DNA of 35,229 nucleotides from a virus: positions 1 through 35,229 of IMG/VR virus record IMGVR_UViG_3300025313_000074. One strand, given 5' to 3'. A program made the translations under genes and the position numbers. Below are positions 1 through 35,229 of the stretch, in pieces. Position 1 is the first letter of the stretch; every line of letters begins with the position of its first letter. The notes under the pieces are model-generated. The model searched no databases and was not told the DNA's origin. It saw only the letters and a list, made by a program, of their open reading frames with translations.

Positions 1-2
1 TT

Positions 3-92
3 GATCAATATTTTAATGATACAGAGATATATACTAAAGCTTTTAGTGACGAGATAAATACCATCTATGAAAGGATTCAACTTTTTCGATAA
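3..92 (+). CDS. C-terminal end of an unidentified protein (partial)
   Basis: An open frame enters from the left edge and gives about 29 residues, ending LFR before a TAA at 90-92. The peptide is mixed polar and hydrophobic (for example KAFSDEINTIYERI) and reads like the helical end of a real protein. The next gene starts inside it at 67, an overlap of 26 bases, which fits the tight packing of the following genes and suggests translational coupling. Too little is present to name a family. Given the two glycosyltransferases that follow, another sugar-related enzyme is possible, but nothing visible proves it. Confidence 0.45.
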   Translation, partial: DQYFNDTEIYTKAFSDEINTIYERIQLFR

Positions 93-708
93 AATATTTT
101 ATATCAATTTAGACAAAAGAATAGACAGATTAGAAGCTTGTAAGGGGGAATTAAACAAAGTGGGAGTTATAGCAGAAAGACAACCAGGAATAATCTACGA
201 TGGATTTGAAGATAAGCATAGAAATGCTTGTATAGGAAATCATTTAGCTCACGCTCAATGTCTGATTAAGTCTAGGGGTTTTAATAATGTATTAATCTTT
301 GAGGATGATATTGAATGGCTATTAAATCCCCAAGAAGTATTAGAAAATTTAAATCAATTCCTAATCGAACTCCCTGAAGATTGGGATATATTCTATCTTG
401 GAATTAATATGGATATGTACGAAGCCTACAGAGTTTCAGATCATGTAGCTAAAATTAATGGAGGGTTTTCCACCCATGCTTATTGTGTGAGATCTAATTT
501 ATTCGATCTACTTATTGATATTAATTCTGACAAAACTATCACACATAATGATGTTACTTATACTAACGATGTAATTCCAAATTATAATGTTTATATTCCG
601 ATTCCACTGCTAGCTGGACAAAGAAAAGACTTCAGTGATATCCAGGGGGTTATAATGGATTCAAATCCAATGTTTATTCAAAGATTTAAAGATAGGATGA
701 TAAAATGA
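67..708 (+). CDS. Glycosyltransferase, family 25-like (LPS/glycan type)
   Basis: 213 residues. The N-terminus IFYINLDKRIDRLE (residues 10-23) is the typical opening of GT25 enzymes. It is followed by GNHLAHAQ (57-64), equivalent to the family's GCxxSH-like block, and by IFEDDIEW (77-84), whose EDD stands where the metal/nucleotide-sugar acidic motif is expected. The C-terminal PLLAGQRKDFSDIQG also matches family style (Q...SDI). Such enzymes transfer a sugar from a nucleotide-sugar donor to glycans or protein side chains in the cytoplasm. The ATG at 67 has no clear Shine-Dalgarno and lies inside the upstream frame, so coupling is likely. Its stop overlaps an ATG (705-707). The acceptor is unknown; location directly before the terminase suggests a virion component, which is inference. 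Confidence 0.82.
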   Translation: MKGFNFFDKIFYINLDKRIDRLEACKGELNKVGVIAERQPGIIYDGFEDKHRNACIGNHLAHAQCLIKSRGFNNVLIFEDDIEWLLNPQEVLENLNQFLIELPEDWDIFYLGINMDMYEAYRVSDHVAKINGGFSTHAYCVRSNLFDLLIDINSDKTITHNDVTYTNDVIPNYNVYIPIPLLAGQRKDFSDIQGVIMDSNPMFIQRFKDRMIK

Positions 709-742
709 AACTCACTACTATATTTATTTTAGTTAATTGTAC

Positions 743-1309
743 ATGGAAGTAACTTTTCTGATCCCCACCTTAGGAAGATATTCTATTCATCAGGCTTTAG
801 GAAGCTTAAGGGATCAAACTAATCCTAACTGGAAAGCTATTGTGGTATTCGATAATCACGACATTACCATAAGTACGGATGAAAAAGTATCTGCATATAG
901 ATTTGATAAACCGTTAGGTCAAGGGCCTGGAATAGTAAGAAACTATGCATTTCCATTTGTAGATACCGATTGGATTGCCTTTTTAGATGATGATGATTAT
1001 GTAGATAAAACTTATGTAGATAGAATATTTCATTATGCTAAAGCTAATTATGATTTAATTAACTTCACATATAGAGATGTTAACTCTGGAAATACTCAAC
1101 CATCACCAGGAATGAAAGTTCCACAATACTGTCATATAGGAATGTCTGTAGCTGTGAGAACTTCTTTAGTTCGGGATAATAATATCCAGTTTATTCCAGG
1201 TTCTTGTGAGGATTGGTTTTTTATAGATGATTGTGTTCAAGCCGGGGCCAAGTATATTCTAACGGGGGAGATTTTATATTTTGTTGGTAAGAGGAGTGGT
1301 TGGAGATGA
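743..1309 (+). CDS. Glycosyltransferase, family 2-like (GT-A fold)
   Basis: 188 residues from the ATG at 743; a TTG two codons upstream (737) would also fit. MEVTFLIPTLGRY at the N-terminus is the first GT-A strand, FLDDDDYVD (residues 80-88) carries the DXD metal/nucleotide-sugar site, and SCEDWFFIDD (154-163) supplies the acidic ED motif where GT2 enzymes keep their catalytic base. The protein is shorter than many GT2 enzymes but contains the full catalytic core and lacks membrane segments. No ribosome site precedes the ATG; a 15-codon frame (705-752) runs from the previous stop across this start, so re-initiation is plausible. The stop TGA at 1307-1309 overlaps the terminase ATG. With the GT25 gene it forms a two-enzyme pair. 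Confidence 0.82.
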   Translation: MEVTFLIPTLGRYSIHQALGSLRDQTNPNWKAIVVFDNHDITISTDEKVSAYRFDKPLGQGPGIVRNYAFPFVDTDWIAFLDDDDYVDKTYVDRIFHYAKANYDLINFTYRDVNSGNTQPSPGMKVPQYCHIGMSVAVRTSLVRDNNIQFIPGSCEDWFFIDDCVQAGAKYILTGEILYFVGKRSGWR

Positions 1310-2859
1310 TTAAACCCAAAATCTCTCAAGAAGATTTACAACTATACGAGATATTAAGAAATCCTGCATTATGTACAGAATTTATATACAACTTAGATAA
1401 GACTTCGTGGGAAGAACCTTTTGAATTTACATTATACCAAAAAGAAATCCTATGCGATTTTCATGATCATGTTAGTGTTACAACAGCTAGAGCTGTAGGA
1501 AAGACTGTATCCCTTTCATCTTTGATCATATGGATGCTTATTTTTAATGTGTATGGCAGAGATTATATTGTGTACACAGTTCCAAACAGAGCTCACTTAC
1601 AACCTGTTTGGCAGAATCTACAAAGAAGCTTCAGATCAAATTCTCTATTAAAAATGTTCATCCCCACGGGTGGGGGGTTTAATAGTTCAGTTTTTGAAAT
1701 TAACTTAACAAATAACGCAGCTCTTACTTGTAGAATTGCCGGTATGACTGGAACAGGAGCTAATGTAATCGGCTTACATACTCCTGTAGTTTTACTTGAC
1801 GAAGCTGGGTACTATCCTTGGGGTACTTGGGTAGAATTACAACCAATTCTAAATACATTTACTGAAGGACACAGGCAAATAGTTTCTGGAGTTCCCACCG
1901 GAGTTAGAGAAAAGAATGTTTTATTTACGGCAGATCAAGAAGATCCATCCTACACTAAACATAGAGCTACAGCTTTTGATAATCCTAGGTTTATGGAAAG
2001 TGATCATCAACATGCTATTGAACAGTACGGAGGAGAAGACTCTGAGGATTATATTCACTTAGTTCTAGGTAAACACGGAGCTCCTGTTTATGCCCTATTC
2101 GATAGGAATTTATTTGAAATATCTAATTACAGAACTTATAAACTTATTATCAATGGTATTGAACTAAAAGATAATATAGCTAATTATATTCCAAAATTAG
2201 CTATGTTTCCATTAATGGGAAATGAAAGAAAGGGAATAGTTTTATTTGGAGTAGATTTAGGATACACAGATCCGACAGCCATAACTATTATGTATGAAGA
2301 TATTAATGGAAGATTAAAGTTTCATGGAAGGGTTCAGCTAAATAAAGTATCCTACAATCTACAGGATAAAATTATTGACTACCTGGATTCTAAGTTTGAT
2401 CCAAGCATTATAGCTATTGATCAAGGTTCGTCTGGTATTGCAGTAATTCAAAGAATGCAAGAAGCAGACGAATACCTGCACAAAAATTATGCTAAAAGAA
2501 TTATACCTATTAACTTTTCCGCATTTATTGATCACGGTGTGGATCAAGATGGAAAAGAATTAAAGACAAGAGTACGACCATTCTCGGTTTCAGTTCTACA
2601 AGAATACTCTAATAGCCACAGAATAGTTTATACTTCTACAGATATGGAGTTAATTTCGGAGCTGGAAAGAATGACATATACAAAAAGTCCATCAGGAGAA
2701 ATACCCTATAAGACTCTAACTCCTAGAGGAGGCAAGAGAGGAGAAGATCACTTTACATCTTCTTTACTTTGTGCATCTTTAGCTTATTATTTGGAAAAAG
2801 ATTTTACAAACTATAAAAAGAGAGTTAAAAAGCTAGCAGCCCCTAGATGGATCACATGA
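1306..2859 (+). CDS. terL: Terminase large subunit (DNA packaging ATPase-nuclease)
   Basis: 517 residues from the ATG at 1306, chosen over an upstream in-frame TTG (1300) because GAGGAG lies at 1291-1296 and the ATG overlaps the preceding stop. The motor ATPase comes first: Walker A TARAVGKT (60-67) and Walker B VVLLDEAG (161-168). The RNase H-like nuclease follows: VLFGVDLGYTDPT (D317), IIAIDQGSSG (D372) and a C-terminal GEDHFTSSL block (D481) give the expected three acidic residues. The length is normal for tailed phages. It docks on the portal vertex, drives DNA into the prohead and cuts the concatemer. No small terminase gene is visible between the left edge and this gene, so it must lie elsewhere. 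Confidence 0.96.
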   Translation: MIKPKISQEDLQLYEILRNPALCTEFIYNLDKTSWEEPFEFTLYQKEILCDFHDHVSVTTARAVGKTVSLSSLIIWMLIFNVYGRDYIVYTVPNRAHLQPVWQNLQRSFRSNSLLKMFIPTGGGFNSSVFEINLTNNAALTCRIAGMTGTGANVIGLHTPVVLLDEAGYYPWGTWVELQPILNTFTEGHRQIVSGVPTGVREKNVLFTADQEDPSYTKHRATAFDNPRFMESDHQHAIEQYGGEDSEDYIHLVLGKHGAPVYALFDRNLFEISNYRTYKLIINGIELKDNIANYIPKLAMFPLMGNERKGIVLFGVDLGYTDPTAITIMYEDINGRLKFHGRVQLNKVSYNLQDKIIDYLDSKFDPSIIAIDQGSSGIAVIQRMQEADEYLHKNYAKRIIPINFSAFIDHGVDQDGKELKTRVRPFSVSVLQEYSNSHRIVYTSTDMELISELERMTYTKSPSGEIPYKTLTPRGGKRGEDHFTSSLLCASLAYYLEKDFTNYKKRVKKLAAPRWIT

Positions 2860-2870
2860 GGTAAAACACT

Positions 2871-4364
2871 ATGACAGAACCAAGAAAGTTAGCTCAAGCA
2901 CAAATGTTTACCAGCGTTCTTCCATCTGCGGGTAATCCGTGGTCTACTACAGAAGTAGATAAAATGGAAGTAAAGGATTTAAATACATTTGCTAAAATAG
3001 TAGATGCATGTAGATTCTTTTATAGACACGACAGTATTGTTTCATCCGTTATTAATAAAAGTATAGATATTGGGATTAATGATTTAGTTTTTGATAGTAA
3101 AGATTTAACATCTAATGCCAAGAAAGTTGTAGAGGGGTTACTTCCAGAACTTCACGACTTTGCTGAAACTATGGCATTAGAATTTTTGGTGTCAGGATTA
3201 GTAGTTCCCGAAATAAAATATGCTAACGTAACTAGAGATCAATTAAAAGAAATGAGCATCAAGAAGTTTGAAACTCTAGTTATGCCTGTAGCTATGTGGG
3301 TTCGTGATCCAACATCTATAAAAATAAACTATACAATGGTAATGGATAAACCGTCCTACTATGTTAAAGTTCCAGAGAAACTAATCCAATTTATTTTAGG
3401 TAAAGGAACGTATGCAGACGGAACAAAAGATCCAGAATTATATGCTAAATTAAAAGCTTACTATCCAGAATTTATATTAAAAGTAGAAGAAAAACAAGAA
3501 TATATTCTAATAGAGGACGACAGTTTGATCTTCAGGAACAGGCCTATATCAGATTCTCCCTACCCTACTCCTTATTTATACGCAGCTTTAGAACCATTAA
3601 AGCACAAGAGAAATCTAAGAAGAATGGATTACTCTATTGCCGCTAGAGTTATCGGAGCTATCCAGCTATTTAGATTGGGTAATGATGAGTTTCCAGTAAC
3701 AGAAGATCAAGACGAACAGTTCCAAGCTATTAAAGATCAAATGTATTGGAGATTAACTTCCCAAAAAGATATAGAAAGAATCTTCCAACTATTCGCTAAC
3801 CACACTCTACAGATCGACTGGATATTTCCTCCAGTAGAAGCTCTTCTAAATGAAAATAAATACAAAGAAGTTAATGAAGATATCATGATAGCTCTAGGAT
3901 TTCCTAAAATATTAATTACTGGAGAGGTAACAAAAACCGGAACTTCTAATCCAGAGTTTGCTACAATGGCCCCAACTAAAACTCTAGAAGCCATGAGAAA
4001 AAGAATACTAAGAGTTTTGAATAGAGTTATTGATGTTACTTTTGAAGAGAATGGATTTAGTGGAGATACCACTCTAAAGTTTACTCAAATGAATCTATCA
4101 GAATTCAGTACTCTAGTAGAGGGTCTAACTAAACTGTATAACACTGGAAACCTTTCTAGAAAATCCTACTCAGGAGCTTTTGGATACGATATAGAAGAGG
4201 AAATGAAACAAAGATCAGATGAAAAAGAATTGTTAACTCAATACGGACTAGATGAATTCAATCCACAACCCTTTACTCCTTCAGCAAATAACAACAATAC
4301 CGCCCCTCCAAGTAACAAACCCAAGATAAATCCACAGGAAAATCAGAAAAATCCTCAAAAATAG
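2871..4364 (+). CDS. Portal protein
   Basis: 497 residues, immediately after the terminase (11-base gap), the standard place for the portal. Family-like features are the early DACRFFYRHDSIVSSVIN segment (residues 46-63), a long alpha/beta core, and a later ALGFPKILITGEVTKTG stretch (about 340-356) followed by a helix-rich tail, as in SPP1/HK97-type portals. The last 34 residues are Pro/Asn/Gln/Lys-rich and probably disordered. The portal forms the twelve-subunit ring at one capsid vertex, nucleates assembly and is the channel for DNA. Identification rests on position, length and general style rather than one diagnostic motif. Confidence 0.85.
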   Translation: MTEPRKLAQAQMFTSVLPSAGNPWSTTEVDKMEVKDLNTFAKIVDACRFFYRHDSIVSSVINKSIDIGINDLVFDSKDLTSNAKKVVEGLLPELHDFAETMALEFLVSGLVVPEIKYANVTRDQLKEMSIKKFETLVMPVAMWVRDPTSIKINYTMVMDKPSYYVKVPEKLIQFILGKGTYADGTKDPELYAKLKAYYPEFILKVEEKQEYILIEDDSLIFRNRPISDSPYPTPYLYAALEPLKHKRNLRRMDYSIAARVIGAIQLFRLGNDEFPVTEDQDEQFQAIKDQMYWRLTSQKDIERIFQLFANHTLQIDWIFPPVEALLNENKYKEVNEDIMIALGFPKILITGEVTKTGTSNPEFATMAPTKTLEAMRKRILRVLNRVIDVTFEENGFSGDTTLKFTQMNLSEFSTLVEGLTKLYNTGNLSRKSYSGAFGYDIEEEMKQRSDEKELLTQYGLDEFNPQPFTPSANNNNTAPPSNKPKINPQENQKNPQK

Positions 4365-4393
4365 TATAGTTATGCACTAAATGTTGCATAATG

Positions 4394-4402
4394 TGTTATA
4401 CT
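4394..4402 (+). promoter_or_regulatory. Candidate extended -10 promoter for the head genes
   Basis: TGTTATACT matches the extended -10 pattern TGnTATAAT at all but one base of the hexamer. It lies in the 82-base gap between portal and scaffold genes, about 45 bases before the ATG at 4447. No good -35 hexamer sits at the usual distance, which is acceptable for extended -10 promoters. Just upstream is a 7-base inverted repeat, TTATGCA (4370-4376) and TGCATAA (4385-4391), that could be a regulator site. A dedicated promoter here would raise capsid protein levels relative to terminase and portal. Confidence 0.4.
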
Positions 4403-4415
4403 CACAATGAGGGGA

Positions 4416-4434
4416 GGAATATATATTCTATTCC
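4416..4434 (+). other. 5'-UTR hairpin before the scaffold gene
   Basis: GGAATA (4416-4421) and TATTCC (4429-4434) are complementary with a 7-base loop. The upstream arm overlaps a purine-rich GGGGAGGA run that looks like a ribosome site but is too far from the start, while the true AGGAG site lies just after the hairpin. It may shield the spurious site or protect the 5' end of a transcript started at the promoter above. Confidence 0.3.
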
Positions 4435-4446
4435 CAGGAGCTTATT

Positions 4447-5439
4447 ATGGAAGATGAAAAAATAATTATAAAAGAATTTCAGTTAGAATTGGTCGAGCTT
4501 TCAGAAATGGAGGCTGAGGCAGCTGTTACTACTAACTCACAGTTTAACTATCTAAAGTTTATTCTGACTGATAACAAACCAAACGCTAATAAGCAAAGAG
4601 TTCCAACAGAGGAATTCCCGAACTTAGTAAAAACTGGATATTTTGCGCCTTTAAAGATGGCACTAGGAACTATCGGTGACGGCCATGCCCAGGCTGTTCC
4701 TCTAGGAGTCATCACACACTTGAAACAAACAGAAAATGATATCAGAGGTATTGCAGCTTTATGGACTAAAGAAAGACCAGAAGATGTTGCTCTCATTAAG
4801 AAAGCTTATGCTGAAAAAATTCCATTGAATGTCAGTTGGGAAATTTCCTATATAGATTCTTTAATGGATGATGAGGGTATTGAAAATCTTTCAGGTACTT
4901 CTTTAAGAGCAGCTACTATAGTAGGAATGCCAGCCTACCAGGGTAGAACTCCCATTTTTGCTGTAGCTTCTGACAATAAGGAGGATAAAACCTTGGACGA
5001 GCTAGAAACCTTAAAAACACAGCTCCAGGAAGCACAGGATAATCTAATCAAAGCAGAAGCAAAAACTGTTGAATTAGATAATAAAGTTAAAGAAATAGAA
5101 GTTTTACTTCCAGAACTGGATATTCTCAGAGAGTACAAAGCATCTATTGAGAAGGTACAGGCAGAGGAAGCTAAGCTAGATGCAATTAAAGCTAGATTCA
5201 AAGAAGTTGGTATTGCTAAGGAAGATGAGTACTTTGCATCCAACAGAGAAAATCTAATTAATATGCCAACAGAAGCTTTAGATTTTATGCTTCAAGAGCT
5301 GGTAGCTTTTTCTTCTAAAAAAGAAGAGAAGGCTGAAAAGAAAATAACAATTCCAAATCTTGAAGGAGACGATGATATAGATTTATCCGATCCCAAAGAG
5401 ATTGCGAAAGCACTCAGAGAACTAAACTCTCGTAAATAG
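4447..5439 (+). CDS. Capsid assembly protein: protease-like N-terminus plus scaffold-type coiled coil
   Basis: 330 residues with two parts. Residues 1 to about 175 form a globular domain with VPTEEFPNLV, TGYFAPLKMALG and IPLNVSWEIS, reminiscent of phage prohead protease or maturation proteins, but I cannot assign catalytic residues. Residues about 178-255 are a strongly charged heptad-like coiled coil (DELETLKTQLQEAQDNL and onward), typical of scaffolds, and the C-terminus is acidic then basic. It lies between portal and head genes, where a scaffold or protease-scaffold fusion is expected. It should act inside the prohead and be removed before packaging. AGGAG at 4436-4440 supports the start. 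A plain scaffold is the alternative. Confidence 0.65.
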   Translation: MEDEKIIIKEFQLELVELSEMEAEAAVTTNSQFNYLKFILTDNKPNANKQRVPTEEFPNLVKTGYFAPLKMALGTIGDGHAQAVPLGVITHLKQTENDIRGIAALWTKERPEDVALIKKAYAEKIPLNVSWEISYIDSLMDDEGIENLSGTSLRAATIVGMPAYQGRTPIFAVASDNKEDKTLDELETLKTQLQEAQDNLIKAEAKTVELDNKVKEIEVLLPELDILREYKASIEKVQAEEAKLDAIKARFKEVGIAKEDEYFASNRENLINMPTEALDFMLQELVAFSSKKEEKAEKKITIPNLEGDDDIDLSDPKEIAKALRELNSRK

Positions 5440-5452
5440 GAGAATGTAAAAA

Positions 5453-6013
5453 ATGGAAATCAACAAGTATACTGATATTACTGGTGTGGTAACTGTTGAA
5501 GATGTTGTAGAAGGTAGAATGGTTCTGCTAGTTAATTCTAGCGAAACTCATGACTATGGTTCTAGAGAGGATTTACCAGGAGTAAGAATTCCTGCTGATT
5601 CCACAGAAGCTGCGAAAGCTAGATTTTGTTTAACTTGGGCAGTCGATAATACTCAACCTCCAATCTACAACCCTTACCCAACAGTAGCTAATACTTCTTT
5701 ACGGTGGGGATTTGACGGAGCTGCGAATGTTCCATTTGCCGCTACTGTTTATCTGTCCTCACTAAGCAATACCGAAGGATTAACTATCCCATCAGGTACT
5801 CTAGCTTTAGCTTTTGGCCCTGGTGTATTTACTATTCCTTCCGGTGGATTTGTTTATAGTGCAAATCTAGTCGCAGGAGCTTACCTAGAAGTACTCAATA
5901 CAGCTGACGATGGAGCTGATGCGGGTAAACTTAACTACACAGCCTCTGTTAGTTTTGCCGAAGTTATGGAGTTGGATGCAGATCAGAACCTAACCTTCCG
6001 CATCCTTTACTAA
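5453..6013 (+). CDS. Head protein, probable capsid decoration protein
   Basis: 186 residues of beta-rich, Gly/Ala/Ser-rich sequence without Cys-based or catalytic motifs. It sits between the scaffold-like gene and the major capsid gene, the place where many phages encode a decoration or cement protein (compare lambda D and its analogues). PSGTLALAFGPGVFTIPSGG (residues 104-123) suggests tight beta turns of a beta-sandwich or beta-barrel. It begins 13 bases after the preceding stop, with AGGAG overlapping that stop region. It would bind the outside of the expanded capsid. The function is inferred from position and composition only. Confidence 0.55.
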   Translation: MEINKYTDITGVVTVEDVVEGRMVLLVNSSETHDYGSREDLPGVRIPADSTEAAKARFCLTWAVDNTQPPIYNPYPTVANTSLRWGFDGAANVPFAATVYLSSLSNTEGLTIPSGTLALAFGPGVFTIPSGGFVYSANLVAGAYLEVLNTADDGADAGKLNYTASVSFAEVMELDADQNLTFRILY

Positions 6014-6034
6014 AATTCAGGAGGTCACAAAAAC

Positions 6035-6958
6035 ATGGATGAATTAAAATTAAAGGAAGCTATTGCGTCATTGGCTGAAGATAAAGGGAAAAGAGATGCA
6101 TTAGCTGAAATGTTCGTGGAGTATATCCAACCAAATCATATCGTTGTAGATTTTGTTGGTATGCTTCTAAATGCTAGAGCTCTAAAAGAGGGCGACTCCC
6201 TAGTAAAGAAACTAAGAAGTCAAGCCAGAGTTAGAACTCTAGTTCCAGGTTCTATCCATCTCAAAGACGAGATCACCGTACAGGCCAGAGCTAACTATAT
6301 GTTAGACGGTGCTGATGTTGGTGTAACTTGGAATGAGTGGGAAATGGAAGCTGGAGATATTGGAACAGTAGAAGAAATTAGAAGTGAAATGCTAGCTCAA
6401 CTAAGGGACTACTACCAGACTAAAGTCTTTACAGCTCTTTCTACAATCTGGACAGCTGTCAATACTCCTAACAACTTCGTAAATGTTGGTGGAGCTATTA
6501 ATGCTACCGTTTTGAAAGCTGGTATTGATTATGTCAATCAGACTACTGGTGGAGTAAAAGCTGTAGTTGGTGCTAGATCAGCTCTAACTCCAGTTACTGA
6601 ATTCGGTGCTTTCTGGAAAGATGATTTCTCTGCTGTAACTCCAACTACAGTTGGAATTGATTCTAGACTTGAGCAGGTTATGAGAGAGGGTTGGCTAGGT
6701 ACTTACTACGGAGCTCCTCTTGTAGCTATTAATCAGGTTTGGGATAATCCAGCAGGTCATAATGCACTAATTCCTGTTGATAAGGTTCTAATTATTGGTG
6801 AGAATGTTGGTGAGTTTATTACTTATGGTGATGTTAAACAAAAACAATACAGTGATCCTAAACCAACTCCCCCTCAATGGTTCTTGGAATTCTATCAGAG
6901 ATTTGGTCTAATGATCTGGAAAGCCGAAGGTTTGTACGTATTGGGTGGATTAAGTTAA
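6035..6958 (+). CDS. Major capsid protein, HK97 fold
   Basis: 307 residues with one of the strongest ribosome sites in the window (AGGAGGT at 6020-6026). The N-terminal 60 residues are helical and charged (N-arm). Residues about 110-141 (GTVEEIRSEMLAQLRDYY and onward) form the long spine helix, followed by the P-domain/A-domain alternation VKAVVGARSALTPVTEF and a hydrophobic C-terminal strand LMIWKAEGLYVLGGL, which is characteristic of HK97-type capsid proteins. No large N-terminal delta domain is present, agreeing with a separate scaffold gene upstream. Hundreds of copies build the icosahedral shell. Confidence 0.88.
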   Translation: MDELKLKEAIASLAEDKGKRDALAEMFVEYIQPNHIVVDFVGMLLNARALKEGDSLVKKLRSQARVRTLVPGSIHLKDEITVQARANYMLDGADVGVTWNEWEMEAGDIGTVEEIRSEMLAQLRDYYQTKVFTALSTIWTAVNTPNNFVNVGGAINATVLKAGIDYVNQTTGGVKAVVGARSALTPVTEFGAFWKDDFSAVTPTTVGIDSRLEQVMREGWLGTYYGAPLVAINQVWDNPAGHNALIPVDKVLIIGENVGEFITYGDVKQKQYSDPKPTPPQWFLEFYQRFGLMIWKAEGLYVLGGLS

Positions 6959-6963
6959 CTCCC

Positions 6964-7022
6964 AGGCTGCTGAACAGATGTATACAGTCTGTTTACTGTA
7001 AGTGAGAGGTAGCAGAGTGCCT
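6964..7022 (+). other. Structured RNA segment downstream of the capsid gene
   Basis: AGGC-TGCT (6964-6971) can pair with AGCA (7011-7014) and GCCT (7019-7022) across a 4-base bulge. The enclosed part can form either AACAGA (6973-6978) with TCTGTT (6988-6993), or TACAGT (6983-6988) with ACTGTA (6995-7000). These two inner hairpins exclude each other. There is no open frame here and no tRNA-like T arm. The role is unknown: mRNA protection of the capsid transcript or attenuation are possible. Confidence 0.35.
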
Positions 7023-7064
7023 GTTAGTGTCTATGCTAGTCATTCATAGAACTCTCATCTTTTT
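7003..7064 (+). terminator. Possible branched terminator after the capsid gene
   Basis: TGAGAG (7003-7008) is complementary to CTCTCA (7052-7057), which is followed almost directly by a five-T run (7060-7064). Between them lies a perfect 6-base hairpin, TCTATG (7030-7035) and CATAGA (7045-7050). The structure is less compact and less GC-rich than a classic intrinsic terminator, so it may terminate only partly. Partial termination would let the capsid gene be expressed above the genes downstream. An AAAGGAGG ribosome site for the next gene follows at 7071-7078. Confidence 0.4.
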
Positions 7065-7084
7065 AAATTAAAAGGAGGTTTGGA

Positions 7085-7564
7085 ATGGTACTTCAAGATA
7101 TAGAAGTTTTCTCGGCTATGCAGACAAGTAAACCGTACCGCACGTATAGAAAGACCGTTTTAGGTCAAGTATATATAACGGTACTTAATTCTTTCTCTGG
7201 AGCTCCCGAAGGAAAATTGTTAAAGGGAAATAAAAATGAAGAGTCTTCTTTAGTAGATGTTTGGTCTGAAAAAGAAGATGTATTCTTCAAAAGATTAAAT
7301 GTTAAGAATATGAAAGCTGGATATGTAGTTGAGTATACCAGACCTGAAACTGCGCCTATATCCGGAGAAGAGAAAATGAATACTCTCTCTGATTTAGAAC
7401 TAAATAAGATTCTTAATAATAAATACATGGCTTTAACAAATGCACTTAATCAAATGACTTCCCCAGCTCCCGTTTATAGATTACTTGCTATGGCAGAGGA
7501 ACAAGAAAAATCTGAAAAGATTGTTGAATGTCTTAGAAAAAGATTATCTGAACTTCAGGAGTAA
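7085..7564 (+). CDS. Hypothetical protein following the capsid gene
   Basis: 159 residues. The first 90 are a beta-rich region (YRTYRKTVLGQVYITVLNSF) and the rest is alpha-helical, with EEKMNTLSDLELNKIL and AEEQEKSEKIVECLRKRL. The change from strand to helix around TAPISGEEKM suggests a small globular domain plus a helical tail. It has a strong ribosome site (AAAGGAGG) and its end carries the AGGAG for the next gene. I do not recognise the family. Its position right after the capsid gene argues for a structural or assembly role, but nothing in the sequence defines it. Confidence 0.6.
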   Translation: MVLQDIEVFSAMQTSKPYRTYRKTVLGQVYITVLNSFSGAPEGKLLKGNKNEESSLVDVWSEKEDVFFKRLNVKNMKAGYVVEYTRPETAPISGEEKMNTLSDLELNKILNNKYMALTNALNQMTSPAPVYRLLAMAEEQEKSEKIVECLRKRLSELQE

Positions 7565-7567
7565 TTA

Positions 7568-8575
7568 ATGGCTAGATTATTCACAGACGGCGCTGAGTTT
7601 CAGGATCTTTTGTTCTGGAATCTTGTGCAAGGCGGGCCTGCCATAACCACAGTGGGCTCAAATGTCCGTTCTGGATTGGCGGCATATAGATACAGTAGTG
7701 GATCTCAATACAGTGACAAGATTCTCCCTGCCACTCTATCAGAGTTCTATTTCAGGCTAGGGTATAAAAGAGACGGGGCTACATCAGCGGGAACTAGAAT
7801 ACCAGCCTGGTTTGCGACTTCGACGGAGCTGGGATCGATCCGGCTGAACACAACTACCCATTTTCTTGAACACTATGTGGGTACAACACTGACAACGATG
7901 GGAACAATTCAAATCCCAGTAAGTGCTCACTGTGTGGTTGAAGTCCATGTAAAAATTGGTGATGCTCCGAACGGAATTGTTGAAACTAAGGTAGACGGAA
8001 TACCGGATATCAGCTTTGCTGGAGATAGCAAACCGGGAGCTGATGCCGCTGCCAATATGCTTCGAGTCTACTCTATGGTGTCGTCTGGTATGAACATTGA
8101 CGATCTAGCTCTCAATGACATCACTGGAGCTGCGGACAACTCTTGGTGCGGGGAGGGTAGAGTTGCCCTGCTCAAAGGGAATGCAAATGGAGATGTCTCC
8201 CAGCTCGTAGGTCAGGACGGAAACAGTGTAGATAATTATCTGAATATCGATGATGTTCCTCATGATGGAGATACCACCTACAACCAAGGTATTCTCAGTG
8301 GAGAATACGACCTATATAACCTACAGGCAAGTGGCCTGAGTAATGTTTCTATTCTCCGAGGGTGGATAGAAGCCAGAGCTAGAAAGCTGAATGCATCTCC
8401 CGAAACCGTCCTGCTTGGCTTGAAAACAGACGGTACTGAATACTGGAACGACAGCCACAATCTAATGACAAGTATTACCAGTATCAGAAGGGATCATACG
8501 ATCAATCCTAAAACGGGTTCTCCCTGGACTATAGCCGATTTGGATGCCCTTCAGGTAGGGTTCAAAGTGGAGTAA
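7568..8575 (+). CDS. LamG/concanavalin-like virion surface protein, copy 1
   Basis: 335 residues with a LamG-like beta-sandwich look: LSEFYFRLGYKRDG, STELGSIRLNTTTHFL, GTTLTTMGTIQIPVSAH, VVEVHVKIGDAPNGIVETKV, and the MNIDDLALNDITG strand that closes such domains (to about residue 190). The C-terminal half contains NSWCGEGRVALLKGNANGD and a conserved end PWTIADLDALQVGFKVE. The next gene is a paralogue with the same order of blocks. Sugar or ligand binding on the virion surface is the likely role. GC is clearly higher than in flanking genes (35 of 60 bases in 7801-7860, counted by hand) and CGG/CGA Arg codons appear, suggesting transfer from elsewhere. Confidence 0.7.
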   Translation: MARLFTDGAEFQDLLFWNLVQGGPAITTVGSNVRSGLAAYRYSSGSQYSDKILPATLSEFYFRLGYKRDGATSAGTRIPAWFATSTELGSIRLNTTTHFLEHYVGTTLTTMGTIQIPVSAHCVVEVHVKIGDAPNGIVETKVDGIPDISFAGDSKPGADAAANMLRVYSMVSSGMNIDDLALNDITGAADNSWCGEGRVALLKGNANGDVSQLVGQDGNSVDNYLNIDDVPHDGDTTYNQGILSGEYDLYNLQASGLSNVSILRGWIEARARKLNASPETVLLGLKTDGTEYWNDSHNLMTSITSIRRDHTINPKTGSPWTIADLDALQVGFKVE

Positions 8576-8578
8576 ATT

Positions 8579-9565
8579 ATGAGAGTATTTACAGATGGAG
8601 CTGAATTTGCCGATTCGTTGTTCTGGACAGTTTTCCCAAGCTGGACAGTATCTAATCTTCTTCCAAGATCGGGTGTTTACTCTTATAGAAATGCCCTAAG
8701 CTCAGCAGTTGTCATCACAAAAACGATAGCAGCTCTTTCAGAATTTTACTGGAAAGGAGTCTATAACTATCCTTTAAATAGCACAAGGCTCTTCGTTTGG
8801 TATAACGGAACAACAGAACTTGGCTCAGTCCGGCTCAATACTGGCACAGGCTGTCTTTCTCTTTATACAGGTACAACAACTCTCGTCGCATCTGGAACGA
8901 TCCCATTCCCAATAAACGCTCATGTAATGCTAGAGGTTCACGTCAAAATAGACGATGCTGCTGGTGTTATCGAAACTAAGCTAGACGCTATATCTGACGT
9001 ATCTTTCTCCGGTGACACAAAACCGGGAACAGCGACCGACGTGGATGTTATTGGAGTCGCTGCCACAGGCAGTACTGCAGAACCGGGCTATCTAGATGAT
9101 ATCGCTCTCAATGATACGACAGGTGGGGTAGATGATGGTTGGTGTGGAGATGGAAAAGTAGCTTTACAAATGCCTGACTCAGCCGGTGATGTAACAGGTC
9201 TTTCCCCCTCCGCTGGAGCTAATTGGGAGTGTGTGAATGAGCTCCCTCATAACACCGACACCGACTACGTACAAGATACCGTGGTAGATGACTACGATCT
9301 CTACAATCTATTACCGTGTGGTCTTTCTGGTGTAACTATTCAGCGGGTTTGGGCAGAATCCAGGGCTAGAGATACAGTAGCAGCCGGAGGATTGTGCCAA
9401 GTAGGACTGAAAACCGTAGCCACCGAATACTGGTCTGGAGATCTTAGCCTTCTAACAACCTATACCCCAAAGATTGGGGTTGATCATACTGTAAATCCTA
9501 ACACCCTAGCAGCCTGGACTACAGATCAGTTGGATGCTTTACAAGTGGGGTTCAAGGTGCGCTAA
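8579..9565 (+). CDS. LamG/concanavalin-like virion surface protein, copy 2
   Basis: 328 residues, paralogous to the preceding gene. Shared blocks in the same order are FTDGAEF-D-LFW at the start, ALSEFYWKGVY, TELGSVRLNTGTG, MLEVHVKIDDAAGVIETKLD, SGDTKPGTATD, LDDIALNDTTGGVDDGWCGD, GKVALQMPDSAGDV, YDLYNLLPCGLSGVTIQRVW and a C-terminal WTTDQLDALQVGFKVR. The two begin 1011 bases apart and look like a tandem duplication that has since diverged. The same higher GC and wider Arg codon use are seen. It is probably a carbohydrate-binding structural protein. Its TAA overlaps the ATG of the next gene, so translation is likely coupled. Confidence 0.7.
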   Translation: MRVFTDGAEFADSLFWTVFPSWTVSNLLPRSGVYSYRNALSSAVVITKTIAALSEFYWKGVYNYPLNSTRLFVWYNGTTELGSVRLNTGTGCLSLYTGTTTLVASGTIPFPINAHVMLEVHVKIDDAAGVIETKLDAISDVSFSGDTKPGTATDVDVIGVAATGSTAEPGYLDDIALNDTTGGVDDGWCGDGKVALQMPDSAGDVTGLSPSAGANWECVNELPHNTDTDYVQDTVVDDYDLYNLLPCGLSGVTIQRVWAESRARDTVAAGGLCQVGLKTVATEYWSGDLSLLTTYTPKIGVDHTVNPNTLAAWTTDQLDALQVGFKVR

Positions 9566-9939
9566 TGGCTAAACGAGCTACTAATATTGGAACTCAAACT
9601 GAGTACATCGACTCGGACAATCAGAAACGAGCGACTAATATCGGTGTTCAGGTCGAGTATAAGGATATCGACAACCAGAAACGAGCAACCAACATTGGTG
9701 TCCAAACCGAATATTTGGGAGAGCAAGCTTTTAGAGTTACCCAAGAGGGTTTTGGAGTGGAGTATGCTGACGATCAAGCTTTTAGAGTTACTGCTATTGG
9801 CTTCCAGGTTGAGTATATTGTAATTAGAGGCAAACCGCCCAAGCCCCCTAAACCACCAGGAGGAGGTAAATTTTTACCCCCATCGGAAGGGCCGGACTTA
9901 ATTAGCTCTTATCCATCTATACCACATTTGAGGATTTAA
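9565..9939 (+). CDS. Short-repeat protein (RATNIG-x-Q-x-EY repeats)
   Basis: 124 residues. Residues 3-84 consist of five units of 13-18 residues: KRATNIGTQTEYIDSDNQ, KRATNIGVQVEYKDIDNQ, KRATNIGVQTEYLGEQ, AFRVTQEGFGVEYADDQ and AFRVTAIGFQVEY. Each reads as a beta strand-turn-strand (RATxIGxQxEY), so a small beta solenoid or a string of strand additions is plausible. A Pro/Gly-rich linker (KPPKPPKPPGGGKFLPP) and a short tail follow. The TAATG overlap with the LamG copy 2 gene suggests the products work together. Similar RVTQ-x-x-x-EV/EY motifs occur in small phage structural proteins, in my general knowledge; the function is not established. Confidence 0.6.
   Translation: MAKRATNIGTQTEYIDSDNQKRATNIGVQVEYKDIDNQKRATNIGVQTEYLGEQAFRVTQEGFGVEYADDQAFRVTAIGFQVEYIVIRGKPPKPPKPPGGGKFLPPSEGPDLISSYPSIPHLRI
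9571..9816 (+). repeat. Five tandem 39-54 bp coding repeats
   Basis: Three near-identical units (54, 54 and 48 bases) encode KRATNIG-type repeats, followed by two related units (51 and 39 bases) encoding AFRVT-type repeats. Bases around 9722-9740 and 9775-9793 share a near-identical AAGCTTTTAGAGTTAC core. Units of this similarity can expand or contract by recombination. Confidence 0.75.
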
Positions 9940-9943
9940 ATTT

Positions 9944-10393
9944 ATGGCTAGATTTTATGGAATCGCACAAACCGCAGAAGTAGTTTTAGTTGCAGCTACA
10001 GCAAAAACAGTTATTCAATTAATAGCTCCAGCAAACCATAGAGTAGTTTTAACTGGTTGGGGGGTTTTCTTTGACGGAACATCTGCTAATGCCGAACCAG
10101 TTCAAGTTAGATTACTGAGACAAACTAGTGCTGGAACTATGTCCTCTTTAACTCCTGTCAAGATGGATGGAAGTCTAGCAGAAACTATTCTAACTACATC
10201 TCAACACTCTGCATCAGCAGAACCTACAGCTGGAGATGTTGTAGACATTATTGAATGTCATCCTCAGGGAGGATTTGAAAAACTATTTCCACTTATGCAA
10301 GAAATAATTATTCAAGGTGGAGGTAGAGTGGGTTTGGAATTAACAGCTCCGGCTAACGTTAATGTAAGAGCTAAGTTTATCTTTGAGGAATAG
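9944..10393 (+). CDS. Small phage structural protein of unknown role
   Basis: 149 residues. ATAKTVIQLIAPANHRVVLT, GWGVFFDGTSANAEPVQVRL, LRQTSAGTMSSLTPVKMD and RVGLELTAPANVNVRAKFIF alternate strands and turns throughout, suggesting a compact beta-sandwich. The pattern (AP-N--V-L-GW-V-FDGTS--AEPV-V-LLRQTSAGT) is one I associate with small proteins of unknown function in phages and prophages, without a named role. It lies within the accessory block, 4 bases after the repeat protein, with GAGGA before its start. AT-rich codon use returns here. It could be a decoration or fibre-associated protein. Confidence 0.6.
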   Translation: MARFYGIAQTAEVVLVAATAKTVIQLIAPANHRVVLTGWGVFFDGTSANAEPVQVRLLRQTSAGTMSSLTPVKMDGSLAETILTTSQHSASAEPTAGDVVDIIECHPQGGFEKLFPLMQEIIIQGGGRVGLELTAPANVNVRAKFIFEE

Positions 10394-10395
10394 AA

Positions 10396-11214
10396 ATGTT
10401 ATTTATAGGGCGTAGAGCTGTTTACATAGCTTCTATACCCGTATCCTCGGGAACGGCAGTAGCAGCTTCTTTAACTGGAATTGGAGATTTAAGTTATTCC
10501 GCACTTTTAAATATACCAATATTTTCAACTCTTTCTGGACAGGGAAATTTATCTTTATTAGTGGATGGAATTAGAATAATTTCCAGTTCACTATCTGGAC
10601 AGGGAAGCTTATCATCAGATGTTGATGTAAATGTGGTTATTAGTTCAATATTATCTGGAACTGGAAACTTAACATTTGATATTATTAAAAATATCTTTGC
10701 ACAATCAATTCTATCCGGAATTGGGAATCTTACTGCGAGTCCAATAAAAATCATTTCAGTAACTTCTGAAATGCTAGGAGTGGGCGATCTATCTGCCTTA
10801 GCAATTAGAGGGGTAGTTATATCATCAACTCTTTCTGGTGATGGCAGTTTATCATCAGATGTAATTATACAAGAAGTAATTAGAACTGTTTTATCTGGAT
10901 TAGGTGATCTAGATTCTAATGTTATAAAATTAATTCCAACAATCTCCCAATTTTCGGGCCAGGGAAATTTAATTGAATTTGTAATTCTTTTGATACCAAT
11001 AGAAGCTAGCATAAGTAATATATCAAGTTTATTGACATTCCTAATTAGAAAGATAAAGCCACATAAAAGAATCTATCAGCTAGAAGATAACCTAAGAACA
11101 GTAACATCAGAAGATAACAACGAAACAGTATATATTCACGGAGAAAGAGAAACAAAAATAGGCGAAGAAAGAATAGCTTTTGTCCATAAAATCGGAACGA
11201 GTACAAAAGTTTAG
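10396..11214 (+). CDS. 20-residue tandem-repeat structural protein (LSGxGxL repeats)
   Basis: 272 residues. From residue 26 a unit of exactly 20 residues starting L-S-G-x-G-(N/S/D)-L recurs at 26, 46, 66, 86, 106, 126, 146, 166 and 186, nine units, with a degenerate tenth at 206. Between the glycine turns lie hydrophobic stretches such as IRIISSS and IRGVVISST, so each unit probably has two strands, as in a beta-solenoid or stacked beta-hairpin fibre. Residues 222-272 are a different charged domain (IYQLEDNLRTVTSEDNN, then HGERETKIGEERIAFVHK). No signal peptide or clear membrane segment is seen. It is probably a fibrous virion protein with a C-terminal attachment or trimerisation domain. Confidence 0.65.
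   Translation: MLFIGRRAVYIASIPVSSGTAVAASLTGIGDLSYSALLNIPIFSTLSGQGNLSLLVDGIRIISSSLSGQGSLSSDVDVNVVISSILSGTGNLTFDIIKNIFAQSILSGIGNLTASPIKIISVTSEMLGVGDLSALAIRGVVISSTLSGDGSLSSDVIIQEVIRTVLSGLGDLDSNVIKLIPTISQFSGQGNLIEFVILLIPIEASISNISSLLTFLIRKIKPHKRIYQLEDNLRTVTSEDNNETVYIHGERETKIGEERIAFVHKIGTSTKV
10471..11010 (+). repeat. Nine tandem 60-bp coding repeats
   Basis: Period 60 bases, kept without a single length change over nine units. Units are diverged, with identical words mainly around TCTGGACAGGGAA and TTATCATCAGATGT. The strict length points to selection for a repeating fold rather than recent expansion. Confidence 0.75.
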
Positions 11215-11223
11215 GAGAATTCA

Positions 11224-11598
11224 ATGAGTATTAGTGACTACTTAGAAGATAAAATTTTAGATCATGTGTTGAGAAACACATCTTATACGCCGCCAGCTAT
11301 TGTATATATGAGCTTACATACAAACGATCCCTTAGAAACCGGTGCTGATGAGGTTGTTGGAGGCAGTTACATTAGAAAGGCTATAACTATGGGGCCTGCA
11401 GCTAGTGGAATAATTTCAAACTCGGCTCAACTGTCTTTTACTAGTATGCCCGCTGTTACAATTACACACGCTGGTATTTGGGATGCTGAATCTGGAGTAA
11501 ATTTCCTTTGGGGAGGATCATTAGTAGCTCAAAAAGTTGTAAACGCCGGTGACACTGTACTTTGTGGTATTGGCGATCTAGATGTAACTTTGGATTAA
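11224..11598 (+). CDS. Tail-fibre-associated protein, Gp80-like family
   Basis: 124 residues. The opening SISDYLEDKILDHVLRNTSY, PAIVYMSLHTNDPLETGADE and GGSYIRKAITMGPAASG match the pattern of a widespread small phage family annotated as tail fibre or structural (I recall the Gp80 name for it). TITHAGIWDAESGVNFLWGG and the closing AGDTVLCGIGDLDVTLD complete it. The length agrees with the family. The fold should be a small beta-sandwich. TAGGAG at the previous stop serves as ribosome site. The virion location is uncertain: family members occur near both fibre and connector genes. Confidence 0.6.
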   Translation: MSISDYLEDKILDHVLRNTSYTPPAIVYMSLHTNDPLETGADEVVGGSYIRKAITMGPAASGIISNSAQLSFTSMPAVTITHAGIWDAESGVNFLWGGSLVAQKVVNAGDTVLCGIGDLDVTLD

Positions 11599-11602
11599 TC
11601 CG

Positions 11603-12373
11603 ATGACATCGATCTGGTTCACTAAAGACCCCGAAGCTCTTTTAGATTATACAATAGACTGGTCTGATTGGATGGAGACTAGTGATTTTATTGTAGACAG
11701 TACTTGGATTGCACCAGCTGGAATAACAATTGATCATCAAGTCTTTACTGAGAATAGGACTACTGTTTGGATTTCTGGAGGTACATCCGGAGAAAGCTAT
11801 GATCTAATTAATAGGATCACAACCAATGACGGAAGAGAAGATGAGAGAGATTTAACTATTTATGTTAGAGAAATTCCATATCTTCTATCCAGACTGTTAC
11901 CAGAATTAAGATTACATCTAGGAGATATAAATTCAGCTACTTACAGATATCAAGACGATTGGCTATTAACTGCTCTACTATTATCTGTAAGAAGTTTACA
12001 ACGTTGGTGGAATTTTAAATATCTAGTGGACTTTACTTCTCAGGATGTTTATAGAAACCCAAGCACAACCTTTATACAACCATCTCCTCCGGTAATTGAA
12101 GATGCGGATGTTAGACCAATTATCCTAATGGCGTCAATTATTATCAAAGAGGGGAGTTTACAAGACAGCTCATGGAATTCTGTAGCTTGGAGAGATGCTG
12201 AAATTTCTTATTCTAACCTAGAAGGATCGAGAGCTAAACAAGAACTATTAAGATCTGATTGGGAAGAATTAAAAACTCTTATCTCCCCTCCAAGTAAAAG
12301 ATTAGCATTTCCTAGAAAGGGAAGTCTACCTGGATATATCAATAATGCATACGAAAGAACCACAAGATTTTAA
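11603..12373 (+). CDS. Two-domain structural protein: beta N-terminus and connector/adaptor-like C-terminus
   Basis: 256 residues. Residues 1-90 (IWFTKDPEALLDYTIDWSDW through TTNDGREDERDLTIYVRE) form the strand-rich domain often seen in phage proteins of unknown role that begin with a DP-x-LDY-x-x-DW motif. From about residue 92, LLPELRLHLGDINSATYRYQ and DDWLLTALLLSVRSLQRWWN resemble head-tail connector adaptors (gp6/gp15-like), which are helical bundles bound under the portal. The end is basic. If right, this is an adaptor fused to an extra surface domain. The ribosome site is weak (GGAT). It is about 5 kb away from the other connector candidates. Confidence 0.5.
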   Translation: MTSIWFTKDPEALLDYTIDWSDWMETSDFIVDSTWIAPAGITIDHQVFTENRTTVWISGGTSGESYDLINRITTNDGREDERDLTIYVREIPYLLSRLLPELRLHLGDINSATYRYQDDWLLTALLLSVRSLQRWWNFKYLVDFTSQDVYRNPSTTFIQPSPPVIEDADVRPIILMASIIIKEGSLQDSSWNSVAWRDAEISYSNLEGSRAKQELLRSDWEELKTLISPPSKRLAFPRKGSLPGYINNAYERTTRF

Positions 12374-12398
12374 ATAAAAGGAGAATTATAAGGACAGG

Positions 12399-13577
12399 AT
12401 GAATAAAATAAGAGTACTTTGGATTTCAGACGGTGTAATTCCAACAGGTTTTTCTAGAGTATCACATTCAATAATTAAATATCTACCAAAAGATAAATAC
12501 GAGATCCTCCATCTAGCCATTAACTATGATGGTGATCCTCACCCATTCAATCATAAAATATATACAGCTAAAAACAAAGGAGATATTTACGGAACGAATA
12601 GAATTAAAGAATTCTCCAAAGCTGGAGTAGATTTAATTTTTATTTTGAATGACCTGTGGATAACTACTATATATCTAGAAGAAATTAAAAATGTATTTAA
12701 AGAAAATATTCCTCCAGTAGTTGCATATTTTCCAGTAGATGCCAAGGGATATGATTCTGAGTGGTTTAGACATTTTGATATAGTTAAAGAGGCTGTTGTA
12801 TATACTAAATTTGGTTATGATGTGGCCAGAGAAGAAGCTCCAAGAACTTTTGACTTCAAGATAGTTCCTCACGGAGTAGATACTAGCATCTTCTACAAAA
12901 TGGATAAGACTAGAGAAGAATTAAAAAAAGAATTCTTCCCTCCAAGAGAAGATTTTGAAGATTCTTTCATAGTACTCAACGCTAATAGAAATCAACCTAG
13001 AAAGAGAATTGATATTGCAATAAAAGGATTTGCTTTATTTTCTGAAAACAAGCCATTCAATGTTAAATATTATCACCATGCAGGTATTTCAGATGTTGGT
13101 TGGGACGTATTAAAATTAACAGCTAAGCTGAAAAAATTAGGGATGGATAAGAGATTAGTCCTGACTAGCTTTGAAAGGGGAGTTCAAAGAGTTACGGATG
13201 AAAAACTTAATATGATTTATAACTGTACAGATGTAGGTCTAAATACAAGTATGGGAGAAGGATTTGGATTGCCTAATGTTGAACATGCTACTACAGGAGC
13301 TCCTCAAATTGTATCCGGTAATAGTGCCAGCCTAGAGCTATTCCAAGATTGCGGATTAATTATACCTCCCATAATGGAATTAGAATTTGAAAGGGTACAG
13401 ACGACAGGATCACTTGTAACAGCCGAAGCTGTAGCGGAAAAACTGGAGATTATGTACAACAGTCCAGAATTAAGAAAAGAACTTTCTGAAAAATCTTTAG
13501 CTAAGTTTTTAAGTGATAAATACAGGTGGGAAAACATAGCTAAACAGTGGGATGAAATATTTGAATCAGTAATATAG
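12399..13577 (+). CDS. Glycosyltransferase, family 4-like (GT-B fold)
   Basis: 392 residues, normal for GT4. The N-terminal Rossmann part has VLWISDGVIPTGFSRVSHSI (residues 6-25). The donor-binding half carries NANRNQPRKRIDIAIKGF and the E-x7-E motif EGFGLPNVE (E287 and E295), which contacts the nucleotide sugar in GT4 enzymes. No membrane segments are present, so it is a soluble cytoplasmic enzyme. Placement between an adaptor candidate and an Ig-like structural gene is unusual; the gene has the same codon style as neighbours, so it is not a very recent arrival. The AAAAGGAG at 12376-12383 is far from the ATG; a weaker AGGACAGG is adjacent. The acceptor is unknown; virion proteins or host glycans are candidates. 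Confidence 0.88.
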   Translation: MNKIRVLWISDGVIPTGFSRVSHSIIKYLPKDKYEILHLAINYDGDPHPFNHKIYTAKNKGDIYGTNRIKEFSKAGVDLIFILNDLWITTIYLEEIKNVFKENIPPVVAYFPVDAKGYDSEWFRHFDIVKEAVVYTKFGYDVAREEAPRTFDFKIVPHGVDTSIFYKMDKTREELKKEFFPPREDFEDSFIVLNANRNQPRKRIDIAIKGFALFSENKPFNVKYYHHAGISDVGWDVLKLTAKLKKLGMDKRLVLTSFERGVQRVTDEKLNMIYNCTDVGLNTSMGEGFGLPNVEHATTGAPQIVSGNSASLELFQDCGLIIPPIMELEFERVQTTGSLVTAEAVAEKLEIMYNSPELRKELSEKSLAKFLSDKYRWENIAKQWDEIFESVI

Positions 13578-13589
13578 GAGTTGGTTTAA

Positions 13590-13931
13590 ATGACTTATAC
13601 AGGCCAAAATATTGAAATATATCAAGGTGATACTAAATACATAGATGTTACTGTAGACGATGGATCTGGAAATTATGTAAGCCTGACTGGAAGTGCAGTT
13701 GCATGGGTTGTTTACAGACCCACATTCGGTGATGTTATTCTTTCAAAAACAACAGTAAGTGGGATTTCAATTATAGACGAAGCTGGTGGAAAATTTAGAA
13801 TAACACTACAACCAGTGGATACAGAAAATCTATTTGGTCAATATAATCATGAAGGAGAATTAACAGATTCTCAGAATAATGTATTTACCCTATTCACAGG
13901 GTACTTTAAAGTCTTTGGAAGCAAAGCTTAG
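13590..13931 (+). CDS. Ig-like phage structural protein
   Basis: 113 residues, apparently a single beta-sandwich domain: QNIEIYQGDTKYIDVTVDD, SLTGSAVAWVVYRPTFGDVI, GGKFRITLQPVDTENLFGQY and NVFTLFTGYFKVFGSK give seven or so predicted strands. The layout resembles the Ig-like domain found at the N-terminus of Gram-positive phage baseplate and fibre proteins (BppU-like). Here it stands alone. AGGAG precedes the start by a normal distance. It probably decorates the virion or bridges other surface proteins. The family assignment is by pattern only. Confidence 0.6.
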   Translation: MTYTGQNIEIYQGDTKYIDVTVDDGSGNYVSLTGSAVAWVVYRPTFGDVILSKTTVSGISIIDEAGGKFRITLQPVDTENLFGQYNHEGELTDSQNNVFTLFTGYFKVFGSKA

Positions 13932-13943
13932 GAGAAATTAAAA

Positions 13944-14504
13944 ATGAATTTTAGAGATAAATCAAGAATTAAAGGAAAATTAACTGTAACTGTTTTTGGG
14001 CCAGACGGAGAAATAAAAAGACGACCTCAGAATTGGCTACAAAGAGTTTTAGGATTGCCAGGAAGTCTTATGATTTCAGTAAATCATAATATTGTCACTG
14101 ATGAGGGAGATGCTCTAGTTGCTGATATAATGTCAGAGACTCCCGCTAGAACTAAAGTAGATGGAACTAATGGGTATATCCAGGTAGGAACTGGATGGAC
14201 AGGTACAACTCCCAAAGCAAATACAGTTTTGAATACACCAACCGGCACACCCGAACTTATGGATTCAACCTATCCAAAGCAGAAAGGGGCGTTCGGAGCT
14301 GCTAACGATAATGTAACTCAATATAGATCTACGTTTGAAGCTGGTGATTTAAATGCTACTGGCATTGATGAAGCTGGTTTAGGAAATAACGTTGCACCCG
14401 CTTCATGGGATCTTTTAGCTTATGCTCAAATTACTCCCACAGTAGATGTTACTACTTCGGATACTTTACAGGTAGATTGGGAAATAACTTACCTCGGGGC
14501 ATAA
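13944..14504 (+). CDS. Phage structural protein of unknown role (possible fibre component)
   Basis: 186 residues. After a basic N-terminus (FRDKSRIKGKLTV) come WLQRVLGLPGSLMISVNHNI, VTDEGDALVADIMSETPART, GYIQVGTGWTGTTPKANT, NDNVTQYRSTFEAGDLNATG and a strand-rich end DTLQVDWEITYLGA. The GTGWTGTTPKANT and YRSTFEAGDLNATGIDEAGL blocks look like turn-rich loops of a beta-sandwich as found in small phage tail or fibre proteins. It has an AGGAGA ribosome site and is followed 4 bases later by the large repeat protein, so the two are probably made together. The exact role is not visible. Confidence 0.55.
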   Translation: MNFRDKSRIKGKLTVTVFGPDGEIKRRPQNWLQRVLGLPGSLMISVNHNIVTDEGDALVADIMSETPARTKVDGTNGYIQVGTGWTGTTPKANTVLNTPTGTPELMDSTYPKQKGAFGAANDNVTQYRSTFEAGDLNATGIDEAGLGNNVAPASWDLLAYAQITPTVDVTTSDTLQVDWEITYLGA

Positions 14505-14508
14505 ATAA

Positions 14509-17361
14509 ATGCCAACTTTCGGGCCTAGAGCTATTCAAGCTTCTGCCGATGATGCCAGTGAGTTAGCAACTACTGTTGTAAGTATTACAGCTAACCCATT
14601 AGCTAACTGTGATACCACAGGTGTATGGAATGCTTGGAGATTTACTGCTGTAAATATTCCAGCCAATGCTACAATTACATCTGCTTACCTGACAATTAAC
14701 TTCACATCTACAACTTTAGATGAACCTGATGTAACAATCTATGGTTTAGACGTTGCAAGTCCAGCACAGTTTACAACAACTAATGCAGATATAAGTGGTA
14801 GAGCTAGAACATCCGCATCTGTAGATTGGTCTAATACTAATGCTGGCAGTAATGATGTTAATACTTCAGATATAAGTTCCATAATTTCAGAACTTTATGC
14901 AAGCTATGGGCCCTATTCAAACGGAGTAATGGGGTTTTGTTGGACTACTAGAGCTGCTGACGGTGCTAGAGATACTTCTGAAACATCCTATGATGGTGAT
15001 ACATCTTTATGTGCTAGATTAACAATTGTTTATTCTGTAGCTTATACTGAATCCTTTGCTGATACTGTAGGTATTTCAGACAGCATTTCAAAAACTGTAA
15101 GAAGGTTTGTAGCATTTGCTAATACTGTAGGCATAACAGACACATTATCTAAGTCGGGAGCTTTTCTAAAAAGTATTATTAATACTACTGGAATCACTGA
15201 TAGTATTTCTAAAGTCGGGACTTTTGTAAGAAGCTTACCAGAATCTCTTGGAATTACAGATTTAATATCCTATATTAAAACTGGAGGTGGTGATGATTTC
15301 TTTGCCACTATCGGTGATTCATTAGGAATAACTGATAGCCTGAGTAAGATCGGATCATTCTTTAGAACTTTAACAAATACAGAGGAAATCACTACCAGTT
15401 TAACCAATACTAGAAGTTTAATAGTTGCTTTAGTCAATAATGTAGGAATTACTGATGTAATTGTTACATCTAAAACTATTATAAGAACTATTATTGATTC
15501 CATTGGAATTAGAGATTTCTACCATAGAACAGCACTTATCAACATCAATCATGAAACCGGCGATCTTAGTCAATATACTAGTACTGTAACTGATAGTGGT
15601 GATCTCAGTGTTACTACTACCGCTACATTGGCAGGAACAGGATATGGATTGTTATGCTTTGTAGATGATGCCAATCCCATCTATGGACAAAAGGATCTAG
15701 GTGCTGACAATACTAGTGGACAAGTTAGATCACGTTTTTATATAAACCGAAATGATATTTCTATACCTAATGGTCAGAGCTGGGAAATTCTAAGCTTACA
15801 GTCTGCAATCGGATCTGGCAATATACTGCGCTTCTGGATCAGAAACTCAGCTGGGAACTACCAAGTTTACTTTCTGGCTTATCGTGATGGTGGTACTACT
15901 AGTAGTGGGTTTGTAAATCTTACTGCTGTTGAACATTATATTGAATTACATGTTGTTAGAGCATCTGGTGATGGTATTACAGATGGCTATGTAAACTGGT
16001 GGATTGATGGGGCCGCACAAACTAGTGTTACAGATATTGATAACTACACTGAGTTTCCATACTTCCGATCTACACGTTTTGGCATTCCCGCTATCGGCGG
16101 TGGAAGTGGCTCTCTTTATCTTGATGAATTAGTAATCAATGACTCAGGTTATGAAATTGGTCAAGTAAGGGATTTAAATACATCAGCATTTTTTATAAGA
16201 AATATTTTAATTAGTGTTGGTATTACAGACAGTATTTCCAAAATTGGTACTTTTATAAAATCTTTATCAGATAGTATAGGGATTACTGATATACTATCAA
16301 CAGCTAAGATAGTTTTAGTTTCTTTGTCGAATTCTGTAGGGATAACAGATGTTCTAACTAAACTTGTAGGATTTGCTAGGTCTATTACAGATACAGAAGA
16401 AATTACTACTAGTATTTCAAAGGCAGCTAATTTTTTCAGAACCCAAACAGAAAGTCTCGGAATAACAGATATATTAAGTAGGTCTAAAGGAGCTATAGTA
16501 TATTTAGCTGATTCATTAGGAATAGCCGATGCTATTTCCAATGCTAAGATAATTGTTAAATCTTTGTCCGATAGTGTTGGAATTACCGATAGTATTTCAA
16601 AGATAGGTGCATTTTATAGAAATCTTGCAAATAATGTTAGTATAACCGATGTTCTAAGTAAAACTGGAATCTTCTTAAAATCCTTATCAAATAGTGTAGG
16701 AATTACTGACAGTGTAAGTAAAGCAGGTACTTTTTTCAAATCCATATCAGATTCTATTGGAATATCTGATGTACTAGCAACAGCTAAGATAGTACTTGTA
16801 ACACTATCTGATGTACTAGGAATAACCGATACTCTATCTAAGATAGGGACTTTTGTCAGGGCATTAACTTCTACAGAGGGGATTACAGATACTCTTACAA
16901 AAATAGGAACTTTTGTTAGAAGTTTTTCAGATAGTATAGGCATAACAGATTTACTATCTGCTGTATTACTAGGAGCGCAGAAATTTGCTTCATTGGTAGA
17001 TTCTGTAAGCATAACAGATACACTAAGTAAAATAGGTACTTTTGTTAGAACTATCTCTAATGCTGAAAATATATCAGATGTCTTGTCCAAAATAGGAACT
17101 TATATAAGAACAATCCTAACTTCAGAAAGTATCTCAGATAGTCTCTCAGCCTCCAAAGTCATTCAAATTTTAATCCAGAATATAGTTAACATCACAGATA
17201 CACTCCAAGCAACTATTGTATCTATCTTTACTGAGAGTATCATAGCTATAAGAGGAAGAGTAAAGTCAGTAATCACTCTATCTGGAGAATATATTCAAAT
17301 CATAAGTAAAAAGGGTAGAGCTAGTTTGATAGCAGAAATCTTGGGAAGAATCAGAAAATGA
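14509..17361 (+). CDS. Giant repeat adhesin-like protein: CBM-like head, 25 x 20-residue repeats, LamG insert
   Basis: 950 residues. Residues 1-182 form a beta-sandwich-like domain (IPANATITSAYLTINFTSTT; SNGVMGFCWTTRAADGARDT) similar in style to DNRLRE/carbohydrate-binding modules. From residue 183 a 20-residue unit recurs, consensus LSDSIGITDSISKIGTFVRS. There are seven units, then a unit broken after 13 residues (ending FYHR, residue 340). A LamG-like domain follows (341-558, with GQVRSRFYINRNDISIPNGQ and HYIELHVVRASGDGITDGYV), then the missing seven residues SAFFIRN, then 17 more units to about residue 908. A basic tail ends the protein. No signal peptide is present, as expected for a virion protein. 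A long fibre with sugar-binding domains is the best reading. Its TGA overlaps the next ATG. Confidence 0.75.
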   Translation: MPTFGPRAIQASADDASELATTVVSITANPLANCDTTGVWNAWRFTAVNIPANATITSAYLTINFTSTTLDEPDVTIYGLDVASPAQFTTTNADISGRARTSASVDWSNTNAGSNDVNTSDISSIISELYASYGPYSNGVMGFCWTTRAADGARDTSETSYDGDTSLCARLTIVYSVAYTESFADTVGISDSISKTVRRFVAFANTVGITDTLSKSGAFLKSIINTTGITDSISKVGTFVRSLPESLGITDLISYIKTGGGDDFFATIGDSLGITDSLSKIGSFFRTLTNTEEITTSLTNTRSLIVALVNNVGITDVIVTSKTIIRTIIDSIGIRDFYHRTALININHETGDLSQYTSTVTDSGDLSVTTTATLAGTGYGLLCFVDDANPIYGQKDLGADNTSGQVRSRFYINRNDISIPNGQSWEILSLQSAIGSGNILRFWIRNSAGNYQVYFLAYRDGGTTSSGFVNLTAVEHYIELHVVRASGDGITDGYVNWWIDGAAQTSVTDIDNYTEFPYFRSTRFGIPAIGGGSGSLYLDELVINDSGYEIGQVRDLNTSAFFIRNILISVGITDSISKIGTFIKSLSDSIGITDILSTAKIVLVSLSNSVGITDVLTKLVGFARSITDTEEITTSISKAANFFRTQTESLGITDILSRSKGAIVYLADSLGIADAISNAKIIVKSLSDSVGITDSISKIGAFYRNLANNVSITDVLSKTGIFLKSLSNSVGITDSVSKAGTFFKSISDSIGISDVLATAKIVLVTLSDVLGITDTLSKIGTFVRALTSTEGITDTLTKIGTFVRSFSDSIGITDLLSAVLLGAQKFASLVDSVSITDTLSKIGTFVRTISNAENISDVLSKIGTYIRTILTSESISDSLSASKVIQILIQNIVNITDTLQATIVSIFTESIIAIRGRVKSVITLSGEYIQIISKKGRASLIAEILGRIRK
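15055..15528 (+). repeat. First part of 60-bp repeat array
   Basis: Seven complete units of the ITD-S-SK repeat plus the first 13 codons of an eighth. All are 60 bases except the fourth, which carries a 15-base Gly/Asp-rich addition (around residues 256-267). The array stops in mid-unit where the LamG-like domain begins at 15529. Confidence 0.8.
16183..17232 (+). repeat. Second part of 60-bp repeat array
   Basis: It begins with the last seven codons of the unit interrupted at 15528, then 17 units. All are 60 bases except one with a 9-base addition (FASLVDSVS, near 16983). Units such as ATAGGTACTTTTGTTAGAA recur almost unchanged, for example near 17031 and 16904. Confidence 0.8.
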
Positions 17362-17813
17362 GTATAACATTTCCTACAAACACAGCCGATGTAATAGATG
17401 AAATACGAGGAGCTATTGGAAGAAGTATAACTTTCTATGTAGTTACAGTTAGTGGTTGTCAAGCCTGTACATTAGATCCTATTACAAATACATCTACAGA
17501 TTCTTTCTGTCCTGTATGTAGTGGAGTTCACTGGATTGTTACTTTATCCGGAGCTGCCATTAATGCTCATATAATATGGGGAAACGTGGATAGCTTGGGT
17601 TGGTATCCTGGAGGGCAGACTCTAGAAGGGGATTGCAGAGCTCAAATAAAATACACTCTACCTAACATAACAATAGTAGATTCTGTTTTTGAAAATCAAT
17701 CTATATATGGGGCATATATAGATGTAGACGGTAAACATATGGAAATAAAAAATAAAGTATTAAGAGGAGTACCAGAAATCAATAGAATTTTAATTGATCT
17801 AAAGGAGGTATAA
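17358..17813 (+). CDS. Zinc-knuckle head-tail connector candidate
   Basis: 151 residues. A four-cysteine set, SGCQACTLDP (C34, C37) and SFCPVCSGVHW (C51, C54), forms a CxxC-x13-CxxC zinc-knuckle pattern. The rest is strand-rich: RSITFYVVTV, GAAINAHIIWGNVDS, DCRAQIKYTLPNITIVDSVF and MEIKNKVLRGVPEINRILID. Small phage proteins of this type lie just before the tail-completion genes and are often called head closure or neck proteins. Here it is first in the group of four genes leading to the tail tube. It begins in an ATGA overlap with the giant repeat protein. Connector function is inferred from order and from the compact beta fold. Confidence 0.55.
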   Translation: MSITFPTNTADVIDEIRGAIGRSITFYVVTVSGCQACTLDPITNTSTDSFCPVCSGVHWIVTLSGAAINAHIIWGNVDSLGWYPGGQTLEGDCRAQIKYTLPNITIVDSVFENQSIYGAYIDVDGKHMEIKNKVLRGVPEINRILIDLKEV

Positions 17814-17814
17814 C

Positions 17815-18051
17815 ATGCCGGAAAGGGGAGTAATTATACAAGGACTGGATGTATTAGATGTAATTGGTTTTATAGAAACTAAAAATAAAAAGTTTCAAGC
17901 CATTCTTCTAAACGATCTTGAACAAATTGTGGATAAAGATTCTGAAGAATTCAAATTAATTAGAAAATTATTTTTAGATGGATTTAATAATTATACCCGT
18001 TCTATTCTAAGATTAATATTTGGTGATATAGAACATTTAATAGAGAAGTGA
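17815..18051 (+). CDS. Small hypothetical protein in connector cluster
   Basis: 78 residues, helical and charged (FKLIRKLFLDGFNNYTRSIL, then FGDIEHLIEK), after a beta-like opening RGVIIQGLDVLDVIGF. It has a near-perfect ribosome site, AAAGGAGGT, at 17801-17809 and overlaps the next gene by a TGATG. No family is recognised. Strong initiation and tight linkage to head-tail genes argue that it is real. It could be an assembly chaperone or a small minor virion protein. Confidence 0.65.
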   Translation: MPERGVIIQGLDVLDVIGFIETKNKKFQAILLNDLEQIVDKDSEEFKLIRKLFLDGFNNYTRSILRLIFGDIEHLIEK

Positions 18052-18944
18052 TGTTTGATTTTGCAGAAAGAAATACTATTCAACTCACAAATAATCTAAA
18101 GAGAAAAAGAAGTAATCTGATCAGTATAGCAGATAAAACAGCTCATTATAGATTTATGCTGATAAGAGATCAAATGACTCCAACATTTAATCAAATCATA
18201 AGAGAAGAAACAGAATCAGCTGTTGGAGAAATAGAAGAGTTTGATTTTCCAGAATTTAGAAATGCTTTATTAGGATCAATGGAAATGCTCCAAGAGGGAG
18301 AACTATTTAAACTCAATCTAGTTGGAGCTAATGTAACAGCAGATATGAGAGAAAGTTTTGAAAGAGAATTTGGAACTCTAGAAGATTATTCCAATGGAAT
18401 TTCATTAGCTAGACGTTCATTTCAAAAAGAGGGAAAGAAAAAGAAATACAATCCTGAAAAAGCATCTGCATATTGGAGGAATGTAATATATAACAATAGA
18501 TTTGGTTCTGATTTATATTCATCTACAATAGCTTTGAGATTATCCGAATCTGGAAGAAAAGCTCCTTTTTGGGATTTATTAAATAATGGAGTTCCGCAAC
18601 CATTAAAGAGTGGAAGGGGTGGTACAGCATATCCTACATCGGGAGCTACAAGATTTTTAGATTTATCCGAGAGGAGAATAGAATCTTTAGCTAATGCTGA
18701 ATATGCACTAACAGCAGAAGAAGTTAGTCAAATACAAGATGAAATTATACAAGCAGAACGTACATTAGATGATATAGATAAAATAGCAATAATGGTTGGA
18801 AGAAACATTGAACAATATACAGAACCACAGATTATACAAGAAATAATTATTAATGAAACTAGATACTTTGCTTATATTACGGGTACTGGCAAACTCGGAT
18901 TCGCACAGCATCCTAGATTCCAGGGAAGGAGGATACCACATTAA
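18051..18944 (+). CDS. Minor head/tail-completion protein candidate
   Basis: 297 residues from the ATG at 18051, preferred over a GTG one codon upstream because it overlaps the preceding stop (TGATG). The N-terminal 140 residues are helical and charged. The central AYWRNVIYNNRFGSDLYSST, APFWDLLNNGVPQPLKSGRG and GTAYPTSGATRFLD resemble the loop region of HK97 gp10-like tail-completion proteins. A coiled segment and IINETRYFAYITGTGKLGFA end the protein. It is longer than gp10-like proteins usually are, so an extra N-terminal domain is likely. Position between connector and tail-terminator candidates supports a role at the neck. The call is tentative. Confidence 0.5.
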   Translation: MFDFAERNTIQLTNNLKRKRSNLISIADKTAHYRFMLIRDQMTPTFNQIIREETESAVGEIEEFDFPEFRNALLGSMEMLQEGELFKLNLVGANVTADMRESFEREFGTLEDYSNGISLARRSFQKEGKKKKYNPEKASAYWRNVIYNNRFGSDLYSSTIALRLSESGRKAPFWDLLNNGVPQPLKSGRGGTAYPTSGATRFLDLSERRIESLANAEYALTAEEVSQIQDEIIQAERTLDDIDKIAIMVGRNIEQYTEPQIIQEIIINETRYFAYITGTGKLGFAQHPRFQGRRIPH

Positions 18945-19399
18945 TGCATCTCTACAGAAAACATGATTTATCAATTTACTATTTTCTAAAGGATGATGTA
19001 TTTTCTGATGTTAGCTTCATCCACTTTGAAGATGGATTTCCAGTAACAGAATTAGTTATTCCAACTATTTCAATAGAATCCAAAGAATTAAGATTGACTC
19101 CGTTCGAGTTGGGCAACCGACACGGATTAGATAGTAGAGTCTGGTTTATAGATATTTTTGCCACTAATAAATCTCAACGAGATGATTTTGGCTACAGAAT
19201 TCTATCCAGAATCGAAGAAAATATTCCAGTTTATGATTATGATGAGGGCTTTCCTCCTGACGTTTCTCCTACCAAAATAGGAGTTTTAATTCCAAGTAGA
19301 CTTAAGATGGAATGGGTAAGAGTAATTCCAGAGTTAGTAACCAGTCTATATTGGAGATCAACAATTTCTTTCGAGGCTAGTTACTCAAGAATTTTATAG
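18944..19399 (+). CDS. Tail terminator/completion protein candidate
   Basis: 151 residues, with start ATG overlapping the TAA of the previous gene. It lies directly before the tail tube gene, the classical place of the tail terminator (compare lambda U or HK97 gp10/gp11 region). Alternating strands and a helix: LRLTPFELGNRHGLDSRVWF, IDIFATNKSQRDDFGYRILS, RIEENIPVYDYDEGFPPD and IPELVTSLYWRSTISFEASY agree with the alpha/beta fold of such proteins. It would cap the tail tube and join it to the head. The identification depends mostly on size and order. Confidence 0.6.
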   Translation: MHLYRKHDLSIYYFLKDDVFSDVSFIHFEDGFPVTELVIPTISIESKELRLTPFELGNRHGLDSRVWFIDIFATNKSQRDDFGYRILSRIEENIPVYDYDEGFPPDVSPTKIGVLIPSRLKMEWVRVIPELVTSLYWRSTISFEASYSRIL

Positions 19400-19412
19400 G
19401 AGGAAGTAATAT

Positions 19413-20609
19413 ATGGCTAAAAGACTAGCGATTCCTTCCAAGGAAGTTGCATTGAGAATAGTTGGCCCATTTGATTCTTTCTTTGCGGCAAGAGTGCAGA
19501 GATTGAATATAAATACTGATGTACCAACTACTACAATTGACGAACTTGGTAACTCTCAACACGCTGGAGTTATTCCTGACGTACCTGCGATTACTTTGAC
19601 TTTCTCTGCTTTTGATGTAAGTCACAAGATTTTCTCCGTACTAACAGGAACTGATCCAACAGCTTATCCAGCTGCTGGTGTTGATATTTCAGAGCTGGGC
19701 GAAATAGATGCTGTTGTATACATCAAGGATGCATCCGTATCCGACTATGTAAAGACAGCTCATGCAAAAAGATTACAGATTAGAGATTTCACTTATTCCT
19801 ATTCGGTTACAGGTGAATCTACCGAGGACTACACAGCTGTAGGATCGGAAAAGAGATGGTTTAAGAATGATGTTATTGTAGATAGATTCACATCTGGCAC
19901 AACTTCATTCACCTTGACTCAGACTCCTATCCAGTTGTTAAATGGTAACAACGGTTTATCTGTTATTCTAGATGGTGGGTATCTTACTGAAGTCGCTGGA
20001 GCTCCTGCTACTGGTGAGTACAGAATAGTAGGTACTGCTTTAACAACTGGTGATACAAGAACTGCACAGGTTATCGCAATCTATCATGCATCCGCAGCTG
20101 GAGACAACTGGTCAGATGTAAGCGATACTGCATATCCAGCAGCTATTAGAGGTCAAGATGTTAGAGTCACAATTACCGCCGGTGGACAGATTGAAAGAGT
20201 TCAATCTATCACTATTAACGGTAACTTAAATCCTCAGCCAGTTAGAGAAATGGGTAATAGAGCTATTGTAGGTTATCAGAAACAAACTGCTACCGTAGAT
20301 GGTACTATTACTGTTCTTGATACTGATACAGAGTTACTCGATCTACTTCTAAATGGAAGTATTAGCTCTGGAGCTACTGAATTTGAGTTGGCAAGTCAAT
20401 GTGCTGTTAGTGGTGTTGATCTGTTGATTGTATTGTATGATCCTTGTGACACTTCTGTATCTGGTGTTATTGTTAAGTCAGTCTGGATTCCAGAACTGAA
20501 ACTAACTGGTGACTCATATACATCTAATGTTAATGAGAATGCTCAGCAAGTACTCAACTGGTCTAGTGATACTGCTCAGTGTATTGTCTATAGTGGTGCT
20601 AAACCCTAA
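19413..20609 (+). CDS. Major tail tube protein
   Basis: 398 residues, preceded by a strong ribosome site (TAGGAGGAAG). It is beta-rich with many Thr, Ser and Val: VQRLNINTDVPTTTIDELGN near the start, and DVRVTITAGGQIERVQSITI, NGNLNPQPVREMGNRAIVGY and QKQTATVDGTITVLDTDTEL in the second half, which is the usual pattern of tube subunits. It is longer than a typical tube protein (about 150-250 residues), so an added surface domain is likely, perhaps residues 160-250. Hexameric rings stack along the tape measure to build the tail. It is followed directly by a strong terminator, as is common for abundant virion proteins. Confidence 0.8.
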   Translation: MAKRLAIPSKEVALRIVGPFDSFFAARVQRLNINTDVPTTTIDELGNSQHAGVIPDVPAITLTFSAFDVSHKIFSVLTGTDPTAYPAAGVDISELGEIDAVVYIKDASVSDYVKTAHAKRLQIRDFTYSYSVTGESTEDYTAVGSEKRWFKNDVIVDRFTSGTTSFTLTQTPIQLLNGNNGLSVILDGGYLTEVAGAPATGEYRIVGTALTTGDTRTAQVIAIYHASAAGDNWSDVSDTAYPAAIRGQDVRVTITAGGQIERVQSITINGNLNPQPVREMGNRAIVGYQKQTATVDGTITVLDTDTELLDLLLNGSISSGATEFELASQCAVSGVDLLIVLYDPCDTSVSGVIVKSVWIPELKLTGDSYTSNVNENAQQVLNWSSDTAQCIVYSGAKP

Positions 20610-20652
20610 TAATTAAATAATTGATTATAAGGTAAAGGTTGTAAGTTTTAAC

Positions 20653-20704
20653 AAGGAATCGAAAAGTAGTCTCTTTATGAGATTTAGTTTTCGATTCCTT
20701 TTTT
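20653..20704 (+). terminator. Strong intrinsic terminator after tail tube gene
   Basis: A 13-base perfect inverted repeat, AAGGAATCGAAAA (20653-20665) and TTTTCGATTCCTT (20688-20700), is followed by TTTT (20701-20704), so the last two stem bases and the run give six T. The 22-base loop holds a small TCTC/GAGA hairpin (20670-20673 with 20679-20682). Because the following genes are on the same strand, either read-through or a further promoter must supply them; it probably lowers chaperone and tape-measure expression below tube protein. Confidence 0.9.
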
Positions 20705-20729
20705 ATTAATTGCAGGAAAGGAGAAAATA

Positions 20730-21443
20730 ATGCCAGCAGAGATTGAAAAAAATGACGTTGATGTAAGTAAATTATTCAAATATGGAACATCTGTAGAATT
20801 AGAAAATAACTTAGGAAATACAATCACTCTGTATGTTAGATTGGCTGGAGATGCAGATGTTAATAGATCGAGAACTTATGCCCTACGAAGAAGTATGGAC
20901 TTAAGAAGAAAATTAAAAGAACCAGAATCTGATGAGAGATTGGCCTATATTCCATATTTCTTTGAAGCTGCACAAGATAATTTAATAGAAACATTTCTAA
21001 GCTACAGATTAAAGTATTATACAAATGAAGTGATTAAAAACTTAGATATGACTCTACCTGTAGAACCTAGAAGTGATGCTCCACTAGAGGAACATGAGAC
21101 ATATCAGATTCTAGTAGATGACTGGCCTAAAGTTAGAGCGTTAAAAATAGAAGCCGGAATTCTAAGCTTAGCAGATAAAGAAAGAGAACGATTAAAGAAA
21201 CTATCTAAAGATGAAGTATTCGAGGAACTCGAAAGAACTATTATTGCAGAGCTTTGTGAGCAAGAATTATATACAGCTTTTAGAGAAATGACTACATATC
21301 TTGGTACTTACAAGAATGAAGATTATAAGATAAAAGCTTTTGATAGTGTAGAAGATTTCCAAAATCTACCCGCTGAAATAAAAAATAAACTTATGGATGC
21401 TTATATATCTATAGATATTGGGTTAGAAGATTTAAAAAAATAG
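20730..21443 (+). CDS. Tail assembly chaperone G
   Basis: 237 residues, ending in a Lys-Lys-stop just after a slippery run. The sequence is helical and charged (SRTYALRRSMDLRRKLKEPE, KERERLKKLSKDEVFEELER) with a beta start SVELENNLGNTITLYVRLAG. It sits between tube and tape measure, as lambda gpG does. It is the major, unshifted product, which coats the tape measure during tail assembly and is not in the finished virion. GGAAAGGAG lies upstream of the ATG at normal spacing. A minor product continues in the -1 frame; see the G-T fusion. Confidence 0.82.
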   Translation: MPAEIEKNDVDVSKLFKYGTSVELENNLGNTITLYVRLAGDADVNRSRTYALRRSMDLRRKLKEPESDERLAYIPYFFEAAQDNLIETFLSYRLKYYTNEVIKNLDMTLPVEPRSDAPLEEHETYQILVDDWPKVRALKIEAGILSLADKERERLKKLSKDEVFEELERTIIAELCEQELYTAFREMTTYLGTYKNEDYKIKAFDSVEDFQNLPAEIKNKLMDAYISIDIGLEDLKK

Positions 21444-21736
21444 CTAGAAGCAACGCTATAGCTGGTTTATGGGAAATAGCCAAGGCGTTGCAGATACCTT
21501 TAGACTTTTCAATACAGACATTAATTGATCTTCCTTATACAATTTCTTATGTTATTAGAAAAAGAATTCAGGTATCCAATTTACAGGAAATTCCCAAGGA
21601 CAAAAGACCACCAGATTTAATGATTTGGGATAAACCAAACGAAGATATTGATGAGTGGCTGGAGAGAGTGTTTGACAGAAAGGAGAAGAAGTCTGATAGT
21701 GAATTCCACATAGAAATTAGAGACGTTGAGGGATAA
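20730..21736 (+). CDS. Tail assembly chaperone G-T fusion (programmed -1 frameshift)
   Basis: Ribosomes that slip back one base on the T TTA AAA AAA run (21431-21440) continue at A21440 in the -1 frame. They read IARSNAIAGLWEIAKALQIP and onward for 98 codons to the TAA at 21734-21736, giving a 335-residue protein. The T part (DFSIQTLIDLPYTISYVIRK) has no good independent start: the only early candidate is a TTG at 21488 without a ribosome site. This is the arrangement of lambda G/G-T, where the minor fusion recruits tube protein to chaperone-bound tape measure. Coherent sequence across the junction supports a single fused protein. Confidence 0.85.
21431..21491 (+). promoter_or_regulatory. -1 frameshift site: slippery run and downstream stem
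   Basis: Zero-frame codons are gaT TTA AAA AAA TAG. They contain two overlapping canonical heptamers, T_TTA_AAA (21431-21437) and A_AAA_AAA (21434-21440), followed at once by the zero-frame stop (21441-21443). Nine bases after the run comes a perfect 7-base stem, GCAACGC (21450-21456) with GCGTTGC (21485-21491). It may be extended by TAT/ATA (21457-21459 with 21476-21478) across a 3'-side bulge. Spacing fits a frameshift-stimulating hairpin. Confidence 0.85.
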
Positions 21737-21739
21737 TAA

Positions 21740-24700
21740 ATGGCAGAAGATTTAAGTAGTGGTATATCAAGTCTAGAACAACTAATTAGATTATTATCAG
21801 AAGCTAGGGATACTTTAGATGCCACATCAGCTTCCTGGAAGAATCTAAATGATCTTATTCAAAAGTTGGCAGAGAAATCTGCAACTTTAGCTTCAATAGG
21901 AACTACACTAGGAGGCTTTAAATTAGTTTCCCCACAAGCTATAGAAGATGTAGATAAATTTGTAGCTAGTGTAAACAGAGCTATTAAAGCTATTGAGGAA
22001 GGTTCTAGTAAGATTCAGGCCTTTCCTGGAATCAAGGGTGGATTTAATCCCTTAGCTGTTCAACAAGCCAGAGGAGCAGAAGCTACTAGAGCTGAGGCAG
22101 GATTCACAGGTCTAGAACCAGAAAAAGTAGTTACTCAAGTTCAGACAATTGAGACAGCTATTGCTGATTTAAGAAAACAATTAGAAACTCTTAATATAGC
22201 TCCAGCATCTATAGATAAAATAATCGAGAAAGTAAGACAGATGGGAATAGCTTTTATAGATGTATCCAAGAATGCTAGATTTGGAGAAACATCTGCAAAA
22301 GGAGTTGAGAATCTTCTTTTTACACTGGAAACAGCTGAAGGTCAAACAAAGAAATTTAAACTTGCTATAGATGAAGCTACCCGATCTCTAGCTCAAATGC
22401 AACAAGAAGCCCAAAAACCTCCAGTAGCTAGATTTGCTGAAACTCTGCAAGCGGCTGGAGTTCCTAGACCTGCTAGAAAACAAATAGTAGAAGAAACTTT
22501 TGGTGGAGGTTTAGGATTAAAAGTTACCGATACGTCTACTGTACAAATTAAAAAACTAGAAGATGGAATAATTCAACTGACTACTACTTTGAAAGTGGGA
22601 GAAAGAGGAGCTGCATCCTATACCAGAGTTGTAAATCAGATGGGACAAGTTTTATCATCCCTTCCTCAAAAAATAGAAGCTGCTGGAGCTGCTGGATTCC
22701 AACAAGTATTTGGGGCTACTCCAGAAGTAGGTGAGAGAGTAACTAAAATAATTCAAAAGTATGGATTTGAATTAAATCAATTAAATAGAATTACTACTGA
22801 AGCCTCCACTGGAATCAGAACTATGAACTTCGCTGTTAAAGACGGTGAAGGTGTGTATAGAAACTTAACTATGCATGTAGATAGATTTGGTAATGTACTT
22901 CACGATTCCAGTAGAAGATTTAGAGATTTTGGGTCAGCAATTGTTAGAAATATTAGTGAAAGCTTTAGATGGGCTATAGCTATTACCGCTGTTTATTTGC
23001 CCCTTAGAAAACTTCAAGAAGGTATTGGAATAGCTATTGATAATGAAGCTAAACTAGCTGGTATTGGAGTAGTTCTAGGAAGAAGTCACAAGGAATTATC
23101 AGATGCTTTTGATGCAGCTGCTGGAGCTGCAAAAGCTACAGGAGAAAGTATTAATGGAGTATTAGAGGGCTATACCCAAGCTTTCAGAGCTACTGGTAAT
23201 ATTGGAGATGAAACAGAAAGAGCTACAGTAGCTCAGAAATTATTAATAGATTCTTTAGTTCTTTCTAAGTTATCCTCTCTAGATCAAGCTACTGCTATGG
23301 ATACTTTAGTAGGTGCTCTAAGACAGGCTGGATTAGCTCTTGACGAAGGCCAGCAACTATTAGATAGCTGGGTAGCAGTAACTCGTAGAGCGAATGTAGA
23401 CTTAACTACACTCGCTGAATCATTTGCTATTACATCTACTAGTGCTGAAAACGCTGGAGTTTCCTTCGATGAATTAAATGGTATTATTGCTACCGTAGCA
23501 GAGACTACTACATTATCCGCTACTGAAGCCGGTAATGCAGTCAGAGCGTTTATTTCTGGTTTTCAAACCCAAAAAGCCAGAGATGAATTATCTAAATTCG
23601 GTATCTCCATTGAAGATATAGATGGAAACGTAAAAGACTTTTTAGCAGTAATGCGTGAAATTTCAGAACTTAGAACTTTAGGACTAATTGATTCAGCTCA
23701 ATTAAATAGGATTGGTGAAGCTCTTGGTGGAGGAGCAAGAAGAGGAGCTCAATATGTAGCTTTTATTGAAAACTTAAACAGAGTTCAACAAGTAGCTTCT
23801 ATTTCTGCTAATGCTCAGGGCGAGGCTATGGACGCTCTAGAAATTACAATGGAGACTGTTCAGACAGCAGTTACTCAATTAGGAAATTCATTCCAGGAAT
23901 TAGCCCAAGCTGTAGGTCAAGAGGGAGGAGTTCTTACCGGACTCAAAGCTCTGCTTAACTTATTAACAGAAATTACAGATGCAGCTACCACACTATCCAA
24001 GCTATTAGGCCCAACGGCTCCTCTAGTTGTTGGTGGTGGTGCTTTAGCTGCATACTTAGGCACTAGGGGTAGACTACCTGGAATTCAACAAAGTATATCT
24101 GAAAGAGTAACTCAACAGGCCAGAAATATACTTCCAACAGCTACAGCTAACCAGTATGGAGTGATGATTGGAGGTTCTTTCCAGAGAAGTTTAGCTGCTA
24201 AACTTCCTCTCATTGGTACGTTGATGGGAGAAGCTTTTATAGCTGCTTTAAATATTCAACAGAAAGATTGGGACGGATTAGGAGGTCAAGTAGCTGGAGG
24301 AATTATCGGTGGAATAGTTGGAGGCCCTCTAGGAATTATTATTGGTTCTACAGCTGGTGAAGCTTTCATGAATTTTATATCCCAAAGAAAGGGAGATTTT
24401 GAAAGTCTTATTACTCCATTAGCCCCAGGAGCTCAAATTCCAGGAGCTGAACCAGTAGAAAAAACTCCAGCTGAACTGCTAGCACAAAGACAACAAGAAT
24501 TAATAGACAAAATTCTATTTGAAGCTGGTGGAGCTGCTACAGCTAACATACAAAAATTAGGTTTACAGTTTGAGGAAGTTCTTAGAAAAGCATTTGGAAA
24601 AGATGCCAAGATTGATACAACCAAACTGGATACTGTTAGTACAGCTCTTGAAATCTTACGAAGAAAATTAGAAGCTCTAGAAAGAGCTAATCCAATTCAG

Positions 24701-26710
24701 GCACTAGGATTAGATATAGAAGCAGAAAAAGGAAAAATTAGAGAATTAATAAAAGAAATTGAGGAACTAAAGAACGCACAAGACCTGATAACAGAGGGAA
24801 AGTTATCTCCTGAAATAGAGGCTGGCCCGTTCGGTAAAGAAGTTCTTCAAGTAACTAAACAATACGGAGATTTACTAAATACAGAAATAAAGCAAGCTCA
24901 TAAAGATTTATTTGAGCAATTAAGTAAAGGAAATATTACATCTAAAGAATATACCCAATCTCTTCAAAACCTATCTAGTGGTGGATTGGCTGTAGCTCAA
25001 ATATTTACAGCTGCCAACGATGTGCTAGGAAATACAGAAGAAGCTTTTCTGAAAGTCACTGAAGTAGTGACCACAAGTACTCAAGATCAAATAGATCAAT
25101 TAAACCTATTAACTGGTCAGATAGCTAAATATGAAACTGATCTAGAAGATTTAGATAAAATAACAATAGTCAACAATGAAAATCTAGACGAGCTAGAAAA
25201 ATTAAAGGTAGCTACTAAAGATACCAGCGGAGAATTATTAAGTTTTTCTCAGATAGCTAAAAATCTAGAAGATAGAAAAATATTTATTCAAACAAATCTT
25301 CTAGAAATACAAGATCAACTTTCTGGAACTATTAATGGATTATTTGAACTACAAAGAGCAGCTCAATTAGAACTTCCTAAAGTAACTCAACTAGGTATAG
25401 CTCCGGAAGATTTCGATCTTGTACTCCAAAGAGCTCAAGAAATAGATACTACATTTATTGAGGAAGCTATTAAGAAGGGATTTCTTCCTTCAGACGCTAC
25501 AGCAGAAGAAGTTAAAGACAGTTGGGGAGATATATTTGTTCAAATAGCTGAGGATATATTCAAGAGAATTGGTGGAGTACTACCAGAAAGTTTACAGCAA
25601 GCTATTAAAGAATTAGAATCTGAGGGACAGATAACTCCTAGACCTCAAGCAGGCCCAGCTTTTGGAATCAAAACTATTGATATGACTCAGCAGGCTTTCT
25701 TAGCTGCTTATAATAAACAGTTAGCTTTTCTACAACAGGCCTTTGGAGATCAGGGTTGGAAACCAGACCTACAAACAATGGGTCTAATCTTCAAAGATGG
25801 AACAGATGTTCTTCACTTAGATAACTTGGTAATGCAATTAGCTATGCAAGAGCTAATTGATGTAAATAGAAAACAACTGGAAGGTGTATTTAATCTACCA
25901 GCTGATTCTAGTTTCTTTGTTCCATTCCAAGGATACAAACTAGGATTTGATCAAGGAACTGGTATGGGCGCAGCCGCAACCGGATTACAGGATGCTGGAA
26001 ATAAATTATTAGATGCCGCCAATGCACTAAAAGAAGCAGCTAGAGAAAGGTTACTGGAAAGGGAAGCCAGATTTGAAAGTCAAGATGACAGATTAAGACA
26101 AGAAAGCTTGAGGCAACCTACAGTAGAAAATAGGGAGAGATTGCTGGAAAGAGAATCTAGATTTGCAAGACAAGACGATAGATCGTTCGATAGAGAAACA
26201 CTAAGAAGATTACAAGAATCTTTTAAGCCACAACTAGAAGAGCGAAAGCCTGTTCAAACTCTAGCCGATCCTGCATTTTCTGAATTAATTCTAAAACTTG
26301 CTATAGCTATCGATAATCTAGCTTTGAAGTTCCAACCAGTTATCGGAGAGAGAGATAAAGTTCTCGGTATTCAAGTTCCGGAAAGAAAAACGGGAGAACA
26401 AACCTTCTTTGATAGACTATTACAGCTGATGCCAGCTTTACTTGCTCCGCAGCCTTTAGGTACTCCAACTGGAGGAGTCGGCGGAGGAGTTAATGTTTTA
26501 GATAACTTAAATAGTATATTAAGTATACTTCAACAAAAGGTTCAAACTCTTAGTGGATTTTCTACTAATCTAAAAATAGAATCTAGAAGTACTACTACTT
26601 TAGTTGTAGATGGTAGAACTCTAGCTCAGGTAATTAAACCTTATTTGTATAGTGATCTTATCCGATTCGAAGATACGAGCAATAACATCACCCGGACTAT
26701 TGTTGTGTAA
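21740..26710 (+). CDS. Tail tape measure protein
   Basis: 1656 residues, by far the largest gene after chaperones, as expected for the tape measure. The N-terminal 400 residues are helical. A TP901-type minor-tail region follows (about 405-640), with ITAVYLPLRKLQEGIGIAID, LVGALRQAGLALDEGQQLLD, ENAGVSFDELNGIIATVAET and GNAVRAFISGFQTQKARDEL. Hydrophobic Gly-rich segments at about 756-774 and 850-875 may insert into the host membrane during DNA entry. Near residues 1435-1480 a motif RERLLERE-(A/S)-RF--QDDR occurs twice. By the known 0.15 nm per residue relation the tail would be roughly 250 nm long. No lytic-transglycosylase or peptidase motif was recognised. Confidence 0.9.
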   Translation: MAEDLSSGISSLEQLIRLLSEARDTLDATSASWKNLNDLIQKLAEKSATLASIGTTLGGFKLVSPQAIEDVDKFVASVNRAIKAIEEGSSKIQAFPGIKGGFNPLAVQQARGAEATRAEAGFTGLEPEKVVTQVQTIETAIADLRKQLETLNIAPASIDKIIEKVRQMGIAFIDVSKNARFGETSAKGVENLLFTLETAEGQTKKFKLAIDEATRSLAQMQQEAQKPPVARFAETLQAAGVPRPARKQIVEETFGGGLGLKVTDTSTVQIKKLEDGIIQLTTTLKVGERGAASYTRVVNQMGQVLSSLPQKIEAAGAAGFQQVFGATPEVGERVTKIIQKYGFELNQLNRITTEASTGIRTMNFAVKDGEGVYRNLTMHVDRFGNVLHDSSRRFRDFGSAIVRNISESFRWAIAITAVYLPLRKLQEGIGIAIDNEAKLAGIGVVLGRSHKELSDAFDAAAGAAKATGESINGVLEGYTQAFRATGNIGDETERATVAQKLLIDSLVLSKLSSLDQATAMDTLVGALRQAGLALDEGQQLLDSWVAVTRRANVDLTTLAESFAITSTSAENAGVSFDELNGIIATVAETTTLSATEAGNAVRAFISGFQTQKARDELSKFGISIEDIDGNVKDFLAVMREISELRTLGLIDSAQLNRIGEALGGGARRGAQYVAFIENLNRVQQVASISANAQGEAMDALEITMETVQTAVTQLGNSFQELAQAVGQEGGVLTGLKALLNLLTEITDAATTLSKLLGPTAPLVVGGGALAAYLGTRGRLPGIQQSISERVTQQARNILPTATANQYGVMIGGSFQRSLAAKLPLIGTLMGEAFIAALNIQQKDWDGLGGQVAGGIIGGIVGGPLGIIIGSTAGEAFMNFISQRKGDFESLITPLAPGAQIPGAEPVEKTPAELLAQRQQELIDKILFEAGGAATANIQKLGLQFEEVLRKAFGKDAKIDTTKLDTVSTALEILRRKLEALERANPIQALGLDIEAEKGKIRELIKEIEELKNAQDLITEGKLSPEIEAGPFGKEVLQVTKQYGDLLNTEIKQAHKDLFEQLSKGNITSKEYTQSLQNLSSGGLAVAQIFTAANDVLGNTEEAFLKVTEVVTTSTQDQIDQLNLLTGQIAKYETDLEDLDKITIVNNENLDELEKLKVATKDTSGELLSFSQIAKNLEDRKIFIQTNLLEIQDQLSGTINGLFELQRAAQLELPKVTQLGIAPEDFDLVLQRAQEIDTTFIEEAIKKGFLPSDATAEEVKDSWGDIFVQIAEDIFKRIGGVLPESLQQAIKELESEGQITPRPQAGPAFGIKTIDMTQQAFLAAYNKQLAFLQQAFGDQGWKPDLQTMGLIFKDGTDVLHLDNLVMQLAMQELIDVNRKQLEGVFNLPADSSFFVPFQGYKLGFDQGTGMGAAATGLQDAGNKLLDAANALKEAARERLLEREARFESQDDRLRQESLRQPTVENRERLLERESRFARQDDRSFDRETLRRLQESFKPQLEERKPVQTLADPAFSELILKLAIAIDNLALKFQPVIGERDKVLGIQVPERKTGEQTFFDRLLQLMPALLAPQPLGTPTGGVGGGVNVLDNLNSILSILQQKVQTLSGFSTNLKIESRSTTTLVVDGRTLAQVIKPYLYSDLIRFEDTSNNITRTIVV

Positions 26711-26726
26711 CATGGAGATATAAATT

Positions 26727-27086
26727 ATGCCTTGGACTTATGCTGGAGTGAGAATTTTCACTCAATCTTATGTATCAGATAAAGATCAAATAATTGCTAG
26801 ATTGAATCCTCTAGGAGGAGGAACTATTTTGCATTATTTTGGTGATGATGATTTTATTCTTAAAATAAATGCTTATGTAGTTGGTAATACAGATTTACTT
26901 AACCTGGTTAGTTTAACCACATCTGGAGTAGGATTTCCTTTATCAACTCCGTATGGAACTGCTGGAGATTGGTCACTTAAACATATTACATCTAACTTGC
27001 AGAGTACAACTTGTCAAACTCTACGAACTGACTTACCAGAAGATTCTCCAGTATATATCGTAGATTTAGAGTTATACGATGAGTAA
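26727..27086 (+). CDS. Distal tail protein candidate (small)
   Basis: 119 residues directly after the tape measure. WTYAGVRIFTQSYVSDKDQI, HYFGDDDFILKINAYVVGNT, FPLSTPYGTAGDWSLKHITS and DSPVYIVDLELYD form a short beta-rich protein. Its position between tape measure and hub suggests a distal-tail or adaptor role, joining the last tube ring to the hub, although classical Dit proteins are longer. The ribosome site is GGAGA at 26713-26717. A LysM-like or tail-tip linker is an alternative, but the sequence is too short to decide. Confidence 0.5.
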   Translation: MPWTYAGVRIFTQSYVSDKDQIIARLNPLGGGTILHYFGDDDFILKINAYVVGNTDLLNLVSLTTSGVGFPLSTPYGTAGDWSLKHITSNLQSTTCQTLRTDLPEDSPVYIVDLELYDE

Positions 27087-27093
27087 GAATTAA

Positions 27094-28125
27094 ATGGGAA
27101 AAAACTTATATGCAAGCGTTACTGGAATTAGTGATCCTTTAGCTATTACTGTAAGTACTAGCCACTCTGCCAGCACAGCTTCAGCTACTATTCAATGTAT
27201 AAATCCAACCGTTTCTATAGGAGATTTAATTACTATAGATTTAGGATATACTACAAGTCATGGACAAATATTTAAAGGATATATAAAAAATATAGTTAGA
27301 CAAGTTCCAGATAATATTTATACAGTCATGGCTAAAGATGTTTTAATTCGAGCAGTAGATTTCTTTATTGTTCCTACAAATCCAGATGAAGGGTATTCAC
27401 AATCTAATATCACAGCAGAGGATTTGATAGAAGATATCCTAAATATGGCAGGATTAACTAGCTATAGTGGAGATAACTCAGCATTTACTTTTGCTACCAA
27501 AAGTGGTAACAAAGTAGAAGTTAAACTAACTTCAGCTTATGATTTTTGTAAACTAATAGCAGATTTATTAGCTTGGCAAGTGTGGGCAGATGAAAATGGT
27601 ACTGTTCACTTCAAAAACAGAAAACCTAGAATCATGGATGGAACTTCTGGTCAAGTTGGTGATCCTCCCGGAGGAGTACCAGATTCTCCAGTAGCTACTA
27701 TTACTGATAGTAATATTTTTGATTTTATCTATACAGAGTCCGAGAGAGATTTAAGAAACAGAGTTGTAGTTCACGGAGCTGAAGGAGTCTACGCAGAATC
27801 TAAATCAGGAACTTCTTATAATCCAGTTACAGATGCTATGGAACAAATTCTACCTGTTGGATATTATAAATCTATGGCTTTAGTTAGTCCAATTATTGAT
27901 AGTGACTCTATGGCTGAAGCAGCTACAGATTATAACTTAGATATGTATAATAGATTAACCGTATCTATTCAAGCTCAAGTAGAGGGAAGTCATTTGTATC
28001 TAGCTAGAAAAACATTAACAGTAAATGAGATAATCACTGGAATCAATAGAGATTTTTATGTTTTTTTATCGGAACATGCCTGGAGTAAGAATGGATATAC
28101 CTGTAATCTGGAGTTAAGGATTTAA
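27094..28125 (+). CDS. Tail hub protein 1 (baseplate hub, gp27/gpD-like)
   Basis: 343 residues. The beta-rich opening SVTGISDPLAITVSTSHSAS, SIGDLITIDLGYTTSHGQIF and KGYIKNIVRQVPDNIYTVMA is characteristic of hub proteins, where the protein lists a vector field then its coupling to a second barrel. It is followed by ITAEDLIEDILNMAGLTSYS and the typical SAYDFCKLIADLLAWQVWAD-ENGTVHFKNR segment. ESERDLRNRVVVHGAEGVYA leads to the last barrel, with a helix and strand end. The fold supports a trimeric ring at the tail tip. Its TAA overlaps the next ATG. No lysozyme or peptidase domain is seen. Confidence 0.7.
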   Translation: MGKNLYASVTGISDPLAITVSTSHSASTASATIQCINPTVSIGDLITIDLGYTTSHGQIFKGYIKNIVRQVPDNIYTVMAKDVLIRAVDFFIVPTNPDEGYSQSNITAEDLIEDILNMAGLTSYSGDNSAFTFATKSGNKVEVKLTSAYDFCKLIADLLAWQVWADENGTVHFKNRKPRIMDGTSGQVGDPPGGVPDSPVATITDSNIFDFIYTESERDLRNRVVVHGAEGVYAESKSGTSYNPVTDAMEQILPVGYYKSMALVSPIIDSDSMAEAATDYNLDMYNRLTVSIQAQVEGSHLYLARKTLTVNEIITGINRDFYVFLSEHAWSKNGYTCNLELRI

Positions 28126-31100
28126 TGAGATTAATTGAAAATGTTACTGTAGAATTAAACAGTAGTGACATTACTTCCTGGATAATTGAATATACTAGGA
28201 CTCAGCAGATCTGCTCTGGTGTGGGTACTTTACAATTAATTGTACCAACATCTAGTGGATTAGATTTTGATCCTTGGGATATCATAGAGATTTATGAATA
28301 TGGAGATAAAGTAGGTAAATTCTATGTATCCGAATCTAAAGAGTCTCCTAAAGGAGGAATATTAGTAGTTGGAGCTGATGATGGTTCTAAACTAATTACT
28401 GATTATTTTCTAACAGAAACTTATCAATCTGATATATTAACTTATTCTAGATATTGGATACAAAGAATTTTAGATGAAGCTACAGTAAATTATCAGTTTA
28501 CTGTAGGAGATGATCAGGGAGGGCCAGTAAATCCTAACACATCTTTTGGATTGGACTCAGCCTACAATCTAATTCAAGGTTTACTTCAACAAAGTGGATG
28601 GTATTTATACTTCAATCCAGATGGTATAGCAATTATAGGAAGGATTGATAAAAATTTAAGTGATCCAGATCATATAATTAGTGATTCTGATATATTAACT
28701 TTAGAAAGAGAACGAGATGATGCCAGATTAAGAAACAGAGCAGTAGTTTGGGGAAATGCTAATCCCTTGATTGGAGAACAAGTTTTTGTAGATATTACTC
28801 TTCCCTCTCCTTGGCAGATAGATAGTAAGGACGAAAGAACTGTAGTTTTAGCTAATAGCTCTATATATAGTAATGCTGTTGGTGTTGATTTAGCTCGGAA
28901 GTTATTGCATGAATTTGAGGATATAAAAGATGAGAAAGTAATTCTAACCGCCTGTGATAAAAACTTTAAGATCGGGGATGTAATCAGAGTAAATTCAAAT
29001 TACTGGACTGGATCAGGATTGTTAACAACTCTAGAAGCTTCTATGAGTGAAAATGGTCTTGTTCATACACTAACTATTAATGAAAAGTGTCCTCGATTGT
29101 TTGCTTATTTTGGTCTACCTCTTATACCTGTATCTGGATTTTATGTATATGTTGGTACTGAAGCCAATGGAGTCTGGAAAAAATATACCGAAGGAAATAC
29201 TTGGTATGATACTAGCTCTGGTTTAGATACTGACTTAAACATTATAGATTTATTTATTAAAGACGATATTCATGCCTGTGTAACTTCTAATGGATTTCTA
29301 TACACCAAAACTTCTGATGCAGCTCCGTGGTCTAAATACGATCATCCAGATTTAAGAGATAGAGACGGGGTTTCCTACATAGCCTCAGGAATTTTAGCAA
29401 AAGCCTGTTCTATTAATGATATAGGAAATATAGTAGCAGGATACGATACAGTAACTTTATCTGGAGAAATTCAGCCAATTCCAATTGGTAGATCTTGGGT
29501 ATTAGAAGTTTCCCCTAATCACAATCTAGTAAAGGCAGAGCAGGTAGCAGTAAGCGGAATCTTTGGATATATTACTAATTTAGGTATTACAGACATAGAA
29601 TCTACCGGAGAATATAATATAGTTTCCGTATCCGGAGTAGCTCAATCTGGATATGTAATGGAAGCCATTACTTGGTATAGGCGATATGGATTAGGCCATA
29701 GAGATATACAGGCTTGGAATGCATCATACGCAGATTATGGAGATGTACCTCATGCGCACCACGGAGCATTACCAGCTGATAGTAATCAAATAACTATGGG
29801 GGCCGGTAGAGGCTATATCCCTACGATAATGATTTCAGCCTTAGGAAGTGAATATATGAGTCAACCTGTAGTAGACTCTGAAAATCTAGATTATTGGGTT
29901 GTGTCTAGAAATGCAATTTTTAAATTATCTCCAAGTACTGTAACTTCTACGGCATGGGGGTTTACTCCAATACCAGTTGATTGGCCCTTAAATGATTATC
30001 CATATGATGACGGTCATCCTCCAGCGATATTCTTGCATAGAAAAGATAGTAATACTTTTAATATAATCCTTATTTTTTCAATCCAAACCGAAGAACCAGT
30101 TAGTGTTCCTTATCCAGGCCACTATATGCAAGCGTACAGATTACTTCATTATGATTGGGATATAGGTGATTCTACTCCAACTAAAAGAAATGAAGTAGAT
30201 ATAATGGAATACGACGCTTTTAATGATAGTATTAACTTTTATGGTGCTGGTTTAATTGACGATGAAATTATAATGTGCTACAGGTTTGGTGCAGAAAGAA
30301 TAGTTACAACATATGATATAACCACTCATTTTACCAATGATGTAGTTTGGCACACTGATGGAGAACATGCTCAAGATAATAACCCTGATTGGGAAAACTC
30401 ATATGGAGTAGAGATGGTATCTACAGGAGATGAAATATTATTTTTCACTATTCTAAAAGCAGGATCAGATAAGAAATATTGGCCCCCTGTAATCATCGGA
30501 GATATAGGAACTTGGGCAACTCAAAAAATATCTATATACTATCAATATGTTTCTCTTGATAGATATGGAATCCTGGATACTGGATATGTTAAATTAACTG
30601 AAAAGAATGAAACTGATAATAACTACTGGAATTTTAGTTTTAGTACACCACCAACTGTTGGTTACTGTGTAGATACTTTATTAGATGATGCTTATTATGC
30701 TATTAGATGGGGAATATCCAGTACAACTAGAGTATTCTATCCAGGCGATGGTGGTAAAAGCTATTACTATCAAATGATACTCAAAATACCTGGTGGAAAT
30801 AAGATAGATTTTAGAGAGTTAGGGCCTTATACATCTGCTAATCCTCCACCATATCTTAAAAGTGAGAATGGAGATTCGATGTGGGATTTCGATGTAGGTG
30901 GTGTTAGTTTTGTGGCATATGGAACAATTTCTAAATTCTATGGCCCTTATTTTGTGGCCGCTAAATATTATGGCTTCGGAGATAATTTCTATACGGTTAG
31001 AAGCCATACCTGGAATCAAGTTTCCAGTACTATTAATACAGAGGATTCAATGTATTCTCCCACTAATGATCCTACAAATGGAGATGATTTGTTAAATGGT

Positions 31101-31922
31101 ATGGTTTCAGCTAGTAGTTTAGATGCAAGCAATAATATTATTACCACAGCTCATAATGATTTAACTTCTATAATAGCTTTAACTGATACTGACGGTCATT
31201 CTCTTTTCTCTACTTTTGGATTAACGCAAGGATTCGGGTATTCCAGTAGTAGTAGCAGCTTTAGATTATATATTCCTGGGGAATGGATATATAACAGTCT
31301 AGGAAATGGCGGAGATATTCTTAAACATACAACTATATCCGTCCCTATCGGTGGAATAACAGCCAGTGATCTATCTGAAATCCAAAGTTGGGGTAACTTC
31401 GAGCTGATCCTGGAAACTCCAGCTCCAGCCAAGGTAGAGATATCCAAAGGTTCGCCAACACTAGTCTATACAATACCCTCTGGAATTCCTCCAAATTGGG
31501 AAGATTCTTTCTTCGCCGCTACTACTTCTAATGGATATGGAACTTTCTATTCCCATGTTAATAAATTTCCAACTTTTGATGCTAGAGTAGTAGATTTACT
31601 TGATCCCGCCGCTTTTCCTGTAGCTAGTGGAGTATTCGATCCTGACGATTTCCAGAGATTCAATACTTTTGCTACTCCTAACGGATGGGCATTTAGTAAT
31701 TATCAATTCAGTTCTAACTGGACATATATAGCCAGTGGATTAATAACTTTCATAGAATCCAGTAATTACACTCCGTATAATCCATATTTATTCTACAGTA
31801 CTAGCGGAGTAGTTACAAAAAGATTTATGCAAAAGAATCCTATATCTAGTGTTTGGCAAGATTTTACAACTACACTACCTGATTCAGAAATTACAATAAT
31901 TAGATGTGATGACCAATTTTAG
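28125..31922 (+). CDS. Tail hub protein 2 with long adhesin-like C-terminal extension
   Basis: 1265 residues. The N-terminal about 310 residues repeat the hub architecture of the previous gene: a barrel with GKFYVSESKESPKGGILVVG, then the LDSAYNLIQGLLQQSGWYLY-FNPDGIAIIGR block and ERDDARLRNRAVVWGNANPL. After that comes a beta-propeller-like region from about residue 335 (YVYVGTEANGVWKKYTEGNT; NIIDLFIKDDIHACVTSNGF; SENLDYWVVSRNAIFKL) and then about 600 residues of aromatic, strand-rich sequence without recognisable motifs. The likely role is a central tip protein whose extension recognises or degrades a surface polymer. No catalytic site could be identified. Translation is coupled to hub 1 by a TAATG overlap. 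Confidence 0.65.
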   Translation: MRLIENVTVELNSSDITSWIIEYTRTQQICSGVGTLQLIVPTSSGLDFDPWDIIEIYEYGDKVGKFYVSESKESPKGGILVVGADDGSKLITDYFLTETYQSDILTYSRYWIQRILDEATVNYQFTVGDDQGGPVNPNTSFGLDSAYNLIQGLLQQSGWYLYFNPDGIAIIGRIDKNLSDPDHIISDSDILTLERERDDARLRNRAVVWGNANPLIGEQVFVDITLPSPWQIDSKDERTVVLANSSIYSNAVGVDLARKLLHEFEDIKDEKVILTACDKNFKIGDVIRVNSNYWTGSGLLTTLEASMSENGLVHTLTINEKCPRLFAYFGLPLIPVSGFYVYVGTEANGVWKKYTEGNTWYDTSSGLDTDLNIIDLFIKDDIHACVTSNGFLYTKTSDAAPWSKYDHPDLRDRDGVSYIASGILAKACSINDIGNIVAGYDTVTLSGEIQPIPIGRSWVLEVSPNHNLVKAEQVAVSGIFGYITNLGITDIESTGEYNIVSVSGVAQSGYVMEAITWYRRYGLGHRDIQAWNASYADYGDVPHAHHGALPADSNQITMGAGRGYIPTIMISALGSEYMSQPVVDSENLDYWVVSRNAIFKLSPSTVTSTAWGFTPIPVDWPLNDYPYDDGHPPAIFLHRKDSNTFNIILIFSIQTEEPVSVPYPGHYMQAYRLLHYDWDIGDSTPTKRNEVDIMEYDAFNDSINFYGAGLIDDEIIMCYRFGAERIVTTYDITTHFTNDVVWHTDGEHAQDNNPDWENSYGVEMVSTGDEILFFTILKAGSDKKYWPPVIIGDIGTWATQKISIYYQYVSLDRYGILDTGYVKLTEKNETDNNYWNFSFSTPPTVGYCVDTLLDDAYYAIRWGISSTTRVFYPGDGGKSYYYQMILKIPGGNKIDFRELGPYTSANPPPYLKSENGDSMWDFDVGGVSFVAYGTISKFYGPYFVAAKYYGFGDNFYTVRSHTWNQVSSTINTEDSMYSPTNDPTNGDDLLNGMVSASSLDASNNIITTAHNDLTSIIALTDTDGHSLFSTFGLTQGFGYSSSSSSFRLYIPGEWIYNSLGNGGDILKHTTISVPIGGITASDLSEIQSWGNFELILETPAPAKVEISKGSPTLVYTIPSGIPPNWEDSFFAATTSNGYGTFYSHVNKFPTFDARVVDLLDPAAFPVASGVFDPDDFQRFNTFATPNGWAFSNYQFSSNWTYIASGLITFIESSNYTPYNPYLFYSTSGVVTKRFMQKNPISSVWQDFTTTLPDSEITIIRCDDQF

Positions 31923-31930
31923 GAGATATA

Positions 31931-32977
31931 ATGCCTCTTTACGATTATCAACTGTTTGAATATTGGACTAACCTAGAAAGAAAGCTAGCAGGTAAACCTC
32001 TTAACTTGGGAGGCATTATTGGATCAGGCCCTGGAGGAGGCCCGCCAGGAGGATTTATCGGACAGCTTCCACAAAGTAGAGTTACTTATGATACAGCTGA
32101 AGCAGAATTAAGCGGATTTGTTTCTAATAATCCTTATAACTCTAGTGGTGTTCTAGTTAGTGCATCTTTACTAGATAACTTAAATCATATTAGATATAGA
32201 ATTAAACAGCTAGAGACTGGAGGTACTGGTACTTCTCATGTTGATATCTATGAAAACGATACATTAATAGCTTCTGATGTTACTGTTATAGATTTTCAGG
32301 GTACAGCCGTTAATGTAACTAATATTGGAGGAGGGGAAGCTGAAGTACTTATTGATAATACCTTTATAGATTTAGATGATACCCCAGCTACTTATGCAGG
32401 ACAGGGTAATAAGGTGGTTACAGTTAAGGGGGCTGAAGATGGAGTAGAATTTATTACTCTTTCTGGAGGAGTGGACACGTTCAAAGCTAAAGTATCTGCT
32501 AACGACACTACAGAAGATTTCTTAGAAAGCAAAGTAGTAGCTGGAGATGGTATTACTGTTACGGTACTTAATGACGGAGCTAACGAACAATTAAGAGTTA
32601 CAGCTGTAGTAAGTGGATTACCAGCTTTTCCAGATATGGAAGCTGGAATGACCTTTGGTATTTGGAGTGAATTAAATTCTATAGAAACTGGCAGAGGTAA
32701 AGTATTAGCCAGAGCTGGTGGAACAATTACTTATATTTCATCTACATTGGAAACAGCTTCAGTAAGTGGTAATGTAGTTATAGACATTAATAAAAATGGT
32801 ACTTCAATATTTGATCCTGGAAATAGAATAACTATTTTGGAGGGGCAGACTGATGATTTTGATAGAATTCCCGACACCACATCTTTTAGTAGAAACGATA
32901 AATTTACAATGGATATAGATGTAGTTGGAAGCGGAGCTGCTTACTTAACGGTAGAAATTACATGGATAGAGGTTTAA
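31931..32977 (+). CDS. Tail fibre protein
   Basis: 348 residues. A Gly/Pro-rich linker (IIGSGPGGGPPGGFIG, residues 29-44) follows the N-terminal attachment segment, with a short helix NHIRYRIKQLE. The centre has the common phage-fibre signatures FIDLDDTPATYAGQGNKVVT and VSANDTTEDFLESKVVAGDG-ITVTVLNDG, which precede trimeric shaft repeats in many fibre proteins. The C-terminal 140 residues (GLPAFPDMEAGMTFGIWSEL to VEITWIEV) form a beta-sandwich head. TAGGAGATATAATG gives a clear start. It should bind the tail tip through its N-terminus and the host through the C-terminal head. Confidence 0.75.
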   Translation: MPLYDYQLFEYWTNLERKLAGKPLNLGGIIGSGPGGGPPGGFIGQLPQSRVTYDTAEAELSGFVSNNPYNSSGVLVSASLLDNLNHIRYRIKQLETGGTGTSHVDIYENDTLIASDVTVIDFQGTAVNVTNIGGGEAEVLIDNTFIDLDDTPATYAGQGNKVVTVKGAEDGVEFITLSGGVDTFKAKVSANDTTEDFLESKVVAGDGITVTVLNDGANEQLRVTAVVSGLPAFPDMEAGMTFGIWSELNSIETGRGKVLARAGGTITYISSTLETASVSGNVVIDINKNGTSIFDPGNRITILEGQTDDFDRIPDTTSFSRNDKFTMDIDVVGSGAAYLTVEITWIEV

Positions 32978-32978
32978 T

Positions 32979-34031
32979 ATGGCTACTATAGATGTCGATA
33001 TTATTTTTGGGCCTGTATCTTTTGGTCATGAAGCCAATCCCCCAGGATTTACTTTTGGATATTCTTTAAATGATTTAAACGATGCTCAAGCTTGTGATTT
33101 TCAATTCCCTAAAAATGGTATTGTCAATGATGTTGGATTTTATTTAGTTACTAAAGCTGGAACTCCTCCTACCTATAAAATAGGTTTAACTACCGTAAAT
33201 ATTAGTGGTCATCCTCAACAAGTAGCTTATGGAGGCAGTTCTGTAGATGATTTTACTTACACGACAAGCGGATGGATTTGGCACACTTTAGCAACTCCAG
33301 CCACAGCTGTAGTAGGAGAAACCGCCGCAGTTCACGTATTTCCTGGAAGTACTCCTCCAGATACATCTAATTATATTGTAGTACAGGATGGGGAACTATT
33401 TTACTATAATAATCCCAATAACATGCAGTTCGGCAGTGTGTGGAGCTGGGGAGTTGGGCCTAATGCTATGGCAGTTAGATATAATGATGGAGATGTGGTG
33501 GGATTTGCATGTACAAATGCAGAATGGCCTAATATATTTTCCACCAGCACACCCGATGAAGTAGGAGACAAATTCACTCTTCCGGTAGATATGACCTGTA
33601 AAGGAGCAAGAATATGGGTTTATAACGGAGGCAGTACAATGACCTTTGAGGCAGTTTTATATAATGCTTCTGATGCTGTGCTGGCTTCTCAAGGAGGAGT
33701 TTGTGGAGAATATGGAGCTGATTATATGACATTCGATGTCTATTGGGATACTCCTATAGTTTTATCCGCAAATACTGTTTACAGATTAACTCTCAAAGCT
33801 ACGGGTGTTGGTGGTATGTCTCCAATAGTTTTTACTTTTGAATCTGAAGCAAGTAGAAGTTCATTAACCTATCCAGAGTCTAGTAGGTGGTATGCAACAA
33901 TGCGAACAGACGAAGGGACTTGGACTGACTATACAAATAAAATAACACATCTAGGTTTACTAATTAGTGCAATATCAATGGGTGGAACGGGAGAAGGAGA
34001 CGGAACTTCTAGATTTGGGTATGCCGGATAA
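32979..34031 (+). CDS. Receptor-binding protein candidate with two beta-sandwich halves
   Basis: 350 residues. Two similar halves are visible. The first, at about residues 38-95, has ACDFQFPKNGIVNDVGFYLV-TKAGTPPTYKIGLTT. The second, at about 196-265, has DKFTLPVDMTCKGARIWVYN-GGSTMTFEAVLYNASDAVL. Each reads as a DUF4082-like or carbohydrate-binding jelly roll, where a surface loop presents ligand contacts. The C-terminus is Gly-rich. Coding immediately after the fibre gene (start ATG one base after the previous stop) suggests the two are produced together and form the fibre or its tip. A sugar receptor is likely but no ligand residues can be assigned. Confidence 0.55.
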   Translation: MATIDVDIIFGPVSFGHEANPPGFTFGYSLNDLNDAQACDFQFPKNGIVNDVGFYLVTKAGTPPTYKIGLTTVNISGHPQQVAYGGSSVDDFTYTTSGWIWHTLATPATAVVGETAAVHVFPGSTPPDTSNYIVVQDGELFYYNNPNNMQFGSVWSWGVGPNAMAVRYNDGDVVGFACTNAEWPNIFSTSTPDEVGDKFTLPVDMTCKGARIWVYNGGSTMTFEAVLYNASDAVLASQGGVCGEYGADYMTFDVYWDTPIVLSANTVYRLTLKATGVGGMSPIVFTFESEASRSSLTYPESSRWYATMRTDEGTWTDYTNKITHLGLLISAISMGGTGEGDGTSRFGYAG

Positions 34032-34037
34032 AAACCT

Positions 34038-35036
34038 ATGAAAAAAATAATTATATCGTTTCTAGTTGTAACAGTATTGTTCCTTTCTTCTGCACCGCCA
34101 TCCAGCGTGTATCTACAAGATTTTCCCACAGACACTCCAACGAATACAGATTTCCCCACTGATACACCATTCCCAACAGACACTCCTCTCCCGACAGATA
34201 CACCCACCCCCACCAATACACTTCTCCCAACGAATACAGACTTTCCAACAGATACTACCGTTCCTACATCTACTCCAACGAAGAAAGAGGAAACAAAGAA
34301 TACATCAACTCCTACCAGAACTATTGATCCTGGCTATACATCTACTCCCACGATAACTAGACAACCCACAGCTACACCAATAACTCCCACAGTCACTTTA
34401 ACCAGAGTTCCTACAAATACGCCAACTAAAACCCCAACAGCTACTAAAATCCCAACGCTCACTTCTAGAGCTCCTACTCCATTTCCATCAACCACACCAC
34501 GACCAACCAAGTATCCTACTTATACTCCCTATCCTACTCAGACTGATTTACCTACCTACACTCCCAATCCAACTTATACACCAAAACCTACCTACACTCC
34601 TATAGTAGTAGTTATTGTAGCTCCTACAGAAGTACCTATTACCACTGAAGGAGTAATCATAACTAATGAGGGAGTAACTATTGAAAAAAATGTAACTCAA
34701 CCAGTTAATATAGAGCTTCCCATATCCTTTAAAATTATAAATTACCTAGGCTTTGCTTTAACTTTTATGGGAACATATTTTATGAGTACGTTTCTATTCA
34801 AAAGGAAAAATAGAGACAGAATTCGGGGAAATATTTATGTATTAATTTTCTTATTAAATTCAATGATATACTACACAGCCTGGTTTTTAAACGAGCGTGG
34901 ATTCTTAACAATAGAATATTCTGATATATTTTTTATGAAGTGGAGAATGCTACTGCTATTCCATATTCTATTATCTGGAACTATCATGGCATGGTACGCT
35001 TGTTGGAAATCCGGGGGATGCGGATATGGAAAGTAA
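34038..35036 (+). CDS. Pro/Thr-rich, signal-peptide, three-TM membrane protein
   Basis: 332 residues. Residues 1-20 ([20 protein letters not shown]) form a signal peptide or anchor. Residues 30-189 are almost entirely PT-rich repeats such as [10 protein letters not shown]. Three hydrophobic helices follow at about 232-254, 266-284 and 303-323. The basic stretch [10 protein letters not shown] after the first helix puts that loop inside, so the PT region should be outside the cell. Such PT repeats are common in secreted Chloroflexota proteins and are possible O-glycosylation sites. It stands between fibre and holin-like genes. Lysis, superinfection exclusion or host-surface modification are all possible; the sequence does not decide. 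Confidence 0.65.
34125..34604 (+). repeat. Pro-Thr-rich low-complexity coding repeat
   Basis: About 480 bases encode degenerate PT-x-T units, with near-identical words such as CCAACGAATACAGA at two places (near 34137 and 34228). The repetition is strongest in the first 130 bases and looser, with Tyr-rich YPTYTP units, at the end. Part of the membrane protein gene. Confidence 0.7.
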
Positions 35037-35229
35037 TGTATTTTGGGATATAATAAAGATAGTAATAGGTTCTGGTCTAGGAATAGCCATAGCTACTATT
35101 ATACCTCTATTGTTTCAACTAAGAAAGGAAAAAGAAGAGAAAGCTAAAATTAAAGCTGATACCTCAAATGTAAGTGCTGATGCAGCTTCTAAAATAGTCA
35201 CAGCTGCCAGTAATTTACAAGATGCCTAT
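35026..35229 (+). CDS. Holin-like small membrane protein (partial)
   Basis: The ATG at 35026 overlaps the previous gene by 11 bases, and GGGGG (35013-35017) is its ribosome site. The 68 codons visible run off the right edge in frame. They give a short polar start, one hydrophobic helix ([20 protein letters not shown], about residues 9-28), then a charged segment [18 protein letters not shown] and an Ala/Ser-rich helix. A small protein with an N-terminal membrane helix and charged tail after the fibre genes fits a holin or lysis regulator. An endolysin would be expected next, beyond the window. A membrane-anchored assembly factor is the alternative. Confidence 0.55.

Follow-up and report, generated by a model that had tools for sequence, protein, structure and literature searches.

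A GT4-type glycosyltransferase is a core gene of an uncultured lineage of tailed phages, as judged from the fixed slot that the gene occupies and from a divergence that tracks that of the terL, portal, capsid and tail-tube genes. The sequence analysed here, referred to as the window, is the 35,229 bp IMG/VR record IMGVR_UViG_3300025313_000074 (positions 1 to 35,229). We favour, with a probability of roughly 0.58, the reading that the phage uses its own core GT4 to glycosylate a conserved virion protein, the glycan being supplied or extended by a sugar cassette located upstream of terL. In the window the late genes of a tailed phage (terL, portal, capsid, tail tube, tape measure and tail) form a co-oriented module. 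All genes surrounding GT4 lie on the + strand, and the gaps flanking it are 25 and 12 bp. This layout suggests a single transcription unit spanning GT4 and its neighbours; a search for a promoter signal found none above chance.

Is this gene a genuine glycosyltransferase? The open reading frame at 12399..13577 (+ strand, 392 aa) had been described in an earlier note, made from the sequence alone, as an intact GT4 enzyme with an E-x7-E motif, and that description holds. PHROG 2170 ‘glycosyltransferase’ matches residues 6–391 at 7.6e-37. The Pfam family GT4-conflict (PF20706) just passes its curated cut-off of 26 (4e-6, score 26.5), while Glycos_transf_1 (PF00534) just misses its cut-off of 26.4 (8e-6, score 25.9). 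Across 40 aligned family members E287 and E295 of the E-x7-E motif (13257..13283, + strand) are invariant, as are R197, N198, Q199, R201 and K202 of an RNQxRK motif (residues 197–202; 12987..13004, + strand). From knowledge of the GT4 family we take the latter to be the probable donor-phosphate site. The AlphaFold model built from the 40-sequence alignment has a mean pLDDT of 94.5 and the GT-B fold: two Rossmann-like domains, with a C-terminal helix that crosses back. Its best match in the PDB is 3oy2 (TM 0.82, E 6e-28), other top matches being BshA, HepE, MshA and PimA. The 3oy2 protein, chlorovirus B736L, is also the best solved match by sequence (1.2e-16). In most close pairs with measurable dS, dN is roughly 5–20 times lower than dS; the gene is under strong purifying selection. 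Fold, motifs and dN/dS rule out a chance open reading frame or a pseudogene. Sequence and model together suggest a GT-B sugar transferase that is probably active.

How firmly is this enzyme tied to the genes around it? A scan of viral contigs with the GT4 alignment returned at least 581 confirmed relatives, of which the best 80 were retained. To lessen ascertainment through GT4 itself, a second sample was drawn with an alignment of the capsid protein (A2); it comprises 62 loci, each with its own capsid sequence. One recurring gene order emerges from profiles of the window genes: terL, portal, g5, g6, major capsid protein (MCP), g8, connector, GT4, g20, g21, g22, g23, tail tube, g25, g26, tape measure protein. 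In the capsid-drawn sample GT4 lies between connector and g20 in 28/28 contigs spanning that slot, and in 13 of the 16 that extend as far as the connector but stop short of g20; the remaining three end only 302, 2 and 0 bp past the connector. Since the capsid alignment was seeded mostly from GT4-bearing loci, these counts describe the lineage within reach of that alignment. Connector and GT4 adjoin each other in 106 loci, where the gap has a median of 15 bp; GT4 and g20 do so in 77 loci, with a median overlap of 10 bp. Members come from many metagenomes; their GT4s are roughly 39–61% identical to that of the window, and MCP identity within the lineage is 50–77%.

GT4 divergence correlates with that of terL (Mantel r 0.76), portal (0.75), g6 (0.67), MCP (0.59), connector (0.67), g20 (0.74) and tail tube (0.76), with 0/500 permutations in these tests; the reference pair MCP–terL gives r 0.64. 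On a maximum-likelihood GT4 tree the 68 lineage members require 3 label changes, compared with 14 when labels are shuffled, and GT4s from Synechococcus phages and from marine-type contigs nest among those of the lineage. From the invariable slot, the co-divergence, a dN far below dS and the clustering on the tree, we conclude that GT4 is a core gene with a long vertical residence. Codon use and GC (33%) of GT4 resemble those of its neighbours, as had been claimed earlier; the foreign-looking genes are instead g9 and g10 (46–47% GC). Slot, co-divergence and codon use together rule out a moron or a recent insertion.

The genes on either side of GT4 deserve a word. The connector-like gene directly 5′ (11603..12373, + strand) is, in the window, a fusion carrying an N-terminal gp77-type adaptor domain (PF23148, 1e-26, residues 8–86) that relatives mostly lack; its C-terminal half corresponds to the relatives' core gene, mostly of 155–177 aa. 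This relatives' version matched no named family in PHROG, and the name connector is taken from the position of the gene. The small core gene g20 (17358..17813, + strand) stands immediately 3′ of GT4 in most relatives. In the window it is displaced by g17, g18 and the Ser/Thr-rich repeat protein rep19 (13590..17361, + strand), which are rare in relatives, while fibre-like and repeat genes, g9–g14, lie between g8 and connector (7568..11598, + strand). Both stretches are missing from most relatives: the fibre-like genes and the Ser/Thr repeat proteins around the window GT4 are variable insertions.

Set against this constant gene is a variable sugar cassette upstream of terL. The identities given earlier for two window genes were borne out, that of GT2 (737..1309, + strand) by PF00535 at 1.4e-13 and that of GT25 (67..708, + strand; PHROG 2835, 6e-7) by procollagen galactosyltransferase 1, which its profile matches at 2e-9; the GT25 profile also matches ‘Putative glycosyltransferase R655’ at 9e-4. 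These two genes form the last part of a cassette that, in near-identical contigs, extends to the left of the window edge. In contig L013 the cassette includes a GT11 (fucosyltransferase-type), a cytidylyltransferase-like gene, a methyltransferase and an FkbM methyltransferase, and in the relative L015 additionally a GmhA-like isomerase and more GT2s. Among 120 open reading frames upstream of terL we counted 13 GT2, seven GDP-mannose dehydratase/epimerase, four DegT, four FkbM, three NKWYS, two sulfotransferase and one NeuB. A GT2-type gene stands immediately 5′ of terL in 39/73 loci, the commonest family in that place matching Pfam GT2 in 10 of 19 members. The second commonest family upstream of terL (28 loci; L020:806-1681 and 27 homologues) encodes proteins of about 290 aa, mostly directly 5′ of GT2. 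It had no convincing match among Pfam and PDB profiles and is perhaps an undescribed glycosyltransferase. A SIS protein resembling GmhA (L015:6017-6532) and a RfaE-II/TagD-like cytidylyltransferase (L013:6983-7423), both below the equivalog cut-off, offer a lead, and only a lead, to a possible heptose route.

What role might a constant GT4 and a variable cassette play? In the reading we favour, GT4 would be produced alongside the head–tail joining proteins, within the obligatory late gene set, and would move a nucleotide-activated sugar to a conserved virion protein: the capsid, the cement-like g6, the neck or the tail tube. The cassette, with its GT2, GT25, GT11, sugar-nucleotide, amino-, methyl- and sulfotransfer genes, would provide unusual sugars and extend or cap the glycan. 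Core transfer would thus be constant and decoration strain-dependent, the benefit being a protected particle or a tuned adsorption. Catalytic activity, the virion-protein acceptor, the joint action of cassette and GT4 on one glycan, and the benefit to particle or adsorption are all presumed. Two candidate acceptors are core genes. The MCP (6035..6958, + strand) is assigned through its homologue in L102, which matches the PHROG 29 major head protein at 1.5e-6. The adjacent g6 (5453..6013, + strand) is by predicted structure a probable capsid cement or decoration protein and a candidate surface acceptor; its AF2 model has a pLDDT of 80.5, and its best Foldseek matches, weak ones (probability 0.99–1.0 but E only 0.014), are capsid or head-fibre proteins of HFTV1, T1 and TW1 and the base of phi29 gp8.5. 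Weighing against this reading, the acceptor cannot be identified from gene position, the lineage is known from genes alone, GT4 relatives in other phage groups (L116–L132) look like optional cargo, the GT4 of Synechococcus phage S-EIV1 stands apart from structural genes, and even for B736L, the nearest solved relative, the acceptor is unsettled (PMC9614988).

Could GT4 instead work with the particular enzymes and repeat proteins that accompany it in the window? The earlier note had proposed virion glycosylation in just this form, with GT4, GT25 and GT2 as one pathway and the Ser/Thr-rich repeat proteins as candidate acceptors, and had itself named independent occurrence of these genes in relatives as a refutation of it. 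In the window all components are present and co-directional, and four loci have all three glycosyltransferases; GT25 is present in 13/13 loci with GT2. However, among the 67 informative loci (those where terL is present with 1.5 kb or more of sequence upstream) 46 have GT4 with neither GT2 nor GT25. Of 115 loci with GT4 and connector, rep19 is found in 14, rep13 in 8 and g18 in 15, and g18 and rep19 also occur in records lacking a Glycos_transf_1 match (e.g. those of L024, L030 and L040). Since most such loci lack them, rep13 and rep19 are unlikely to be an obligatory acceptor. These counts reject the three enzymes and their repeat-protein acceptors as an obligatory unit, and we hold even a one-pathway arrangement acting on rep13 and rep19 to be most improbable. 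What survives of the proposal is a glycosylation capacity tied to virion genes, through the core GT4 and the cassette by terL; the three-enzyme pathway and the repeat-protein acceptors find no support. A narrower version of virion glycosylation would make it an obligatory assembly step, in which GT4 modifies a connector, neck or capsid protein and head–tail joining needs that modification. Although this would account for a GT4 that is no less invariant or tightly coupled than its flanking connector genes, we rate it as rather unlikely. The same strict slot, and a divergence equal to that of g20 and connector, could also be read as signs of a packaged or structural protein, either a glycosyltransferase fold recruited to serve in the neck or elsewhere in the virion, or an enzyme that is delivered to the infected cell. 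But GT4 keeps its catalytic and donor-site residues without exception, as an enzyme would, and the glycosyltransferases of the virion operon of Corndog were not found in virions (PMC4351075), so that this role seems very unlikely.

Two further readings place the acceptor outside the particle. During infection, GT4 and the cassette might alter structures on the host cell surface, such as O-antigen, teichoic acid, S-layer or capsule, and so block superinfection or the re-adsorption of progeny. The cassette genes do resemble surface-polysaccharide genes (GMD, DegT, NeuB, NKWYS and a TuaG-like GT2), and serotype conversion by phage glycosyltransferases is established in temperate phages, according to passages of PMC12619734. 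On the other hand, inspection of the neighbours, which was not systematic, noticed no membrane-embedded flippase or O-acetylase partner beside GT4; overlap ties GT4 to late head–tail genes, and its co-inheritance with the capsid is stricter than a surface-conversion moron would be expected to show. We regard this reading as unlikely. Alternatively, GT4 might glycosylate the bases of the phage DNA as a hypermodification against restriction. Its best Pfam match is GT4-conflict, one of the 120 open reading frames upstream of terL matches the TET-associated glycosyltransferase (TAGT) family, and phage glycosyltransferases that act on DNA are known (passages of PMC12619734, citing Pyle 2024). Yet thymidylate synthase or hydroxymethylase was found in 0/24 records, these being fragments, with a positive control, and TAGT in 0/19 records, likewise fragments; a TET/JBP search of 24 records was silent, as was its control. 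GT4 is moreover grouped with head–tail rather than replication genes, and we consider DNA glycosylation highly improbable.

How does glycosylation of a conserved virion protein by the core GT4 compare with systems already described? Phage-encoded virion glycosylation and phage GT4 enzymes are known, as are uncultured phages with core glycosyltransferases (passages of PMC12619734). Mycobacteriophages use glycosyltransferases of their own to glycosylate capsid and tail tube (Freeman 2023, as cited in passages of PMC12363180). Corndog carries an O-methyltransferase and three glycosyltransferase genes between portal and protease, and while infected cells contained the glycosyltransferases, none was identified in virions (PMC4351075). 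The window lineage is like Corndog, Che8 and Myrna (clusters O, F and C) in having phage glycosyltransferase genes within the virion gene block, here in every spanning contig, and like Corndog in having accessory modification genes (a methyltransferase and further glycosyltransferases) nearby, here in the cassette upstream of terL. Unlike these three phages it has one GT4, invariant at the slot between connector and g20. A tblastn search of 50,697 phage records with the window GT4 at 1e-5 gave 8 matches, none mycobacterial.

The closest solved structure by both sequence and fold, B736L of chlorovirus NY-2A (PDB 3OY2/3OY7), is likewise a virus-encoded GT-B enzyme. It binds GDP-mannose best among the donors tested, and its acceptor and true donor are unsettled (PMC9614988). 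Unlike the window GT4, to which it is 21% identical, it comes from a eukaryotic giant virus and lies outside a head–tail module. Full-length PHROG 2170-like glycosyltransferases, 27–34% identical to the window GT4, are encoded by the Synechococcus phages S-CBS4 and S-EIV1 and by Tetrasphaera phage TJE1, in which gene order and phage group differ from those of the window lineage. In S-CBS4 a galactosyltransferase and a SAM methyltransferase come next after the GT4, near portal, and in S-EIV1 it stands beside primase, away from the structural genes. The S-CBS4 and S-EIV1 enzymes fall inside the lineage GT4 tree and that of TJE1 outside. The moraphages, which are aquatic, are likewise an uncultured lineage with glycosyltransferases among their widely shared, core genes; their genomes are large, and the passages of PMC12619734 that concern them describe no fixed connector-module GT4. 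The head gene order recurs in Bacillus phage Slash, but no glycosyltransferase is annotated in its head module. Our search of the open-licence literature found no earlier description of a lineage in which a GT4, held in place between connector genes, belongs to the core of the morphogenesis module.

Virion glycosylation has been documented mainly in a few mycobacteriophages, whose glycosyltransferase genes differ between clusters. Should GT4 act on a virion protein, an entire group of tailed phages would have glycosylation as a permanent trait, with a constant core chemistry and strain-specific decoration. The field of candidate acceptors narrows to the conserved structural proteins, roughly a dozen in number, and the repeat proteins are disfavoured as an obligatory target.

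Searches with terL and capsid found no cultured relative closer than 21–27% identity, and a single-sequence scan of genome collections with GT4 found no host. The capsid-alignment scan found two contigs (L202 and L203) within metagenome-assembled genomes labelled Brevinema and Bathyarchaeota. Since these labels disagree and the contigs look like binned phage, we claim no host; the contigs are probably binned free phage and possibly a host lead. In the other phage groups (L116–L132) the same-family GT4 lies on the strand opposite most of its neighbours, and many copies adjoin a conserved gene of 506–507 aa. There the gene looks like optional cargo, unlike in the window lineage.

Several minor observations were made in passing. 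At the end of the tail genes, window positions 34038-35036 encode a protein that begins with a signal-like segment and has a long Thr/Pro-rich stretch of the PTATPT type, hydrophobic C-terminal segments and 26% Ser+Thr; no homologue was found among the relatives' loci compared. The adjacent homologues g9 and g10 (7568-9565) deviate in codon use, and their GC compares with about 35% elsewhere; they are probably recent acquisitions. Two contigs 99.8–99.9% identical to the window, one numbered L005/L134 and the other L006/L135, stop within GT4 at 13059 and 13019, and these ends 40 bp apart may reflect strain variation that halted assembly just before the variable insertions. Finally, in three loci the capsid gene is in two pieces (L062:7144-8891, L063:7144-8891 and L075:3766-5355) separated by an open reading frame of 262 or 174 aa, the pattern expected of an intron or intein that carries a homing endonuclease.
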